Shown here piece by piece: positions 1 to 64,000 of a DNA stretch of 64,000 nt; position 1 is the first letter of the stretch, and every line of letters starts with the position of its first letter. The translations under genes were made by a program, and so were the position numbers. This DNA is from an uncultured archaeon (GTDB lineage Archaea; Halobacteriota; Methanosarcinia; Methanosarcinales; Methanoperedenaceae): NCBI GenBank assembly GCA_902386135.1, contig CABMIB010000101.1, positions 62,001 to 126,000 on the forward strand. Reading direction: 5' to 3'. The notes under the pieces were generated by a model. It did no database searches. It saw only the letters and a list, made by a program, of their open reading frames with translations, and was not told where the DNA came from.

Positions 1-909
1 GCCTATTCCGTAATTAAGCGCCAGCGGATGCTCTTTGTCCAGGAGCTTTGAGAACCTTTTCATGTTCACCGAGCCGCCGAATATCTTTGAGGGGTCGTAA
101 GCTTTCTCAGCGGTCGGGCGGAATTCTTCCATCATTACATCTGTCTGCGGAAGCAGGTTTACCACCTTGACTCTCTCTTTCCAGTCTTTTTCGCCGTTGT
201 TCTTAAGCACCTGGATAACATGCTGGCAGGTCGGACATCTTGAGAACGTCGGATATATCTCTCTCCACCTGAAATTCTGATGAACCTTCGAATTGACTTC
301 CTCTAAAACCGGCTTAAGCTTTTTCCGGTCAATAAAATTCAGCGGGTTCTCATGTGCAGGGCAGTAGAGCTCGGTCAATCCGCTGAAGAGTTCCGAGACA
401 CCATTAAGATCGAATTTAATACTGTACAGTTCGCCTTCTGGTTTTGTCGCATACCCGTCAAGGGTGTATGCCATGAGATTGATCAAATCGGTCTTTGCAG
501 AACTCGGGGGACCTATCAGGATAAAGAACCTGCTCTGGGCATCCCTGTTTATACATGCTTCTTCCAGGTGGTGCATGATCTCGTTTACCGGCTCTTCTAT
601 ACCGTAGAGGTAGATTTCAAAAGGGTTTGTTGCCCCGGCTCTTTTCCAGGGGCTTTCTATCCTGTCGTCCAGGAATCTCCATCTCCTGTGTTTCCAGGGC
701 TTTCTGGATTCCTCAGTCCCGAACATTCTCAGTGCGGCATATAACCGCTGAAACGCGTTAAAGCCCAGGGACGGGCGTTCCTGGAACATAGTTAAAAAAT
801 CATCCAGGCTGATTTCCTTTCGCTCAAATTCGTCCGGGTCTATTCTTATTACATCGTCACCAAGGTATACAACCTCTTTAAGTTCTTTTACAGCTTCTTG
901 AGTTTCCAT
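1..909 (-). CDS. PrkA-type serine protein kinase (AAA domain), partial
   Basis: This gene runs off the left edge, so only its first ~303 codons are seen. The start is the ATG at 909-907. The N-terminus (METQEAVKELKEVVY) is followed near residues 95-140 by NPFEIYLYGIEEPV and a P-loop-like GPPSSAKTDL. A CPAHENPL motif and a cysteine pair, SRCPTCQHV, follow. That order is typical of PrkA family kinases, which join an AAA-like ATPase to a kinase-like C-terminus; the C-terminus lies outside the window. The family is often found beside a von Willebrand-like protein and SpoVR, but those partners would also be outside. A TATA-like sequence on the minus strand at about 959-968 fits a short leader. The 910-1180 interval holds no gene I can support. 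Confidence 0.82.
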   Translation of the reverse strand, partial: METQEAVKELKEVVYLGDDVIRIDPDEFERKEISLDDFLTMFQERPSLGFNAFQRLYAALRMFGTEESRKPWKHRRWRFLDDRIESPWKRAGATNPFEIYLYGIEEPVNEIMHHLEEACINRDAQSRFFILIGPPSSAKTDLINLMAYTLDGYATKPEGELYSIKFDLNGVSELFSGLTELYCPAHENPLNFIDRKKLKPVLEEVNSKVHQNFRWREIYPTFSRCPTCQHVIQVLKNNGEKDWKERVKVVNLLPQTDVMMEEFRPTAEKAYDPSKIFGGSVNMKRFSKLLDKEHPLALNYGIG

Positions 910-1180
910 GTTTTAGCCTTTTTTTGTTAATGAGGTTTATTTTTCAATACTACTAAGGGTTATAAAACATTATCGGACGGCATTATCTTCAGTTAAAATT
1001 TTATCTTGTATTTTATTATAATGTCGCGTAACCAATGGCAGCAAGCTCACTACAAAAATTATTACTTATTGAAGAATAAATAAAAGTAAGTAATTTTTAG
1101 TTATCAGCAGCCATACTTTAAAAAACGAATGCCTGCAAAAAAAATGAAAAACTAAAGTTACCGCTCCAAGCCTTATAATT

Positions 1181-1687
1181 TCAAATGTTCTCGTTCTGGT
1201 AAACACCCGAATAACCCTGCGACACGTCTTCACCCAGCCTGAAAAACAGCAGTTGCAGTACGCGCGCATTTTTTCGAAGCTTAAAACCCTTCTCGTTATA
1301 CACAACAAGCAGGCTCTCGCTCCTCCCGCTGTAGCCAGCATCCCACACAGCGGTCTCTACAGTCGCGCCGCACCGGAGCAGGCTTGAGCGGGGTTTGGCT
1401 ATCGCGGCTATGTTCTTAGGGATGTTCACGACCTCATTGAATACGATCTTGTAGCTGCCTTGGGGTAAATGCACCCATCCCTCTTTATCAAACTCTATGT
1501 TTTTTGTCTGGGGGAGTTTTCGCTCAGAATTATCAAAGGCGATAGCGCCTGAGCTTTCGTGTGCTTCTACGCGCTGCAATGTCAGCTCGATACCGTTCGG
1601 CTGTACCTGGACAGCAGGGTCTATCATCTGTTCGACAAGGGATGGGGTTTTATTTATTAAGGAGATCAACTCATTATGTGATAGCAT
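1181..1687 (-). CDS. dut: dUTP diphosphatase / dCTP deaminase family protein
   Basis: The protein has 168 residues when started at the ATG at 1687-1685 (MLSHNELISLI). An upstream in-frame ATG exists, but the added residues overlap the leader element and look non-coding. Family motifs are visible: QPNGIELTL near the N-terminus, PRSSLLRCG, and the nucleotide-binding motif AVWDAGYSGRSE, followed by a hydrophobic C-terminal strand with ARVLQLLFF. It should hydrolyse dUTP to dUMP, keeping uracil out of DNA and feeding dTMP synthesis. The archaeal dUTPase and dCTP deaminase share this fold, so deaminase activity is not excluded. It is a single gene downstream of a copy of the structured leader also found before the two surface-protein genes. 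Confidence 0.75.
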   Translation of the reverse strand: MLSHNELISLINKTPSLVEQMIDPAVQVQPNGIELTLQRVEAHESSGAIAFDNSERKLPQTKNIEFDKEGWVHLPQGSYKIVFNEVVNIPKNIAAIAKPRSSLLRCGATVETAVWDAGYSGRSESLLVVYNEKGFKLRKNARVLQLLFFRLGEDVSQGYSGVYQNENI

Positions 1688-1689
1688 AA

Positions 1690-1830
1690 GGACACAATTG
1701 GAAGAAGGCCGGATAAATATTGCTAAAAGCGAGAAAGCGACTTCTTCAGCGCTAAATCGATGCATTCCACACCACCTGAGGCAAATCACCGTGCATCTCG
1801 GATTTTTAAAGCGTGATTTAAGAAATAAAA
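1690..1830 (-). promoter_or_regulatory. Structured leader element, copy 1 (before dut)
   Basis: Read on the minus strand this begins with ATCCGAGATGCAC, then GATTTGCC and GGTGG, and closes with TGCATC, so GATGCA can pair with TGCATC. The same block, with compensating changes, precedes the two surface-protein genes at 4049 and 6532. This copy lacks the second hairpin (AAGGC...GCCTT) and looks shortened or decayed. I do not recognise it as a known riboswitch class. Confidence 0.5.
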
Positions 1831-1886
1831 AATAAAATTAGGGAAGGAGAACCTACCCCATTTTTTTTTAAACCGGCTCGTTTGAT

Positions 1887-4049
1887 TTAGGAGTGAATCA
1901 CTATCGAACCGCCTTTAAGTATAGTAGTCGGTGCGCCATCATCGGCTGTACCAAGTTCGTTATCATAGACTACCGCATCGCCATTGTTCTTATCCCATAT
2001 CTTTATCCTGAACTTATCGGTACCGCCGCCACCATTGATCGCACCATCGATTGCAGTCAGTAAGAAGCCATAGTTGCCTGCGCCGTTGATCGTACCAGTG
2101 CCTTTATACTGTGCACGTGCGCCAGCTATTACCAGCCAATCGTAAGCAGTACTATGGAAGTTAAGGTTAGCCACTTGGAACTGAAATTCTGTTTCTCCAG
2201 TTGGTACGGTTGCTCCTTTCTTATACTTTGATACAAAGCCGAAGTTAGCTCTTCCTGTTAATGATGTATCTTGTATATACGCACCTGCTGGCGAGGTAAT
2301 CCAGCCGCCGCCTGTTACAAATCCTCCATTAGGATCGTATACTACTACGTACTGAGACACGGCTGTTCCAACTCCACCATCCTTATCTGTTACAGTCAAT
2401 GTTATTGTATATACACCGGGTGCACTGTAGGCATGGCTGCCTGCAACAGATCCAGATCCTGCTGTCTCTGTAACTGTACCTGCTGTCATTGCTCCGTCGT
2501 TCCAATCTATTGTGGCAGTATGGGTATCTAGGACTCCTGGATCAGTAAAAGGAGAGCTTATAGAGATAGTAGTACCGACAGGTTGAGGATCCGCAGGAAT
2601 TGTGATAGGACCTACTGTGGGGGCTACATTAGCAATGTTCGCGGTGGTAGTCTTGGTATCGGTCGCTCCATGAGTATCTGTCACTGTCAGAGATACTGTA
2701 TATGCGCCATTGTCCTTGTATGTGTGTGTAACCGTTGCTCCTGAACCAGTACTTCCATCTCCAAAGTCCCACTGGTAGCTGACGACGCTATCTCCTGCAT
2801 CAGGATCAGATGATAGTGAACCATCTAAATTGACGGCTGAACCTTCATTTCCTGAATAAGGTCCCCCTGGGACTGCTACCGGAGGATTATTTGGGTTAAG
2901 AACATGTATTATAACTGTCTGGTCGCCGTAATTTACTCCAGCATTATCTACTGCACTGATGGTAAATGTATAATCTCCGGGAGATGTTCCATCAGGGACC
3001 TTGATAACTATATCAAAGCTTGTAGTTACTCCTGTAGGACCTGAGTATGATGCAGGAGTTGATGAGACTAGCCACGACTCATATCCTGAGCTTGCCTGTA
3101 AGTGAAGATTATTCACCGTTGGAGCGGTGAGTGTGGCAGTTACCGCATTTACTACATCGTCGGCAAGAGTTGTCGAACCAGTAATGAAAGTCTTCCCTCC
3201 AGTGAGTCCAGTCCAATAGTTCCAGAATTCAAGTATATTATGACCTGCAGGGCCGCCTTCATAAGATGCTGGCCAGTCAGCCGTATGGGCTTCTATCAAT
3301 ATGACATTATTAGAAGCCATAGCTCCCAGAACTGTTTGAAGGTTTAGGTCGTCGGCAGTGAACATTATTTCATCCCGGCCGGGGTCACCGCCTGTGGACC
3401 AGGTGCCGCTTATACCCGATACGCCTTCATTTAGATTATCATCGTGGGGGACATTATCTCCAAAATTGACGATAATCTTCTTTGCTCCAGAACGCCATCC
3501 GACTGATGAATCTGCGTAGCTCTCATAGAATATTCTGGTGTAATCTTGCGGACCATCAGCACCACAGCCCAGTATCAATCCATTGATGGCATTTGACACA
3601 ACAGTCTTATCGCTGGTAACAGCCTGGTTCAACTTATAGGCATAGTCACCACCACCACAGGGATAACTCCCATATGTGCTAGAGTACCCATAGGAACTAT
3701 AAGAGTGCGGATAATCCATGTACGACATAACACCGTAATTGATATCAACTCCAGTCGCTGACAGATTATTCATGATATCGATTGATTTAGCTTTTGCTGT
3801 GCTAATGGTACTGCCCATGCTTCCTGTCAGATCGAATGCAAAAATCACATCGGCTTTGGGTGGCAATGCAGGTATTGTTACGGTCTTGGTCTCTGTAGCA
3901 GATTCTCCTGGTTTTAAAGTTGCTTCAAACGTTGCAGGAGATATTGATGCACTTACTACTGGCAACATCAAGCCAAATACTAATAATACTGCTGTCGATA
4001 TACTGCCCATCGATTTCAACAAACTATTCATATTTTTTCTTTTGTTCAT
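1887..4049 (-). CDS. Secreted surface protein: vWA-like domain, two PKD domains, TGGGWI C-terminal domain
   Basis: The 720-residue protein starts with a Lys/Arg-rich stretch and a hydrophobic signal peptide ending near residue 35. Residues ~60-330 form a von Willebrand factor A-like domain with a metal-site motif, FAFDLTGSMG. Two PKD repeats follow at about 390-475 and 480-570; the first holds SYQWDFGDGS, the second DWNDG. The last ~140 residues begin GGFVTGGGWI and end IVIHS, and a homologous domain ends the next protein. Such architecture fits an extracellular adhesion or envelope protein; the ligand is unknown. No C-terminal membrane anchor or PGF-type sorting motif is visible. A ~235-nt leader with conserved hairpins precedes it. 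Confidence 0.8.
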   Translation of the reverse strand: MNKRKNMNSLLKSMGSISTAVLLVFGLMLPVVSASISPATFEATLKPGESATETKTVTIPALPPKADVIFAFDLTGSMGSTISTAKAKSIDIMNNLSATGVDINYGVMSYMDYPHSYSSYGYSSTYGSYPCGGGDYAYKLNQAVTSDKTVVSNAINGLILGCGADGPQDYTRIFYESYADSSVGWRSGAKKIIVNFGDNVPHDDNLNEGVSGISGTWSTGGDPGRDEIMFTADDLNLQTVLGAMASNNVILIEAHTADWPASYEGGPAGHNILEFWNYWTGLTGGKTFITGSTTLADDVVNAVTATLTAPTVNNLHLQASSGYESWLVSSTPASYSGPTGVTTSFDIVIKVPDGTSPGDYTFTISAVDNAGVNYGDQTVIIHVLNPNNPPVAVPGGPYSGNEGSAVNLDGSLSSDPDAGDSVVSYQWDFGDGSTGSGATVTHTYKDNGAYTVSLTVTDTHGATDTKTTTANIANVAPTVGPITIPADPQPVGTTISISSPFTDPGVLDTHTATIDWNDGAMTAGTVTETAGSGSVAGSHAYSAPGVYTITLTVTDKDGGVGTAVSQYVVVYDPNGGFVTGGGWITSPAGAYIQDTSLTGRANFGFVSKYKKGATVPTGETEFQFQVANLNFHSTAYDWLVIAGARAQYKGTGTINGAGNYGFLLTAIDGAINGGGGTDKFRIKIWDKNNGDAVVYDNELGTADDGAPTTILKGGSIVIHS

Positions 4050-4054
4050 TTTTT

Positions 4055-4320
4055 TCCTCCATCATTTCTGGTATTTACCCATAGGCAAGGCTCACCCTAG
4101 CTGCCTTGTATAGCGCCCCACCTCGGCGCTTGATGCACTTACCGCACCACCCTTACAGACAAATCCCTGTGCATCTCGGATTTTTTAAGATACGGTTTTA
4201 ATTAAATTTTTTTTCAACAAGAACTATCTACCACCCTTTTTTTGTCATGGATAAGGACTGTCCACCATTTTTTACCCTATCCGTCCAATTTTGGTAATGT
4301 CATTGCCATATATAAACCTT
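4055..4320 (-). promoter_or_regulatory. Promoter and structured leader, copy 2 (surface protein at 4049)
   Basis: On the minus strand a TATA box (TTTATATA, 4308-4315) predicts a start near 4285 and a leader of about 235 nt. The leader holds GATGCAC pairing with GTGCATC around a GGG/CCC-containing loop, then GGTGGTGCGG, a GCGCC/GGCGC stem, and AAGGC pairing with GCCTT, followed by GGGTAAATACC and a GGAGG ribosome site. The same order occurs in copy 3, where both sides of the first stem change together. A shared TGGTGGACAG lies between the promoter and the first hairpin. Confidence 0.6.
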
Positions 4321-4492
4321 TCTAAATCTTAATGTATATTAGTTATAATGCTCATGCAATTTATAGTAACTAACCGTGATTATAGCTTTTTGTAAATTGC
4401 GTTCAAGATTAAAGCAGTCCGGAACTTCAATAAACAATGTCCCGAAAAAGCAGAAACTTAATGGATACAAAAAAGAGTAAGGGATAGAAGTT

Positions 4493-4632
4493 CTTTCGTG
4501 CAAAGAAGCCTGATGAATTATGGCAATTAGATAAAAGTACCCTTTACTGTACAGGAGAAGAAACACTGGTTTGTAGTGTATTGACGACTACAGAAGTATT
4601 TGCTGATATTAAGCGTGGGAGAAGTTTCTGAA
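4493..4632 (+). pseudogene. Possible transposase (DDE) remnant
   Basis: One short plus-strand frame reads FFRAKKPDELWQLDKS followed by TLYCTGEETLVCSVL. The PDELWQ-D pattern resembles the first catalytic-Asp region of rve-type transposases (such as PxxxWxxD), and nothing else of the gene is intact. The rest of the 4321-4702 interval shows no gene. It could equally be chance resemblance, hence low confidence. Confidence 0.25.
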
Positions 4633-4702
4633 AATGCAGGGCGTAGAGCCGTTATTTGCCCATCTATATAAATAAAAAAAGAGGGATTTTCACCCTCAAA
4701 CT

Positions 4703-6532
4703 CTAACTATGTATCTGTATATTCCCACTGCTCAGGATAGCTCCGTTTGAATACGGATATGTCGGTAGAGATATCTTGAACACATCAGTACCTTTACCTG
4801 GTTCTGCATTATCCTCGACGTATACTACGAAAGGATAAGAGCCTGCACCGTTCACCTGGGCAAGTCCGGTTATTACACCTTTCTTCTTGTCCAAGGTGGT
4901 TGCCACTGTATTTATCTGGATGCTCTTGATATTCAGCTTGGCTATGTGGTCCTGATATTCTACATTACCCTGTGCTGTGTTTGAACTATCTGGATACTGT
5001 CCCACGATTCCGAATGTAGCCTTCGGGTCACCCGTAATGTTTATCCAGCCTCCACCGGTTATCTTGCCTTTGTGGAAGTTGCCGAAGTCCTGTCCGGTGA
5101 TTGCTGCCCCGCTTGTTATAGTTACTGTATAGGTGCCTGTCGTTGGCGCTGTCTGAACCCAGCCGTTCTGCATTGTTTCGCTTATGGTGTATGTTCCTGC
5201 TGTTAGTCCAGTGAAATTGTAGTTGCCGTTTGCGTCGGTTGTTGTTGTCTGAGACACAGCCGTACCTGTGATTGAGTCCGTACCATTTATTGTTATGTTC
5301 CAACCAGCAAGTCCTGACTCATTGGGGTCTCTTACTCCGTTAGCATTAAGGTCTTCGAACTTCGTACCAGAAACACTTCCAAGCTGGAAGTTGCCGAAGT
5401 CTTTACCTACCACACCATTGCCGCCGCTGATATTTACTGTGTATGTCGCTGAACCCGTCATTGATACAGCAGGTGCTGTCTGAATCCAACCAGGCTGTAA
5501 AACTTCGCCGACTGTATAGTTGCCATCAGTTAAGTTTGTGAAATTGTAACTACCGTCCGGGGCAGTTGTCTGGGTTATCGTAACACCAGTATCATTTGTC
5601 AATGTGATAGTCCAGTTCGCAAGTCCGGGTTCTCCTGCGTCCTGTGTTCCATTGCCGTTCAGGTCATTGAACTTTATACCAGAAATGTTTCCTTTTGGCG
5701 CCGCCTGCTGGCCACCGAATCCGCATGTGCCTTTCGGTATTTCAAATGCATGGGCGCGCGCTGGAGTGTATGCTTCCTTTGACCACATCACATCAACTGG
5801 AGCGAAGGTGTTAGGATCGCATGAAAGACCTTCGTCTCGGAAGTTAGGGTCACCGGCAACTTGAGTTGAAAAGTTAAACGCTGGCGCTAATGTATTCTTA
5901 TCTACTACCCATACGTGACTACATCCATCTGAGCCCTGGAATAATAAGTTACCACCCATCGCCACTCCGCTATTGTAGCAACTTGTACCAGTCCAATGGA
6001 AACTTCGAACCGGGTTGCCGTTGACGTCAAACACATAGATAGTTGTTGAACCATCAGGACTCCAATATATTTGATTGGGGGTGACAGTGCTGTCAAATCC
6101 TATTCCATCAATTAGGCCAGCAGAAACGCCTGTATTAAATTTGGGGGTAGTTGAAATTACGTTCTTGCCAGCATCAAGTTGAATCATGTAGACCTCGCCT
6201 GGAATACTACTGCCTCCGCCGTTAGCTGCCCAGATGACATTGCGGGTTGCATCGTAAGCAATTGACCCTAGCCCACCTTCAATTGTGTAGCTTGCGCTAA
6301 CCGTTCCAGTCGTTGGGTCAGCTCTATAAAGATCTGTTGGGCTGCTATAGCAGGAGTACCACAAGTTGGCACCATCGAACGTTACACCCGTACCTAAGCC
6401 TGATGTACAATTTTGGCTGAAGGTCACATTGCCCACAAGGTCTCCTGTAGCTGCTTGAGACATGGTTGATAGAGCCAGTACCGCTACAAGAACCAGCCCC
6501 GCCTCCATTATTGCTCTTCCTAAATTTTTCAT
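4703..6532 (-). CDS. Secreted surface protein: propeller-like N-terminus, two SdrD-like B domains, TGGGWI C-terminal domain
   Basis: The 609-residue protein has a signal peptide (MKNLGRAIMEAG then a hydrophobic run to about residue 28). Residues ~30-280 look like a YncE/NHL-type beta propeller (VTFDGANLWYS, SIAYDATRNVIWAANGG). Two SdrD-like B domains follow, beginning GNISGIKFNDLNGNG and GSVSGTKFEDLNANG, at about 283-385 and 387-490; such domains form stiff calcium-binding stalks in bacterial adhesins. The C-terminus from KITGGGWIN to IQIHS matches the end of the 720-residue neighbour. It is likely an exported cell-surface or extracellular protein. Both neighbours are transcribed in the same direction but from their own promoters. 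Confidence 0.8.
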   Translation of the reverse strand: MKNLGRAIMEAGLVLVAVLALSTMSQAATGDLVGNVTFSQNCTSGLGTGVTFDGANLWYSCYSSPTDLYRADPTTGTVSASYTIEGGLGSIAYDATRNVIWAANGGGSSIPGEVYMIQLDAGKNVISTTPKFNTGVSAGLIDGIGFDSTVTPNQIYWSPDGSTTIYVFDVNGNPVRSFHWTGTSCYNSGVAMGGNLLFQGSDGCSHVWVVDKNTLAPAFNFSTQVAGDPNFRDEGLSCDPNTFAPVDVMWSKEAYTPARAHAFEIPKGTCGFGGQQAAPKGNISGIKFNDLNGNGTQDAGEPGLANWTITLTNDTGVTITQTTAPDGSYNFTNLTDGNYTVGEVLQPGWIQTAPAVSMTGSATYTVNISGGNGVVGKDFGNFQLGSVSGTKFEDLNANGVRDPNESGLAGWNITINGTDSITGTAVSQTTTTDANGNYNFTGLTAGTYTISETMQNGWVQTAPTTGTYTVTITSGAAITGQDFGNFHKGKITGGGWINITGDPKATFGIVGQYPDSSNTAQGNVEYQDHIAKLNIKSIQINTVATTLDKKKGVITGLAQVNGAGSYPFVVYVEDNAEPGKGTDVFKISLPTYPYSNGAILSSGNIQIHS

Positions 6533-6539
6533 TTTTTTT

Positions 6540-6865
6540 TACCTCCTATTTTATATTTCAGAGTATTTACCTTTCGGCAAGGCTCGCCCATAGCTCACGC
6601 TCATTCATAGCTGCCTTGTATCATTGCGCCTCCTCTATGCGCTCATGATGTACTCACCACGCCACCCTTGAGGGCAAATCCCCGTACATCTCGGATTTTT
6701 TAAAGTGTGGTTTTAATTAGAGAGATCTAAAGAAAGAGTAAACTTTTTTTAATCACCTCTGTCCACCGTTTTTCGTTATTTATAGAGCAACTTGAACGTT
6801 ATCCAGTATAATAATTCCAGTATAATCCAAGTTTAGGCAATAATTGTCATGATATATAAGTATTT
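6540..6865 (-). promoter_or_regulatory. Promoter and structured leader, copy 3 (surface protein at 6532)
   Basis: The minus-strand TATA box TTATATAT (6852-6859) predicts a ~295-nt leader. It holds GATGTAC pairing with GTACATC, a GGG...CCC inner helix, GGTGGCGTGG, a GCGC stem, and CAAGGC pairing with GCCTTG followed by CCGAAAGGTAAATAC and AGGAGGT. Relative to copy 2 the first stem has a C-G to T-A exchange, so both arms changed together. The remaining 6866-7011 interval shows no gene. Confidence 0.6.
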
Positions 6866-7011
6866 CTGAATTATAATGATTATTAATTATAATGAGCATG
6901 TTTTAATTTTCCCACAAAGAAGCAAATATTAATCTGAATTGAGTGTATGATACTGCAAATCTTGCCTCAAAAATAACCCATTAATGCTATTACACACTAA
7001 AAAGTGAGAAA

Positions 7012-7260
7012 ATGACCACAATCGAACTTTATTATTCGGATACATGCCGCGACTGCCACCAGCTAAGGACACTTTTAATGCAGGTAGTGCCTAAAAGCAT
7101 GAAATTCAAGGAGATCAATATCTCCTACCCCGAAGGGCGGCAGCGCGCAAGCGAGCTTAACATTATGTCGGTACCCACGATAGCCATAGATGGAGAGGTA
7201 GTATTTGTGGGAAGGACATCCAGAGAGGAGCTTCTAAGGGAGATTAATTCAAGAAAATAA
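7012..7260 (+). CDS. Thioredoxin/glutaredoxin-like protein
   Basis: This 82-residue protein has the small thioredoxin fold pattern: a first strand TTIELYYSDTC, a CRDC redox motif at residues ~12-15, and the cis-proline region MSVPTIAID. It ends with the helix SREELLREINSRK. It probably acts as a cytosolic dithiol carrier or disulfide reductase; the electron donor and target are unknown. Methanogens often hold several such small thioredoxins. It stands alone, divergent from the surface protein gene and convergent with the downstream lipoprotein gene. Confidence 0.8.
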   Translation: MTTIELYYSDTCRDCHQLRTLLMQVVPKSMKFKEINISYPEGRQRASELNIMSVPTIAIDGEVVFVGRTSREELLREINSRK

Positions 7261-7310
7261 TGAAAAAGCGAGAAACAGCATTGGTGCGTTTATATTCTCA
7301 AACTATATCC

Positions 7311-8876
7311 TCAAACTATCTTTTCCTCTACTAAATAAATGCCGTCATCTTTTAAAGCAAGATAATGGAAAGTATCCAGTGAATCAAAGATAATATTTCC
7401 TCCTTTGTTAGTAAAGATAATAAAATCATATCCGTTTCCCCTTTTTTCGTCCACGACCACGAACTGCTTACTGCCACTAAAAGCACCATAAACCACATGC
7501 CCGCCCTCAGGGCTGAATGTCAGAGTGCCTTCTATAATACCGTCGTATCCATCTTTTTTATCCGCCAGCATGCCACCCCCGGTGTTCACCTCATTTTCCT
7601 TGTAAGCCATCTGTATCCCATCCCCGGGCTTGCTATAAGGACTGAAGGTGAGAATGCCGCTCCCTGCGCCACCATATTGCTTCTCTTTTCCATCAACTAC
7701 CACGAACCACGTTCCGTTTTCTTCTGCCCCGTAGGCGACCCTCATACTGCCAGGGCTGAACACCGGGGTATACCTCAGGATGCCGTCATAATGCTTCTCT
7801 TCTTTCCCATCCGTCACTACAAACAACTCTTTACCTTCCCTTGCTATATAAGCGACCCGCTGGCTGTCGGGGCTGAATACAGGAACATACCTGTCTTTCG
7901 GGATACTGTCATAATGCTTCTCCTCTTTTCCATCCACTACTACAAACCATTTCTCCTCATTTTTTGCCACATAAGCCATCCGTGTGCTATTCGGACTGAA
8001 GAAGAGAGAATATTTCAGGATGCCATTGTACTGCTTTTCTTCTTTTCCATCCAATACCACGAACCACTTTCCACCCTCGTTTGCTGCATAAGCCATCCGC
8101 TTACTATCAGGGCTGAATACAGGGGTATGAGGCGGGATCATATCATATCGCTTTTCTTCTTTCCCATCCACTACCACGAACCACTTTCCACCTTCTCTGG
8201 CTGCATAAGCCACCCTGCTGCTATCCGGGCTGAAGGTCAGGCTTCCCTCTCCGATGTCATCGTACTTTTTCTCTTCCTTTCCATCCACCACTACAAACCA
8301 TTTTTTATTTTCTTTCGCTACATATGCGACCCGCCGGCTGTCAGGACTGAAGATGAGGCTGTCTCCCCCGATGCCATCGTACTGCATGCTCTCTATTCCA
8401 TCCACGACTGCAAACCACTTTCCGCTTTCGTTTGCCGCATAAGCTATCCGGTTGCTATCATAGCTGAAAAAAGGAGTATGTTTCAGGATGCCGTCATACC
8501 GCTTTCCCTCATTTCCATCCGCTACCACGAACCACTTTCCGCCTTCTTTTGCGGCGTAAGCTGTCCTCTTGCTATCAGGACTGAAGACCGGAGAATCTGA
8601 ATCGATCTCATCGTATCGATTATTTTCGTTTCCGTCTACGACCATGGACTGTTTTTTGCCTTCGTTTGCAATATACGCCACTTGATCGCTGTCCGGGCTT
8701 ACCTTGAAATTCTCAGGGATCATTGAAAAAAAACCGGATTTAACGATGAGTTTTTCTGATATCACCCTGTCGTTCGTCCCATCAATTTCCGGCAGTCCCG
8801 ATTTAGTTCCCTGCTGGACACAACCGCTGATAAGAGTGATTGCAATTAAGGTGAGAATAATTATAGTCTTCCGCAT
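7311..8876 (-). CDS. Lipoprotein with ~11 propeller-type repeats (TolB/WD40-like)
   Basis: I start this at the ATG at 8876-8874, which gives a clean lipoprotein signal (MRKTIIILTL ... LISGC); a 12-residue upstream extension lacks any signal logic. After the lipobox come about eleven tandem repeats of ~42 residues, each with FSPDS-RVAYAA...KWFVVVDGKEEK-YDGI. This is the pattern of TolB/WD40-like PD40 blades. Near-identical central repeats imply recent internal duplication. The protein would sit outside the membrane, lipid-anchored. Its ligand is unknown. The strong antisense frame across the same DNA is a by-product of the repeats. Confidence 0.8.
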   Translation of the reverse strand: MRKTIIILTLIAITLISGCVQQGTKSGLPEIDGTNDRVISEKLIVKSGFFSMIPENFKVSPDSDQVAYIANEGKKQSMVVDGNENNRYDEIDSDSPVFSPDSKRTAYAAKEGGKWFVVADGNEGKRYDGILKHTPFFSYDSNRIAYAANESGKWFAVVDGIESMQYDGIGGDSLIFSPDSRRVAYVAKENKKWFVVVDGKEEKKYDDIGEGSLTFSPDSSRVAYAAREGGKWFVVVDGKEEKRYDMIPPHTPVFSPDSKRMAYAANEGGKWFVVLDGKEEKQYNGILKYSLFFSPNSTRMAYVAKNEEKWFVVVDGKEEKHYDSIPKDRYVPVFSPDSQRVAYIAREGKELFVVTDGKEEKHYDGILRYTPVFSPGSMRVAYGAEENGTWFVVVDGKEKQYGGAGSGILTFSPYSKPGDGIQMAYKENEVNTGGGMLADKKDGYDGIIEGTLTFSPEGGHVVYGAFSGSKQFVVVDEKRGNGYDFIIFTNKGGNIIFDSLDTFHYLALKDDGIYLVEEKIV

Positions 8877-8898
8877 AACATCCGATAATATTCTATAA

Positions 8899-8953
8899 AC
8901 CACAGAGAACACAGAGCAAAAACCAACTCTGTGCTCTCGTGTACTCTGTGGTG
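8899..8953. repeat. Imperfect palindrome CCACAGAG...CTCTGTGG
   Basis: The arms CCACAGAGAACACAGAG and CTCTGTG/ACTCTGTGG face each other around a short centre. Similar heptamer-like palindromes occur elsewhere in the window in other sequence families. It lies just upstream of the lipoprotein start codon. The rest of 8954-9195 holds the SepCysS upstream region and no gene. Confidence 0.6.
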
Positions 8954-9195
8954 AATTATCTTGTTTTGACTGTTTTTAATAAAGCTAACGTAATTTTTAT
9001 ATCACTTATATTAAGTATTGCAGACGACTATAAATGGCTTTTCATACATTTCCATACAATTTTAATATATAATCCTGATATTTTTACCGGTTCTTAACTT
9101 GATCATTCAGGCAAACGTCATAATTGCCCTTTCCATTAATTTTAAGTTCATTCAGGAACTCTTTGAGCATGATTTTCAATACGTGAGAGCAAAGT

Positions 9196-10386
9196 ATGGA
9201 TGACCTAAAAAAATATAAAAATGTCACAAGAGGTGTCTCCGATACCTACGTCAACGTACACCCCATCCAGCGCGGCGGAGTGCTGACAGCAGAGGCGCGC
9301 AAAGCACTTCTTGAGTTCGGCGACGGGTACTCGGTGTGCGATTACTGCTTCGAGGCAAGGGTTGACCTTGTGGACAACCCGCCTGTCCACGATCTGACAT
9401 CCGATGTAGCAGAGTTCCTGAACATGGATGACGTTCGGTTCACGGCGGGCTGCCGTCATGCGAAATGGGCTGCGATGCACATGGTATGCGAACCCGGCGA
9501 TACTGTGGTGCTCGATGCGCTTGCTCATTACACGTCGTATCTTGCGGCAGAGGCAAACAGGTTGAACATTGTTGAAGTACCGCATAACGGTTATCCCATG
9601 TTCGAGATCGATATTGACGGATATGCCAGGAAATTCGAGGAAGTGGAACAAAAGACAGGTAAACTTCCTTCGATGGCTGTTCTTACGCATGTGGATTACA
9701 GGTACGGTAACGTTGCAGATGCCGAAAAAGTGGGTAAAATATGCAAGGAGTACGGCGTTCCTTTCCTGCTGAATACCGCATATTCATCCGGCATAATGCC
9801 AGTTGACGGCAAAAAACTTCATGTTGATTTCCTGTGCGGCTCAGGGCACAAGAGCTGGGCAGCGTCAGCGCCGATAGGGATACTTGCAACGACATACGAG
9901 TGGACGAGCAAGTTATTCAATAAATCCACGGTCAGGGGCGACTGGAGCGGCAGGGGCTTCACGAAAAAAGAGGTCGCCCTTTTCGGCTGCTCACCGGTGT
10001 TCGGGGCGCCCGTAGCCACGCTCATGGCATCATTTCCCGCTGTGGTAGAGAGGGTAAAGCACTGGGATGATGAGGTGAAGAAAGCGCAGTACTTCGTCAA
10101 AGAGCTTGAGAAAATCGAGGGTTTCCACCAGATGGGAACAAAACCCAAACAGCACACATTAATGAACATCGAGAGCCTGCCCCTGCATGAAGTTGCTGAA
10201 AAGGACAAGCGCAGGGGATATTTCCTATACCATGAACTAAAGAAAAGAAAAATAGTCGGGCTTCATCCAGGCATGAGCAAGAACTTCAAGATCAACACAT
10301 ATGGTCTGAAGCAGGAACAGGTAGAGTATGTGGCCAAAGCATTCAAGGATATTGCAAGAGAGAACGGAATAAGAGTTGAGGATTGA
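9196..10386 (+). CDS. pscS: O-phospho-L-seryl-tRNA:Cys-tRNA synthase (SepCysS)
   Basis: The 396-residue protein matches the archaeal SepCysS family in length and motifs. It starts KKYKNVTRGVSDTYVNVHPI and has the pyridoxal-phosphate lysine in GSGHKSW near residue 219. Conserved cysteines sit in SVCDYCFEAR and AGCRHAKW. It converts phosphoseryl-tRNA(Cys) to cysteinyl-tRNA(Cys) using a sulfur donor, after SepRS charges the tRNA; SepRS is not in the window. The pathway is typical of methanogens and a few other archaea. The stop lies 5 nt before the chosen start of the next gene, so the two are probably co-transcribed. Confidence 0.93.
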   Translation: MDDLKKYKNVTRGVSDTYVNVHPIQRGGVLTAEARKALLEFGDGYSVCDYCFEARVDLVDNPPVHDLTSDVAEFLNMDDVRFTAGCRHAKWAAMHMVCEPGDTVVLDALAHYTSYLAAEANRLNIVEVPHNGYPMFEIDIDGYARKFEEVEQKTGKLPSMAVLTHVDYRYGNVADAEKVGKICKEYGVPFLLNTAYSSGIMPVDGKKLHVDFLCGSGHKSWAASAPIGILATTYEWTSKLFNKSTVRGDWSGRGFTKKEVALFGCSPVFGAPVATLMASFPAVVERVKHWDDEVKKAQYFVKELEKIEGFHQMGTKPKQHTLMNIESLPLHEVAEKDKRRGYFLYHELKKRKIVGLHPGMSKNFKINTYGLKQEQVEYVAKAFKDIARENGIRVED

Positions 10387-10391
10387 GTATT

Positions 10392-11408
10392 GTGAAATAC
10401 GCAGAACTTTCTACTAAATTCAGGAAATTCTTTGAGCTGCCATCCTCGCCGGTGGCAGTAAGGATACTAAACGAGAACTCAGAGCAAAAATCCGCCGGTC
10501 AGCCGATGCGCTTTTGCGAAATGGTAAGGAGAAGCGCAGTGTACGGTGAGAGTTTTGTGTTCGGCGTTGAGGAACTCACATGCACGAGCGCCGAGCTTGC
10601 GCTGGGTTTTACCGAGCCTTCGTACGGGGAAGTCTATCCAAGGATAAAGCCTGCGAATACAAAGCTCGTAAGCGTTTCTCCGCTTGAGAGAACTGAGAAA
10701 AAACCGGACGTTGTAATAGTATTGGGAAATCCACGCAAGGTAATGCGCATCTCGACGATACTGGCGCAGTTGCATGAAAAGCGGCCTGTTGAGGCCAAAT
10801 TCAAAGGCGAGTTCGCAGTATGTGGTGAGTGTACTGCAATACCGTACATGGAGAAAAAAGTGAACCTGTCCCTTCTCTGTAACGGTGCAAGGATGTTCTC
10901 AGGCTACAGGGACGATGAGATCGTACTGGGTTTTCCGCTTGATGATTTTATCCGCATCGCAGAGAGCACGGAAGAAAAAGAGATAACAAGCGCGCTGTGC
11001 GGCTGCATCATGGACGACATTCCCAAGGGCGCAGTAACGGCGATAGAGAAAATAGGTTTCGGCAAAGGCACAGACCAGTTCTTCGGGCGCTTTGGCGAAG
11101 AGATCGTAAGGCTGTACACGCCAAAAGACAAAGACGGTAAGATCGCATCGCTTACTTTGCATGTGCCCGTGAAATTCAAGGATAACGAGACTGCGTCTTC
11201 CGTGAATGAAAAAGCGCGGGAGCTGCTCCAGGCGCCGCTGCTCCACAGGGTGCGCGATAACTGGGTGGATATTGCGCTTCCCATCGAGCTGGGTGAGACA
11301 CTGAACCGTGCGAGTATGCGGGGTGAGAAGTTTGAGATGCTTATCAGGGGCGGGATCGATACGATTTTGAAGGAAGTGGAGAAAGTAAAGAGGAAAGCAG
11401 CCGCGTAA
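10392..11408 (+). CDS. DUF169 family protein
   Basis: I prefer the GTG start at 10392 because GAGG at 10378-10381 then sits 10 nt upstream; a TTG at 10383 overlapping the previous stop is the alternative. The ~338-residue product has the DUF169 (COG2043) pattern: SSPVAVRIL near the N-terminus, CTSAELALGF, a central VIVLGNP, GECTAIPY and a cysteine-rich CGCIMDD. The function of the family is unknown. The conserved cysteines suggest metal or cluster binding, which is inference. Close coupling to SepCysS may hint at sulfur handling but could be chance. Confidence 0.8.
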   Translation: MKYAELSTKFRKFFELPSSPVAVRILNENSEQKSAGQPMRFCEMVRRSAVYGESFVFGVEELTCTSAELALGFTEPSYGEVYPRIKPANTKLVSVSPLERTEKKPDVVIVLGNPRKVMRISTILAQLHEKRPVEAKFKGEFAVCGECTAIPYMEKKVNLSLLCNGARMFSGYRDDEIVLGFPLDDFIRIAESTEEKEITSALCGCIMDDIPKGAVTAIEKIGFGKGTDQFFGRFGEEIVRLYTPKDKDGKIASLTLHVPVKFKDNETASSVNEKARELLQAPLLHRVRDNWVDIALPIELGETLNRASMRGEKFEMLIRGGIDTILKEVEKVKRKAAA

Positions 11409-11610
11409 AGGTGATTCTCCCGATTTAAATTGTATTCTTAAAGGATACTTCCCCAAATTTTATCAAAATTTCAAAGCCGTTGCAATGTTTTAGCTGTATT
11501 GTAATATTATAAACCATATGAAATATATACTGCGTTCTCCATAGAAAGAGTAGGTGGTCTGTAAATAAGCAGGTTGGGGCGAAAAACGCAAACCCGCTGC
11601 GTTTATAATT

Positions 11611-12393
11611 ATGCAAGATTTTTTAAACATTATTTCATCATCAGATAAAAGAAAAAAGATTCTTTTATCGTTGCAGGATGATCCTAAAACATTAGGGGAT
11701 TTCAGACGTACCTTGGGTTTCACGTCTACAGGAATGCTTCCTCAGATAAGGATACTTAAGGAACGAAATTTAGTGAAACAAGATGATGGGCAATATACAC
11801 TTACTGAGATCGGGCAGGTTGTAGCAGGGCATCTGCAGCTTTTAGTGGAAACGTTGGAAGTAGTTGAAAAACACGAAGAATTCTGGCGGGAGCATGACGT
11901 TGGAGCTATTCCATTCCCGTTGCTCATGAGAATCAGTGAGCTTGATGATACCCGGATAATCGATAACGGTATCGAGGAACTCTTTGAACCTCATAAAGAG
12001 TTCATTGAAAATATTTTGAATTCAAAAAAGGTCATGGGGATATCTCCAATAGTTCATCCAAATTATCCAGAGTTCTTTTTACAACTGGCTGAGAGAGGAA
12101 CCGAGGTTTCCCTGATCTTGACAAGGAAAGCGTTTAATAAAATCGAAAAGGAATACAATGACATGCTTGTGCGTGGATTGAGTTTTAAAAATGGGAGCCT
12201 TTATATCTCAGATGAAGATATCAAACTCTCATGTGCTATAACTGATGTATTTCTTTCTATTTCCCTTTTCTTTAAAAACGGGGTTTTTGATTCCAGTAAG
12301 GATTTAGTTAGCTTTGATAAGCCTGCTCTTTTATGGGGAGAAGAGCTTTTCAATTATTTTAAAGAACGCTCTGTGAAGGCAGAGAGTTTATAA
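11611..12393 (+). CDS. Winged-helix regulator with FilR1 (DUF1724) domain
   Basis: Residues ~1-75 form an ArsR-like winged helix (SDKRKKILLSLQ, DFRRTLGFTSTGMLPQIRIL, LVKQDDGQYTLTEIG). The rest, with FPLLMRISELDD, SKKVMGISPIVHPNY and the end LLWGEELFNYFKER, matches the FilR1/DUF1724 sensory domain common in Methanosarcinales transcription regulators. The ligand is unknown. A short inverted repeat, AAACGCA/TGCGTTT (11584-11604), lies directly before the start and could be an autoregulatory site. The 3' end overlaps the convergent UbiA-type gene by 35 bp. Confidence 0.8.
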   Translation: MQDFLNIISSSDKRKKILLSLQDDPKTLGDFRRTLGFTSTGMLPQIRILKERNLVKQDDGQYTLTEIGQVVAGHLQLLVETLEVVEKHEEFWREHDVGAIPFPLLMRISELDDTRIIDNGIEELFEPHKEFIENILNSKKVMGISPIVHPNYPEFFLQLAERGTEVSLILTRKAFNKIEKEYNDMLVRGLSFKNGSLYISDEDIKLSCAITDVFLSISLFFKNGVFDSSKDLVSFDKPALLWGEELFNYFKERSVKAESL

Positions 12394-13231
12394 TTGACCT
12401 CAAGACAAGAGCAATAGTAGACTCGCCATCTATCATGATCTCTCTCCAGTATTTTCTTATTCCTGACATTTGTGCCTCAAAAGCTTGTAAATAAAAGGAG
12501 CTACAGGTACTACTGATAAGAAAACTGTAGGATAAAATTACAATTTCAGGTCTTATAAAACCAATCGAAAGCATCGTAATCATGACCGAGTGAAGTAACA
12601 AGCTCAGCGCCATTAGTACTTTTCGAATTTCCTCTCTACCAAAAAATGCCGGCAGAGTTTTTATTCCAGCCGCCATATCGCCTTTTATGTCTTTGAAATC
12701 ATATAATATCGAGTTCATAAATAATTTAGTTGCGTAAAATAAAAAAATTAAAATTATAGTAAGGATACTCTCAGCCCATTTACTGACAATGATCGCGATT
12801 GTCCCTCCCCATGTCAGAGCGATTACGATGTTCTTACCGCCCATACTGCCTTTTAGCTTTAGCTTATGTTTACCTATTTTGATACCTTTTGAATACAAGT
12901 AGCCCACGATAAAAGGAAAAGGAGATGCAAAATATATTTTCTCCTGGGCGAGTATTAAAGTCCCGGCAAGGAACGCAACAATGCAGGCAATAATAGCGAT
13001 AAGCTTCTTAGACCCTGCCAACTCGCTTCTGTTTATTGTATCTTCTTTACTATCAAGGGTACGGTCAAGAGTGTAAGTTGCATAAATGATCAGCCCGCCT
13101 GCAAGATAAACCATTAACTTCGGCTCGATACCTGCAAAGAGAAAAGCTATATGCAGCCGAAAAGCTCCTGAAATGGCTACAAGAGTTGACGAATTTAGAA
13201 GCCTTAAGGTGGGCGAGTTGAGGAAGTTCAC
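12359..13231 (-). CDS. UbiA-superfamily prenyltransferase-like membrane protein
   Basis: The ~290-residue protein is hydrophobic with about eight membrane segments. It carries the two Asp-rich UbiA motifs, YTLDRTLDSKED (first loop) and YDFKDIKGDMAAGIKTLPAFFG (second loop). I place the start at the GTG at 13231; the open frame extends further upstream, but there it runs antisense through the repeated operator/TATA region. The motif set resembles chlorophyll/bacteriochlorophyll synthase-like and other archaeal UbiA enzymes that transfer prenyl groups. Substrate unknown. It is divergent from the secreted-protein module at 13.6 kb. Confidence 0.7.
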   Translation of the reverse strand: MNFLNSPTLRLLNSSTLVAISGAFRLHIAFLFAGIEPKLMVYLAGGLIIYATYTLDRTLDSKEDTINRSELAGSKKLIAIIACIVAFLAGTLILAQEKIYFASPFPFIVGYLYSKGIKIGKHKLKLKGSMGGKNIVIALTWGGTIAIIVSKWAESILTIILIFLFYATKLFMNSILYDFKDIKGDMAAGIKTLPAFFGREEIRKVLMALSLLLHSVMITMLSIGFIRPEIVILSYSFLISSTCSSFYLQAFEAQMSGIRKYWREIMIDGESTIALVLRSIINSLPSQSVL

Positions 13232-13261
13232 GCCGTAAATAATTATGTAGCTGCTTAATAT

Positions 13262-13613
13262 TTCAAACGTCTTGAAAATTTCAATGTCATTAAAAATTTT
13301 AACGCCATTGTAATTTTCAACGACATTGAAATTTTTAAATAAATTATAATCTATAAACCGAAAAAAATATATACCCCTTGCTCCATCTAATAAATTGGGT
13401 TGTGAAGCCCAAGGGTGGAAAGGTTTAGAAATCAAAACAGATTACACTTGGATTTTGCAACTGTAAAAACGTGGGGTTCAGCGCATTTCGACAAAGATGA
13501 GGCTGAACCCCATGTTGCCCGAAGGCATGGTAAATGTTAGCTTTGAACTTATTTAAAGCCAGCGCCGCGCCTGAGGGCAGCAAAGAAGAGAAAATATAAA
13601 AGGAGAATAAAAT
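13262..13613 (+). promoter_or_regulatory. Operator array, TATA region and hairpin leader, module A
   Basis: Four related 9-mers recur in direct orientation: AACGTCTTG (13266), AATGTCATT (13283), AACGCCATT (13301) and AACGACATT (13319), spaced 17, 18 and 18 bp by A/T-rich DNA. TATA-like sequences follow at 13343-13372. The leader then has a 10-bp hairpin, GGGGTTCAGC (13473-13482) with GCTGAACCCC (13502-13511). After it come TTGCCCGAAGGCATGGTAAATG, here quoted only in part as GCCCGAAGGC, and a GGAG ribosome site. Modules B, C and D repeat this order. Confidence 0.7.
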
Positions 13614-14189
13614 ATGAAGAGAAGTAAAGGAATGCAACTGGCCATAATGCTGGCGGCGATGCTGCTGCTGAGCATGGCGCTTGTGCCGGGTGCAATGGCA
13701 CAGCTCGCGGATAAAAAAGGTACAGTAATAATAAATAAGCTCGCGGATAAAAACGATACAGTAATAATAAATAAAGACATTAAAGACATAGATAAAAAGT
13801 ATGCTAATGGTAATGGTCAATTGCTGACACAATCTCCCTCTGGAAGTGGAGTATCTACACTAGGGACAAAACAATGGTCTGCATATACTGATATATACAA
13901 CTATGGGATCTTTTCAGACTATCCCCGATTAAATACTTATTCAAAGTCCAGAGATAGCGGTTCACCATGGGACATTGATAAAATTGGGGTTAGAGGGCGA
14001 GTGTGGAGAGATGACAACCTAATTTTTGATCAAACTGTTACCAACTATAACACTGCTGATGCAAGTATATACTGGGAATCTGGTTGCACTCTCTGCGCTG
14101 GCTCTTATTTGGCAAGAGGAAATCACGTATTTGAAACGCAGGGATATAATTCATGGTATCCAGTGACTAATGATACACTAAACGTGTGA
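13614..14189 (+). CDS. Secreted protein of unknown function, module A
   Basis: The protein has 191 residues and the shared signal peptide of this cluster (MKRSKGMQLAIMLAAMLLLS ... AMA). A short tandem repeat follows: LADKKGTVIINK then LADKNDTVIINK. The mature part is rich in Ser, Tyr, Asp and Asn, with two cysteines in SGCTLCAGSY and no catalytic motif I recognise. The fold of the C-terminal ~110 residues (ARGNHVFETQGYNSW) looks beta-rich. It should be exported. The next gene starts 28 nt downstream without a clear terminator, so the two may be one transcript. Confidence 0.75.
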   Translation: MKRSKGMQLAIMLAAMLLLSMALVPGAMAQLADKKGTVIINKLADKNDTVIINKDIKDIDKKYANGNGQLLTQSPSGSGVSTLGTKQWSAYTDIYNYGIFSDYPRLNTYSKSRDSGSPWDIDKIGVRGRVWRDDNLIFDQTVTNYNTADASIYWESGCTLCAGSYLARGNHVFETQGYNSWYPVTNDTLNV

Positions 14190-14217
14190 TTAATGTTACA
14201 CTAAACCCATAGAAAGT

Positions 14218-15231
14218 ATGAAAAATAAAAAAGTTCTACTACTTTTTTTTCTTTTTTTTATTGGTATAATAGGTTATAATTTCTTCCAATCTATTTATAC
14301 AAAACCTATATATACAATAGAGTTTTTCAAAAATGATACTATAAAATCGGTTGAATATAGCGAAAATCAAGTATCTGAGAGCTTTGGTTTTGGTGTTTAT
14401 CGCAATTATAATCCTCCTGTAGGAATGAATTTAACTCAATTACTAAAAGAAAATGAAAGTTTTGAAGGATATATAAGAATTACTAACGCCATAAAAAGAG
14501 AGAACAGCTATCTCGTATTTGCCCTTGTCGATTATAGAATGGTACCAATTTTCATTAATGGAACTAAAAACCAAACTCATCTTATCAATTTAGACCCTAT
14601 GGAAGATAGATTCTATTCTTTTAAGATTGATAATCTCTCTAATGGGTACCATGATTTAATTTTAGGAGTTTTTCTCAATCCTTATGAGCATTCATTAGAT
14701 AAGAAATACAGACTGGATACTGACTTTTCTCTCATGGGTAGTACTAGACTTAATATAGTAGTTGAAAACGGATCTATACCCGAGCCAGAATTTAGAAAAC
14801 CCGAGATATTTTGTGAATCATCGTATGTTTTAGAAGGTCTATTAGTTAGCAAAGAACCGTGTTCATCAAAGGCATGGCCTACAGAAAATGTCACAAGAAA
14901 AGAGGCGCTGGATTATTTCATTAATATTGGAAATAGTGAACAAAGAAATCAAAGGACTTTTGCTGTAATTCAATTCTTGGATTATACGCAAATACCCCTC
15001 ATCCATAACACCTCAGAGTATGTGTATTTCGGATACCTTGATAAAGGGAAAAAAGGTTCGATTTCGGCAAGTACAATTATACCTGATAATACAGGAATCC
15101 ATGAATTAATTGTTATCTGGATATCAGATCCTTATAAAAGGGTAGAGATCTCTCCTGGAATAAGAAATAAAAATATTGAAGGAAGGATTGAACCAAGTAT
15201 AAGAGTTGGATTAAATGTGATAGAAAAATAA
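14218..15231 (+). CDS. Membrane-anchored protein with two homologous Ig-like domains
   Basis: A single N-terminal hydrophobic segment (residues ~5-25) anchors a 337-residue protein with an external remainder. Residues ~80-180 and ~215-325 appear to be copies of one domain: ITNAIKRENSYLVFALVDY...PIF with GYHDLILGVFLNPY matches INIGNSEQRNQRTFAVIQFLDY...PLI with GIHELIVIWISDPY. I recognise no catalytic motif. It may be a surface or accessory protein for the secreted product upstream. Its A/T-rich codon use resembles its neighbours in this accessory region and not the core genes. Confidence 0.7.
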   Translation: MKNKKVLLLFFLFFIGIIGYNFFQSIYTKPIYTIEFFKNDTIKSVEYSENQVSESFGFGVYRNYNPPVGMNLTQLLKENESFEGYIRITNAIKRENSYLVFALVDYRMVPIFINGTKNQTHLINLDPMEDRFYSFKIDNLSNGYHDLILGVFLNPYEHSLDKKYRLDTDFSLMGSTRLNIVVENGSIPEPEFRKPEIFCESSYVLEGLLVSKEPCSSKAWPTENVTRKEALDYFINIGNSEQRNQRTFAVIQFLDYTQIPLIHNTSEYVYFGYLDKGKKGSISASTIIPDNTGIHELIVIWISDPYKRVEISPGIRNKNIEGRIEPSIRVGLNVIEK

Positions 15232-15237
15232 AATTAC

Positions 15238-15357
15238 TTATAGTGAAGTTTGAAAATAACCGTAATATCCATGAGATACAAAACCGCAGATAAACGTAGA
15301 CGAACGCAGATTTGTTGCTATGTAGCTGCGTTTATCTGCGTTTATCTGCAAAGATAG
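15238..15357 (+). repeat. ~120-bp dispersed palindromic element, left copy
   Basis: The element runs from a flank reading GAAAATAACCGTAATATCC through AAAACCGCAGATAAACG to an inverted TCTGCGTTTATCTGC. The same flank and core occur in reverse complement at 26517-26640. The two copies therefore bracket the subtilase-to-decayed-copy stretch in opposite orientation. No reading frame is evident in it. Confidence 0.75.
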
Positions 15358-15406
15358 GGAAGCAATAAATAAATTTGAATCAATAAAATAATTGATGGAG
15401 ACTAAG

Positions 15407-16522
15407 ATGGAAACAAAATCAATACTTATTTTATGCATACTTATAGTATCCTTAATACCAACTATAGATGCAAAACCCATAATAATCGGATTTAATGAAG
15501 AAATCGATCAAAACATAATTAAGGAACATAACATAGCCAATTATACCCAGTACCAAATAATTAACGCTATTTCAGCCGATATCCCAGAAAGTGTATCCGA
15601 AAAGTTAAAGAAAAACCCAAAAATAAAATATGTAGAAGAAGACGCACAGGTTCAGATAATAATTAAGCCTTCACAACCCCAGCCTCCACAACCCCCACAG
15701 CAGACCACATGGGGCATTGCAAGAATAAAAGCGCCTGAAGCATGGAACAATTCAACAGGTAAAAATGTAAAAATAGCAGTGTTGGATACTGGAATAAGCG
15801 ATAGCCACCCTGATTTAACCGTATCTGGAGGCATCAATCTTGTTGGAAAATCAAAAAACAACAAATGGAATGATGACAACGGTCATGGTACCCATGTCTC
15901 AGGAATCATAGCAGCCAGAAACAACAGCATCGGAGTAGTTGGCGTTGCGCCGGATGCACAGCTTTACGCAGTCAAGGTGCTTGATGCTTATGGAAGCGGC
16001 TATATTTCAGATGTCATCGAGGGAATAGATTGGGCGGTGCAAAACAACATGGATGTGGTTTCCATGAGCCTTGGAACAAGTACTTATTCTCAGGCGCTTA
16101 ACGATACAACAGCCAATGCTTATAAATCTGGCATCCTTCTTGTTGCAGCCGCAGGTAACAGCGGAGACGGAAACCTAAATACTGATGATGTTCTTTACCC
16201 TGCAAAATTCGATTCTGTGATTGCGGTTTCGGCAGTCGATTATAATAACATCGCGCCTATATGGAGCGCAGACGGCGCAAAAATAGAACTGGCAGCGCCG
16301 GGTGTAGGTATATATTCCACATGGTTAAACGGCGGCTATGCGAATGAAAGCGGCACATCGATGGCAGCGCCGTTTGTGAGCGGCACGGCGGCATTAATTA
16401 AAAGTAAAAACCTATCTGTGACTCAGCAGGAAATCCGTAATACTCTAGATTACAACGCAATTGATCTGGGTGATATTGGAAGAGATAAGATCTATGGATT
16501 TGGATTAGTGCAAGTAAGTTAG
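15407..16522 (+). CDS. Subtilisin-like serine protease (S8) with I9-type propeptide
   Basis: I choose the ATG at 15407 because GGAG lies 6 nt upstream; in-frame starts at 15395 and 15392 add METK copies. The product has a signal peptide ending near IDA, then an I9-like propeptide (KPIIIGFNEEIDQ ... IKYVEEDAQ) and a Pro-rich linker. The catalytic domain follows with the full triad: Asp in VLDTGIS (~residue 127), His in NGHGTHVSG (~160) and Ser in GTSMAAPFVSG (~318). It should be secreted and self-processed. It is the only intact subtilase here; three decayed copies of its 3' end lie downstream. Confidence 0.93.
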   Translation: METKSILILCILIVSLIPTIDAKPIIIGFNEEIDQNIIKEHNIANYTQYQIINAISADIPESVSEKLKKNPKIKYVEEDAQVQIIIKPSQPQPPQPPQQTTWGIARIKAPEAWNNSTGKNVKIAVLDTGISDSHPDLTVSGGINLVGKSKNNKWNDDNGHGTHVSGIIAARNNSIGVVGVAPDAQLYAVKVLDAYGSGYISDVIEGIDWAVQNNMDVVSMSLGTSTYSQALNDTTANAYKSGILLVAAAGNSGDGNLNTDDVLYPAKFDSVIAVSAVDYNNIAPIWSADGAKIELAAPGVGIYSTWLNGGYANESGTSMAAPFVSGTAALIKSKNLSVTQQEIRNTLDYNAIDLGDIGRDKIYGFGLVQVS

Positions 16523-16554
16523 TATCAAATGCATTAGTAATTATGTTACTGTTT

Positions 16555-16897
16555 AATATTTCAAACGTCTTGAAAATTTCAACGTCATTAAAAATTTTAA
16601 CGGCATTGAAATTTTTAAATATATTGTAATTTATAAACCAAAAGTTATATATACCTCTTGCTCCATCTAAAAATTGGGTTGTGAACCGAGGGTGACAAGG
16701 TTGAAATATCAAAAATCTGATTGCACTTGGTTTTTGCATCCAGAAAAACGTGGGGTTCAGCGCATTTCGACAAAGATGAGGCTGAGCCCCATGTTGCCCG
16801 AAGGCATGGTAATGTTAGTTTTGAACTTATTTAAAGCCAGCGCCGCGCCTGAGGGCAGCAAAGAATAAAAGGAAATATAAATGGAGGAATAAAAAAT
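16555..16897 (+). promoter_or_regulatory. Operator array, TATA region and hairpin leader, module B
   Basis: Operator-like 9-mers lie at AACGTCTTG (16564), AACGTCATT (16581) and AACGGCATT (16599); this copy has one unit fewer than A and D. TATA-like sequences follow near 16620-16655. The leader hairpin is GGGGTTCAGC (16752-16761) with GCTGAGCCCC (16781-16790), then GCCCGAAGGC and a GGAGG site at about 16881. It directly follows the intact subtilase stop. Confidence 0.7.
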
Positions 16898-17449
16898 ATG
16901 AAGAGAAGTAAAGGAATGCAGTTAGGCGCGATGCTGCTAATTTTTTTAGTATCCGCATCAGTGCCAGTTAGTGCATATTACTATTCCGGGTATAGATGGT
17001 TAGGAGCTTCAGCCTCATATAATTGGGATAGTTCGACACCATCAGATTGGCATAGCTCCGTAAATAATGCAGCTAACACTTGGAGTAACGCAGGATCACA
17101 ATTTAGGTTTAGTGAAAGTAGTTCGTCGCTTAATAAAATCTATAAGGGATCGCTTGGTTCTTCAGGTCCAATAGCCCAAACAGCAACGAATAGCTTACTA
17201 TCAAAACTTATTTACGCTTCAATAACTTTTAACTCTGACTATACATGGTCTACAAGCGGGCAAAGTGGGAGTTTTGATGTTCAAAATACAGCTACACATG
17301 AGTTTGGTCACTGGTTACAATTGGGTGATCTTAGTTGTGGGTATGATAGTGAAAAGACGATGTACGCTTATGAAAGTACAGGGGAAACAAAGAAGAGATC
17401 ATTAGAAACAGACGATATCGACGGTATAAAATACATTTATGGTGTGTAA
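16898..17449 (+). CDS. Secreted metzincin-like metalloprotease (matrixin-like)
   Basis: The 183-residue protein uses the cluster's signal peptide (MKRSKGMQLGAMLLIFLVSA). The mature part holds the zinc motif HEFGHWLQLGD at residues ~134-144, matching HExxHxxxxxD, with Asp in place of the third His as in snapalysin-like enzymes; the usual Gly is replaced by Gln. A Met-turn candidate lies in KTMYAY. The C-terminal TDDIDGIKYIYG is common in matrixin-like proteins. It is small, with no long propeptide, so it may be made nearly active. The next gene follows after 31 nt and is probably co-transcribed. Confidence 0.85.
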   Translation: MKRSKGMQLGAMLLIFLVSASVPVSAYYYSGYRWLGASASYNWDSSTPSDWHSSVNNAANTWSNAGSQFRFSESSSSLNKIYKGSLGSSGPIAQTATNSLLSKLIYASITFNSDYTWSTSGQSGSFDVQNTATHEFGHWLQLGDLSCGYDSEKTMYAYESTGETKKRSLETDDIDGIKYIYGV

Positions 17450-17480
17450 AAGAATTTTATAATTCAATGGAGAAATAAAT

Positions 17481-18071
17481 ATGAAGAAAATTTGGATATA
17501 TATGTTATTTGCAGCTATACTTACGGTCAGTGTTGATGTTGCTACTTTAATAAATAGCACAACAACGGTGACTTCGAGTATATGGTCCGATGATGTACTG
17601 AGCACCCCTTTCCTCGATAATCACTCGGAAAGTGTAGTTGTCGGTCACGTCATAGAAATACTTCCAAGTCAATGGAATACTCCTGATAGGAAGAAACCCA
17701 AATCATCTGAAGCAGGATTAGCATCTCAAGATGCCTCAATCTATACAGATGTAATTATTAAGGTCGATAAGAACGTAAAGGGTTCTACTCCAGCAACATT
17801 GGTTGTCCGTACTCTTGGTGGGCAAGTGGGAGATAATTCGAACTTTGTAGAAGACGAGGCTAAATTTGAGCTTGGCGAAAATGTGCTTCTTTTTCTTACA
17901 AAAGAGGATCCTTTCACCGATAACAGCGCTGGAACTCACTACAGAATAACCGGTTGGAAACATGGAAAATTCAGTATTACAAAGGATAATCAAGCAGTAA
18001 GACCAAGCGTTCCCGCAGAATACCAAAAAATACCACTTGGAGAGTTGTTAAACTCTATAGGGGCTCAATGA
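17481..18071 (+). CDS. Exported protein of unknown function, downstream of the metzincin
   Basis: An N-terminal hydrophobic stretch (MKKIWIYMLFAAILTVSVDV) suggests export or anchoring. The 196-residue product has a beta-rich domain with SVVVGHVIEILPSQWN, VIIKVDKNVKGSTP, VVRTLGG and FELGENVLLFLTKE. This looks like an OB- or Ig-like fold, but I cannot name the family. It starts 31 nt after the metalloprotease with its own GGAG site, and a hairpin terminator begins inside its last codons. It may assist or inhibit the protease; that is inference from position only. Confidence 0.7.
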   Translation: MKKIWIYMLFAAILTVSVDVATLINSTTTVTSSIWSDDVLSTPFLDNHSESVVVGHVIEILPSQWNTPDRKKPKSSEAGLASQDASIYTDVIIKVDKNVKGSTPATLVVRTLGGQVGDNSNFVEDEAKFELGENVLLFLTKEDPFTDNSAGTHYRITGWKHGKFSITKDNQAVRPSVPAEYQKIPLGELLNSIGAQ

Positions 18072-18092
18072 GCCCTTTTTCCTATTTTTTCT
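18060..18092 (+). terminator. Hairpin-T terminator over a stop codon
   Basis: GGGCTCA (18061-18067) pairs with TGAGCCC (18069-18075) and is followed by CTTTTTCCTATTTTTT. The stem includes the last codons and the TGA stop of the preceding gene. Similar hairpin-T structures end three other genes in this cluster. Confidence 0.65.
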
Positions 18093-18177
18093 GAAAGACC
18101 ATAAACAACCATCAATTCTCTGAATTGATTATCCAATTTTATTCTATGACTGCTATTTTTTCCAGAGAGCCAAACAA

Positions 18178-18312
18178 ACATCACACCACCATAAGGTGCA
18201 AACAGCGCTGAAATAGAACCGACGACGCAGGGTGTTGATATTTGTTCCAGATAGTTGAATTATGGATATGCGAATGAAAGCAGCGCATCGATAGCGGTGT
18301 CGTTTGTCAGCT
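18178..18312 (+). pseudogene. Decayed subtilase 3' fragment
   Basis: About 135 bp align without large gaps to the catalytic-Ser region of the intact subtilase: GGATATGCGAATGAAAGC here matches GGCTATGCGAATGAAAGC there. Many substitutions and an in-frame stop make it non-coding, and the catalytic GTSMA has become ASIAV. It ends abruptly where operator module C begins. It is the most diverged of the three decayed copies. Confidence 0.7.
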
Positions 18313-18314
18313 TG

Positions 18315-18655
18315 AAAATATCAATGCCGTTAAAAATTTTAACACCATTGTAATTTTTAACGGCATTGTAATTTTTAAATAAATTATAATCTATAAACCA
18401 AAAATAATATATACCTCCTGCCCCCATCTAAAAATTGGGTTGTAAACCGAGGGTGACAAGGTGAAAAATCAAAAATCTGGTCGCACTTGGTTTTTTCATC
18501 CAGAAAAACGTGGGGCTCAGTCACCAATTCAAGAAAGCAACTGAGCTCCAGCATTTGCCCGAAGGCATGGTAAATGTTAGGCTTTGAAGTTATTTAAAGC
18601 CAGCGCCGCGCCTGAGGACAGCAAAGAAAAGAAATATAAATGGAGGAATAAAAAT
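18315..18655 (+). promoter_or_regulatory. Operator array, TATA region and hairpin leader, module C
   Basis: Operator-like 9-mers AATGCCGTT (18323), AACACCATT (18341) and AACGGCATT (18359) are spaced exactly 18 bp. TATA-like sequences follow near 18380-18412. The leader hairpin is GGGGCTCAGT (18512-18521) with ACTGAGCTCC (18540-18549). Its sequence differs from modules A, B and D but still pairs, with one G-U. GCCCGAAGGC and a GGAGG site at 18642 follow. Confidence 0.7.
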
Positions 18656-20845
18656 ATGAAAAGAAGTAAAGGAATGCAATTGGGCGCGCTGCTTGCGGCG
18701 TTGCTGCTGGTGAGCGTGGCGTTTGTGCCAGCGGTAAGTGCGCAAGGAGCAAATGAAAGCAAAGGAATCAACTCGGTAGAAGTTCCGCTGGGAATAGAAA
18801 AACATTTCATAGACGATGGCCGTGGCGGCGAGGGCATCTTGAAGAATGTGAAGATGACCAATGATGGAAAATATGCCTACACAAAATTCGAAGTTGATGT
18901 TCCAGTTACAGGAGAATATTACGTGACTGCTTGGACCATGGGCGTCAACGGACAAGAAACGATTCAAGCATATCTCGACAGCGACCCTATAGGATACCTG
19001 AATACGTCTGAGGATGGTTGGCAATCTGCCCAATTACAGAACAACACTTTTAATCCAATATATCTCTCCAATGGAACACATGTATTCTCTTTTAAAAATC
19101 AGGACATACCGGCGATCGAATTCATTCGATTAGCGAAACAAAAAGATGCAGCGATAATCTCTGATACTAACTATCGAAATTATATAAATACTCTAAAGGC
19201 AAAATCTTTGCCAGTTAATTACAAACAGTTGAAGAGTCAAAATCAAATCGAGGGGGCAACGATTTTGACATCTAATCCCGAAGGAGACTATGTATATCAA
19301 TTGAATACAAATTTTGCGTATACTTACTACCAAGCTTTCTATTTCACCAGTGGTCAGAATGTGGTTTTCGAAACTAGGAAAAGCGATCCCTACGCATCCG
19401 ATCCGGTCATGTTCTTGTTTAGTGCCTATGATCCGGTCAATGGTGGTTCATGGTCGAATGATGACTGGGGGAATGGATACCAATCAAAAATAAGTGCGAC
19501 TATCCCAAGTTCAGGTACGTATTATCTACTGCTAAGATCATATAGTTCCAGTTCCCCCGGGACTTCAGATTTGTATAAAGATGGTTCGTTGTATGCCTCA
19601 AATGTTGCACTTGCTGGAACTAATGTATATAGCGGCGGTATCTCCAAGACAGGAATATTGAATTATTTTACAGCCAAACTTACAGGTGATAGTCGCCTGT
19701 GGTTAGAAGACAGCAGTTCTTCGCCAGGTAAAATAAGAGGATACAACGATGACTATAGTGGATCTGGGGATTTTAACTGGGGTCTTGCTTCGAGAGTAAA
19801 ACAGCAGTTTTCGTCAGGTATCAATTATGCCCTTGTTTCGACTTACAGTTCATCTAATCCAACAGGGACCGCTGATTTGTATATGAAACTTGATAATAGC
19901 AATATTTATAGTGTCTTTCCAAATCTTAAAGCTGACGATGCTATTAAGTCAGCACCAGCCTCAGCCACTTACAACTGTATAAGCTGGTCTGGTGGGATTA
20001 CTAATACTTGGATTTGGCCCCCTAATCTTGGAAGTCCATGGTATGATCCGAACCCACTAACTGCGTTTGATAAATTTTATGGAAATAATCCCTCAAGATA
20101 TTCCGGTGCAATGACATATACGCGAACTGGAGCAACTGTAGACAATAGTGTTGTTGATCTATGGGCCAGTGGTGGTGTTTATACACATGCTTCAGTAAAA
20201 AAACCGGGGAACGACCACCCGCACGGTTATGATTGGGAAAGCAAACCTGGGGGGCTTATGAGAACTCTGCATCCAAGGTATGCACTAAGAGGTATTGATT
20301 ATGGAGATGTTAGTAATTACTATAAACAGACCGGAACATATGCATCAGGGGCTTTCCTCCAGACAACCGGAGGCATGACTTTTGAGGAATCTATAAAACG
20401 CGGTTTGACAATACCTGAAAAAGTTGAATTGTCAGGAGATGAAAAAGCTAAACTATCGAATTTGATAGACAATATTCCAGAAGAAGTTAAGCAGGAGTTC
20501 AATACTAAATATGGAGCGTGGAAAGAGACATGGGATGACCCAAATCTAAGCATTTACAGTAACCCAAGAATGTATACCCAATCCAGACAGTATGAGGAAT
20601 TTCTAAACTACAGCAAGGAACAGGGTAAAGCGATATGGCCTCTTTTATTCCAAAAATATGAGCAAGGAGATGACCTTGTTAAAGAGCCTCTCATAGGTTT
20701 GACATATACTGAATATGGTTCATTCTTGGATGAGATAAGGCAGGAAAGCGCTAAGGAGCGGTACACTGCCGAAGGTGCATACATAGCCCCATCAGAGAAC
20801 GCAAATATCATGAAGTATATCAAGAAGCTATTGGAATTAAAGTAA
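18656..20845 (+). CDS. Large secreted multidomain protein with PPC-like and DUF7689-like domains
   Basis: The start at 18656 gives the cluster signal peptide (MKRSKGMQLGALLAALLLVS); a longer frame upstream only reads through the leader. Of 729 residues, ~50-150 resemble a carbohydrate-binding or Ig-like domain (GEYYVTAWTMG). Residues ~200-400 hold two PPC-like beta domains (GTYYLLLRSYSSSSPG). A domain beginning YNCISWSGGI, with WIWPP and later GNDHPHGYDW, follows. NC-(I)-(A/S)-W ... WxWP with a downstream His is reminiscent of DUF7689, a likely NlpC/papain-fold family, so Cys and His may be catalytic. The C-terminal ~150 residues are helical and charged. Possible thiol hydrolase; moderately unsure. 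Confidence 0.7.
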   Translation: MKRSKGMQLGALLAALLLVSVAFVPAVSAQGANESKGINSVEVPLGIEKHFIDDGRGGEGILKNVKMTNDGKYAYTKFEVDVPVTGEYYVTAWTMGVNGQETIQAYLDSDPIGYLNTSEDGWQSAQLQNNTFNPIYLSNGTHVFSFKNQDIPAIEFIRLAKQKDAAIISDTNYRNYINTLKAKSLPVNYKQLKSQNQIEGATILTSNPEGDYVYQLNTNFAYTYYQAFYFTSGQNVVFETRKSDPYASDPVMFLFSAYDPVNGGSWSNDDWGNGYQSKISATIPSSGTYYLLLRSYSSSSPGTSDLYKDGSLYASNVALAGTNVYSGGISKTGILNYFTAKLTGDSRLWLEDSSSSPGKIRGYNDDYSGSGDFNWGLASRVKQQFSSGINYALVSTYSSSNPTGTADLYMKLDNSNIYSVFPNLKADDAIKSAPASATYNCISWSGGITNTWIWPPNLGSPWYDPNPLTAFDKFYGNNPSRYSGAMTYTRTGATVDNSVVDLWASGGVYTHASVKKPGNDHPHGYDWESKPGGLMRTLHPRYALRGIDYGDVSNYYKQTGTYASGAFLQTTGGMTFEESIKRGLTIPEKVELSGDEKAKLSNLIDNIPEEVKQEFNTKYGAWKETWDDPNLSIYSNPRMYTQSRQYEEFLNYSKEQGKAIWPLLFQKYEQGDDLVKEPLIGLTYTEYGSFLDEIRQESAKERYTAEGAYIAPSENANIMKYIKKLLELK

Positions 20846-20858
20846 TTACGAAAACGGG

Positions 20859-20888
20859 GAGAGGTATATCCTCTCTATTTTATTTTTT
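20859..20888 (+). terminator. Hairpin-T terminator
   Basis: GAGAGG (20859-20864) pairs with CCTCTC (20870-20875) across a TATAT loop, followed by TATTTTATTTTTTT. It lies 13 nt after the stop codon of the large secreted protein. Confidence 0.6.
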
Positions 20889-20903
20889 TAAATATAAAAT
20901 ATA

Positions 20904-21458
20904 ATGATGACTCCAAAATTTTTACTAATTACAGCATTTTCATTAATGGGAATTATTTTAATTAGCGGATGTATCAATGAAGAGAAAACAAAAGAAGAAC
21001 TCGGAGATGAGATATTGAATATAGGAGAAGGTATTCCCGAAGGCTGGAACTATACGATTATAACTCAAAATTTAGAAGAAATAGAAAGACCTCATGGTCT
21101 ATGGAAACCTGTAGCTATTGTGAATATTGCCAACCTCAATAAAGAGATTGAATATTATCCGGGTGTGAAAACTGATAAGAAGTATAATCCATCGCTTCGA
21201 CTTTATTTTTACGATATTACAAAAAAACAAGAGATTATGGAGATCATAGACAAAGAAAAAATTTACTCCTTGTGTATTCCCATATACTTTGATGAAACAA
21301 AGAAATATATCATAGTCACTTCTCCGTGTTATATAAATAGTGGGATCTTTACGGAGGAAGCAAAAAATTATTATTCTCCCTTAGAGAAATCATTAAAAGA
21401 GTATTTTGATAAATACAATCGATGGAATGGAATGTCAACAGCGGAGACGCAAACCTAA
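20904..21458 (+). CDS. Small lipoprotein, C-terminus run into subtilase fragment
   Basis: The protein has a lipoprotein signal (MMTPKFLLIT ... ILISGC) with the lipobox Cys near residue 23, then a ~160-residue charged external domain with the phrase IPEGWNYTIITQNL and two cysteines (SLCIPIYFD, TSPCYINSG). I recognise no family. The last ~11 residues (WNGMSTAETQT) are read in the wrong frame through the inserted subtilase 3' copy. The original C-terminus has therefore probably been replaced at a junction near 21430. It may still be functional if the lost tail was short. Confidence 0.65.
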   Translation: MMTPKFLLITAFSLMGIILISGCINEEKTKEELGDEILNIGEGIPEGWNYTIITQNLEEIERPHGLWKPVAIVNIANLNKEIEYYPGVKTDKKYNPSLRLYFYDITKKQEIMEIIDKEKIYSLCIPIYFDETKKYIIVTSPCYINSGIFTEEAKNYYSPLEKSLKEYFDKYNRWNGMSTAETQT

Positions 21459-21805
21459 GTACAGATGATGTCCTCTACCCTGCGAAATTCGAATCTGTGA
21501 TTGCTGTCTCAGCGATTGATTATAATAACATTGCGCCGGTATGGAGCGCAGACGGCGCCAAAATAGAACTTGCTGCCCCAGGTGTGAATATTTATTCCAC
21601 ATGGTTAAACGGCGGTTATGCGAATGAAAGCGGTACATCGATGGCAGCGCCTTTTGTGAGCGGCGTAGCGGCATTAATTAAAAGTAATAATTTATCAATG
21701 ACTCCGCAGGAAATCCGTAATACTCTGGATTATAATGCAATTGATCTGGGTGATATTGGAAGAGATAAGATATATGGATTCGGATTAGTGCAAGCAGCTG
21801 GGTAG
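21430..21805 (+). pseudogene. Subtilase C-terminal fragment (catalytic Ser part only)
   Basis: A 376-bp copy of the 3' third of the 15.4-kb subtilase, nearly identical in sequence, begins at NSGDANLSTDD and runs to the natural end (GFGLVQAAG). The frame is open and still carries GTSMAAPFVSG, but the Asp and His of the triad, the propeptide and the signal peptide are absent. It cannot be a protease by itself. An internal ATG at 21422 could make a 127-residue peptide. It leads straight into operator module D, exactly as the intact gene leads into module B. Confidence 0.8.
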
Positions 21806-21841
21806 TATCAAATGCATTAGCAGCTATGTAGCTGCTTAATA

Positions 21842-22192
21842 TTTCAAACGTCTTGAAAATTACAATGTCATTAAAAATTTTAACACCATTGTAATTTTTA
21901 ACGCCATTGTAATTTTTAAATAAATTATAATCTATAAACCAAAAATAATATATACCCCCTGCTCCATCTAAAAATTGGGTTGTAAACCGAGGGTGACAAG
22001 GTTGAAAAATCAAAAATCTGATTGCACTTGGTTTTTGCATCCAGAAAAACGTGGGGTTCAGCGCATTTCGACAAAGATGAGGCTGAGCCCCATGTTGCCC
22101 GAAGGCATGGTAATGTTAGCTTTGAAGTTATTTAAAGCCAGCGCCGCGCCTGAGGGCAGCAAAGAAGAGAAAATATAAAAGGAGAATAAAAT
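21842..22192 (+). promoter_or_regulatory. Operator array, TATA region and hairpin leader, module D
   Basis: Operator-like 9-mers AACGTCTTG (21847), AATGTCATT (21864), AACACCATT (21882) and AACGCCATT (21900) are spaced 17, 18 and 18 bp. TATA-like sequences follow at 21923-21957. The leader hairpin is GGGGTTCAGC (22053-22062) with GCTGAGCCCC (22082-22091), then GCCCGAAGGC and a GGAG site. Apart from a few bases the module is the same as B. Confidence 0.7.
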
Positions 22193-23338
22193 ATGAAGAG
22201 AAGTAAAGGAATGCAATTGGGCGCGATGCTAACAGCATTACTGTTGCTGAGCATGATGTTTGTGCCCGTTACGACAGCAAGCGCAAACTTAAACACGGCT
22301 GAAAAGCTGGCGCGTCAATATAGTGCTAACATATGGGGAATAAACAATACGGACATCATTGATTCAAAGCTGTATTATGGATTGGATAGCAACCCTGCTG
22401 TTTATGTTTTCACAGTACAGAAAAAAGAAAATGCAACGATCAATAGGGAATACGCGGGCACTATAGAGCAAAGAAATTACGGTGTGATGGTAATTGGAGC
22501 TACAGAAAAATATACACCACTGGTTGAAATATTCGATGGGTTGCCTGCTCACAAGAGTGCAGATCTATTAGTAAAAGCAAAAGAACTATCCAAACTGTAC
22601 AATGATAACAGCCAAGAATACAAATACATATTCTTACGTAATTTTGATTATGGCATCGAGTATAACTCCAATGGCAAGAAAATAATAGTTGATTTAAGGA
22701 CAGATAAAGTTATTTCAGGAGATAAAGTCTCCATGCTAAGTCCAGAAAAAGAAAAAGCAATATCTGAGCAATGGAATCAGATAAACCAAAAAATAAAAAA
22801 CAATAAATTGAACGATGTGCAAATAGCTGCATATTCGAGTGGCTTTGTTTCTGGTGTCCCATATTATTTGTGGTATAGAGGCTGCTCACCTACTGCGGCA
22901 GGAATGGTGCTGGGATACTGGCATGATACCAGAGGATATACTTCATTGCCTACAGGAAATACCTTAATTGATGAACTCGCCAATGCTATGGGGACCGACT
23001 CAAATGGGGCAACTTATCCTTGGGATATAGCTGGCGGTATCACGACAGTAACAGCGAACCATGGATACTCATTCAGCTCATCCAATTACTATACAGAAGC
23101 AATCGGATGGCCAGTATATAAATCGGAAATAGGTAACAGTAGACCTATGGTAATAAGTATATGGATAGATAATGGTGGACCATACGATGACCACAGTGTA
23201 ACAGGCGTTGGATATTCTGACTCAACATCACCGGAACAGCATTTGGCGCTGGTCCATGACACGTGGGATCAAAGTTTCCACTTAATTGATATAGGAAATA
23301 CAATAGGAGACCTTTTCACTAGTGCAGTTCCATCATAA
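22193..23338 (+). CDS. Secreted C39-like cysteine peptidase
   Basis: The 381-residue protein has the shared signal peptide (MKRSKGMQLGAMLTALLLLS), then a ~170-residue propeptide-like region (AEKLARQYSANIWGINNTD). The C39-like papain-fold domain follows, with Cys in YRGCSPTAAGMVLGYW (~231), His in DDHSVTGVGYSD (~334) and Asp in LVHDTWD. Both the Cys-His-Asp order and the context fit Peptidase_C39_2 proteins, which are usually secreted proteases or related hydrolases, not bacteriocin exporters. It ends in a hairpin terminator that overlaps its stop codon. Confidence 0.83.
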   Translation: MKRSKGMQLGAMLTALLLLSMMFVPVTTASANLNTAEKLARQYSANIWGINNTDIIDSKLYYGLDSNPAVYVFTVQKKENATINREYAGTIEQRNYGVMVIGATEKYTPLVEIFDGLPAHKSADLLVKAKELSKLYNDNSQEYKYIFLRNFDYGIEYNSNGKKIIVDLRTDKVISGDKVSMLSPEKEKAISEQWNQINQKIKNNKLNDVQIAAYSSGFVSGVPYYLWYRGCSPTAAGMVLGYWHDTRGYTSLPTGNTLIDELANAMGTDSNGATYPWDIAGGITTVTANHGYSFSSSNYYTEAIGWPVYKSEIGNSRPMVISIWIDNGGPYDDHSVTGVGYSDSTSPEQHLALVHDTWDQSFHLIDIGNTIGDLFTSAVPS

Positions 23339-23354
23339 CTGCACTTCTTTTTTT
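23321..23354 (+). terminator. Hairpin-T terminator over a stop codon
   Basis: AGTGCAGTT (23321-23329) pairs perfectly with AACTGCACT (23337-23345), followed by TCTTTTTTTTAG. The stem covers the last codons and stop of the C39-like gene. Confidence 0.75.
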
Positions 23355-23426
23355 AGAATATAAGCAATTATTTAATTTTTGAAAATAATATGTTTGTACA
23401 AATTAGAATAAAGAAGAAGGAATCAA

Positions 23427-24194
23427 ATGAAATCTAATAAAATTCTGCTTTCTATCGTATCTGTAATCTTGGGAATTTCTGCTGGTTTACTTTTTGTATT
23501 CACATTTATAAGTATGGATATAGCAGAAAAATTTTTACGGTTAGGACTTCCATTGGGCTTATTCACTCCTCTCACTTATATAATGTTCTTTGTAATTATT
23601 ATAAGTGTATGGTATCTGGTTTCCATGAGACTCTATTCTGGTGATAGAAAGATATTATTTCTTAGCTTTTTTGTTCTCATTGCTGTATCAATCGTTTCCC
23701 TTAATTTAGTATTCAACGCAATTTCGATTGGTCCTAAAGGGAAACAGATTCCGATGTACGCTTTGATCTTTAGAGGATATGAGCTTGATGGTAAATTAGT
23801 TGTCTACCCTCCTTGGGAAGAATATAATTGGTCATTTTACGAACCTCATGGATATAATGAAAAATTTTCTGTTAAATATAAAGATAGAATATACATTTCA
23901 TCCTTCTATTATCCAGATAAACAAAAAGCGCAACAAGCTTTTGAGGAATATAGAACATTAATTATTTCGAATGGGTTCAATAAATCAAGTTTTGATGTTA
24001 AGGTTAATAACACTGAAAAACTCGATTTGATTGATAGCTTTGCTTTTGTAAATAATGATTTCGTATATAGTGAATTTATAGAAACAAAAAAGAATTACTT
24101 GCCTGGGTGTTATATCATCGTTATAAAATCTAACATCGATGAAAAACAACTTGTTAAAACAATAGTCAGCCATGAAAGCTTTAAAAATCCATAG
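23427..24194 (+). CDS. Membrane protein of unknown function
   Basis: The 255-residue protein has three hydrophobic segments within residues ~5-105 (including LLSIVSVILGISAGLLFVF and IMFFVIIISVWYLV) and then a ~150-residue soluble C-terminal domain with PPWEEYNWSFYEPHGYNEKF. I recognise no family. It has an AAGAAGG-type ribosome site. Its last codon and stop abut the truncated leader of the next module at 24195, so module E appears to have been joined directly behind this gene and may be read from its transcript. Confidence 0.65.
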   Translation: MKSNKILLSIVSVILGISAGLLFVFTFISMDIAEKFLRLGLPLGLFTPLTYIMFFVIIISVWYLVSMRLYSGDRKILFLSFFVLIAVSIVSLNLVFNAISIGPKGKQIPMYALIFRGYELDGKLVVYPPWEEYNWSFYEPHGYNEKFSVKYKDRIYISSFYYPDKQKAQQAFEEYRTLIISNGFNKSSFDVKVNNTEKLDLIDSFAFVNNDFVYSEFIETKKNYLPGCYIIVIKSNIDEKQLVKTIVSHESFKNP

Positions 24195-24257
24195 AGCCAG
24201 CGCCGCGCCTGAGAGCAGCAAAGAATCGAAGGAAATACAAATGGAGGAATAATAAAT
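24195..24257 (+). promoter_or_regulatory. Truncated leader, module E
   Basis: Only the distal ~60 bp of the leader shared by modules A-D remains: GCCAGCGCCGCGCCTGAG, then GCAGCAAAGAA and the GGAGG site. The operator array, TATA region and main hairpin are missing. The join lies within the stop codon of the upstream membrane-protein gene. Confidence 0.7.
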
Positions 24258-25439
24258 ATGAAGAGAAGTAAAGGAATGCAATTAGGCGCGATGCTTGCGG
24301 CGTTGCTGCTGGTGAGCATGGCGTTTGTACCAGCGGTAAGCGCGAAGAATGAATCGGATATAGTTACTAATAACTATGTCGCAATAGAAAAAGCAAGAGA
24401 ACATGCTACCATTGCTTTATTGGAGTTTGTGGCGGAAGGCTCTCCAGGACTTAAGGGCACAGACTGGAAAGGTGCAGTAATAAATCCCGAACCTTTGATC
24501 ATTTATGATATAAATGGCAAGAAACTCTATTATCAATTCTCAGTTGAAAAAGATGGAAAGAGCGTTGGATCAATCAAAACCAGTGCAAGTAAGGTATTCG
24601 GGTCATCAATCGTGACTATAGGACTCAAGCCTCTTTCATTGGATTCTGATGCTGCGTTACAGATGGCAAAAAAGAATGCAAAGGAAAATTACAAAGATAG
24701 TGAGATCACTTCAACCACACTGGTATCTTATAGTTATCCGAAAATCGGGATAATGGTGCAGTTACGCGACATAAAGACAAATAAAGAGCAGCGGATGTTT
24801 ATAGATGCTTATGACTACTCAATTATCCCGGACAGGATGCCTAAGGATAATGAACCAGGCGTGTGGTCTTTCTATGAAAGTATACCTGAGGAGGAAAAGG
24901 TAAAGCGCATATCTGCCTGGGAGGAAAATGATAAAAAGTTCGGCGAATTAGCAGTAAAAATACACTCTAATGGAATTAATAGTTCAAATCCCCTGGTTAC
25001 AACGCAATCAATGAACGTTCTCAACGTCAATCTGTTTGCGCAGGAGCAAGCTAATTATTGTGCGCCCGCCGTTGGACAGATGATTGCTAATTATTATGGT
25101 GTAAGTCGCACACAAACTTATATTGCTGGAAGGATGTGGACGACCTCCACTGGCACCAATATAAGCGGTATGTTGAATTATTATCAGAATGACCTGGGTA
25201 AGTCGAATTCAAAAGCTGTTTCTGTCGTCTGGCAAGATATGGTAGATATGATTAATGCTGGCTTACCGTTTGCAAACTTAATCTCTATCGTGCATGTGCG
25301 AACAGTTGCAGGTTATGATACATATGCGTATAACAGATTATATATCTTAGACCCCTATCCTGTCAACCAAGGAGATATATACTGGGAAATCACTGACTAT
25401 TGGTTCCTTCCTAATTACGGTAATATCTATGTATATTGA
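24258..25439 (+). CDS. Secreted C39-like cysteine peptidase, module E
   Basis: The 393-residue protein has the cluster signal peptide (MKRSKGMQLGAMLAALLLVS ... AVSA) and a ~220-residue propeptide with two PepSY-like stretches (KKLYYQFSVEKDGKSVG). The C-terminal domain has Cys in NYCAPAVGQMIANYYG (~268), His in IVHVRTVAGYD (~345) and Asp in LYILDPYP, a typical C39_2/papain-like triad. It is only distantly similar to the peptidase at 22.2 kb despite the near-identical signal peptide. It lacks its own operator region and probably depends on upstream transcription. A hairpin terminator overlaps its stop. Confidence 0.85.
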   Translation: MKRSKGMQLGAMLAALLLVSMAFVPAVSAKNESDIVTNNYVAIEKAREHATIALLEFVAEGSPGLKGTDWKGAVINPEPLIIYDINGKKLYYQFSVEKDGKSVGSIKTSASKVFGSSIVTIGLKPLSLDSDAALQMAKKNAKENYKDSEITSTTLVSYSYPKIGIMVQLRDIKTNKEQRMFIDAYDYSIIPDRMPKDNEPGVWSFYESIPEEEKVKRISAWEENDKKFGELAVKIHSNGINSSNPLVTTQSMNVLNVNLFAQEQANYCAPAVGQMIANYYGVSRTQTYIAGRMWTTSTGTNISGMLNYYQNDLGKSNSKAVSVVWQDMVDMINAGLPFANLISIVHVRTVAGYDTYAYNRLYILDPYPVNQGDIYWEITDYWFLPNYGNIYVY

Positions 25440-25463
25440 AATTACATAGATATTTATTTTTTT
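25423..25463 (+). terminator. Hairpin-T terminator over a stop codon
   Basis: ATATCTATGTA (25423-25433) pairs perfectly with TACATAGATAT (25443-25453), followed by TTATTTTTTT. The stem spans the final codons and TGA stop of the C39-like gene. Confidence 0.7.
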
Positions 25464-25488
25464 AACTCGTTTACCCTAAGAGATTAAT

Positions 25489-26154
25489 ATGAATAAAATG
25501 AAATATTATATAATAGGAATATTTATCATAGTAATGCTATCAGTTGTTTACATATCTCATATAAATCGTGAGGCAAAGGAAAAATCAGAGACTGATTTAA
25601 ACTTTAGATATGAGAAGATAATAGAGAATTATACAGATAAAGGCAATCAAACTCCCATTAAGATACGAGGCAGAACTGTTACAGGAGAGGAGCCGATAGA
25701 GATAAATTCAAGCGGTAATTGGTTTGTACGTGTTGTATTCGATAGTCAGACCACAGAAAAAAAGGCAAAAGAGAGAATCTCAAGATACAATATACCTAAG
25801 CCTCGCTCTATAAAAAGTGTTTTTTCATATCCTCAATATTATGTAAGCGTTTCTAAAGGCGATTTTGAAGTTATCAAGAACCGCCTAGCTGAGGAAGAAT
25901 CTGTTAGACTTTCGGAGAAACTAAAAATTACTGGTGGGAACTTTACTGCTGGGATTTGGGTTATGTCCGACAACAATGTTCTTTTCAGACTTAAATCAAG
26001 TGATATACCATTTAAAAAGACAATGGCTGTGGAATTGTTATATGGACCTGAAACCCCTCAAACAGAAAGTAAACACATAATGCAACAGTTAGATAGCGAT
26101 GAAAAAATCATTAACACCAATGTAGGTTATTTGTTTGGTGAGGAACGGAGCTAA
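25489..26154 (+). CDS. Membrane-anchored UPF0228-like protein
   Basis: One N-terminal membrane segment (residues ~5-24) is followed by a ~195-residue external part. The phrases WFVRVVFDSQTTEKKAKERI, YYVSVSKGDFEVIKNRLAEEE and the ending MQQLDSDEKIINTNVGYLF follow the pattern of UPF0228, a family I know from Methanosarcina. The fold appears to be repeated ferredoxin-like units similar in logic to I9 propeptides. It could act as a protease inhibitor or chaperone in this protease cluster, but that is speculation. A decayed subtilase fragment follows directly. Confidence 0.5.
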   Translation: MNKMKYYIIGIFIIVMLSVVYISHINREAKEKSETDLNFRYEKIIENYTDKGNQTPIKIRGRTVTGEEPIEINSSGNWFVRVVFDSQTTEKKAKERISRYNIPKPRSIKSVFSYPQYYVSVSKGDFEVIKNRLAEEESVRLSEKLKITGGNFTAGIWVMSDNNVLFRLKSSDIPFKKTMAVELLYGPETPQTESKHIMQQLDSDEKIINTNVGYLFGEERS

Positions 26155-26232
26155 GATTAAATGAAGAAAGGGGCTTGTATGGAATTTATTTTCATCCAAG
26201 TCTAAGATTTGCTGAGTTCTTCTTATAGAAGT

Positions 26233-26472
26233 AATAGAACTGGCTGCAAAGGGTGTAGATATATACTCTACATGGTTAATGGCGGTTATATGAATGAAAG
26301 CAGCACATCGATGGCAGCGCCTTTTGTGAGCGGCACGGCGGCATTAATTAAAAGTGAAAACCTATCTATGACTCAGCAGGAAATTCGTAATACTCTGGAT
26401 TATGATGCAATCGATCTGGGTGATATTGGAAGAGATAAGACATATGGATTCGGATTAGTGCAGGCAGATTAG
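26233..26472 (+). pseudogene. Subtilase C-terminal fragment, frameshifted
   Basis: This ~240-bp copy of the subtilase 3' end starts at AATAGAACTGGCTGC. It reads IELAAKGVDIYSTWL, then loses one base in ATGGTTAATGGCGG (the intact gene has TTAAACGGC), shifting the frame. Downstream it still reads TSMAAPFVSGTAALI through to GFGLVQAD. Unlike the other copies it is not followed by an operator module, but by the inverted ~120-bp element. Confidence 0.8.
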
Positions 26473-26516
26473 TACCAAATTCAGTATCAGTAAGCCAAAA
26501 CTTCTGTAATTTACGA

Positions 26517-26640
26517 ACAATCAGTCGCAGATGAACGCGAATAAACGCAGATGCTCCACTATAAATCTGTGTTCATTTGCGTTTATCTGCGGTTTTGTTT
26601 CTCATGGATATTACGGTTATTTTCGAACTTTACCATAGTA
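26517..26640 (-). repeat. ~120-bp dispersed palindromic element, right copy (inverted)
   Basis: Reverse complement of the element at 15238-15357, including the outer flank GAAAATAACCGTAATATCC and the CCGCAGATAAACGC core. It forms the right border of the accessory region. The remaining 26641-26779 contains the promoter area of the CDC48 operon and no gene. Confidence 0.75.
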
Positions 26641-26779
26641 CCGAAAATCAGCCATTTTTCCCCTGTTACCACAAAAGTCATGCAAACATCCCAAATTCCT
26701 GCGAAACAATTAAGTAGCCGTACTCTATTTTAATACATATCTTGAATAAACTATCGAAAATATCTGAGGGGAAATAATA

Positions 26780-28993
26780 ATGGATGAAATAATGCTCTCG
26801 GTAGCCAAAGCCTACCCGAACGACTCCGGAAGAGGTATAGCGCGCCTTGACCCGCATACGATGATGGTCTTGCAGCTTACTCCTGGAGATATCATAGAGA
26901 TCGAAGGAAAGAAACGCACATCCGCAAAAGTCTGGCGTGCAGACCGCATAGACTGGGATCAGGATATCATTCGCATCGACGGTTTTATCCGGCAGAATGC
27001 GGGCGCGGGCATCGGCGATAATGTAAAGGTAAAGAAAACAGAGGTCAAGATAGCGAACAAGGTCGTCCTGGCGCCGCCTGAAGGCACATCTATCCAGTTC
27101 GGTGGCGAGGCGGAGGAAATGGTAAAACGCCAGATAATGAAACGTTCGATAGTCAAGGGAGATATAATTCCAGTAATGAGCACGATGGCCCATCCTTTCC
27201 TGGGACGCGTGGTGACAGGCCAGACGATTCCCCTCATTGCCATCGAGGCGGAACCTGAAGGCATAATTTTAGTCACGGAAAGCACGGATATCAAGCTCAG
27301 GGAAAAACCCGTAGTACTTGAGGTAACAGGAACGGGTATAACCTACGAGGATATCGGCGGTTTAAGCGACGAGATACAGCGCCTGCGCGAAATGATTGAG
27401 CTTCCTATGAAGCATCCGGAGATATTTGAGAAACTGGGCATCGAATCCCCGAAAGGCGTGCTGATGTACGGTCCTCCCGGTACCGGGAAAACGCTCATAG
27501 CCAGGGCTGTTGCAAACGAATCGGGCGCCAATTTCTTCTCTATCGCCGGTCCTGAGATAATGAGCAAATATTACGGGGAAAGCGAACAGAGACTGCGGGA
27601 GCTGTTCGAACAGGCAAACAAGGAAGCACCCTCCATTATATTCATAGATGAACTTGATTCCATTGCCCCGAAGAGGGAAGAAGTAACGGGTGAAGTTGAG
27701 CGCAGGGTAGTTGCGCAGCTTCTTACAATGATGGACGGTCTTGAAGAGCGGGGACAGGTCGTTGTCATAGGAGCGACCAACCGCATAGATGCCATCGACC
27801 CTGCACTTCGCCGCCCTGGCAGGTTTGACCGCGAGATCGAGATCGGTGTGCCGGACAGGAATGAGAGGATAGAGATCCTCCAGATACACACGCGGGGCAT
27901 GCCGCTTGCCGAAGATGTCAAGCTTGAAGATATTGGCGACAGGACCCATGGGTTCGTTGGGGCTGATATTTCCGCTCTCGTAAGGGAAGCGGCAATGAAA
28001 GCCCTGCGCAGATACCTTCCTCAGATAAAACTCGATGAAGCTGTCCCGAGGGAGGTACTTAACAGCATGCAGGTCACGGCCGGTGATTTTGATTCTGCGC
28101 ATAAGGACGTCGAGCCGTCGGCGATGAGGGAAGTGCTTGTTGAAGTACCCAGGGTGACCTGGGATGAAGTAGGCGGGCTTGATGAAGCAAAACAGGAGAT
28201 AATAGAAGCAGTCGAATGGCCTCTTAAAAATCCCGAGAGGTTTGAAAAAATGGGTATCCAGCCCCCGAAAGGTATTCTCCTTTACGGTCCGCCGGGTACG
28301 GGTAAGACCCTTCTTGCGAAAGCTGTTGCGAATGAAAGTTCAGCCAATTTCATAAGTGTCCGGGGCCCGCAACTTTTATCCAAATGGGTTGGCGAATCCG
28401 AGAAAGCCATCAGGGAAGTCTTCAAAAAATCCCGACAGGTAGCGCCATGCGTGCTGTTCCTTGACGAGCTTGATGCTATCGCCCCGATAAGGGGAATGGA
28501 GCTTGGCTCAAAAGCCTCAGAGCGCGTGGTCAACCAGTTATTGACCGAGCTTGACGGCATCGAGACCCTGAAGAACGTCGTGGTGATAGCCGCAACGAAC
28601 AGACCTGAGATAATCGACCCTGCGCTGATCCGTTCAGGCAGGTTTGACAGGCTGGTGTTCGTAGGGCCTTCAAGCAGGGCTGGAAGAGTCAACATATTCA
28701 AGATACACTTGAAAAATGTCCCGCTTGCAGATGACGTGAGCGTGGAAGAGTTAGCCGACCTTACCGATAATTACGTAGGCGCGGATATCGAAGCCCTGTG
28801 CAGGGAAGCGGTGATGCTGGCATTGCGGGAAAATTTCGATATTGAGAAAGTCGAGATGAGACATTTCCGCGATTCACTGAAGAAGGTAAGACCTGCACTT
28901 GTAGAAGGTATGGTTGAATATTACGAAAAGCTGAAAGTGCAATTCCAGGGCGGGGCAAAACAGGAACAGAAGTCTTATATAGGATATAGATAA
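26780..28993 (+). CDS. cdc48: CDC48/VCP-type AAA ATPase, paralogue 1
   Basis: The 737-residue protein has the full CDC48 layout: an N-domain ([14 protein letters not shown]), then D1 with Walker [10 protein letters not shown] (~232) and [21 protein letters not shown]2 follows, with Walker A near 502 and [10 protein letters not shown]. Both Walker B motifs read DELD where the other two paralogues read DEID. The protein unfolds substrates, often for the 20S proteasome. Its C-terminus ends IGYR, a weak match to the HbYX proteasome-docking motif. It opens a tight operon with a PRC-barrel protein, DTD2, FtsZ and QueE, which hints at a cell-division or quality-control role distinct from the heat-shock copies. 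GAGGGG lies 10 nt before the ATG. Confidence 0.92.
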
Positions 28994-29010
28994 CTGAAGA
29001 TGGGATTTTT

Positions 29011-29274
29011 ATGGCGAAGATACTTGCAAAAAACTTGGCAAACAAGAGGGTAATGCTTACAGACGGATCAGAGCTGGGAACAGCCAACAATGTAATTATG
29101 GAGACCCATACAGGAGAGTTGTTATACCTGCTGGTTAAACCATCTGCAGTAATCGATACTTCAAAATACAAGACGCAGGACGGTTTTATCCTTATCCCGT
29201 TTGAGGCCGTAAGAGCTGCGAAAGACTATGCCATAGTCGATAAGAAGCTCATAACAGGCAGCGATTTCGATTGA
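29011..29274 (+). CDS. PRC-barrel protein (CdpB-like)
   Basis: An 87-residue single PRC-barrel domain: KNLANKRVMLTDGSELGTAN, LLYLLVKPS and GFILIPFEAVRAAKDYAIVD. PRC-barrel proteins of this size (CdpB1/CdpB2 in haloarchaea) link SepF and FtsZ in archaeal cell division. Its place 18 nt after a CDC48 gene and three codons-scale gaps away from FtsZ supports such a role here, but that is inference. Alternative roles for the domain in RNA processing exist in other lineages. Confidence 0.8.
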   Translation: MAKILAKNLANKRVMLTDGSELGTANNVIMETHTGELLYLLVKPSAVIDTSKYKTQDGFILIPFEAVRAAKDYAIVDKKLITGSDFD

Positions 29275-29301
29275 GCTTGATATCGTCCGGAAGGCAGTGT
29301 T

Positions 29302-30681
29302 TTGAGCGGTGAAACAAAGATAACAATAGTTTGTTCAACCCAGGACAGGGCCAGCCGGAATATCAAAAATAACCTTTTAGCTCTCAAAAAATGGGAGCCT
29401 GCAGGTTCAGGCTCCGGTTATTCTGTTTTTGAATTCAAAGGTTACAGGATAGTGGAAATAGAAGAGCCCCTCATATTCCAGGACGGGCTTGATAAAAAAC
29501 TGGTGGAACGCGGGCTTCCGGCGGGTCTCATTATTTTCGCATCCAAGCACAGGAGCAAAGATGGCAGGGCTATCCTGACTGTCCACTCAACAGGGAATGC
29601 GGGTGAAGCAAAATTCGGGGGAAAGCAAAAGCAACTGGCAGTTGCCGCGCCACAGGCTGTCCGTTCGCTTCTCCGCTCCCTTAAAATGCTGTGCGGGAAC
29701 GAAGAATACAAGGTAACTCTTGAGTGCACGCATCACGGACCGAGCGATATAGAGGTACCTTCGGTTTTCATTGAGATCGGGAGCGATGAAAAGCAGTGGC
29801 TTGATGAAGCCGCCGGGAGGATAGTTGCGAATGCGATAATGATGTTGAAAGACACCGACTCGCCTGTCGCAGTGGGTTTCGGAGGCACGCATTATGCACC
29901 GAGGCAGACTTCGCTCATCTTTGAGACAGGTGTCACGTTCGGGCACATATTCCCGACCCATGCGCTTGCGGAACTTGATGAGGAACTGATACGGCAGGCT
30001 TTCAAGAGATCAAATGCCGATTTTGCTTACCTGGACAGGAAATCGATGAAAGCGGAACAGCGCGAAAGACTGGGCGCATTGATAGAGAGCATCGGGTTTG
30101 AGATGCTCAAAGAGAGCGATATAAGGGATATGGACGGGATACCCTGGGAGTTCTGCCAGCAGCTTCGGAATAAAATAAGAGAAGTATGCCCGAATGGCCG
30201 CCCCAGGATCACGGATAAGATAAAATGCGAAATCTTATCATGCCAGGACTGCATATGCCCGAAGGTAAAGGTGGCGCGGATAAGCCCCGCTCTTTTATCG
30301 GAAGCCGAAAAGCTTGATAAAGAGCGTCTTACGAAATTCCTTTCAGACCATAATATCGCATATGTTGAAAATGAGGACGGCAGGTTCGCCCATGTAATAA
30401 TAGCCCTGGACAGCAACTGCGCGAGACTGGCGGCTGAAGAACTGGCGAACGAGTGCGTGGCTATCCTTAAAAAACACTGCGAAGTCGATGTGAATAAAGG
30501 GACACTGCAAATAACAGAGAAAAAGTTCAGTCCTGAAAGTGCGATATCTCTTGGAATAACCGAAGGGCCGATGTTCGGTAAACTCGCCCAGGGCAAATCC
30601 GTGATTATAGATGGAAAAACTATAAATCCAGAAATGGTATATAAAACCAATAAAAGAATTATTAAATTGAGTTACGATTGA
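29302..30681 (+). CDS. dtdA: D-aminoacyl-tRNA deacylase (DTD2 type)
   Basis: The start is a TTG (29302). The first ~270 residues carry DTD2 features: KITIVCSTQDRASRNI, LIIFASKHRSKDG, LTVHSTGNAGEAKFGG, LECTHHGPSD, VGFGGTHYAPRQT and VTFGHIFPTHAL. The His-rich motifs bind zinc. DTD2 hydrolyses D-aminoacyl-tRNAs and protects against chirality errors and aldehyde damage. The remaining ~180 residues form an extra C-terminal region (CQDCICPKVKVARISP) with a cysteine cluster, longer than the minimal DTD2. The FtsZ gene begins 3 nt after its stop. Confidence 0.9.
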   Translation: MSGETKITIVCSTQDRASRNIKNNLLALKKWEPAGSGSGYSVFEFKGYRIVEIEEPLIFQDGLDKKLVERGLPAGLIIFASKHRSKDGRAILTVHSTGNAGEAKFGGKQKQLAVAAPQAVRSLLRSLKMLCGNEEYKVTLECTHHGPSDIEVPSVFIEIGSDEKQWLDEAAGRIVANAIMMLKDTDSPVAVGFGGTHYAPRQTSLIFETGVTFGHIFPTHALAELDEELIRQAFKRSNADFAYLDRKSMKAEQRERLGALIESIGFEMLKESDIRDMDGIPWEFCQQLRNKIREVCPNGRPRITDKIKCEILSCQDCICPKVKVARISPALLSEAEKLDKERLTKFLSDHNIAYVENEDGRFAHVIIALDSNCARLAAEELANECVAILKKHCEVDVNKGTLQITEKKFSPESAISLGITEGPMFGKLAQGKSVIIDGKTINPEMVYKTNKRIIKLSYD

Positions 30682-30684
30682 GGG

Positions 30685-31785
30685 ATGAAGAAAATGGAAT
30701 CGATAATAAGTGAGGCAATTGCAAGAGCTGGAGAATCAAAAATGCCGGTCATCGGGGATACGGATGAGGAACTTCTGGCGATTCTTCAGGAACTGAAAAC
30801 GAATATTTCTGTAATAGGATGCGGAGGATCGGGCTCGAATACGATCCAGCGAATGTCGGAGGAAGGTATAATCGGAGCTGAGCTTTATGCGCTCAATACC
30901 GATGCCCAGCATCTTCTCAATATCAAGGTCAGGAAAAAAGTCCTGATAGGCAGGAGCAGGACGAGAGGACTTGGAGCAGGAAGCATCCCCCAGATAGGCC
31001 AGGATGCTGCTCAGGAATCAAAAGCACAGATAGAGAAAGCTGTCGGGAATGCGGATATGGTTTTTGTGACCTGCGGTCTCGGCGGCGGAACTGGTACTGG
31101 TGCAGCTCCGGTAGTCGCTGAAGTGGCACGGGACTCAGGAGCCCTGACCATCGCCGTAGTAACGCTGCCATTCTCGGTCGAAGGGAATATCCGTATGGAA
31201 AATGCGGAAGCAGGACTTGAGCGGCTGCGCGATGTCGTTGATACCGTGATCGTCGTCCCGAACGATAAGCTGCTTGAGGTCGTACCCCATCTCCCTCTCC
31301 AGGCGGCGTTCAAGGTATGCGATGAAGTGCTGATGAGAGCGGTCAAAGGGATCACTGAACTTATCACCAAGCCGGGTCTTGTTAACCTTGATTTCGCGGA
31401 TGTGCGGGTCATAATGCAGAAAAGCGGCGTAGCCATGATAGGTCTTGGCGAGGCTGAAGGCGAGAACAAAGCCATTGAATCCGTACAGAAGGCGCTTAGA
31501 AGCCCGCTGCTGGACGTTGATGTATCGGGTGCGACAGGCGCGCTTGTCAATGTCGTCGGCGGACCTGATATGACAATATCCGAGGCCGAAAGCGTAGTGA
31601 ACGAACTCTACACGCGCGTTGACCCCAAGGCAAGGCTGATATGGGGCGCAACGGTCGATCCCGAGCTTGAGCATGTCATAAGGACGATGATCGTTGTCAC
31701 CGGCGTTAAGTCCCCGCAGATAATGGGTAAGAATACTACCGGGAATATAACTACAGCGAGGTACGGGATTGACCTGGTCAGATAG
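30685..31785 (+). CDS. ftsZ: Cell division protein FtsZ (FtsZ1 type)
   Basis: The 366-residue protein has the tubulin-family GTPase signature [13 protein letters not shown] near residue 133, the NTDAQHL motif and the T7-loop region [10 protein letters not shown]. The N-terminal extension ([16 protein letters not shown]) and overall sequence resemble archaeal FtsZ1 proteins such as MJ0370. FtsZ polymerises into the division ring. No SepF gene is present in the window. It sits between DTD2 and QueE in one operon, with the PRC-barrel gene two genes upstream. Confidence 0.95.
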
Positions 31786-31803
31786 GATCAAACGTAATAT
31801 TTG

Positions 31804-32532
31804 ATGCATGCAAATATAAGCGAGATATTTAATTCGATCCAGGGCGAAGGACCTTACGCAGGCGTGCGCCAGGTATTCGTCAGATTCTCAAAGTGCCAGC
31901 TTCGCTGTGAATATTGCGATACCCCGCAAACTAGGAACGTTTCAGAAAGATGCAGGATCGAGAAAACACCGGGAAAAGGCGATTTCTACCATGTCGTTAA
32001 CCCTCTCAGCAGGGATGATGTTGCGGAAATAATCCGGAAATTATGGACGCCTTCAACAAAGCACATATCCCTGACAGGAGGGGAACCGTTGATCCATGCG
32101 GATTTTATTAAAACACTTGATGCCGGTTATCCGCTGTACCTTGAGACGAACTCAGGACTCCCTGAGAAAGCCCGTGAATTAAAAGATGTGATTTCGATCT
32201 CTTCATGCGACATAAAATTGCCTGAACACCGTGCTGCCGATAATTACAGTGAACTGCTGGAAAACGAGCTTGAGACCATCTCCATACTGAACGGGACATC
32301 CGAGACATTTGTGAAGCTTGTGATACTCCCTGAAACCACTATCAGGTCGATATCTCCTGCCGTGGACGGTATCGCGTCCATAGATGAGAACATCCCGTTC
32401 ATCCTTCAGCCTGTAACTTCAAATAAAGCGGTGCCATCGCGTCTGCTGCTTGAACTGATGGATTTTGCCGCGAAAAAATTAAAAGATGTGCGCTCTATAC
32501 CGCAGACGCACAAAATGATGGGTTTACTCTAA
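31804..32532 (+). CDS. queE: 7-carboxy-7-deazaguanine synthase (radical SAM)
   Basis: I use the ATG at 31804; a TTG directly before it is also in frame. The 242-residue protein begins HANISEIFNSIQGEGPYAG and has the radical-SAM cluster motif CQLRCEYC (CxxxCxxC) and the GGEPL motif. QueE makes the 7-deazaguanine precursor CDG for archaeosine (and queuosine-like) tRNA modification. QueC/QueD and the archaeosine transglycosylase are not in the window. It is the last gene of the operon, and the convergent lipoprotein gene overlaps its end by four bases. Confidence 0.9.
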   Translation: MHANISEIFNSIQGEGPYAGVRQVFVRFSKCQLRCEYCDTPQTRNVSERCRIEKTPGKGDFYHVVNPLSRDDVAEIIRKLWTPSTKHISLTGGEPLIHADFIKTLDAGYPLYLETNSGLPEKARELKDVISISSCDIKLPEHRAADNYSELLENELETISILNGTSETFVKLVILPETTIRSISPAVDGIASIDENIPFILQPVTSNKAVPSRLLLELMDFAAKKLKDVRSIPQTHKMMGLL

Positions 32533-33032
32533 TGACCTGTTGCGGTCGCAAGATCTTTCACTTCCTGGAGATTGGAAGATGAGCCGACTATTACCATTGA
32601 CTTTTCAATTGTCCATGTTACACTGTAAACTGTTACCGGCTGCCCTTTCATTACTGTGAAATCCGCGACTTTTGTGGCTGTATGCCCATTAAGAGAGATA
32701 TCCTCGAAGGGATTATATTTGTCTCCGAACTTTTTCTTAAAATCCGCCTTGTACTGTTCCAGGAGCGCACCGGGATTTTCAGTCCCGATTACCTGGATAT
32801 AAATATCGTCCTCGCCTTTCCTGTAAACGCCTTCTGTGGCATTGACCGATTTGCCGCCGATCTCCACTTCCACGTCATGCGTACCCATATATGTGAAACC
32901 CGCAGGCAGACCCGTTGTCGGGATCAAAGATTGTCCTGTGGTGTTAACCGGGGTTTTATTTCCGTCGATACATCCTGAGATAAAAACTGCTGTAATTAGA
33001 AAAATCAACAGCAGTACGAATTTATTTGACAT
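32529..33032 (-). CDS. Lipoprotein of unknown function
   Basis: Starting at the ATG at 33032 gives MSNKFVLLLIFLITAVFISGC, a clean lipoprotein signal with the Cys near residue 21. The 167-residue product then has a Thr/Pro/Gly linker (NTTGQSLIPTTGLPAGFTYMG) and a compact domain with EGVYRKGEDDIYIQVIGTENP and TVYSVTWTIEKSMVIVGSSS. It recalls small envelope lipoproteins that sense or bind substrates, but no family can be named. It is anchored outside the cell membrane. It is convergent with the QueE operon and transcribed divergently from the lipoprotein at 33171. Confidence 0.7.
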   Translation of the reverse strand: MSNKFVLLLIFLITAVFISGCIDGNKTPVNTTGQSLIPTTGLPAGFTYMGTHDVEVEIGGKSVNATEGVYRKGEDDIYIQVIGTENPGALLEQYKADFKKKFGDKYNPFEDISLNGHTATKVADFTVMKGQPVTVYSVTWTIEKSMVIVGSSSNLQEVKDLATATGH

Positions 33033-33170
33033 ATAGTACCTCATTTTACCTCTTATTACGCTATGGACTTGAAAAATGTAGCGGTCGCTTCGAACCGGAT
33101 AGAAGTTAAAGCAAGCGTTATATATTTTTACGATTATTAGTTATGTAAATAAATAATTAGAAGAAGAAAT

Positions 33171-33953
33171 ATGAATAAAGGAACAATTATCCTCGTACTG
33201 CTCATCGTATTCATCAGCGGATGTATCGAGCCCCGGGCTGATTACCGGGCAGGCGGGAATAACGACATCGCACCTGAAGGACATTCCGTACCAGCAGTAG
33301 CCGGTACAAATACACCTGCCGGATTCGGAGATAACGGCACATCTCCCGTATCAGATAAAACCGGCGAAACTTTACCCGATGCAGGAAATAGCAGCAGGTC
33401 ACAATTATCCGGCAAAACGAACGGCACTTCACCGGATGCTCGTCTGGAAGCAAATAAGAGCGAGCTGCTTATCGACAGGATAGGCCTTAACCTGAGTTCT
33501 TTTTATGAGAAAAAATGGAACAGCCTGTACCAGGCGGATGAACTTGATTGCTCCAGGATGTCCGTATATTTCTGGGATTACATAAGGACAAATTACCATG
33601 TGGCACCGAAAATAGTTGTTTCTTACCAGAGGGAGCATGCATGGCTGGCGCTGAAGGTAAGCGATGTCGGGAACTCATCAAATTACATGCGCCGGGATAT
33701 AGAGGGTGTAGGTTATTATTACCTTGAAGCCACGATACCGAAGATCGTGACCAATGATAATACGAAATTCAATATAAACGGTCAACCGTTCACTTCTGCT
33801 GAGTTCTATAATGCAACCATATACATCTTTGACACGCCGCAGGATGCGAATGATTTCCAGGCGGACAATTCATGGTCGGGAGGATGGAACCAGGAATTCA
33901 GGCTGAAAAAGGAGGATACTGACAAGATAGCGAAGTTTATGAGATCGAATTAA
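33171..33953 (+). CDS. Lipoprotein with possible transglutaminase-like domain
   Basis: MNKGTIILVLLIVFISGC is a lipoprotein signal. A ~90-residue Pro/Gly/Ser/Asn-rich linker follows (TPAGFGDNGTSPVSDKTG). The C-terminal ~140 residues carry ELDCSRMSVYFWDYI, REHAWLALKV and YYYLEATIP in that order. A Cys-His-Glu/Asp series with this spacing suggests a transglutaminase/papain-like fold, as in other archaeal surface lipoproteins. Whether it is active is unknown. The gene ends seven nucleotides before the convergent MutL gene. Confidence 0.65.
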   Translation: MNKGTIILVLLIVFISGCIEPRADYRAGGNNDIAPEGHSVPAVAGTNTPAGFGDNGTSPVSDKTGETLPDAGNSSRSQLSGKTNGTSPDARLEANKSELLIDRIGLNLSSFYEKKWNSLYQADELDCSRMSVYFWDYIRTNYHVAPKIVVSYQREHAWLALKVSDVGNSSNYMRRDIEGVGYYYLEATIPKIVTNDNTKFNINGQPFTSAEFYNATIYIFDTPQDANDFQADNSWSGGWNQEFRLKKEDTDKIAKFMRSN

Positions 33954-33959
33954 CTTCAA

Positions 33960-35705
33960 TCAACTTCTCTTGAACAGTTTATCCAGCTCCTGCCTGTTAA
34001 AGGATATCATCGTAGGCCTGCCGTGGGGACAGGTATACGGGTTCTCGGTCTTGAAAAGCTGTTTTATAAGGCTTTCCATCTGGTCGGATGAACAGTCCGC
34101 CCCTGCCTTTATCGCGCCCCGGCATGCGATACTTCTCGTTATGCGCTCAAAGATGCCTGTGTCGTCTTTTATTTTTCCTTCCGAGAGTATGTCGGCCATT
34201 ATATCATGCACCAGCCCCGGGTCTTCAAGCTTTCCCAGGACGTCCGGGACTGCTGTGACCGCGAAGGTATCGGGCCCGAACCCGGATATCCTGAAACCGA
34301 ACTCCTCAAGATACGGGATGCTCTCTTTCATCAGCGCTTTCTCCCTTGGCTCCAGTTCGAGGTTGATGGGAACAATAAGCTCCTGCGAATCCGAGCGCTT
34401 TGATTCCCTCACCTGTTCAAAAAGGACGCGCTCATGCGCCGCATGCTGGTCTATTATTACCAGTCCATCGGATGTTTCCGCGATGACGTACAGGCTCCCC
34501 ACCTGCCCGAGGATTTTTACCTGCGGCGCTTCGTCGGTCTTGATTTTCAGGTCGTCTGTGATATATCGCTCTGTCTGCCTGAGCCTTCGCTCAGTATCTT
34601 TTGCAGAGTATTTAAAAGCAGGCTCCTCCCTTACAATCATCTGGCTCTGCGGAGCCTCTTCAGAAAGCAATGATTGTGCAGCCTGGATTTTTACAGCAGG
34701 TGCAAGGTCAGGTGTAAGGTTCTCATCTGAAAGCGCTCTCTTCACAGCTTCGGACACCGCATCTGAGACCTCCCTCTCATGGCTAAGCCTGACCTGGTTC
34801 TTTGTCGGGTGTACGTTGACATCGACTTCTTTTGTATCAATGAAAATCTTTAAAACTGCTACGGGGAAACGCCCTTTAGGGATAAGTGTACCGTACCCGT
34901 CCCTCAATGCTAAGCTTAGCGCCCTTGAGCCGACGCTCCTGTTGTTTATGTAAAATGACTGGGAATCGATGCTGCCTCTTGTGACAGCAGGTTTTGATAC
35001 GAACCCTGTAACCTTTGCGAACCTGGAGTCAAAATCAACAGCGACCATCGCTCTTGCGACCTCCTGCCCGTAAATATGTATTATCGTATCCCGAAGCTCC
35101 GAGGCGGGCGAGCGCAGTATCTCATTCCCGTTATGGAGCAGGGTAAAAGAGATATCGTTATGACCGAGAGCGTTCTTTGTCACGATATCGGTGATATGCG
35201 CAAGTTCCGTAGTGTCGGATTTCAGGTACTTTTTCCTTGCAGGGGTGTTATAGAACAGCTCTTCGACCGTGATACAGGTCCCATCCGCCGCTCCTGTTTC
35301 GCTTATGCCCTCCGGTTTTCCGCCGTGAACCATGACCTTTGTACCGGCTAAGTCATCCTTTATCTTTGTAATGATCTCCACTTTTGCCACGGCCGTAATG
35401 GAGGACAGCGCCTCTCCCCTGAATCCCATTGTCATTACGTTTTCAATATCCTCGCTCCTGCTTATCTTGCTTGTGGAGTGCTTCACGAAAGAAAGGGCTG
35501 CGTCTTCCTTGCTCATGCCGCTGCCGTTATCGGTGATGCGTATCAGTTTCTTTCCGCCCCGGATCACTTCGATGCGGATGTCAGAAGCTTCTGCGTCTAT
35601 AGAATTTTCGATCAGTTCCTTGACCACGGAGGCGGGGCGTTCTATCACTTCGCCTGCTGCGATCTTGTTGATGGTGGCATCGTCGAGGATGTGTATTTTT
35701 TGCAT
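33960..35705 (-). CDS. mutL: DNA mismatch repair protein MutL
   Basis: The 581-residue protein has the GHKL ATPase motifs IAAGEVIERPASVVKELIEN, ITDNGSGM and TMGFRGEALSSI, then the transducer domain (HPTKNQVRLSHE). The C-terminal domain carries the metal-binding endonuclease motif DQHAAHERVLFE plus ACRGAIKAG and CPHGRPTM. The last motifs mark a nicking MutL as in bacteria that lack MutH. No mutS is within the window, although many archaeal genomes carry both together. The gene is likely monocistronic. Confidence 0.95.
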   Translation of the reverse strand: MQKIHILDDATINKIAAGEVIERPASVVKELIENSIDAEASDIRIEVIRGGKKLIRITDNGSGMSKEDAALSFVKHSTSKISRSEDIENVMTMGFRGEALSSITAVAKVEIITKIKDDLAGTKVMVHGGKPEGISETGAADGTCITVEELFYNTPARKKYLKSDTTELAHITDIVTKNALGHNDISFTLLHNGNEILRSPASELRDTIIHIYGQEVARAMVAVDFDSRFAKVTGFVSKPAVTRGSIDSQSFYINNRSVGSRALSLALRDGYGTLIPKGRFPVAVLKIFIDTKEVDVNVHPTKNQVRLSHEREVSDAVSEAVKRALSDENLTPDLAPAVKIQAAQSLLSEEAPQSQMIVREEPAFKYSAKDTERRLRQTERYITDDLKIKTDEAPQVKILGQVGSLYVIAETSDGLVIIDQHAAHERVLFEQVRESKRSDSQELIVPINLELEPREKALMKESIPYLEEFGFRISGFGPDTFAVTAVPDVLGKLEDPGLVHDIMADILSEGKIKDDTGIFERITRSIACRGAIKAGADCSSDQMESLIKQLFKTENPYTCPHGRPTMISFNRQELDKLFKRS

Positions 35706-35764
35706 TTTAGGGGTTGCGGTGTTATATGCTGTTATTGGTATTCAGTGTTTCGGATAGGCAATCC

Positions 35765-35845
35765 GGGGTCACCGCAAAGAACGCAAAGGGCGCAAAGATT
35801 TTTGCTGTCAGGCTTTGCGTTTTTTGCGCCCTTTGCGGTGTTCAA
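35765..35845. repeat. Palindromic repeat (ACCGCAAAGAACGCAAAG...CTTTGCGGT)
   Basis: The left arm GTCACCGCAAAGAACGCAAAGG faces the right arm ending GCGCCCTTTGCGGTG over a short centre. A close relative lies at 42957-43037 and a half copy near 63650-63685. These are dispersed heptamer-based imperfect palindromes, intergenic, with no visible gene. Confidence 0.7.
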
Positions 35846-35893
35846 CCAAATCAATCCATGGACTACTTAGAAGGCAGCCTCTTTTTTCAAACC

Positions 35894-36748
35894 CTACATC
35901 TCCTCAATTCCCCTTTTTAATCCAAAAAACAATATAAACAGGAAAACAAAAACCACAAGATACGATACAAGCGTTCCCATAATGATGCCGTAAACGGGAT
36001 ATAAGAGCCACACCATGCAGGAATAAAGCCCTGTACCGCTCAATCCTATAGGAGCGCTTTTAATAACACAGCAGCTCATATCCTTCCCGTTCTTCAGGTG
36101 AAGAAGAACAAGCACCGGGGTAATTGTCCCGGGAAATGATGAGAACAGCCCGCCCCACATATGTCCTGCAGAATCACCGAGGATCATTACAGCAGCCACG
36201 ACGCCACCTCCGAACAAGCCCCTGAAAAGGATCTCTTTTGCAGATACCAGTTGCGGTTTTTCTAACTTTATCTCTTTCAGTTTTTTAAAAAGTACGTAAA
36301 AAATAATAGCAGAAATCCACAGATATGCGAGGGATATCCAGCCGCTGGCTATCTGGAATTTGCTGGAAATCAAAATAAAGAGGAAATATCCTGTAAACCC
36401 GAATAATAGCCCGGCTAATATCTCTGTAATTTTTTCATTTTTGCCATATTTACTTTCTCTTCTACCTGTGTTCTTTTGAATGTATCCGGGCAGCCCTATC
36501 CCGACAGCAAACAGACCCATGTACACCAGGTCTGCAATAGCCCCGATCGGGTTCCAGATAGCGGCTTTGCTTGAGAAGCCCACTCCCTGAGAAATAGCCA
36601 TGAACAGCAGCGAGAGGAAAGTGATAACGGGCAGGGACATCATAATGCCTGCTATTTTCGGGGACTTTTTTTCGGCGATTATAGTGATGGAAGTTATCAA
36701 AATACTTCCTGATATAAAATAAATTAAATATTTTAAATAAGTGTACAT
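35894..36748 (-). CDS. Polytopic membrane protein of unknown function
   Basis: About nine hydrophobic segments span the 284-residue protein (including SGSILITSITIIAEKKSPK and AGIMMSLPVITFLSLLFMA). Conserved-looking loops include SAGHMWGGLFSSFPG in the C-terminal half. The two halves may be related repeats, each with a Pro-containing membrane helix after a basic loop. I cannot assign a family; transporters of the DUF3147/GlpM kind have a similar look. Two strong hairpins lie in its leader at 36747-36823, one overlapping the start codon. Confidence 0.6.
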   Translation of the reverse strand: MYTYLKYLIYFISGSILITSITIIAEKKSPKIAGIMMSLPVITFLSLLFMAISQGVGFSSKAAIWNPIGAIADLVYMGLFAVGIGLPGYIQKNTGRRESKYGKNEKITEILAGLLFGFTGYFLFILISSKFQIASGWISLAYLWISAIIFYVLFKKLKEIKLEKPQLVSAKEILFRGLFGGGVVAAVMILGDSAGHMWGGLFSSFPGTITPVLVLLHLKNGKDMSCCVIKSAPIGLSGTGLYSCMVWLLYPVYGIIMGTLVSYLVVFVFLFILFFGLKRGIEEM

Positions 36749-36823
36749 GGTTTAAGGCTCTTAAACCATTTTTACCTTCATAACACTGTAGTATTTGAAG
36801 GGGAGAAATATCTATTTCTCCCC
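36747..36823 (-). promoter_or_regulatory. Two leader hairpins before the membrane-protein gene
   Basis: A perfect 10-bp inverted repeat with a 4-nt loop lies at 36800-36823 (GGGGAGAAAT/ATTTCTCCCC). A second 10-bp inverted repeat (ATGGTTTAAG/CTTAAACCAT, 3-nt loop) at 36747-36769 includes part of the start codon. Both could fold in the mRNA and hide the ribosome site. Confidence 0.5.
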
Positions 36824-36958
36824 GGTGAAGAACCACCCCATTGACCAAATTAACCACCACCTCGTATCGTCATTGTTATTAAACAATCTCTGACTGACAC
36901 GTATCGAGCAATTCTTCCCTCTGTAACCCTCCGTTACAGCGGCATTATCCAGACAGGA

Positions 36959-37008
36959 ATGCGCATTGATAAAAATGTTGTCCTGATATCATGCGCATAA
37001 TATGCGCA
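36959..37008 (+). promoter_or_regulatory. Palindromic operator before the RHH-like regulator
   Basis: ATGCGCAT lies at 36959-36966, and TGCGCATA-A-TATGCGCA, a perfect inverted repeat, lies at 36992-37008. Three TGCGCA half-sites thus cluster 55-105 bp upstream of the regulator start, with A/T-rich DNA (ACTTTATTAATT) directly downstream as a promoter candidate. The pattern suits a dimeric ribbon-helix-helix repressor acting on its own promoter. Confidence 0.55.
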
Positions 37009-37062
37009 CGGATAACTTTATTAATTAAAAGAAATAATAACGCAAAATATATGGTGGGAAAA

Positions 37063-37635
37063 ATGAATAAGCGACGCGTCTGTACAACTATATCAGCAAA
37101 ACATTGGGAACTCTTAAAAAAATACACAGCAAAATTTGAGACTCAGCAAAAAGCCCTGGAATTTGCTCTGGAAAGCCTGGAGAACGATACGAGACGAAGC
37201 TCAGAACAATTCACAGCTGAGCAAGTTTGGGTGCTCACAGGCAAGGGGACAGAATCAGCATGTGTTCTCCATAGAGATGCATTTAAAACATTACTGGAGG
37301 GCGCAGATGTTAACCGCATTATAAAGATAGTGACAAACCAAAAAATCGCTGAGCACATGATATCATGGTACTATCAGAAGCCTCTTAAGAAATGCAGTTT
37401 GGAAGAAGTCCTGGATGGAGTTATCTTTTTCCTCAAGGCGGCAAAGATAGCCGATACGGTAAATTATGTGGATAGTGGTAATTATTATACACTGAAAATG
37501 ATCCACGGCCTTGATATCAGGACTTCTCAAATGTTCATTATATTTATTGGAAGCCTGTTCGAAGTATACGGGCTCAAAACTGAGAGCGAGATCTCTGAGA
37601 AAAGCCTTTTTATGAAGATATATAAAAATTTGTGA
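37063..37635 (+). CDS. Ribbon-helix-helix-like regulator with unknown C-terminal domain
   Basis: I place the start at the ATG at 37063, with GGTGGG four nucleotides upstream; in-frame starts further up are possible. The first ~45 residues (MNKRRVCTTISAKHWELLKK ... ALEFALESLEN) look like a ribbon-helix-helix DNA-binding domain. The remaining ~145 residues (LTGKGTESACVLHRDAFKTL, MISWYYQKPLKKCS) are helical and unassigned. It may bind the nearby palindromic TGCGCA sites and regulate itself. Its targets and effector are unknown. Confidence 0.6.
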   Translation: MNKRRVCTTISAKHWELLKKYTAKFETQQKALEFALESLENDTRRSSEQFTAEQVWVLTGKGTESACVLHRDAFKTLLEGADVNRIIKIVTNQKIAEHMISWYYQKPLKKCSLEEVLDGVIFFLKAAKIADTVNYVDSGNYYTLKMIHGLDIRTSQMFIIFIGSLFEVYGLKTESEISEKSLFMKIYKNL

Positions 37636-37692
37636 ATGAATACTAGCAGCCCCAATTTTTTTAAATTGAGACATTTAACTTCATATATTTTG

Positions 37693-38574
37693 CTAAAACT
37701 TTATTAGCACGTCCGCCACCGTAAAAACCAGCAGGCTCAGACTTACAGCCGCATTCACATTAAAGAACGCCACAGGAACATTGGTAAAATTATCCGCCTT
37801 AACAAGCGTATGCTCATACCATATCAAAATCGCAATTATCACCAGCCCCGCCTTGAAAATAATCCCAAGCCTCAATACGAGCATCAGCCCGACCAGCAGC
37901 CCCAGCATCAAAATATGCGACGCGAACGACAGCAAAAGCGTATTTTTCACCCCATAAACCGAGGGTACGGAATAAAGCCCCTCTTTCTTATCAAAATCAA
38001 TGTCCTGGAGTGAATATATCAAATCAAATCCCCCTACCCAGAAAGTAACAGCGAAAAGCAGCAGTAGCATTGCAATTTCCGGGGCGCCGAAAGGATAATT
38101 AAAAACTCCGGTTACAGCCAGCCAGCCTCCCACGGGCGCGTACGCAAGGTTGAGCCCAAGTACATAATGCGACACGGGGAAGAGCCGCTTAAGATACGGA
38201 TAGACAATTGACGTAACCGGGATAATGGGCGCGAACATCAGGCACAGCGAGTTTAATTTGTAGGCAGAATAGAACAGCAACAGATAGGATACAAATATGA
38301 TCCCCCATACCTCGCGTAACGAAATCTTCCCGGCAGGGAGTTCACGGTTAGCAGTTCGCGGGTTCTTTGCATCTATGTCCTTATCTATAAGATTATTCAG
38401 CGCCATCGCAGCACTCCGTGCGCCCAAAAATGCGAGTCCGATCCAGAACAGGATGCGAAGCTCAGGAACTCCCCTGCTCGCAAGGAAGGCGCCAAGATAT
38501 GCGAACGGGATGGCGAACAGGCTATGCTTGATAACTACAAAACCCAAGTATAATTTCAATCTGGCTAACATCAC
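37693..38574 (-). CDS. ubiA: UbiA-family prenyltransferase (quinone or methanophenazine type)
   Basis: The 293-residue membrane protein has ~8-9 transmembrane segments, the first Asp-rich motif NNLIDKDIDAKNPRTANRE and the second DIDFDKKEGLYSVPSVYG. The first motif pattern ARSAAMALNNLIDKDID with the TANRELPAG phrase is typical of 4-hydroxybenzoate-type and MqnP-like polyprenyltransferases. It likely attaches a polyprenyl chain to an aromatic head group. A UbiD-type decarboxylase lies 0.8 kb away, on the other side of the GPN GTPase gene. Menaquinone by the futalosine route or methanophenazine are both possible products. Confidence 0.82.
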   Translation of the reverse strand: MMLARLKLYLGFVVIKHSLFAIPFAYLGAFLASRGVPELRILFWIGLAFLGARSAAMALNNLIDKDIDAKNPRTANRELPAGKISLREVWGIIFVSYLLLFYSAYKLNSLCLMFAPIIPVTSIVYPYLKRLFPVSHYVLGLNLAYAPVGGWLAVTGVFNYPFGAPEIAMLLLLFAVTFWVGGFDLIYSLQDIDFDKKEGLYSVPSVYGVKNTLLLSFASHILMLGLLVGLMLVLRLGIIFKAGLVIIAILIWYEHTLVKADNFTNVPVAFFNVNAAVSLSLLVFTVADVLIKF

Positions 38575-38615
38575 AACTCTTTTCTCTCATTACAGATATT
38601 ATTCCCCTGATAGCA

Positions 38616-39380
38616 ATGATTAACCTTTATTTTATCGGCTCGGCAGGAAGCGGCAAATCCACGCTCACAAATGCCTTTGCAGGCTGGATGCAGGGGCAGG
38701 GGTATGATGCAATAACTGTGAACCTTGACCCCGGCATCGAAAACGCGCCGTATGTTCCGGACATCGATATCCGGGACTGGGTAAAGCTGCGTAATATCAT
38801 GAGAGAGTACGGCGTAGGGCCAAACGGCGCCCAGATCATCGCAGCCGATATGCTGGCGCTGAGCATGGATGAAATGAAAGAGATTATCGACAGCTACGAT
38901 ACGGATTACGTTATCATCGATACGCCGGGCCAGATGGAGCTTTTCATCCTGAGGCAGTCCGGGAAGTACATAATCGATTCCCTGGGTGTTGATAAGTCAA
39001 TGATCTCTTTTCTTTACGACCCGCTTATTTCAAAAACCCCATCAGGTTTTATCACATTGATGTTGCATGCGGCTTCTGTAGAGGTAAGGTTCAATGTCCC
39101 TTTTATCAGCGTTCTTACCAAGTCGGATTTACTTGCTGATGAAGAACGTGAAAAAATACTGAACTGGAGCAGGAATCCGCCTGAGCTTGATGATGCAATC
39201 CACAACGAACAACCTACCATGCGCAGCCAGTTGAACATCGAGTTTTTATCCGCCATAAGATCATTCGGCACAGGTCCGACAATAGTCCCGGTATCATCCA
39301 CATATGGCTACGGTATGGAAGATATATACAATGCCGCCCAGAAGCTGTTCTACGGCGGCGAAGACCTGAGCAAAGGTTGA
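38616..39380 (+). CDS. GPN-loop GTPase
   Basis: The 254-residue protein has a P-loop (FIGSAGSGKSTL), the GPN motif in YGVGPNGAQ (~residue 69), the DTPGQMELF switch region and TKSDLL for guanine recognition. Archaeal GPN GTPases are dimers related to the eukaryotic Gpn1-3 factors needed for RNA polymerase II assembly; the archaeal role is not established. It is divergent from UbiA and convergent with UbiD, so it is likely transcribed alone. Confidence 0.9.
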   Translation: MINLYFIGSAGSGKSTLTNAFAGWMQGQGYDAITVNLDPGIENAPYVPDIDIRDWVKLRNIMREYGVGPNGAQIIAADMLALSMDEMKEIIDSYDTDYVIIDTPGQMELFILRQSGKYIIDSLGVDKSMISFLYDPLISKTPSGFITLMLHAASVEVRFNVPFISVLTKSDLLADEEREKILNWSRNPPELDDAIHNEQPTMRSQLNIEFLSAIRSFGTGPTIVPVSSTYGYGMEDIYNAAQKLFYGGEDLSKG

Positions 39381-39387
39381 TTGAAAA

Positions 39388-40833
39388 TTATAACCCAAGC
39401 TCTTTCCATATCGTATCTACCCGTGCCTTTACTGCTTCATCCATCTTTAAGGCATCAGGCCATTCACGGTTGAAGCCCTCGTCCTTCCCCTTCCGCGTGG
39501 CGTCGATACCCATTTTGGAGCCGAGATTGGGTAAGGGCGAAGCATGGTCAAGCGTATCTGTCGGCGCCCTGTCGATAATTATTACATCCCTGGCAGGGTC
39601 CATGCGCGTGGTGGTCGCCCAGAGCACTTCCCTCATATCCTGAACGTTCACATCATCGTCAAGTACGATTATCGTCTTTGCGAACATCATCTGCCCCATG
39701 CCCCAGAGGGCGAACATTACTTTCTTAGCATGCCCCGGATAGCGCTTTTTTATGGACACGATACAGAGATTGTGGAAAACAGCCTCTACCGGGAGGTTGA
39801 TATCCACTATCTCAGGAAGCTGGGTTTTCATGAGAGGCAGGAATATCCTCTCAGTGGCTTTTCCGAGGTATGCGTCCTCCATGGGCGGAATTCCCACAAC
39901 AGTTGCATGGTATATCGGATTCTTCCGGTGGGTGATGCAGGTTATGTGGAATACGGGGAATTCGTCAGCAAGTGAATAATACCCTGTATGGTCCCCGAAG
40001 GGTCCCTCGATACGCCGCTCTTTTGAATCAACATATCCTTCGAGTATAATCTCGGCATGAGCGGGCACAAACAGGTCAACTGTTTCGCATTTGACCAGTT
40101 CCACGTTCTTTTTGCGAAGGAACCCGGCGAACATTATCTCATCGATATTATCAGGCAGCGGCGCTGTGGCTGAATATACTACAGCCGGGTCGGCGCCGAT
40201 GGCGACAGCGACCTCGATCCTATCACTCTTTCCGCTTGCCTCGGCGTAATCCCTTGCGCCGTGTTTATGGATATGCCAGTGCATGCCCGTTGTCTTGCCG
40301 TCGTAAACCTGCATCCTGTACATACCCACGTTCTGCTTCCCGGTTTTCTGATTTTTGGTGAATACAAGAGGGAGGGTGATGAACTTTCCGCCGTCCTGAG
40401 GCCAGCATTTCAGTACCGGGAAATCATCAAGCGAAAAGTCCTCTTTAAGGATTACCTCCTTGCAGGGACCGGATTTTACATATTTTGGAGCAAAAGATGT
40501 AAGTTCTGCCACTTGCGGCAGCATTTTTATGCCTTCCCAGATGCCTGACGGCGCTTCGAATTCCAGGAGCTTCTGTATCCGCTCACCGATCTCATCAAGG
40601 TTGTCCACACCCAGCGCAAGGCACATTCGCTCCATTGTACCGAAAACGTTGGCGAATACGGGGATTTTATAGCCTTTAACGTTCTCAAATAACAGCGCGG
40701 GACCGTTGCTTTTTACAGTCCTGTCAAGGATCTCGGTAATCTCAAGTTCGGCGCTTACTTCGGTTTTTATGCGCCGCAGAAGGTGTTTTTTTTCCAGGAC
40801 TTCTATGAACTCGCGTAAATCTCTGTAAGCCAC
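39388..40833 (-). CDS. ubiD: UbiD-family decarboxylase
   Basis: The 481-residue protein starts with a GTG that shares its G with the stop of the upstream small gene. It has UbiD family features: MAYRDLREFIEVLEKKHLL at the start, the central DGGKFITLPLVFTK and GMHWHIHKHGARD, and EGPFGDHTGYYS. Such enzymes use prenylated FMN, with conserved Arg and Glu residues. In archaea the family includes both quinone-type decarboxylases and the anhydromevalonate phosphate decarboxylase of the modified mevalonate pathway, so the substrate is not settled here. The nearby UbiA favours the quinone or methanophenazine reading. No ubiX is visible nearby. Confidence 0.88.
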   Translation of the reverse strand: MAYRDLREFIEVLEKKHLLRRIKTEVSAELEITEILDRTVKSNGPALLFENVKGYKIPVFANVFGTMERMCLALGVDNLDEIGERIQKLLEFEAPSGIWEGIKMLPQVAELTSFAPKYVKSGPCKEVILKEDFSLDDFPVLKCWPQDGGKFITLPLVFTKNQKTGKQNVGMYRMQVYDGKTTGMHWHIHKHGARDYAEASGKSDRIEVAVAIGADPAVVYSATAPLPDNIDEIMFAGFLRKKNVELVKCETVDLFVPAHAEIILEGYVDSKERRIEGPFGDHTGYYSLADEFPVFHITCITHRKNPIYHATVVGIPPMEDAYLGKATERIFLPLMKTQLPEIVDINLPVEAVFHNLCIVSIKKRYPGHAKKVMFALWGMGQMMFAKTIIVLDDDVNVQDMREVLWATTTRMDPARDVIIIDRAPTDTLDHASPLPNLGSKMGIDATRKGKDEGFNREWPDALKMDEAVKARVDTIWKELGL

Positions 40834-41084
40834 TATACGACCTCTGCAACGCCGTTGTCATCTGATTCGATAGATTTGATCTTTAGCATTGAGTTTGCTT
40901 TTTTAAGGCAGCTTTTGTGGACGTATCCGAGCTGTTTTTTCTTCCAGTTCTTGGATTCGTTGCTCATGCCTTCCTGGGGCTCATAGATGAGGAGCATGTT
41001 TTTTGCATCCTCAGGGAACATCAATTTCACGAAATCGTTGCATATCAGGCATTTTTTCCAGCGGAGATACTTTCTGGTGGTCAT
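40833..41084 (-). CDS. Small protein with a CxxC...HxxxC zinc-site pattern
   Basis: The ATG at 41084 gives an 83-residue basic protein: MTTRKYLRWKKCLICND, a central LIYEPQEGMSNE, and YVHKSCLKK near the end. CxxC plus HxxxC could bind zinc. A longer upstream frame runs through repeat DNA and is not credible. Its stop overlaps the UbiD start by one base, so the two genes are translationally coupled. It may be an accessory factor to the decarboxylase; family unknown. Two GCGTTACGG sites flank a TATA-like sequence just upstream. Confidence 0.6.
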   Translation of the reverse strand: MTTRKYLRWKKCLICNDFVKLMFPEDAKNMLLIYEPQEGMSNESKNWKKKQLGYVHKSCLKKANSMLKIKSIESDDNGVAEVV

Positions 41085-41097
41085 ACAGTGTCTTATT

Positions 41098-41206
41098 GCG
41101 TTACGGGAATATTTAAATATTGCGTTACGGAAAATAATTTTTGTAAGCGCAGATGAACGCAGATATATTGCCGTAACGGGATTTGCCCAGAAAGATACCG
41201 TAACGG
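41098..41206. repeat. CCGTWACGG site array, cluster 1
   Basis: Near-palindromic 9-mers lie at 41098-41106 and 41122-41130 (GCGTTACGG) and at 41171-41179 and 41198-41206 (CCGTAACGG). The last pair is exactly 27 bp apart, centre to centre. A short CGCAGATGAACGCAGAT repeat interrupts the middle. The first two sites flank the TATA-like ATTTAAATA before the 83-residue gene. Confidence 0.7.
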
Positions 41207-41330
41207 AATTTAGCGAGATAACCCACAGCAACTTTAGATGCATCAGTCGGTTTTATGGACTATAATATAAACGACCCGTCATTTACTAAATCCATAAGCA
41301 GGCATTGGAACCGCTTGGATATACACCAGG

Positions 41331-41427
41331 CGTAAACTTTAAATACTTTCGTTAGTATTTATACGAACCATAGTGGGCAGAAGAACACTTTTTTTCATAC
41401 CACCACCATAATCCACCTCTGCCCACT
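41331..41427 (+). ncRNA. Candidate small RNA gene, copy 1
   Basis: A TATA box (TTTAAATA, 41338-41345) and an imperfect palindrome (TTAGTATTTATACGAA) precede a hairpin whose outer arms AGTGGGCAGA (41372-41381) and TCTGCCCACT (41418-41427) are perfectly complementary. The 36-nt loop holds TTTTTTTCATACCACCACCAT and ends in a pyrimidine run, CCACC. The spacing from the TATA box to the stem suits archaeal initiation. The same layout recurs at 41551 and 41875. Confidence 0.6.
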
Positions 41428-41550
41428 AAAATCTTATCCTGGGCCTACAATACCTCCTGCTGATATCTCATCTGCATACTGGAAAACAGCCCCATGCTTG
41501 CACTTACCAGAAGGATACACAAGCGCTTGGTTCGATTGGTTTTACACACA

Positions 41551-41649
41551 GCGTAAACTTTAAATACCTTTGTTAGTATCTATACGAACTATAGTGGGCA
41601 GAAAAAACAACTTTTTTCATTTCCACCATACTCCCCTCCTCTGCCCACT
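41551..41649 (+). ncRNA. Candidate small RNA gene, copy 2
   Basis: GCGTAAACTTTAAATAC and TTAGTATCTATACGAA match copy 1. The hairpin arms AGTGGGCAGA (41593-41602) and TCTGCCCACT (41640-41649) enclose a loop with CTTTTTTCATTTCCACCAT and CTCCCCTCC. The loop pyrimidines resemble the anti-Shine-Dalgarno end of 16S rRNA. The RNA would be about 57 nt. Confidence 0.6.
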
Positions 41650-41702
41650 ACCTCCTTACTATTGAAACTAGAAGAACCAACGGATCTCAGGTAAGCTATA
41701 TT

Positions 41703-41765
41703 CCGTTACGGTATTATAGTTGAATTATTCCGTTACGGAAAGTTCATTATCAAATACCGTAACGG
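41703..41765. repeat. CCGTWACGG site array, cluster 2
   Basis: Three 9-mers at 41703-41711 (CCGTTACGG), 41730-41738 (CCGTTACGG) and 41757-41765 (CCGTAACGG) have centres exactly 27 bp apart. The DNA between them is A/T-rich and not repeated. Confidence 0.85.
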
Positions 41766-41874
41766 AATATAGCTTAATCAATCTGAACGGACGAAGATAT
41801 TTTCTTTCTAACAAAACCGCATTGTAGTTCATCGGATGATCCAGAGGTACCAATACCTCTTGACTTTACATCAG

Positions 41875-41972
41875 GCGTAAACTATAAATAGTTTAGTTCG
41901 TATATATACGAACTAAGTGGGCAAGAAAAAAATTACTTTTTTCATACCACCATACCCACCATCTTGCCCACT
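41875..41972 (+). ncRNA. Candidate small RNA gene, copy 3
   Basis: GCGTAAACTATAAATA precedes a perfect 20-bp palindrome at 41895-41914 (AGTTCGTATA/TATACGAACT). The hairpin arms are AGTGGGCAAGA (41916-41926) and TCTTGCCCACT (41962-41972). Compared with copies 1 and 2, one extra base is present in each arm, so pairing is kept. The loop again has CTTTTTTCATACCACCAT. Confidence 0.65.
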
Positions 41973-42013
41973 GCCTCCTATTTTATGACCACTACTTAAT
42001 GCAATGTAAAAGC

Positions 42014-42859
42014 TCACAGCAGATCCAGCGGACTCTTTATCTTCTTAATCTCCTCGCTCGAAACCTGCGTATATATCTGTGTCGTCTGCAAGTTCGCATG
42101 CCCCAGAAGAGTCTGAATTTTCCTGATATCCACGCCGTCTTCAAGCAGGTGCGTGGCGAACGAATGGCGCAGCGTGTGCACATGCACATCTTTCTCTATG
42201 CCTGCGCGCTTCGCCGCTTTCTTGATCGCATGCTGGATTCCGCGCGGCGACATTTTTTTGCCGTTTGTCAAGAATATGTATCCTTTCCCGTCGGAGCCGC
42301 TTTTTTCCTTATATTCCAGCAGGTCTCTCTTGAACATGCCGGAGATTATGAAAATCCTGTCCTTCGCGCCTTTCCCCATACGCACCCAGCCTATGCCATC
42401 GTTTAAATCGAGGTCTGAGTATTTCAGGTTGACGCATTCGGAAAGCCGCAAGCCTGTGGAGTAAAGCAGCTCGATCAAAAGCCTGTGCTTTGAGTTCTCC
42501 GTATTATCAAGCAGATCTCTTATTTCCTGCCGTGTCAGTACGATGGGTAACTTTTTCGAGGCTTTCGGAGTTTTAATAAGCTCCAGGTTTTTACCAAGCA
42601 TTTCGGTGTAGAAGAATTTTAGCGAGGCTTTGATCAGAGCGATAGAGGCATTTGATAAAGAATGGTCTGACATCTTATGCGCCAGGTACTCCTTTATATC
42701 ATCATCATCAACACCCTCCGGAGACTTTTTAATGTACTCAAGGAATTTAGTATTATAGAAAAGGTACATTTTGGAGGTCTGTTTTGAGAATCCCCTCAGT
42801 TTCATTTCGGTCTCAAACTTTTTTAATGCCAGCGGCACATCGTTTTGCATAATAGTCAT
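42014..42859 (-). CDS. xerA: Tyrosine recombinase XerA
   Basis: The 281-residue protein has an N-terminal SAM-like core-binding domain (KKFETEMKLRGFSKQTSKMY) and a catalytic domain with Arg in TGLRLSE, HTLRHSFATHLL, LLGHANLQTTQIY with the Tyr nucleophile. The ending KSPLDLL is typical of archaeal XerA. It resolves chromosome dimers at dif. AAAGGAC lies 5 nt before the ATG. The CCGTWACGG arrays lie on both sides of the gene, and the three hairpin RNA units lie downstream. Confidence 0.92.
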   Translation of the reverse strand: MTIMQNDVPLALKKFETEMKLRGFSKQTSKMYLFYNTKFLEYIKKSPEGVDDDDIKEYLAHKMSDHSLSNASIALIKASLKFFYTEMLGKNLELIKTPKASKKLPIVLTRQEIRDLLDNTENSKHRLLIELLYSTGLRLSECVNLKYSDLDLNDGIGWVRMGKGAKDRIFIISGMFKRDLLEYKEKSGSDGKGYIFLTNGKKMSPRGIQHAIKKAAKRAGIEKDVHVHTLRHSFATHLLEDGVDIRKIQTLLGHANLQTTQIYTQVSSEEIKKIKSPLDLL

Positions 42860-42956
42860 TTATTGTCCTTTTGTATATATAAAAATGTCGTATAAGATAG
42901 ATTATACGACATTTCTCAGGGTTAGCTTCCAGCTACCTATTGAGGAGATTAAGAAT

Positions 42957-43037
42957 CTCACCGCTAAGAACGCAAAGTTCGCAAAGATTATCCTCACTAC
43001 GCTTTGCGTTCTTCGCGCTCTTTGCGGTGTTTTGTAT
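42957..43037. repeat. Palindromic repeat (ACCGCTAAGAACGCAAAG...CTTTGCGGT)
   Basis: Arms CTCACCGCTAAGAACGCAAAG and CTTTGCGGTG face each other, like the repeat at 35765-35845 in a slightly diverged form. It lies in the xerA upstream interval. The rest of 43038-43225 shows no gene or obvious structure. Confidence 0.7.
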
Positions 43038-43228
43038 TAAATCGGTTCTGTCTCCCATGAGGTTAGCTGACATTAAGCCTAAAGTGTCTTCCTTCGGATG
43101 AAACAAGAATAAGTTTCGATTCAGAAATTATTCTCGCTCTTTCACCAGGGTATAAATGTAGGGTCTGGTATAGAAGATTCGCCATAAATTAAAATAAGAG
43201 GTTTGAATAAAAATAATAAGGTTAATTT

Positions 43229-43318
43229 CCGTTACGGGATATAAGCGAAGGATTACCGTAACGGGATTATAATGGTCAAATCCCGTTACGGTAATCTACA
43301 AAGTTAATTCCGTAACGG
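43229..43318. repeat. CCGTWACGG site array, cluster 3
   Basis: Four sites at 43229-43237, 43256-43264, 43283-43291 and 43310-43318 have centres 27 bp apart throughout. The central base alternates T, A, T, A, so the motif flips on successive sites. The intervening DNA is not repeated. The interval to 43438 contains no gene I can support. Confidence 0.88.
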
Positions 43319-43438
43319 AATCATAATGTATCAAGCCTTCACTCAAATAAACAACGAACTTGTACAAACCGGAACAGATAGTCGCCCAATAAAAAAACCG
43401 ACATTCAGTAGCGCTGTTCCTCTCATCAAAGGATATGC

Positions 43439-43813
43439 CTATCTCCTCAGCACCTCAAACAGCATGAAAATACCGATGATCAGAAATATCGCAGCCAGTA
43501 TCGAAATGTTACCCAGCGAGTAGTATTTCGCGATCCCGAGCATCAATCCCAGAGCACCGAGCCCGATCGAGAACCTGCTGATCTGGATTTTCCAGATTAT
43601 CCGAAGCACGTTCAACAGAAGCAGTATGGCGCCGCTACCTGCGTATATGAGCGCCCACATCTGTGTATCATTTATTCGCTGGACGTTATCAAGGATCCAG
43701 CTTCCGCCAACCAGTATGAAAAACAGGGCCCAGGATAATTTTACCAGTCTCAGGTTGAGCATGCTCTTGGCATATACCGCTTTTTCATCCATCATGACTT
43801 CTACTTTTACCAT
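43439..43813 (-). CDS. Small membrane protein of unknown function
   Basis: The 124-residue protein has four hydrophobic segments (including LSWALFFILVGGSWILDNVQ and IAKYYSLGNISILAAIFLII). The FILVGGSWIL phrase recalls LiaI/LiaF-type membrane domains, but I cannot name a family firmly. It is the last gene of the heat-shock operon, so it may have a membrane stress role. Confidence 0.55.
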   Translation of the reverse strand: MVKVEVMMDEKAVYAKSMLNLRLVKLSWALFFILVGGSWILDNVQRINDTQMWALIYAGSGAILLLLNVLRIIWKIQISRFSIGLGALGLMLGIAKYYSLGNISILAAIFLIIGIFMLFEVLRR

Positions 43814-43865
43814 GTGGTCACTGAATAAGCGGTTAAAAGGTTAAAAGTTACTCTTTCTTAAATGA

Positions 43866-46540
<2,675 letters not shown>

Positions 46541-46621
46541 TCAAATCACATACCTTACTGTAAATGAATATAACATGAACAGCCCAAGCTTTCCTTCGAT
46601 TCCTTCAACTATATACTTAAC

Positions 46622-48814
46622 CTACTGGTATATAAAGTTCTCCGATATCTTTGTATACTTCTCCGTTTCCTTCTGGTAATACGGTTTTACCTTTTTCATA
46701 GCATCCCTGAAATGATGATAACCGATCTTCAATTCCTTGATGGATTCTTCATCCGTCTTTTTCCCGGACGCAACATATTCCCTTATCGCAAGCATTGTAG
46801 CTTCATTGCATACGGATGCGATATCTGCGCCCGTGAAACTGTCGGTATCCTTTGCAAGTATGTTTATGTCAACATCGCTTTCAAGAGGCCTGTTCGACAG
46901 GTGGATATTGAAAATATCGTACCTTGCCCTCTCATCGGGCGGGGCTATGTAAACCATGCGGTCAAGCCTTCCCGGTCTTAGCAGCGCAGAATCGATGATA
47001 TCCGGTCTGTTCGTCGCTGCGATGACCGTGATATTATGAAGCTCCTCAAGCCCGTCGATTTCCGAGAGCATCTGGCTTATTACCCTCTCGGTGACATGGG
47101 AATCAGCACCGGTTCCGCGCGTCGGGGCTATGGAATCTATCTCGTCAAAGAAGATTATACACGGTGCAGCCTGCTTTGCTTTCCGGAACGTCTCGCGGAC
47201 GGCTTTCTCGCTTTCCCCGACCCATTTGCTCAGGAACTCAGGTCCTTTTATGCTGATGAAATTGGCTTCACTCTCTGTAGCCACTGCTTTTGCCAGCATG
47301 GTCTTGCCTGTTCCGGGCGGACCGTAAAGCAGGATGCCCTTCGGGGGTTTGGCGTTCATGTGCTTGAAAAGCGCAGGATACTTCATAGGCCATTCCACAG
47401 CCTCCTTCAATTCCTGCTTTGCATTTTCAAGTCCTCCGATCTCATTCCAGTGGACGTTCGGGGACTCGATGAACACCTCGCGCAGCGCCGATGGGGTCAT
47501 CTCTCTCATGGCATTGTAGAAATCCGCAGCCGTAACAATAAGCTTGTTCAGGATCTCAACTGGTATACTCTCAACATCAAGATCTATTTCCGGAAGCAAG
47601 CGCCGGATAGACCATATCGCAGCTTCCCGTGCCAGGGCTGCAAGGTCGGCTCCCACGAAACCGTGCGTCAGGTCTGCAAGCCTCTCAAGAACGACGTCCT
47701 CAGCAAGAGGCATCCCCCTTGTATGTATCTGGAGAATCTCAAGCCGGGCTTTCCTGTCTGGTACCCCGATCTCGATCTCACGATCAAACCTCCCGGGGCG
47801 ACGAAGCGCAGGGTCAAGGGCATGCGGCCTGTTTGTGGCGCCTATGACCACGACCTTGCCGCGCGCTTTAAGACCATCCATGACAGCCAGCAGTTGCGCT
47901 ACAACGCGCCTCTCAACTTCGCCCGTGACCTCTTCTCTTTTCGGGGCGATGCTGTCAATCTCATCTATCAGTATTATGCTGGGCGCATTATCCTCGGCCT
48001 GCTTGAATATGTCCCGCAGCCTCTCCTCGGACTCGCCGTAGAATTTGCTCATTATCTCAGGTCCGCTGAGGGTAAGGAAATTCGCGTTAGTCTCGGAAGC
48101 CAGGGCTTTTGCTAATAGGGTTTTTCCTGTGCCCGGGGGACCGTGAAGCAGTACTCCTTTTGGTGCTTCAACACCCAGGCGCTCGAAAATCTCAGGGTGC
48201 CGCAACGGGAGTTCTATCATTTCCCTTACTTTCCTGACCTCGTCCCCGAGACCGCCTATATCCTCATAAGAAACCCTCGGGATAGAAGGGATCTCCTTTG
48301 CAGGTCTCTCACTTATCTCTATCTGGGTACTTGCGCTGATTATGACAGAATCGATGGCAGGCTTTGTGGAGATTGCCACAAGGTCAACGCGTCGTCCCAT
48401 GATATTCAGTTCGACAGCATCTCCTCTTGAGATAACCCGGCCTTCCAGGTTATGCGCCAGATATGCCTCTCCACCCTGTATCTTTAAGGGCTGCGTGGGT
48501 GCGAAAAGGACTTTCTCAGCCATTGCTGTCTGTATCTTCCGCACCTTCACCCTGTCATCGATGCTGACTCCCGCATTCCTTCTTACAGTCCCATCTATCC
48601 TTATCAATCCTGTATTGCTGTCCTCAGGATAGCCGGGCCATATCAATGCCGCGGTCTTTTTTGTGCCTTCGATGCCTATTACATCGCCTGTCTGCAACCC
48701 GAGGTTGTAGGCGACCTCGGGGTCTATACGGGCGATACCCCTGCCAGCGTCGTATGATTTCGCCTCGCTGACTTTCAGGGTTACTGCTTTATCTTTCTTA
48801 TCTATAGCTATCAT
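46622..48814 (-). CDS. cdc48: CDC48/VCP-type AAA ATPase, paralogue 3
   Basis: The 730-residue protein has the full N-D1-D2 layout, with [17 protein letters not shown] in D1 and [15 protein letters not shown] in D2. Its tail ends ENFIYQ, which fits the HbYX motif used to open the 20S proteasome gate; paralogue 2 has none and paralogue 1 has only GYR. It is the third gene of the heat-shock operon, 21 nt after Hsp20. A proteasome-coupled unfoldase induced by heat is the natural reading. Confidence 0.92.
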
Positions 48815-48835
48815 ATTTTAATTATGGTTTATTAT

Positions 48836-49327
48836 TTACTCGATTTTTACTGACTTTCCTTTCTGTCTGGAAGGTTCTTTGAGCTTGAGTGTCACTTCAA
48901 GCACCCCGTTGTTGTATTTTGCACTTGCACTATCAGGATCGACCGGTTCGGGGGTCTTTATGCTCTTATAGTATTTGCGATCCCCTTCTGTCCTGATGAC
49001 TATCTCATCCTCTGTCGCATTGACCTCTATGTCCTTTTTCTGGATCCCGGGCATTTCCACGGTTATATTGAATTCATTGTTCTTCTCGTCTATCATCGAA
49101 CTTGTAAAAGGCTCTCTCACTTTTTCACCTCCAACTGTCGGGATGACGTTTCCGAAGCGCTGTACATGCGGGACACCGTCGGGTCCTACCTGCAAGCTGA
49201 ACCCGTAAACTACCGGTTCTTCGCCGAGTGAGCGCATCATGCTGTCGATAGACTTATTCATATCTTCCATTGTTCTTTCAAATTCGTCAAAAAACCCTTT
49301 TTCGGGTCGTCTCCATCCTCTATACAT
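48836..49327 (-). CDS. hsp20: Small heat shock protein Hsp20
   Basis: The 163-residue protein has a Hsp20 N-terminal region (YRGWRRPEKGFFDEFERTME) and an alpha-crystallin domain with NEFNITVEMPGIQKKDIEVN and KYNNGVLEVTLKL. It should form oligomers that hold unfolded proteins. It follows the HSR1-like regulator by 47 nt and precedes CDC48 paralogue 3 by 21 nt. This regulator-chaperone-unfoldase set matches the logic of the Archaeoglobus fulgidus heat-shock operon. Confidence 0.92.
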   Translation of the reverse strand: MYRGWRRPEKGFFDEFERTMEDMNKSIDSMMRSLGEEPVVYGFSLQVGPDGVPHVQRFGNVIPTVGGEKVREPFTSSMIDEKNNEFNITVEMPGIQKKDIEVNATEDEIVIRTEGDRKYYKSIKTPEPVDPDSASAKYNNGVLEVTLKLKEPSRQKGKSVKIE

Positions 49328-49374
49328 ATTTCTCTAACTCCATATGTTTATTTTTTGGTCTTCTGGTATATACT

Positions 49375-50007
49375 TTAGCATATACCGTAGCTCTTCTGGT
49401 TATTTTTTATAATTTCTTTCAGTTCCATTCCAGATAGATATTCCTCAAGCACATATTCCGGTATTCCGAGCTGCATGGATAATGCTCTCTCGTCCATGGG
49501 CTTCTTCAGCAGGGCATAAAGTATCTCAGCCTCTATGTGGTCGTCCGTGATGCCTTCTATAGCATCCATGCACGCACCCATCGCTTCGGTTATCTTTTCC
49601 TGGAGCTTCTTGTACTCAAGCATTATCTGCTGCCTTTGCTCCAGAAGTTCCTGTATTTCCGTGTAATGGGACTGCAAATCGCTTATTGCATGGATATCTT
49701 CCTCCTGCCTCTGCGGTGCAGCCGCGATGGTGAACATTGTCGTTTCTATCTCAAATGAGAACGGCGACATAGATACTTCCAGCCGCAGGTTATCCGCGAT
49801 GTGGAAATACTTGCGCCGCTGCTCATCAACGCTGGCTTCGACAAGACCTGCACGCAGGAGTAGCTCAAGATGCCCGAGTACCGCTTTTGCTCCCACATCC
49901 AGCCGTTCTGCTATCTCGCTCATATAGCATGGGCGGGTCGCCAGAAGATGCAGGATTTTCCTTCGGTTCTCGTTCCCGAGTATGTCTAACAGTTGTGCCG
50001 GTTCCAT
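49375..50007 (-). CDS. HSR1-like ArsR-type heat-shock regulator
   Basis: The 210-residue protein has an ArsR-like winged helix (PAQLLDILGNENRRKILHLL, SEIAERLDVGAKAVLGHLEL) and then a long predicted coiled coil (LQSHYTEIQELLEQRQQIML), closing with a second short helical domain. It is the first gene of an operon with Hsp20 and CDC48, like HSR1 (AF1298) of Archaeoglobus fulgidus, which represses its operon at normal temperature through CTAAC-N5-GTTAG. The same motif lies in its own promoter here. Confidence 0.85.
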   Translation of the reverse strand: MEPAQLLDILGNENRRKILHLLATRPCYMSEIAERLDVGAKAVLGHLELLLRAGLVEASVDEQRRKYFHIADNLRLEVSMSPFSFEIETTMFTIAAAPQRQEEDIHAISDLQSHYTEIQELLEQRQQIMLEYKKLQEKITEAMGACMDAIEGITDDHIEAEILYALLKKPMDERALSMQLGIPEYVLEEYLSGMELKEIIKNNQKSYGIC

Positions 50008-50023
50008 ATCTATCTTTCACCTC

Positions 50024-50076
50024 AGGTTAGTCACTTGAAGTTACTAACCTTAAGTTAGTATCAATGGTATATAAAC
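50024..50076 (-). promoter_or_regulatory. Heat-shock promoter with HSR1-type operator
   Basis: CTAAC (50044-50048), five bases, then GTTAG (50054-50058) is an exact match to the HSR1 operator as I recall it. A further GTTAG at 50026-50030 forms a second, wider inverted pair with CTAAC. A minus-strand TATA box (TTTATATA, 50068-50075) lies just upstream, so a bound regulator would cover the transcription start. GAGGTGA before the ATG is the ribosome site. Confidence 0.8.
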
Positions 50077-50217
50077 TTAACTGAAAGGGTGAGGAAGTCG
50101 GATTTAATCCTTGAGCAGGTGCTTCTCCTGTTCAGACGGGCGAAATTTAAATACCATGAGTTCGATAATGTTTAACAGGTTATCATTTTAAAGGGAAGTG
50201 CAGGGAGGTGAGATGTA

Positions 50218-50517
50218 ATGATAGGACCGCAGGAAATGATCTTTATCTTTCTCGTGATACTCCTTCTCTTCGGCGCAAGCAAGCTGCCTGAGCTTGCAAA
50301 GTCGATGGGCAAATCCATGGGCGAGTTCAAACGTGCGCAGCACGAGACCGAGCTTCAAGTACAGAAACTCGGTGCGCCTGTCCAGGAGATAAAAAGCATC
50401 CCGCAGAGCATCCAGAAGCTTGCGGAAGAACTCGGTATCCGTACGGAAGGAAAGGACGAGAGTAAGCTCCTCGAGGAGATTAAAGCAGGTTTGAAGGTCA
50501 GAGTAGATAAGGGATAA
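50218..50517 (+). CDS. tatA: Twin-arginine translocase subunit TatA
   Basis: The 99-residue protein has the classic TatA/B layout: an N-terminal membrane helix (GPQEMIFIFLVILLLFGASKLPELA), an amphipathic helix (SMGKSMGEFKRAQHETELQ) and a charged tail. It forms the pore for export of folded proteins. No tatC is visible in the window. AGGGAGGTGAGATGTA precedes the ATG. It is divergent from the heat-shock regulator. Confidence 0.9.
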   Translation: MIGPQEMIFIFLVILLLFGASKLPELAKSMGKSMGEFKRAQHETELQVQKLGAPVQEIKSIPQSIQKLAEELGIRTEGKDESKLLEEIKAGLKVRVDKG

Positions 50518-50535
50518 TTAGAGTTTTTTATTTTT

Positions 50536-51363
50536 TCAATTATCTTTTCTGGTGTCATGCACCCACCATTCACCCTCCAGGGTATGCTCTTTTTTCCATA
50601 TCGGCACTTCAGCCTTCAGGCGCTCAATAGCTTCCCTGAGAACCGGGAAAAGCTGCTCCCTGTGCGCAGCAGCGACAACGATGTACACGATATCTTCCCC
50701 GCTCCGGATGATGCCTGTTTTATGGTGGATCAAAACTTCTGTTATACCCTCTTTTTGTTTAAGCTCAGAGCATATCTGGTCCATTTTTTGCTTCGCAACC
50801 TCCGCATATTCCTCGAATTCAAGGAACTCTGTGCGCGTTTCGCCTGAGACTGCCCTGACTATGCCGGTGAATGTCCCGATAGCTCCTGCTTTTTCAATAC
50901 CTTCAGACTGCCGGATCCTCTTTATCAGCGAGCCAATAGTATGGTATTCGGGCTGTTCTAACACGATTTTAATTATTTCATCAATATCAGCGTTCTCAGG
51001 CTTATCCAGCCGCATGATAATATTCGGGGCTGTGACATCGCCAAGCGCTATTTTGGGCAGCGGGCTATCCTTAAAACCCTCTACTACCCCGAAATCCATT
51101 CCCGCATCTGCAAGTTCATCAAGGGCGGTCGTAAGATCATTATCACGCGAGAATTTTACAAGTTCATCAGGTGTAACGCCTATTACAACATCAGCGCCAG
51201 CCTGCATGTGTTTCCATGTATCAGTGCCAGGTGTGTTGATACGATGCTCATGGAGGTGTTTAACCGTGCCAACAGAACCGTATTTCTTGAGAGCTTTTAC
51301 GATTCTCTCAACCAGGGCAGTTTTGCCTGTTTTCTTGTAACCCACGACCGAGATTATTTTCAT
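50536..51363 (-). CDS. MobB-MoaE fusion protein (molybdopterin cofactor synthesis)
   Basis: The 275-residue protein joins two domains. Residues ~1-130 are MobB-like with the P-loop GYKKTGKTALVERIV and WKHMQAGADVVIGVTPDE. From ~135 on is MoaE-like, with GAIGTFTGIVRAVSG, LIHHKTGIIRSGEDIVYIVV and EVPIWKKEHTLEG; the last Lys-rich part is the MoaE active site. MoaE with MoaD is the molybdopterin synthase, and MobB helps guanine dinucleotide attachment. Fusions of this kind occur in archaea. No MoaD is visible nearby. Confidence 0.88.
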   Translation of the reverse strand: MKIISVVGYKKTGKTALVERIVKALKKYGSVGTVKHLHEHRINTPGTDTWKHMQAGADVVIGVTPDELVKFSRDNDLTTALDELADAGMDFGVVEGFKDSPLPKIALGDVTAPNIIMRLDKPENADIDEIIKIVLEQPEYHTIGSLIKRIRQSEGIEKAGAIGTFTGIVRAVSGETRTEFLEFEEYAEVAKQKMDQICSELKQKEGITEVLIHHKTGIIRSGEDIVYIVVAAAHREQLFPVLREAIERLKAEVPIWKKEHTLEGEWWVHDTRKDN

Positions 51364-51372
51364 AACAACAGG

Positions 51373-53067
51373 CTACATTGACTCAGGCGCTACTATCCCG
51401 AGCGTATCAAGCGCATTCGCCAGGACAATCCGGGAACAATCAACAAGCGCCAGGCGTGCAGCCCTGAACTCGGGTTCACCGGAAAGCACGGGCACATACC
51501 TGTAGAACTGGTTGAAAGCATCGGCAAGTTCCCTTGCATAAATGGCGATAAGATTGGGTTTAAGCTCCCGTGATGCATTGTCTATGGAACTCCCGAAGCT
51601 TGCGAGTTTTTTGATCAGCGCAAGCTCCTGTTCTTCAACAAGAATATTGGGGTCGTAATTCTCATACACGATCCCTTCATCCTGCGCATTCTTGATGATA
51701 CTGCACGCGCGGGCATGGGCGTACTGGATGAACGGCGCACCCTGCTTCTCGAAGTCCAGCGCCTCTTTCCAGTCAAATGTAGTGGCTTTTTCAGGAGAAA
51801 CACGGACGATATCATATCTCACAGCACCGATGCTCACAAAAGCAGCGACTTTCTTCTTGAATTCCTCGTCAGTTTCAGGGCGCTTTTTATTTACTTCTTC
51901 ATAGGCTGCTTTTTCGACCTGGTCAAGAAGCTCGTCCGCTGAGATGAAAACTCCGCGCCGCGTGCTCATTGAACCCTCGGGCAGAGATACGAACTCGAAA
52001 ATCACGACCTCTGGTTCGGGTATGCCGAGGATGTGCAGAACCGCTTTTAATTGCGATGATATAAGCTTGTGGTCAGCCCCCAGGATGTCTATCATCCTGT
52101 CAGACCTCGCTGCTTTCCATTCGTGGTACGCAAGGTCTCTCGTAGTGTAAAGAGATGTGCCGTCCGAGCGCTGTATTACCAGCGACTTCTGTATCCCCAT
52201 ATCTTTCAGGTCGACCATGAGGGCGCCGTCCTGTACCTTGGCACGGTCAAGTTCCCTGATGCGCTTCATTATCCTGTCGACCTCACCTCCGCGCACGAAC
52301 TGTGATTCCCATATGAACGTATCGTGATGGATGTTCATCCGCGTGAGGGTTTCTTTTATCCCCAGCATGGCAGTATCTATGGCATCCTTGAATTTTTTGA
52401 TGGTATCGGCATCGCCCGTCTCGTATTTTTTCATTATGGCGTCCACTTCGGGTGAATGTTCTTTTTCATCGACGAGCGACTTGTTGGCATTGATATAGAC
52501 TTCAGCAATAGCGTGGTCGGTCTTTTTGGAGCTGTCGAACTTGAAGTTCATGAGACCCCAGACAACGACCGCTATCTGCCGTCCCATGTCGTTTATGTAG
52601 TACTGCGTCTCGACTTCATAGCCTGCGCGCTTCAATATCCTTGTGAGGGTATCGCCAATCACCGAGTTCCTTATATGCCCGATATGCAGTGGACCGTCGG
52701 GATTGGCTGATGTATGTTCAAGGATAACTTTCCCTTTTCTGTCAAGATTCCCAAAATCATCCCTCTCAAGCAAAACGTGCAAAAGGGTCTCATTGAAAAA
52801 ATCGCGGCTTACAAAAAAGTTAAGATAGGGTCCGGTCATCTCCGCCTTCTCTACATATGTGTCTGGAGGTATATTGATATGCTTATAGATCTCTTCACAT
52901 ATCTGTTTCGGACTGCGTTTGTATTTAGGGGCTAACTTGAATGCAACGGATGACGATATATCGGCATGGGGCGATTCACTCAACGCGATGTCATCGGCTT
53001 CATATCCTGCTTTTGCCAGCGCATTAGATAATATTGACGAGACTTCGTCTTTGAATTTCAGGAACAT
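51373..53067 (-). CDS. argS: Arginyl-tRNA synthetase
   Basis: The 564-residue protein has the class I synthetase signature GPLHIGHIRNSVIGD near residue 122, the N-terminal Add-1 domain (LAKAGYEADDIALSES), and a KMSKS-like loop GSMSTRRGVFISA. The C-terminal alpha-helical domain (NQFYRYVPVL, RAARLALVDCSRIVLANAL) binds the tRNA anticodon. The start codon at 53067 is followed by FLKFKDEVSSIL. It is likely transcribed alone, and its end lies 9 nt from the convergent-direction MobB-MoaE start on the same strand. Confidence 0.95.
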   Translation of the reverse strand: MFLKFKDEVSSILSNALAKAGYEADDIALSESPHADISSSVAFKLAPKYKRSPKQICEEIYKHINIPPDTYVEKAEMTGPYLNFFVSRDFFNETLLHVLLERDDFGNLDRKGKVILEHTSANPDGPLHIGHIRNSVIGDTLTRILKRAGYEVETQYYINDMGRQIAVVVWGLMNFKFDSSKKTDHAIAEVYINANKSLVDEKEHSPEVDAIMKKYETGDADTIKKFKDAIDTAMLGIKETLTRMNIHHDTFIWESQFVRGGEVDRIMKRIRELDRAKVQDGALMVDLKDMGIQKSLVIQRSDGTSLYTTRDLAYHEWKAARSDRMIDILGADHKLISSQLKAVLHILGIPEPEVVIFEFVSLPEGSMSTRRGVFISADELLDQVEKAAYEEVNKKRPETDEEFKKKVAAFVSIGAVRYDIVRVSPEKATTFDWKEALDFEKQGAPFIQYAHARACSIIKNAQDEGIVYENYDPNILVEEQELALIKKLASFGSSIDNASRELKPNLIAIYARELADAFNQFYRYVPVLSGEPEFRAARLALVDCSRIVLANALDTLGIVAPESM

Positions 53068-53117
53068 AAACTGTAGCTAACATACAACCCAAGTACATAA
53101 TTTTTTCTTAAAACATC

Positions 53118-53193
53118 TGTTATCAGTGTTGTTAAAATATATGGTAACAATACAGTTCATAGTTAACCATATATGATAAAATATCTGATAACA
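53118..53193. promoter_or_regulatory. Nested inverted repeats between argS and nrdH
   Basis: Outer arms TGTTATCAG (53118-53126) and CTGATAACA (53185-53193) enclose inner arms TATATGGTAAC (53138-53148) and GTTAACCATATA (53162-53173). The site lies between the argS start and the nrdH TATA box (TTATAAAC near 53234). It is a good candidate for a regulator of the reductase genes. Confidence 0.6.
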
Positions 53194-53279
53194 AACGATA
53201 ACTAATTGTATTCAAATATGGTCTGAAAAACCATTATAAACTTTTGAAATATAGTTAATAGTTACAAGGAGATACAGCT

Positions 53280-53537
53280 ATGAGGAATATACAGGTATAC
53301 TCGACAGGTAATTGTCCGAATTGCAGGGTACTGAAGCAGTTACTTGAAAGAATGAACGTACAGTATAAAGAGGTAGATATGGCTACTCCGGCAGCACTGA
53401 CCGAACTGCGCATGAATGGCGTGTTCACGATGGCTGCTCCCGTATTGCAGGTGGATAACAAGTTCTATACATACAGAGAGCTATTCAGCCAGGAGAGGCT
53501 CGATAACAGCAGGCTGGATAGCTTTCTTAACGCCTGA
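53280..53537 (+). CDS. nrdH: Glutaredoxin-like NrdH
   Basis: The 85-residue thioredoxin-fold protein has CPNC at residues ~14-17, a VQYKEVDM strand and the cis-Pro loop TMAAPVLQVD. It is probably the electron donor to NrdD; methanogen class III reductases are reported to use such redoxins. AAGGAGA before the ATG is the ribosome site. It lies 52 nt before the reductase gene in the same direction. Confidence 0.88.
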   Translation: MRNIQVYSTGNCPNCRVLKQLLERMNVQYKEVDMATPAALTELRMNGVFTMAAPVLQVDNKFYTYRELFSQERLDNSRLDSFLNA

Positions 53538-53588
53538 AGATCCATTATTCCAGGATAATCCTGGTCAGCATAAAAAGGAGGAATGTCG

Positions 53589-55985
53589 ATGGGTAAATAT
53601 ATAGAGGTCCAGATATCAAAACTGACAGAGGAACATAAAAAGGAACTGGTGGGTGCTTTTCTAAAAACGCAGGCAGCTTCCGCCGGTGAACAGAAGGTTG
53701 TTCAAGCAACAAAAGAGGTACAGACTATCCAGAAGACTCTCGGGGGTTATTCAGTCTCGGTTATTCCTAAAGTGAGAACTACGGACGGTCACCTGATGGA
53801 CTGGGACAGGAACGCCATAATCAACCAGCTTCTTAAAGAGACAAGGCTCAGCGAGCAGTTCCACGGGAAGCCGGCAATCACGGAAGAAGAGGCGCGCGAG
53901 ATAGCCAAGGAAACGGAGAAGAGGATAAAGGATATGAGCGTGAAGTTCCTCTCAGGTCCGCTCGTCCGTGAACTGGTCAATATCATACTTCTTGAACGCG
54001 GGCATACCGAGTGGCGGAACATCTCGACAAGGGTGGGAACGCCTGTTTACGATGCTTACAAGATAGACATGGGTACGGGTTTTGAGGCAAAGGATAACGC
54101 GAACCTCCAGGAGAATGCCGAGACAAGCCATAAGAAAAAAGCGGATAAGATGAGCAAGGAGCAGTACCTTCTCATGCTTCCTCCGAAACTTGCGGATGCG
54201 CATCTGAACGGCGATATCCATATCCATGACCTAGAATACCTGGGTACACGAGCGTTCTGCCAGGACTGGGACCTGCGGTACTTTTTCTATTACGGTCTCA
54301 TGCCTGACGGCAGCGGCACAAAGGCGAGCGTCGCAGGACCTGCGAAGAAAGCTGAAGTGGCGATACTCCATGCAGTGAAGGCGCTTGGAAGCGCGCAGAC
54401 GAACTTCGCAGGCGGGCAGGGGTTCTATAATTTCCTGACCTTTATAGCGCCTTTCTTTGAGGGCATGAGCTATGAAGAGATAGAGCAGCTCATGCAGATG
54501 TTCGTTTATGAGATGACACAGATGATGGTAGCCCGGGGTGGACAGCTAGTCTTCTCCTCCGTCCAGTTGTCCCCGGGCATTCCCAAACTCTGGCGCGATA
54601 AGCCAGTCGTTTTTAAAGGCAAGATATGGGACGGCACGCAGTCGCCAAGGCGTACGTACGGCGAGTTCGAGCGCGAGGTGCGCCTGGGCTTTGAGGCGCT
54701 TATGAACGTGATGCTTAAAGGCGATTACTGGGGAAAGCCGTTCAACTTCCCCAAGCCTGAGGTAAGCATCGAGCCTGATTTCATGGAAGAGGATGCGGAG
54801 TTCAACAGATCGCATCCCGATGTCCTGAGCTACGATGAATTGTATACCAAGGCATTTGAGCTTGCAGCCAAGTACGGGGCGCCGTATTTCGATAACCAGT
54901 TACCCGAATACAGGGGCGCAGGAAAAGGCATCAGCTGCTACCAGTGCTGTGCATACAATTTCTCATCCTCGCACGAGAAAGATAACGAGTTTGAGGAGAA
55001 GCTGTTCTTCAGGGATGGGAAGCATTTCTCGATGGGTGCCTGGCAGGTGGTCTCGCTTAACTGCCCGCGAGCCGCATACAAAGCACAGAAGAACGATGAG
55101 ATGCTCTTCAAGGAACTGAAGCGTATGATGGACATGTGCATCGAGCTATTCAAGGTCAAGAGAACGTGGATGGATATCGTTATCAAGAGCGGCAGGATGC
55201 CTTTCGCTACCCAGAGACCGAAAGACCCGGAGACCATGAAGCGGGGCGAAATCGCTGTTGATCTCAAGGGGCTTGTGTACACGATAGGCGTTGTAGGCAT
55301 AAACGAGATGGTGCAGCACCATACCGGCAAGCAGATATACGAGAGCGAGGATGCCCGCAGGTTAGCGATACGCGCCATGTTCGAGATGAAGTTCTATGCA
55401 AAAGAGCTGAGCGAGAAGTACGGCATGGAGATAGCCCTTGCGCGCACGCCCGCGGAAACAACGGCGCAGCGCTTTGCAGTATCAGACCTGTTGCATGCAG
55501 AGTACAGGAAGTGCGCAGAGCCGATCATCAAAGGCAACGTGCCTGTCGCGCTTTCGCGCATACATGAGACGCGCGACCTGCCTGTGTATTATACTAACGG
55601 CACGCACGTACCACCGAGCGCGGATGTGTCGCTGCCGCAGCGCATCAAGCTTGAGGAGACCTTCTTCCCGATTGTGGACGGGGGCAACATACTGCATATC
55701 TGGCTCGGTGAAGCGGCGCCTGACCCGCACGGGCTCAAGGAGTTCGCCATGAATATAGCGAAGAATACGCAGGTCGGGTATTTTGCTTTCACGAAGGATA
55801 TGACGGTGTGCATGGATGATTTCTATGTTGCTTCGGGATTGCAGAAAGAATGCCCCAACTGCGAGAGCGAGAATGTGGAGCATTTGAGCAGGGTTACAGG
55901 GTATATCCAGGCTGTCTCGGGGTGGAATGAGGGGAAGAAGCAGGAGCTGAAGGACAGAAAGAGGTATGGGGTAGGGGGGATGTGA
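53589..55985 (+). CDS. nrdD: Anaerobic ribonucleoside-triphosphate reductase
   Basis: I start at the ATG at 53589, 7 nt after AAGGAGG; the ATG at 53583 is too close to it. The 798-residue protein has an N-terminal ATP-cone (IPKVRTTDGHLMDWDRNAII), then the class III reductase core (HLNGDIHIHDLEYLGTRAFC; SCYQCCAYNFSS). The end holds the glycyl-radical region RVTGYIQAVSGWNEGKKQEL. The C-terminal zinc site shows one CxxC (CPNC), while the other position reads TVCMDD. NrdG, the activase, is not in the window. NrdH just upstream likely donates electrons. Confidence 0.93.
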   Translation: MGKYIEVQISKLTEEHKKELVGAFLKTQAASAGEQKVVQATKEVQTIQKTLGGYSVSVIPKVRTTDGHLMDWDRNAIINQLLKETRLSEQFHGKPAITEEEAREIAKETEKRIKDMSVKFLSGPLVRELVNIILLERGHTEWRNISTRVGTPVYDAYKIDMGTGFEAKDNANLQENAETSHKKKADKMSKEQYLLMLPPKLADAHLNGDIHIHDLEYLGTRAFCQDWDLRYFFYYGLMPDGSGTKASVAGPAKKAEVAILHAVKALGSAQTNFAGGQGFYNFLTFIAPFFEGMSYEEIEQLMQMFVYEMTQMMVARGGQLVFSSVQLSPGIPKLWRDKPVVFKGKIWDGTQSPRRTYGEFEREVRLGFEALMNVMLKGDYWGKPFNFPKPEVSIEPDFMEEDAEFNRSHPDVLSYDELYTKAFELAAKYGAPYFDNQLPEYRGAGKGISCYQCCAYNFSSSHEKDNEFEEKLFFRDGKHFSMGAWQVVSLNCPRAAYKAQKNDEMLFKELKRMMDMCIELFKVKRTWMDIVIKSGRMPFATQRPKDPETMKRGEIAVDLKGLVYTIGVVGINEMVQHHTGKQIYESEDARRLAIRAMFEMKFYAKELSEKYGMEIALARTPAETTAQRFAVSDLLHAEYRKCAEPIIKGNVPVALSRIHETRDLPVYYTNGTHVPPSADVSLPQRIKLEETFFPIVDGGNILHIWLGEAAPDPHGLKEFAMNIAKNTQVGYFAFTKDMTVCMDDFYVASGLQKECPNCESENVEHLSRVTGYIQAVSGWNEGKKQELKDRKRYGVGGM

Positions 55986-56237
55986 TGTTGTGAGGAGCCG
56001 TAATGTTTGCGAATAGAGCCATAAAGTCTGCGAACGTAGCCACCAACAGCTTCAGGAATCAAAAGTCAAAATTCTGATTCAATTAAAAACCGATAAAAAA
56101 TGATTCTTTAAAAAGAGGATAAATGCAATCACATAGACGTGTTCAAAATAAAGTTTGTAAAAATGGGATAGTAGAGTTTCCTAAAGAAGGAACGTTCGAC
56201 TAAAAATTAATTTTGACATACAGAAAAACAAAAGACA

Positions 56238-58364
56238 ATGACAATAGAAAAAAGGATAACCAAAGACCTTGAAACCATACAAAAAAAGGACGCGCAAAAA
56301 TGGTTTCAGCAACTCGTTCAAAAGAGCGAGTATGTTGGAGAACTTTTCTCCATAAACTACGAAAATGCTAAAGTCCAAATACACGACAACGAGAGACGAA
56401 GGGTCGGAGGAATACCGAGTTTGAGTTTTCTCATTGCCACACGCATTGACCCGGATAATTCAGAGATTGATTTCAAAGAGGAGGACGCTTCATTTATTCT
56501 ACTTCGAGTAATGGATGCAGCACAATTACCAAATAGTTCAGAAGCAGAAAGAATAAGAGTTGAGACCGCTCAGCGGGTTAGTGGAGATACTGACAGGCAT
56601 TGGGACGGAGACGGAATAATGGACGCAAAAACACGTGTCTATTTAGGTTATGCTGGAGTTCAATGTAGAATCATTGGAACATTTTATCTGGATACATCAA
56701 CCGAAGAACAAAATGGAAATAGTCGGTTGCATTTAAAATTTGGTAGCGATCTCTCCAACTTTTATCCGAATAGAGGACTAAAAGTTTACAAGCCAAATGG
56801 CAAAGCACTGGAACTTATAGTAAATTATACAGACCCGAGTAATAGACAGGAGCATATCGAAAAATATGGAACAACCGAAAACGTGAAACTTGGGTTCATA
56901 AGGTATGCATCAACCAACAGGAAATTCCAAGAGATTGATGATGTTCCTATTCATATCTACCCTGCTGATCTGCTATCTCAGAAATCTGCATTATTCGGCA
57001 TGACCAGAACAGGTAAATCGAATACCACCAAAATCATTGCAAAGTCGGTTTATGAATTGCGCTATCCTACTGAATCAGGGAACAAGGGATTAAGAATAGG
57101 CCAAATCATATTCGATCCTAATGGAGAATACGCAAATGAAAATGCACAGGACAAAGATGGTAACGATAATCCAAACGCATTAAAGAACATTTGGGAAATA
57201 CACAAAGGCGCCAATAAAGCAAATGAAGTCGTTACCTATGGGATAACCAAACACCCAAGTGACCCTGACCGTATTTTAATGCTACTGAATTTCTATACAG
57301 ATGAAAACCTTCAGATTGGTAAAGAAATCATTGACAATATTTTTGCGGATGATAAAATTACTTATATGAAGAACTTCCAGCAAATTGCATTTGAAGCACC
57401 TGACCCGGGAGACCGCAGTGCATTGACAAGATATAATCGAAGGGTATTGGCATACAGAGCAGTATTGGCAAGGGCTGGCTTTAAGGTTCCAAGCGGCTTG
57501 CGCGCAAGCACAGCAGGACTATTCAATCAGGATTTGATAAAAGCAATGCAGACTAGCCAGAGTGATAACGCACCCGAATACCTATCCGCAGCACAAGTTT
57601 TCTCTAACCCAAACCCAACTTGGGGACAGCTTGGAAACGCCTTTGAAGCATTGGACAAATTCATCCGAGATCGTAAAAGTGGTTATCAGGCATTTGAAAT
57701 TGAATATGTAAATAAGCCCAACGGTTCAGGCAACAATTGGGCAGATGAGGATTTGAAGAAAATCATCGGAATCTTCCAGTACCCTAACGGAACAAGGAAA
57801 ATTGGAAAGGCAGCAGCCCAACACAGTGCGGATACAGGAAATGATTATGCAGAGGACATTTACAAACACTTGGTTGCAGGTAAACTTGTTATTATTGACC
57901 AATCTAGCGGTGAGCCAGAATTGAACAAGTCATCTGCAAACAGAATAATGACTAATATTTTCCGAGAAAATCAGAAAAAGTTTATTCAGGGAGTAACTAA
58001 CATCCCTGAAATCTTGGTTTACATTGAAGAAGCACACAACATTCTTCCTGCTGGAGGTGACTTGGATTTAAGTAATATTTGGGTCAGAACAGCTAAGGAA
58101 GGAGCAAAATACAGAATTGGGATGGTTTATGCCACCCAAGAGGTCAGTAGTATTCAAAAAAATATTTTGCGGAATACTGCAAACTGGTTTATTGCTCATT
58201 TAAATAATACGGACGAGACTAAAGAACTCTGTAAGTATTACGATTTTGCCGATTTCGAGCAATCAATAAGGCGTGCACAAGACAAAGGATTTTTACGAGT
58301 GAAAACATTGAGCAACCCATTCGTCATTCCTGTACAAGTAGATAAGTTTAATGTAACTGCCTAA
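56238..58364 (+). CDS. herA: HerA-like DNA-translocase ATPase
   Basis: The 708-residue protein has an N-terminal beta-rich region (FSINYENAKVQIHDNERRRV), then a HerA-type ATPase with Walker A ALFGMTRTGKSNTTK near residue 254 and Walker B LVYIEEAHNILP near residue 595. It should form a hexameric ring that pumps DNA, working with the NurA-like nuclease next door. It is larger than a housekeeping HerA (~500 residues) and its DNA is A/T-rich beside the neighbouring NrdD gene. It is the first gene of a three-gene operon with NurA and a methyltransferase. The 55986-56237 interval holds no gene. Confidence 0.9.
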   Translation: MTIEKRITKDLETIQKKDAQKWFQQLVQKSEYVGELFSINYENAKVQIHDNERRRVGGIPSLSFLIATRIDPDNSEIDFKEEDASFILLRVMDAAQLPNSSEAERIRVETAQRVSGDTDRHWDGDGIMDAKTRVYLGYAGVQCRIIGTFYLDTSTEEQNGNSRLHLKFGSDLSNFYPNRGLKVYKPNGKALELIVNYTDPSNRQEHIEKYGTTENVKLGFIRYASTNRKFQEIDDVPIHIYPADLLSQKSALFGMTRTGKSNTTKIIAKSVYELRYPTESGNKGLRIGQIIFDPNGEYANENAQDKDGNDNPNALKNIWEIHKGANKANEVVTYGITKHPSDPDRILMLLNFYTDENLQIGKEIIDNIFADDKITYMKNFQQIAFEAPDPGDRSALTRYNRRVLAYRAVLARAGFKVPSGLRASTAGLFNQDLIKAMQTSQSDNAPEYLSAAQVFSNPNPTWGQLGNAFEALDKFIRDRKSGYQAFEIEYVNKPNGSGNNWADEDLKKIIGIFQYPNGTRKIGKAAAQHSADTGNDYAEDIYKHLVAGKLVIIDQSSGEPELNKSSANRIMTNIFRENQKKFIQGVTNIPEILVYIEEAHNILPAGGDLDLSNIWVRTAKEGAKYRIGMVYATQEVSSIQKNILRNTANWFIAHLNNTDETKELCKYYDFADFEQSIRRAQDKGFLRVKTLSNPFVIPVQVDKFNVTA

Positions 58365-58375
58365 TTTGAGTATTT

Positions 58376-59761
58376 ATGGGATTTGAAAACGAATTTGCAA
58401 GTTATGAACCGCTCCGCAGGATACTGGACAGCCCCAAAGTCCAATCACTACAGAATAGATTGCGAGTAAGGAAAAGAGACGAACAGGAAAATGAACAAGA
58501 AGAATTTGAAGACAGCATCATTAATAAGTCGGACATGACGAGCGATTTCATTCCTGACTACGTTATTGCAATTGATGGAAGTTACCAGCCAGCAAAAGCC
58601 GAAAACGGATTTCCCGGTGCAGAGTTTGGTTATATCACCATTTCTGCAGTTCTAATAATTGAAAAATCCGTCCGGGAATTCGCCAAGCAAGAATTTATTG
58701 ACCCAAAGAAGTTCAGGGAAACCGAGAAAGCATCTACCATTGATACGGTAATTCCCGGCTGTAATGTCATTATTGAAGGTGAGAAATCAGCCAAAGCATC
58801 GATGCGTAGAGCGTTGTTTGAGGAACTTCAAAACACAAGAGTGTTTGAAGAAGGCGAAACTTTATTGGAAACCTATGAACACCTTTTTCGAATCAAACTC
58901 AAAAAGGATAGAGAACTTGGAGATAGAAATAAACCAGGAAGCCCTATTGATGGAGTTGACCAAAAAATGACTTACGATTTTGGTCAATATACCTGCCCCC
59001 ATAGTGGAGAACCATTGTACTCGACAGATGCAATGCGCTTACACGAACTAATGAATCCGAGTGGCACAAATGGCGAAATGTACGGCCAGATTATGCAGAT
59101 GTTTGAGAAGCTCTGGCTTATTCACATCTTGAGATCATTTGAGAAAAAGGATTGGCTAACCCTATTGGATAGATTTGCCTTTGTACTTGATGGCCCGTTG
59201 GCTTGTTTCAGTACTTGGTCTTGGATGAACAAATCTATCATTACAGAACTTGCTCGAATAAACAAACTCCAAAAAAAACAGACGGAGAAAGACCTTTTGA
59301 TATTCGGCATTGAAAAATCAGGCACTTTCTACAATCACTTTGAGGAAGTTGATACAAAAGTGGATGGCACAACCGATCGCTTTCCGAAACAGTCGGCGTT
59401 TCTGCTTTCAGATGACTACATCAAAAGGAATATCATATTCTCTGAAAGCGATAAGCCGTATGGTCAAGATACTTATTTCGGTAGGAAACTGTTTTACAAG
59501 ACAAAGACAGGATATAGAATTGTCCCTGTACTTGCCTTCTTCAACGACCATCAGCATAATTTGGAAACAGCAAGAGCAGACCAGTACCCAAGATTGGCTG
59601 ATTTAATGAATGTGCTTGATGAATTGGTTTCCAGCCGCTATCCCAACTCTGTTTCACCGTTGGTCTCCGCACATGCAGAAGCAGCTATTCCATTGAATCT
59701 TGGCAAACGAATCTTTGAAGATATTGCAAGAGAAATCCGAGACAAATCACTACAGCAATGA
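58376..59761 (+). CDS. nurA: NurA-like nuclease
   Basis: The 461-residue protein has the NurA catalytic pattern: DYVIAIDGSYQP (~residue 66), a second acidic motif VLDGPLA (~272) and AHAEAAIPLNLG near residue 432. NurA is a 5'-3' nuclease that works in the HerA pore. Here both are next to a DNA methyltransferase, so a restriction-like role is more likely than the usual recombination repair role, which normally includes Mre11/Rad50. The stop overlaps the methyltransferase start (ATGA). Confidence 0.88.
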   Translation: MGFENEFASYEPLRRILDSPKVQSLQNRLRVRKRDEQENEQEEFEDSIINKSDMTSDFIPDYVIAIDGSYQPAKAENGFPGAEFGYITISAVLIIEKSVREFAKQEFIDPKKFRETEKASTIDTVIPGCNVIIEGEKSAKASMRRALFEELQNTRVFEEGETLLETYEHLFRIKLKKDRELGDRNKPGSPIDGVDQKMTYDFGQYTCPHSGEPLYSTDAMRLHELMNPSGTNGEMYGQIMQMFEKLWLIHILRSFEKKDWLTLLDRFAFVLDGPLACFSTWSWMNKSIITELARINKLQKKQTEKDLLIFGIEKSGTFYNHFEEVDTKVDGTTDRFPKQSAFLLSDDYIKRNIIFSESDKPYGQDTYFGRKLFYKTKTGYRIVPVLAFFNDHQHNLETARADQYPRLADLMNVLDELVSSRYPNSVSPLVSAHAEAAIPLNLGKRIFEDIAREIRDKSLQQ

Positions 59762-60876
59762 TAAACGTTGAGGACATATTAAAAGGATTTAAAACTCCTG
59801 AATCTCGCTGGGCAAGGTTCGGACCTTATTATGCTATGTTCCCTCTTGACTTTGCCTTTGAAGTAGTTAAGCAGTACTCAAAAGAAGGCGACTATATAAT
59901 TGACCCGTTTGCGGGTAGATGTTCCAGTATTTATGCCGGTGGCGTTTTGGGTCGCCACAGCTTAGGAATTGAAATCAATCCTGTCGGTTGGCTTTACGGA
60001 ACTGTCAAACTCCAACCTGCTGATAAAGCAGAAGTAACCGACCGCTTATTAGAAGTTTACTCCAAAAGAAACGACTTCAATCTAGCAATTGAGAGAATGC
60101 CTTTATTCTACCGAATGTGTTACTGCGATGAGGTTTTAAAATTTCTTTTATCAGCACGGCAGCATTTGAGCTGGAAAAGGAGCAGCATTGATGCAACGCT
60201 AATGTCAATATTGTTGGTCTATCTGCACGGTAAATTAGGTGAAGGACTCTCCAATCAAATGAAGATGACCAAAGCAATGGGCATCAATTACTCAGTGAAT
60301 TGGTGGAAAAAACACAAACTGACAAAACCACCAGAAATCAACCCTGTTGATTTTGTCATAAAGAAATTGGATTGGCGATACGAAAAGGGAATGCCAACAG
60401 TATTCGACAGTAAAGTATTTTTCGGAGACAGCACTACTGAATTAGACAGAATTGTTCAGAAAGTACAGGAGACTGACATTCGTTTTTCGTTACTGTTCAC
60501 TTCTCCACCCTACTGCTCTGTGACTGACTACTACGCTGACCAGTGGTTACGACTGTGGTTGCTCGGTGGACCAGAGATACCGAAATATAATCAGGAGAAA
60601 CACAAAGGACGTTTTGTTTCCAAAAAGGACTATTACAATCTCCTTGACACCGTTTTTGGTAATTGTGCCGCTTTAATGGACGAGAACAGTACAATCTACG
60701 TTCGGACAGATAGACGCGAATTTACTTTCAACTCAACACTTGAAATCTTGCAGATACACTTCCCGAAACACAAGACAGAAATCACTGATAGACCATTTAG
60801 AACGAGAACTCAAACGGAAATACATGGGAATACTTCAAATGAGACTGGTGAGATTGATATTATAATGACGCGTTGA
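59758..60876 (+). CDS. DNA methyltransferase (N4/N6 type)
   Basis: The 372-residue protein has the AdoMet motif IDPFAGRCSS near residue 49 and the catalytic motif FTSPPYCSV near 247. With motif I first and the catalytic motif second, about 190 residues apart, the order differs from the common beta-class enzymes, which have TSPPY first. The intervening region may hold the target-recognition part. It would modify host DNA, protecting it from the HerA-NurA pair. It is coupled to NurA by overlap. Confidence 0.88.
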   Translation: MINVEDILKGFKTPESRWARFGPYYAMFPLDFAFEVVKQYSKEGDYIIDPFAGRCSSIYAGGVLGRHSLGIEINPVGWLYGTVKLQPADKAEVTDRLLEVYSKRNDFNLAIERMPLFYRMCYCDEVLKFLLSARQHLSWKRSSIDATLMSILLVYLHGKLGEGLSNQMKMTKAMGINYSVNWWKKHKLTKPPEINPVDFVIKKLDWRYEKGMPTVFDSKVFFGDSTTELDRIVQKVQETDIRFSLLFTSPPYCSVTDYYADQWLRLWLLGGPEIPKYNQEKHKGRFVSKKDYYNLLDTVFGNCAALMDENSTIYVRTDRREFTFNSTLEILQIHFPKHKTEITDRPFRTRTQTEIHGNTSNETGEIDIIMTR

Positions 60877-60984
60877 CAATGCAGACACACAGTCATATAC
60901 ATTGGCTGGCTGTACAAGCCAGCACACAAATCGCTGGCGTTCCCTTGCCGACAACAAGCCCATCCTGCGCCGTTATAAGTACAG

Positions 60985-61170
60985 CCGCAAAATAAATCCG
61001 CGTTTATCTGCGGTTTGTTTTTTGCGGAAGCGCCGGACAGTAAGGATTCAGACAGGATTAACAGGATGGACAGGATAAACCTATCTACTAATCCAGTTAA
61101 TCCTGTCCAGTCCGGCTCTTCTTTTAGCGCGGCGCCGGTCATTAATTGTTTTAAATTTATAAAATTATAG
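60985..61170. repeat. Composite dispersed repeat, left copy
   Basis: The block reads AAATAAATCCGCGTTTATC, then GCGCCGGACAGTAAGGATTC and ACAGGATTAACAGGAT, then ends near GCGGCGCCGGTCATTAATT. The same parts in the same order and orientation occur at 63320-63650. The two copies bracket the AbiE-like pair. Minus-strand frames across it are by-products of the repeat. The remainder to 61320 shows no gene. Confidence 0.75.
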
Positions 61171-61320
61171 CCAGCTCAAAATTCCAGCCCAAAAAATACT
61201 CATATTTCGCCTTCAGCGCCGCCATCGAACCAAAACCTGATACCTCCATTGGAAAGCTCCCATATGGCGGAATCATAATATTTTCTCGGATTTTATCGAC
61301 AAAAAGAAAAAAACTTTGAT

Positions 61321-62070
61321 TTAGACAAGTGATAATAACCTCGTAATGTTATCTCTTACTGCTTCCTGGCCCATTCCATTATACATTTCCACTGCATCGC
61401 GATTTTCTGGGATTCTCCTTAAACATTCCTTGAGAAAATAAAAATCTTCAAGTTTTTCTCCAAGAAAATTTATTTCAAGTTCTCTCCCTCCATGCGCAGG
61501 GTCGATAAGTGCAATAATATCCGCATAATCTTTTATGAGTTTGCCCTGTTCCCGGAACATATCATCACTTGTTTCCTCTTCTATTCGGTATACCCTATCC
61601 CATGAAGCTTTTAATTTAAATAATAGCAAAAGAGACCGAGTAGGTACAGTCATGGGAATACTTATTATATCCTTTGCGGTAGTCTGACCATTCAGGCTAT
61701 CAAAATTTAAATCTTCATCCCTTCCTTCAAATTTATAACGTTCATCTCTGTTTCCAAAATCAATTATTATACCCTGACCATAATCAGTAGGTTTATAGAC
61801 TGAATGGACTCCTGGAATGCGATAGTGATCATAACCACGCTCTGCAGCAATTAAATATCGCATTAAACTGTCTTTAGTATCTCTGTTCGTAACAAGATCG
61901 ATATCTATAGAGCCAAGCCATGGATTATAAGCGTATACGGCCCATCCACCCACAAGTACAGTTAGTGGATTTTCTGTAGGCTCTCCACGCTCTCTGACCC
62001 AATTTAATACAAACCTGAGTTCTTCAAGAGACGCAGCTATGATCCGTTGGTCTAAATCAAATCGAGGCAT
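61321..62070 (-). CDS. AbiEii-like nucleotidyltransferase (toxin-type)
   Basis: The 249-residue protein has the nucleotidyltransferase core GGWAVYAYNPWLGSIDIDLV, with the G-G and D-x-D residues that bind metal and nucleotide, then a C-terminal helical region (KLIKDYADIIALIDPAHGGR). AbiE toxins of this kind transfer nucleotides to tRNA or protein to stop growth. Its gene overlaps the upstream regulator by 14 bp, as in AbiE operons. The absence of other known antitoxin types suggests an AbiE-type pair, but the exact activity is not known. Confidence 0.8.
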   Translation of the reverse strand: MPRFDLDQRIIAASLEELRFVLNWVRERGEPTENPLTVLVGGWAVYAYNPWLGSIDIDLVTNRDTKDSLMRYLIAAERGYDHYRIPGVHSVYKPTDYGQGIIIDFGNRDERYKFEGRDEDLNFDSLNGQTTAKDIISIPMTVPTRSLLLLFKLKASWDRVYRIEEETSDDMFREQGKLIKDYADIIALIDPAHGGRELEINFLGEKLEDFYFLKECLRRIPENRDAVEMYNGMGQEAVRDNITRLLSLV

Positions 62071-63064
62071 ATTTGTCTACCAATGATTTTGTAACATCCC
62101 GTCCACTATATCCTAATCCGGCCAGATCAAGCAGTGTCTGACCAGGGGAAACAACCTGAACACTTTCGTTTTCTCTTGCATCATCAAAAACGTCTCTATC
62201 CGGCGCATATATTCGTGCCTTAATTCCCTGCTTATCAGATTTAAACGTCTTCATGAAGAAATCTATTTCTTTTTTTTCAAGATACAGATAAACGGAATCA
62301 TGCCTGATAACATAACCTGTATATAATCCTCCGGCCGTGTAGCTTGTAAAGGCGAATTTAATCCCTTTATTCTTTAACATATAAGTCAAATTCTGAGCAG
62401 CTTTAAACGCATCATCGTATTCGATATTGATTTCTCCAACAAATAGATTCTCAAATGGTCTTTCCCAGCCAGCACCATTCAGTAATTTATTGATATCAGA
62501 GATACCAACATAATTCCCATTTTTAGTCACAATTCCCTGGCTTATCAAACTCTGTATTGTGGCATACGCCCAACCATAAGATACATTCTCCAAAAGAGAT
62601 AATTGCCTTATAGATGTCATTCTCTCTTTCAAGAGTCTTGTGATCACTTTCCATGATTTTTCTGACGTGATTTTGATCTTGTTTGGAAAATAATCATATT
62701 GATGCGTAGAGAGACCGATATTATGAGGAATAAGAACTAATTTAATGCCTATCTGGTTTGCAACCTCTTCTACGATAGGTGGGATGATCTTACTTGCAAC
62801 CACAAGAGAGGTTTTAGATAAATCTTTGCCCTGTTTTAGTAGAAGCTCTTTTAATAGAACTAGCCGGGCTATTGTATCGACTCTTACTTTGGACTTTATC
62901 TCAATAAAGTATTTATTTGTTTTATCTTCGATAACTAAGTCCACTTCTATAGGATTCCACGCATTATTGAAAATAGGTTCTTTTATGACAACAAAACTAT
63001 CGCTCAAGTTTAAGTTTGCACGTAGTATTTCGAGAAGCACCTGGTTATTTTCTGAGTTATTCAT
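62057..63064 (-). CDS. AbiEi-like antitoxin/regulator with a PD-(D/E)XK-like N-terminal domain
   Basis: The first ~120 residues of this 335-residue protein hold IEVDLVIED and YFIEIKSKV, a D...ExK pattern typical of restriction-endonuclease-like folds. A central winged helix follows (SIRQLSLLENVSYGWAYATI). The end (PGQTLLDLAGLGYSGRDVTK) matches the AbiEi-type antitoxin C-terminal region. Ordinary AbiEi antitoxins are about 200 residues and lack the nuclease-like part. It probably represses its own promoter at the repeated AGTTATCAGTG sites just upstream. Confidence 0.75.
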   Translation of the reverse strand: MNNSENNQVLLEILRANLNLSDSFVVIKEPIFNNAWNPIEVDLVIEDKTNKYFIEIKSKVRVDTIARLVLLKELLLKQGKDLSKTSLVVASKIIPPIVEEVANQIGIKLVLIPHNIGLSTHQYDYFPNKIKITSEKSWKVITRLLKERMTSIRQLSLLENVSYGWAYATIQSLISQGIVTKNGNYVGISDINKLLNGAGWERPFENLFVGEINIEYDDAFKAAQNLTYMLKNKGIKFAFTSYTAGGLYTGYVIRHDSVYLYLEKKEIDFFMKTFKSDKQGIKARIYAPDRDVFDDARENESVQVVSPGQTLLDLAGLGYSGRDVTKSLVDKYASI

Positions 63065-63096
63065 GATTTTATGTTAGATTATCTGTATATACTGAT

Positions 63097-63163
63097 ATGT
63101 ATTTAAAGTTATCAGTGATATATATCATTAGATTATGATAACTACTTATAGTTATCAGTGATA
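63097..63163 (-). promoter_or_regulatory. Promoter and repeated operator before the AbiE-like pair
   Basis: AGTTATCAGTGATA occurs at 63107-63120 and again at 63150-63163, with an inverted near-copy TATGATAACT at 63134-63143. A minus-strand TATA box (TTTAAATA, 63099-63106) abuts the first site. The layout suits self-repression by the AbiEi-like regulator. Confidence 0.7.
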
Positions 63164-63192
63164 ATTTATCCTAAAAGCCATACCTACCAATT

Positions 63193-63480
63193 CCGTAACG
63201 TAACTTCTCTCCTGCGCCTCCCTATAACAAAAGTACAGCCCCTTCATAGAGGAGCGCCCCCACTGGCGCAGCCCCGTCCCCTGCACCGGCAGCGAGCCTG
63301 TGCCGCGCCGGTACAGACCCGGCACAATAAATCTGCGTTCATCCGCGTTCATCTGCGGTTCGTTTTTTGCAGGAGCGCCGGACAGTAAGGATTCCGACAG
63401 GATTAACAGGATAAACAGGATTGGCTGAATTATTTTCATGATTACCGTTACGGTATTACTCTGACATAATCCCGTTACGG
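63193..63480. repeat. CCGTWACGG sites, cluster 4
   Basis: Sites at 63445-63453 and 63472-63480 have centres 27 bp apart, and a degenerate site (CCGTAACGT) lies at 63193. The spacing equals that of the arrays near xerA, 20 kb away. The surrounding interval also carries the right copy of the composite repeat. Confidence 0.75.
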
Positions 63481-63650
63481 TAATTTCTCCTGCCCCTAAC
63501 CTCCCGCTCAAAGATGCCCTTTTTCTTGCATCAAACCTCGGCGCCCCTGCCAATTGTGGCGTCCTGCTCCCCGATAAAAAAACGGCTGATTGTTTTTATA
63601 GCGGCGCCGCAAATTAATCTGATGGGATTTATAAAATTGTTATCAACTCT
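63320..63650. repeat. Composite dispersed repeat, right copy
   Basis: It reads AATAAATCTGCGTTCATC, GCGCCGGACAGTAAGGATTC, ACAGGATTAACAGGATAAAC, then GCGGCGCCGCAAATTAATC, in the order of the left copy at 60985-61170. A ~132-residue minus-strand frame across it is built mostly of repeat and is not a gene. The half palindrome TTTGCGTCCTTTGCGTTC follows at about 63650. The rest to 63851 holds the HicB-like promoter (TATATTTAAG near 63818). Confidence 0.7.
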
Positions 63651-63851
63651 TTGCGTCCTTTGCGTTCTTGGCGGTGATTTACACTGATCGTACCGGGCGT
63701 ACAAGCATTCAAACTATCCATTTTAATGCGCTCGTCATTTGACCGAACAGGCGCCTGCGCTTTTCATAAGGCTGGCACGGCGGTGGCGCGCATAAATAAT
63801 GGATGGATTCGGATAATTATATTTAAGTGAAAAACAGTTATATTAGCTACT

Positions 63852-64000
63852 ATGAGAACATTTCTGGTATCTATTCAGAAGGAAGACAAATTCTTTGTTG
63901 CAAGATGTCCCGAACTCGGCGTAACATCTCAGGGCGAAACCCTTGAAGAAGCCCAGGCAAACATCAAAGAAGCTATAGAACTCTATATCGAAAGTTTTGG
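63852..64000 (+). CDS. HicB-like antitoxin, partial
   Basis: The gene begins at the ATG at 63852 and runs off the right edge. Forty-nine codons read MRTFLVSIQKEDKFFVARCP, then ELGVTSQGETLEEAQANIKEAIELYIES, here shortened to its key parts. This matches the partial RNase H-fold HicB domain of type II antitoxins. A HicA toxin is likely just outside. A TATA-like sequence lies near 63818. Confidence 0.85.
   Translation, partial: MRTFLVSIQKEDKFFVARCPELGVTSQGETLEEAQANIKEAIELYIESF

Follow-up and report, generated by a model that had tools for sequence, protein, structure and literature searches.

The window analyzed here, a 64,000-nucleotide stretch (C101:62001-126000) of the 3.24-Mb genome of an archaeon, Ca. 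Methanoperedens (ANME-2d), contains three tandem units at 41330-41440, 41551-41662, and 41875-41985. In each unit an archaeal BRE/TATA promoter is followed by a palindrome that overlies the predicted start site, and by a stem of 9-11 bp that closes a pyrimidine loop of ~35 nt. The arrangement described in the original prediction, GCGTAAACT-TATA, palindrome, and hairpin, does recur, at 41330, 41551, and 41875. The units form a direct-repeat family (D1; 3 copies, 106 nt) with 64-75% identity to the reference copy.

Promoters and hairpins are all on the plus strand. The copy 1 promoter (41330-41345) consists of the BRE-like GCGTAAACT and the TATA box TTTAAATA (41338-41345). Its operator TTAGTATTTATACGAA (41352-41367) is a degenerate MsvR box (motif per PMC3729527), and the sRNA hairpin (41372-41427) has a 9-11-bp stem, AGUGGGCAGA/UCUGCCCACU, and a loop with U7 and CAUACCACCACCAUAAUCC. 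Copy 2 has the promoter sequences GCGTAAACT and TTTAAATA (41551-41566, TATA box at 41559-41566), the operator TTAGTATCTATACGAA (41573-41588), and a hairpin (41593-41649) with U6 and CAUUUCCACCAUACUCCCC in the loop and then a pyrimidine tail, UACCUCCUUA. The copy 3 promoter (41875-41890) combines GCGTAAACT with the TATA box TATAAATA (41883-41890), and the loop of its hairpin (41916-41972) contains U6 and CAUACCACCAUACCCACC, with the tail GCCUCCUAUUUU. The palindrome of copy 3, TTAGTTCGTATATATACGAACTAA, is perfect, as had been claimed, but it is 24 bp long (41893-41916) and not 20 bp; it includes a consensus MsvR box, TTCGTATATATACGAA (41897-41912). The double insertion reported for the arms of copy 3 (CAAGA/TCTTG versus CAGA/TCTG) is real and yields an extra compensating pair, CAAGA/UCUUG.

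With a covariance model whose training set includes them, the hairpins of copies 1, 2, and 3 score 57.1, 57.8, and 60.7 bits (E about 1e-12), the model hits lying at 41373-41426, 41594-41648, and 41917-41971. Their fold z-scores are -5.95, -5.91, and -5.23, and none of 200 shuffles was equally good. The stem pattern RTGGGCARN{20,50}YTGCCCAY has 15 matches in the genome versus 0 for the reversed control. A protein frame was considered and rejected, in agreement with the earlier view of the units: among 94 relatives every one of the three phases is affected by length differences, and a sense-strand ATG occurs in only 4%.

Every copy is preceded by a promoter of its own, and the nearest downstream ORF, as naively called, is on the other strand for 65 of 84 sRNA copies, so that independent transcripts are likely and the units can be regarded, as first proposed, as putative separate small-RNA genes. 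Cis-acting elements, that is, 5' leaders or terminators of neighbor genes, might account for the 11 of 84 copies that have a same-strand ORF starting <100 nt downstream. However, the 65 opposite-strand ORFs, the fixed spacing of each hairpin from its own TATA box, and the convergent gene that follows the window trio make such a role very improbable. That gene, xerA (42014-42859, minus strand), encodes an archaeal XerA-family tyrosine recombinase; it and the sRNA trio look unrelated because the sRNA is mostly found elsewhere without xerA. We conclude with high confidence that the trio are genes for non-coding RNAs of ~60-75 nt that belong to an sRNA family.

A perfect 24-bp inverted repeat with units CCGTTACGG/CCGTAACGG, 37 nt apart, is present between copies 2 and 3 (41692-41776) and also at 41088-41214. 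A 9-mer of it is seen again beside the sRNA copies L358, L370, and L425, and the repeat may be a small element or the site of some factor.

A hairpin family in the class Methanosarcinia

The covariance search that had been suggested for further copies revealed a family far wider than the three units. A first model (R1), built from 16 hairpins of the window's genome, detected about 25 copies in that genome at E<=0.01, 3-18 per Ca. Methanoperedens genome, 4-6 in those other Methanoperedenaceae that were sampled, and 1-5 in nearly all of the order; the family was present in 58 of 60 relatives. With a second model (R2), built from 109 matches, it was found in 186 of 192 Methanosarcinia genomes, sister order included (Methanosarcina, Methanolobus, Methanothrix, and ANME-2/3). 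Two of the R2-matched genomes we take to be those of Methanothrix thermoacetophila PT and M. acetivorans C2A. Across a phylum sample, R2 matched 105 of 107 members of the class and none of ~285 genomes outside it. Scanning named records with a 23-base core pattern gave at least 117 stretches; the 80 matches listed all come from Methanosarcinales or "uncultured archaeon" bins, and include Methanosarcina, Methanolobus, Methanococcoides, Methanohalophilus, Methanomethylovorans, ANME-2, ANME-3, and Methanoperedens.

The family is thus nearly universal among the sampled members of this class of methane-producing and methane-oxidizing archaea, yet it is absent from Rfam: at the gathering cut-off, no Rfam 15 family matched either the window or the sRNA in eight named relatives, and matches at E<1 were weak chance ones. 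The family, its class-wide reach, and its coupling to MsvR were not found in Rfam or the searched literature, and members may already have been recorded, without a name, among the transcripts of M. mazei or Methanolobus. Function is known for few archaeal sRNAs, and the examples in the searched literature are confined to narrow groups. The hosts of this family include the genetically tractable Methanosarcina acetivorans.

Most family hairpins are 44-73 nt long with a single 9-11-bp stem. In an alignment of 104 distinct sequences fitted to the model, 98.4% of cells pair, compensated changes occur at seven of the nine pairs, and the covariation score is not reached in any of 500 shuffles. Alignments made with MAFFT only, which are not structure-fitted, recover the identical helix, with compensation at 3 and 7 pairs. 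Both arms vary in step, as in GUGGGCAGG/CCUGCCCAC, GUGAGCGGG/CCCGCUCAC, AUGGGCAGG/CCUGCCCAU, and GCGAGCAGG/CCUGCUCGC. Selection on stem pairing, proposed from copy 3, is thereby borne out by seven of nine stem pairs.

These data also bear on whether the units are copies of a mobile, MITE-like repeat with no RNA function, or the ends of an inserted element. Many copies per genome, their tandem clusters, and the perfect 24-bp inverted repeat between copies 2 and 3 would be expected of such a repeat. Against it are the compensatory stem changes, class-wide retention at 1-4 copies in loci that are syntenic within families, the occurrence of the same hairpin under promoters that differ between subclasses, and the lack of family matches (0) in viral contigs, phage, and plasmid records. 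On the basis of covariation, synteny, and differing promoters we reject a mobile element, the probability of which we consider very low.

The window copies are a Methanoperedenaceae-specific subclass. A search for the half-box TACGAA, 3-6 nt, and AGTGGGCA located at least 98 places, distributed over 33 of the 34 Methanoperedenaceae genomes; no place was among the matches listed for the 26 other genomes of the order. Of 94 extracted subclass copies, 99% have a TATA box, the 8-mer of which starts 33-34 nt before the stem in most, 94% have a U5+ tract, and 84% have ACCACC. Their 3' tails tend to UAUCCUCCUAUU. The CCTCC-like ends noted initially hold up as a tendency only, with CCTCC <=15 nt past the stem in 46% of the 94 relatives.

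Other copies (L008, L010, L011, L013, L028, and L029) have in common another promoter, about TTTGACAATCATAAG-TTTTTAAATA-TAACAAAATTGTT, which contains an inverted repeat of its own; through it a second regulator probably controls the same RNA scaffold. A G-rich/C-rich hairpin (e.g., GGGGAGAATCTATTTCTCCCC) is present just upstream of the sRNA at L007, L018, L023, L038, and L039, and nearby at L008 and L013.

The palindrome and the redox regulator MsvR

According to the MsvR study (PMC3729527), MsvR is a V4R-domain repressor that acts when reduced and binds TTCGTAN4TACGAA. The published operator overlaps the promoter, msvR itself carries a box, and one known target is the F420H2 oxidase, which is a flavodiiron protein. 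The same study reports that at rpoK the box by itself is insufficient for MsvR binding, and that the mapped start of M. acetivorans msvR is about 27 nt from the TATA center (PMC3729527).

Copy 3 in the window has the exact TTCGTAN4TACGAA, and copies 1 and 2 have degenerate boxes, with TTAG replacing TTCG. Among the 94 relatives, TTCG-N8-CGAA is present in 98% and the complete TTCGTAN4TACGAA in 52%; the left half-box TTCG, found in 98% of the extracted copies, was not selected for by the search. The box is situated between TATA and stem and ends 4-5 nt ahead of AGTGGGC in 85 of 92 cases. Given the spacing of ~27 nt from the TATA center, the RNA is predicted to start a few nucleotides before the stem, with the box reaching to the start site. 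The genome has one clear msvR (L253:940-1698; 271 bits with NCBIfam NF053755, for which the cut-off is 220), with a TTCGTACAAAAACGAA box 33 nt upstream of its ATG. Because the palindrome matches the published box, and because the genome has an msvR with its own box, MsvR is very probably the factor for which the palindrome serves as operator, and the palindromic operator for a single factor that had been postulated thus has the sequence of an MsvR box. Control of the sRNA subclass by MsvR is likely, and the trio is consequently predicted to be oxidant-induced. The degenerate boxes of copies 1 and 2 and the rpoK result speak against such control.

As in the MsvR regulon of that study (PMC3729527), a TTCGTAN4TACGAA operator overlaps the promoter and msvR has its own box. 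The predicted targets in the sections on which we draw are structural genes, whereas sRNA genes would be new targets. An MsvR site on sRNA genes suggests an RNA-based stress response, and the link to MsvR is a candidate RNA arm of the oxygen response in strict anaerobes.

Elsewhere in the genome an MsvR box is found about 500 nt from an FprA-like flavodiiron protein gene beside rubredoxin genes. The boxes at L101, L103, L105, and L108 are near genes for nifB-like radical SAM/rubredoxin/FprA proteins, for a small protein of 111 aa that matches no family, and for a CGGC-domain protein, as well as near rpiA; they provide a first, predicted sketch of the Methanoperedens MsvR regulon. The protein encoded at L254:964-2139 combines a V4R domain with a region (DUF7125) resembling the KaiC ATPase. 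It is not an MsvR, and is possibly a second V4R sensor.

Possible modes of action of the RNA

The core-family loop consists of U5-7 and CUAACCCCCACUCCCC, and the (A)CUAACCCCCACUCCCCAA that follows U5-7 is conserved from Methanothrix to Methanoperedens. The C-rich box is doubled in Methanosarcina and in some Methanolobus copies. The window-type loop is CUUUUUU..AUACCACCAUAAUCCCC, where the C-rich box is changed to ACCACCAUAAUCCCC; it is further altered in L009/L010. The single-stranded, U-rich U5+ tract is present also in most of the wider family.

The original prediction had the loops pairing with ribosome sites. Target tests covered about 850 kb of the genome, with naive gene calling. Duplex energies of the loops against 664 gene starts were not above those of shuffled loops. 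For the window-type loop, 7-mers gave 39 versus 17 matches, a result reached by 1 of 300 shuffles; the excess consists mainly of k-mers spanning ATG, as the loop contains CAT, and a mild excess near -12 is general to C-rich sequence. Anti-Shine-Dalgarno targeting thus has no clear support in these tests.

A long antisense target for the class-wide loop was rejected, since perfect complements are nearly confined to sRNA-type genes. All 11 occurrences of GGGGAGTGGGG in the window's genome are in sRNA-type hairpins, although the stem of one hairpin differs and folds only weakly, and in 14 other genomes most intergenic occurrences are in such hairpins, with several in coding sequence of the GC-rich G169. 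In M. acetivorans, the 11-mer complement of the class-wide loop is found only within the sRNA gene itself.

The best explanation, to which we assign a probability of about 60%, is an MsvR-controlled, Lsm-docked, mRNA-pairing sRNA trio. Each of the three tandem genes would be transcribed from its own TBP/TFB promoter, which reduced MsvR would block from an operator between TATA and RNA start, over the predicted start site. Oxidation would release MsvR and so turn on all copies together. In the RNA, the 5' stem would close a large single-stranded loop, the U5-7 tract of which is a probable Lsm-type docking site, and the C/A-rich seed AUACCACCAUAAUCCCC would pair around the Shine-Dalgarno sequence or start codon to repress translation of several mRNAs. 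Start-site pairing as the mode of action we put at somewhat below even odds.

The alternative is that the loop is a protein-binding site, with the U-tract and CCCCCACUCCCC (or a variant) titrating or steering an RNA-binding protein, and MsvR setting the dose of the subclass. We did not find CCCCCACUCCCC in an archaeal context in the searched literature. This alternative, which we regard as somewhat less likely than not, would explain why conservation of the class-wide loop motif goes far beyond what mixed mRNA pairing needs, why the box can be doubled, and why perfect complements are almost absent from mRNAs; high copy number fits titration. The box is also unpaired in the loops of seven further hairpins with unrelated stems, of which six fold at z about -2 or better and the one from the window's own genome at -1.2. 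However, a strict protein site would forbid the change to ACCACCAUAAUCCCC in the window subclass and the further alteration in L009/L010, and we know of no partner protein for the U-tract/C-rich loop, which also counts against it.

The constant U-tract and the seed that changes between subclasses argue for an Lsm-type pairing RNA, and the conserved, sometimes doubled C-rich box for a protein site. We consider the two about equal for the family, with pairing slightly ahead for the window subclass because its seed varies. It is conceivable, but unlikely, that a class-specific archaeal RNA-binding protein recognizes the U-tract/C-rich loop and is titrated by the multicopy sRNA, the genes for which would have multiplied in Methanoperedens, with subclasses under different sensors, including MsvR, so that redox state would determine how much of a global post-transcriptional regulator is free. 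The conserved loop is a defined bait for the partner of an archaeal sRNA.

CsrB/RsmY RNAs titrate CsrA through repeated GGA motifs in loops. The present family resembles them in displaying a short repeated motif in loops and in having redundant copies, but differs in having C-rich boxes where those have the GGA motif and CsrA. Multicopy stress sRNAs are a known kind, for example LhrC of Listeria, which has CU-rich loops and for which Shine-Dalgarno pairing is established (PMC4132741). Several near-identical copies, one stress regulator (predicted here), and C/U-rich single-stranded loops are common to both. However, LhrC is bacterial, there is no sequence relation, and Shine-Dalgarno pairing is established for LhrC alone.

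Within archaea, the M. mazei sRNA162, sRNA154, and sRNA41 are intergenic sRNAs of the same order as those described here, and are reported to mask ribosome-binding sites via single-stranded loops or linkers (PMC3510493; PMC5867862). sRNA162 is 191 nt long, with three stem-loops and a 39-nt single-stranded linker, and its BLAST homologs are only in two close Methanosarcina species (PMC3510493). By that description it is set apart from the present family, which has a single stem, a large loop, a length of ~60-75 nt, class-wide distribution, and multiple copies. Nine conserved cold-induced sRNAs are reported in a further study (PMC5378194).

Hairpins with unrelated stems and an unpaired CCCCACTCCCC box in the loop were seen at L337, L338, L339, L341, L333, and L128. 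They are possibly a second family with the same partner.
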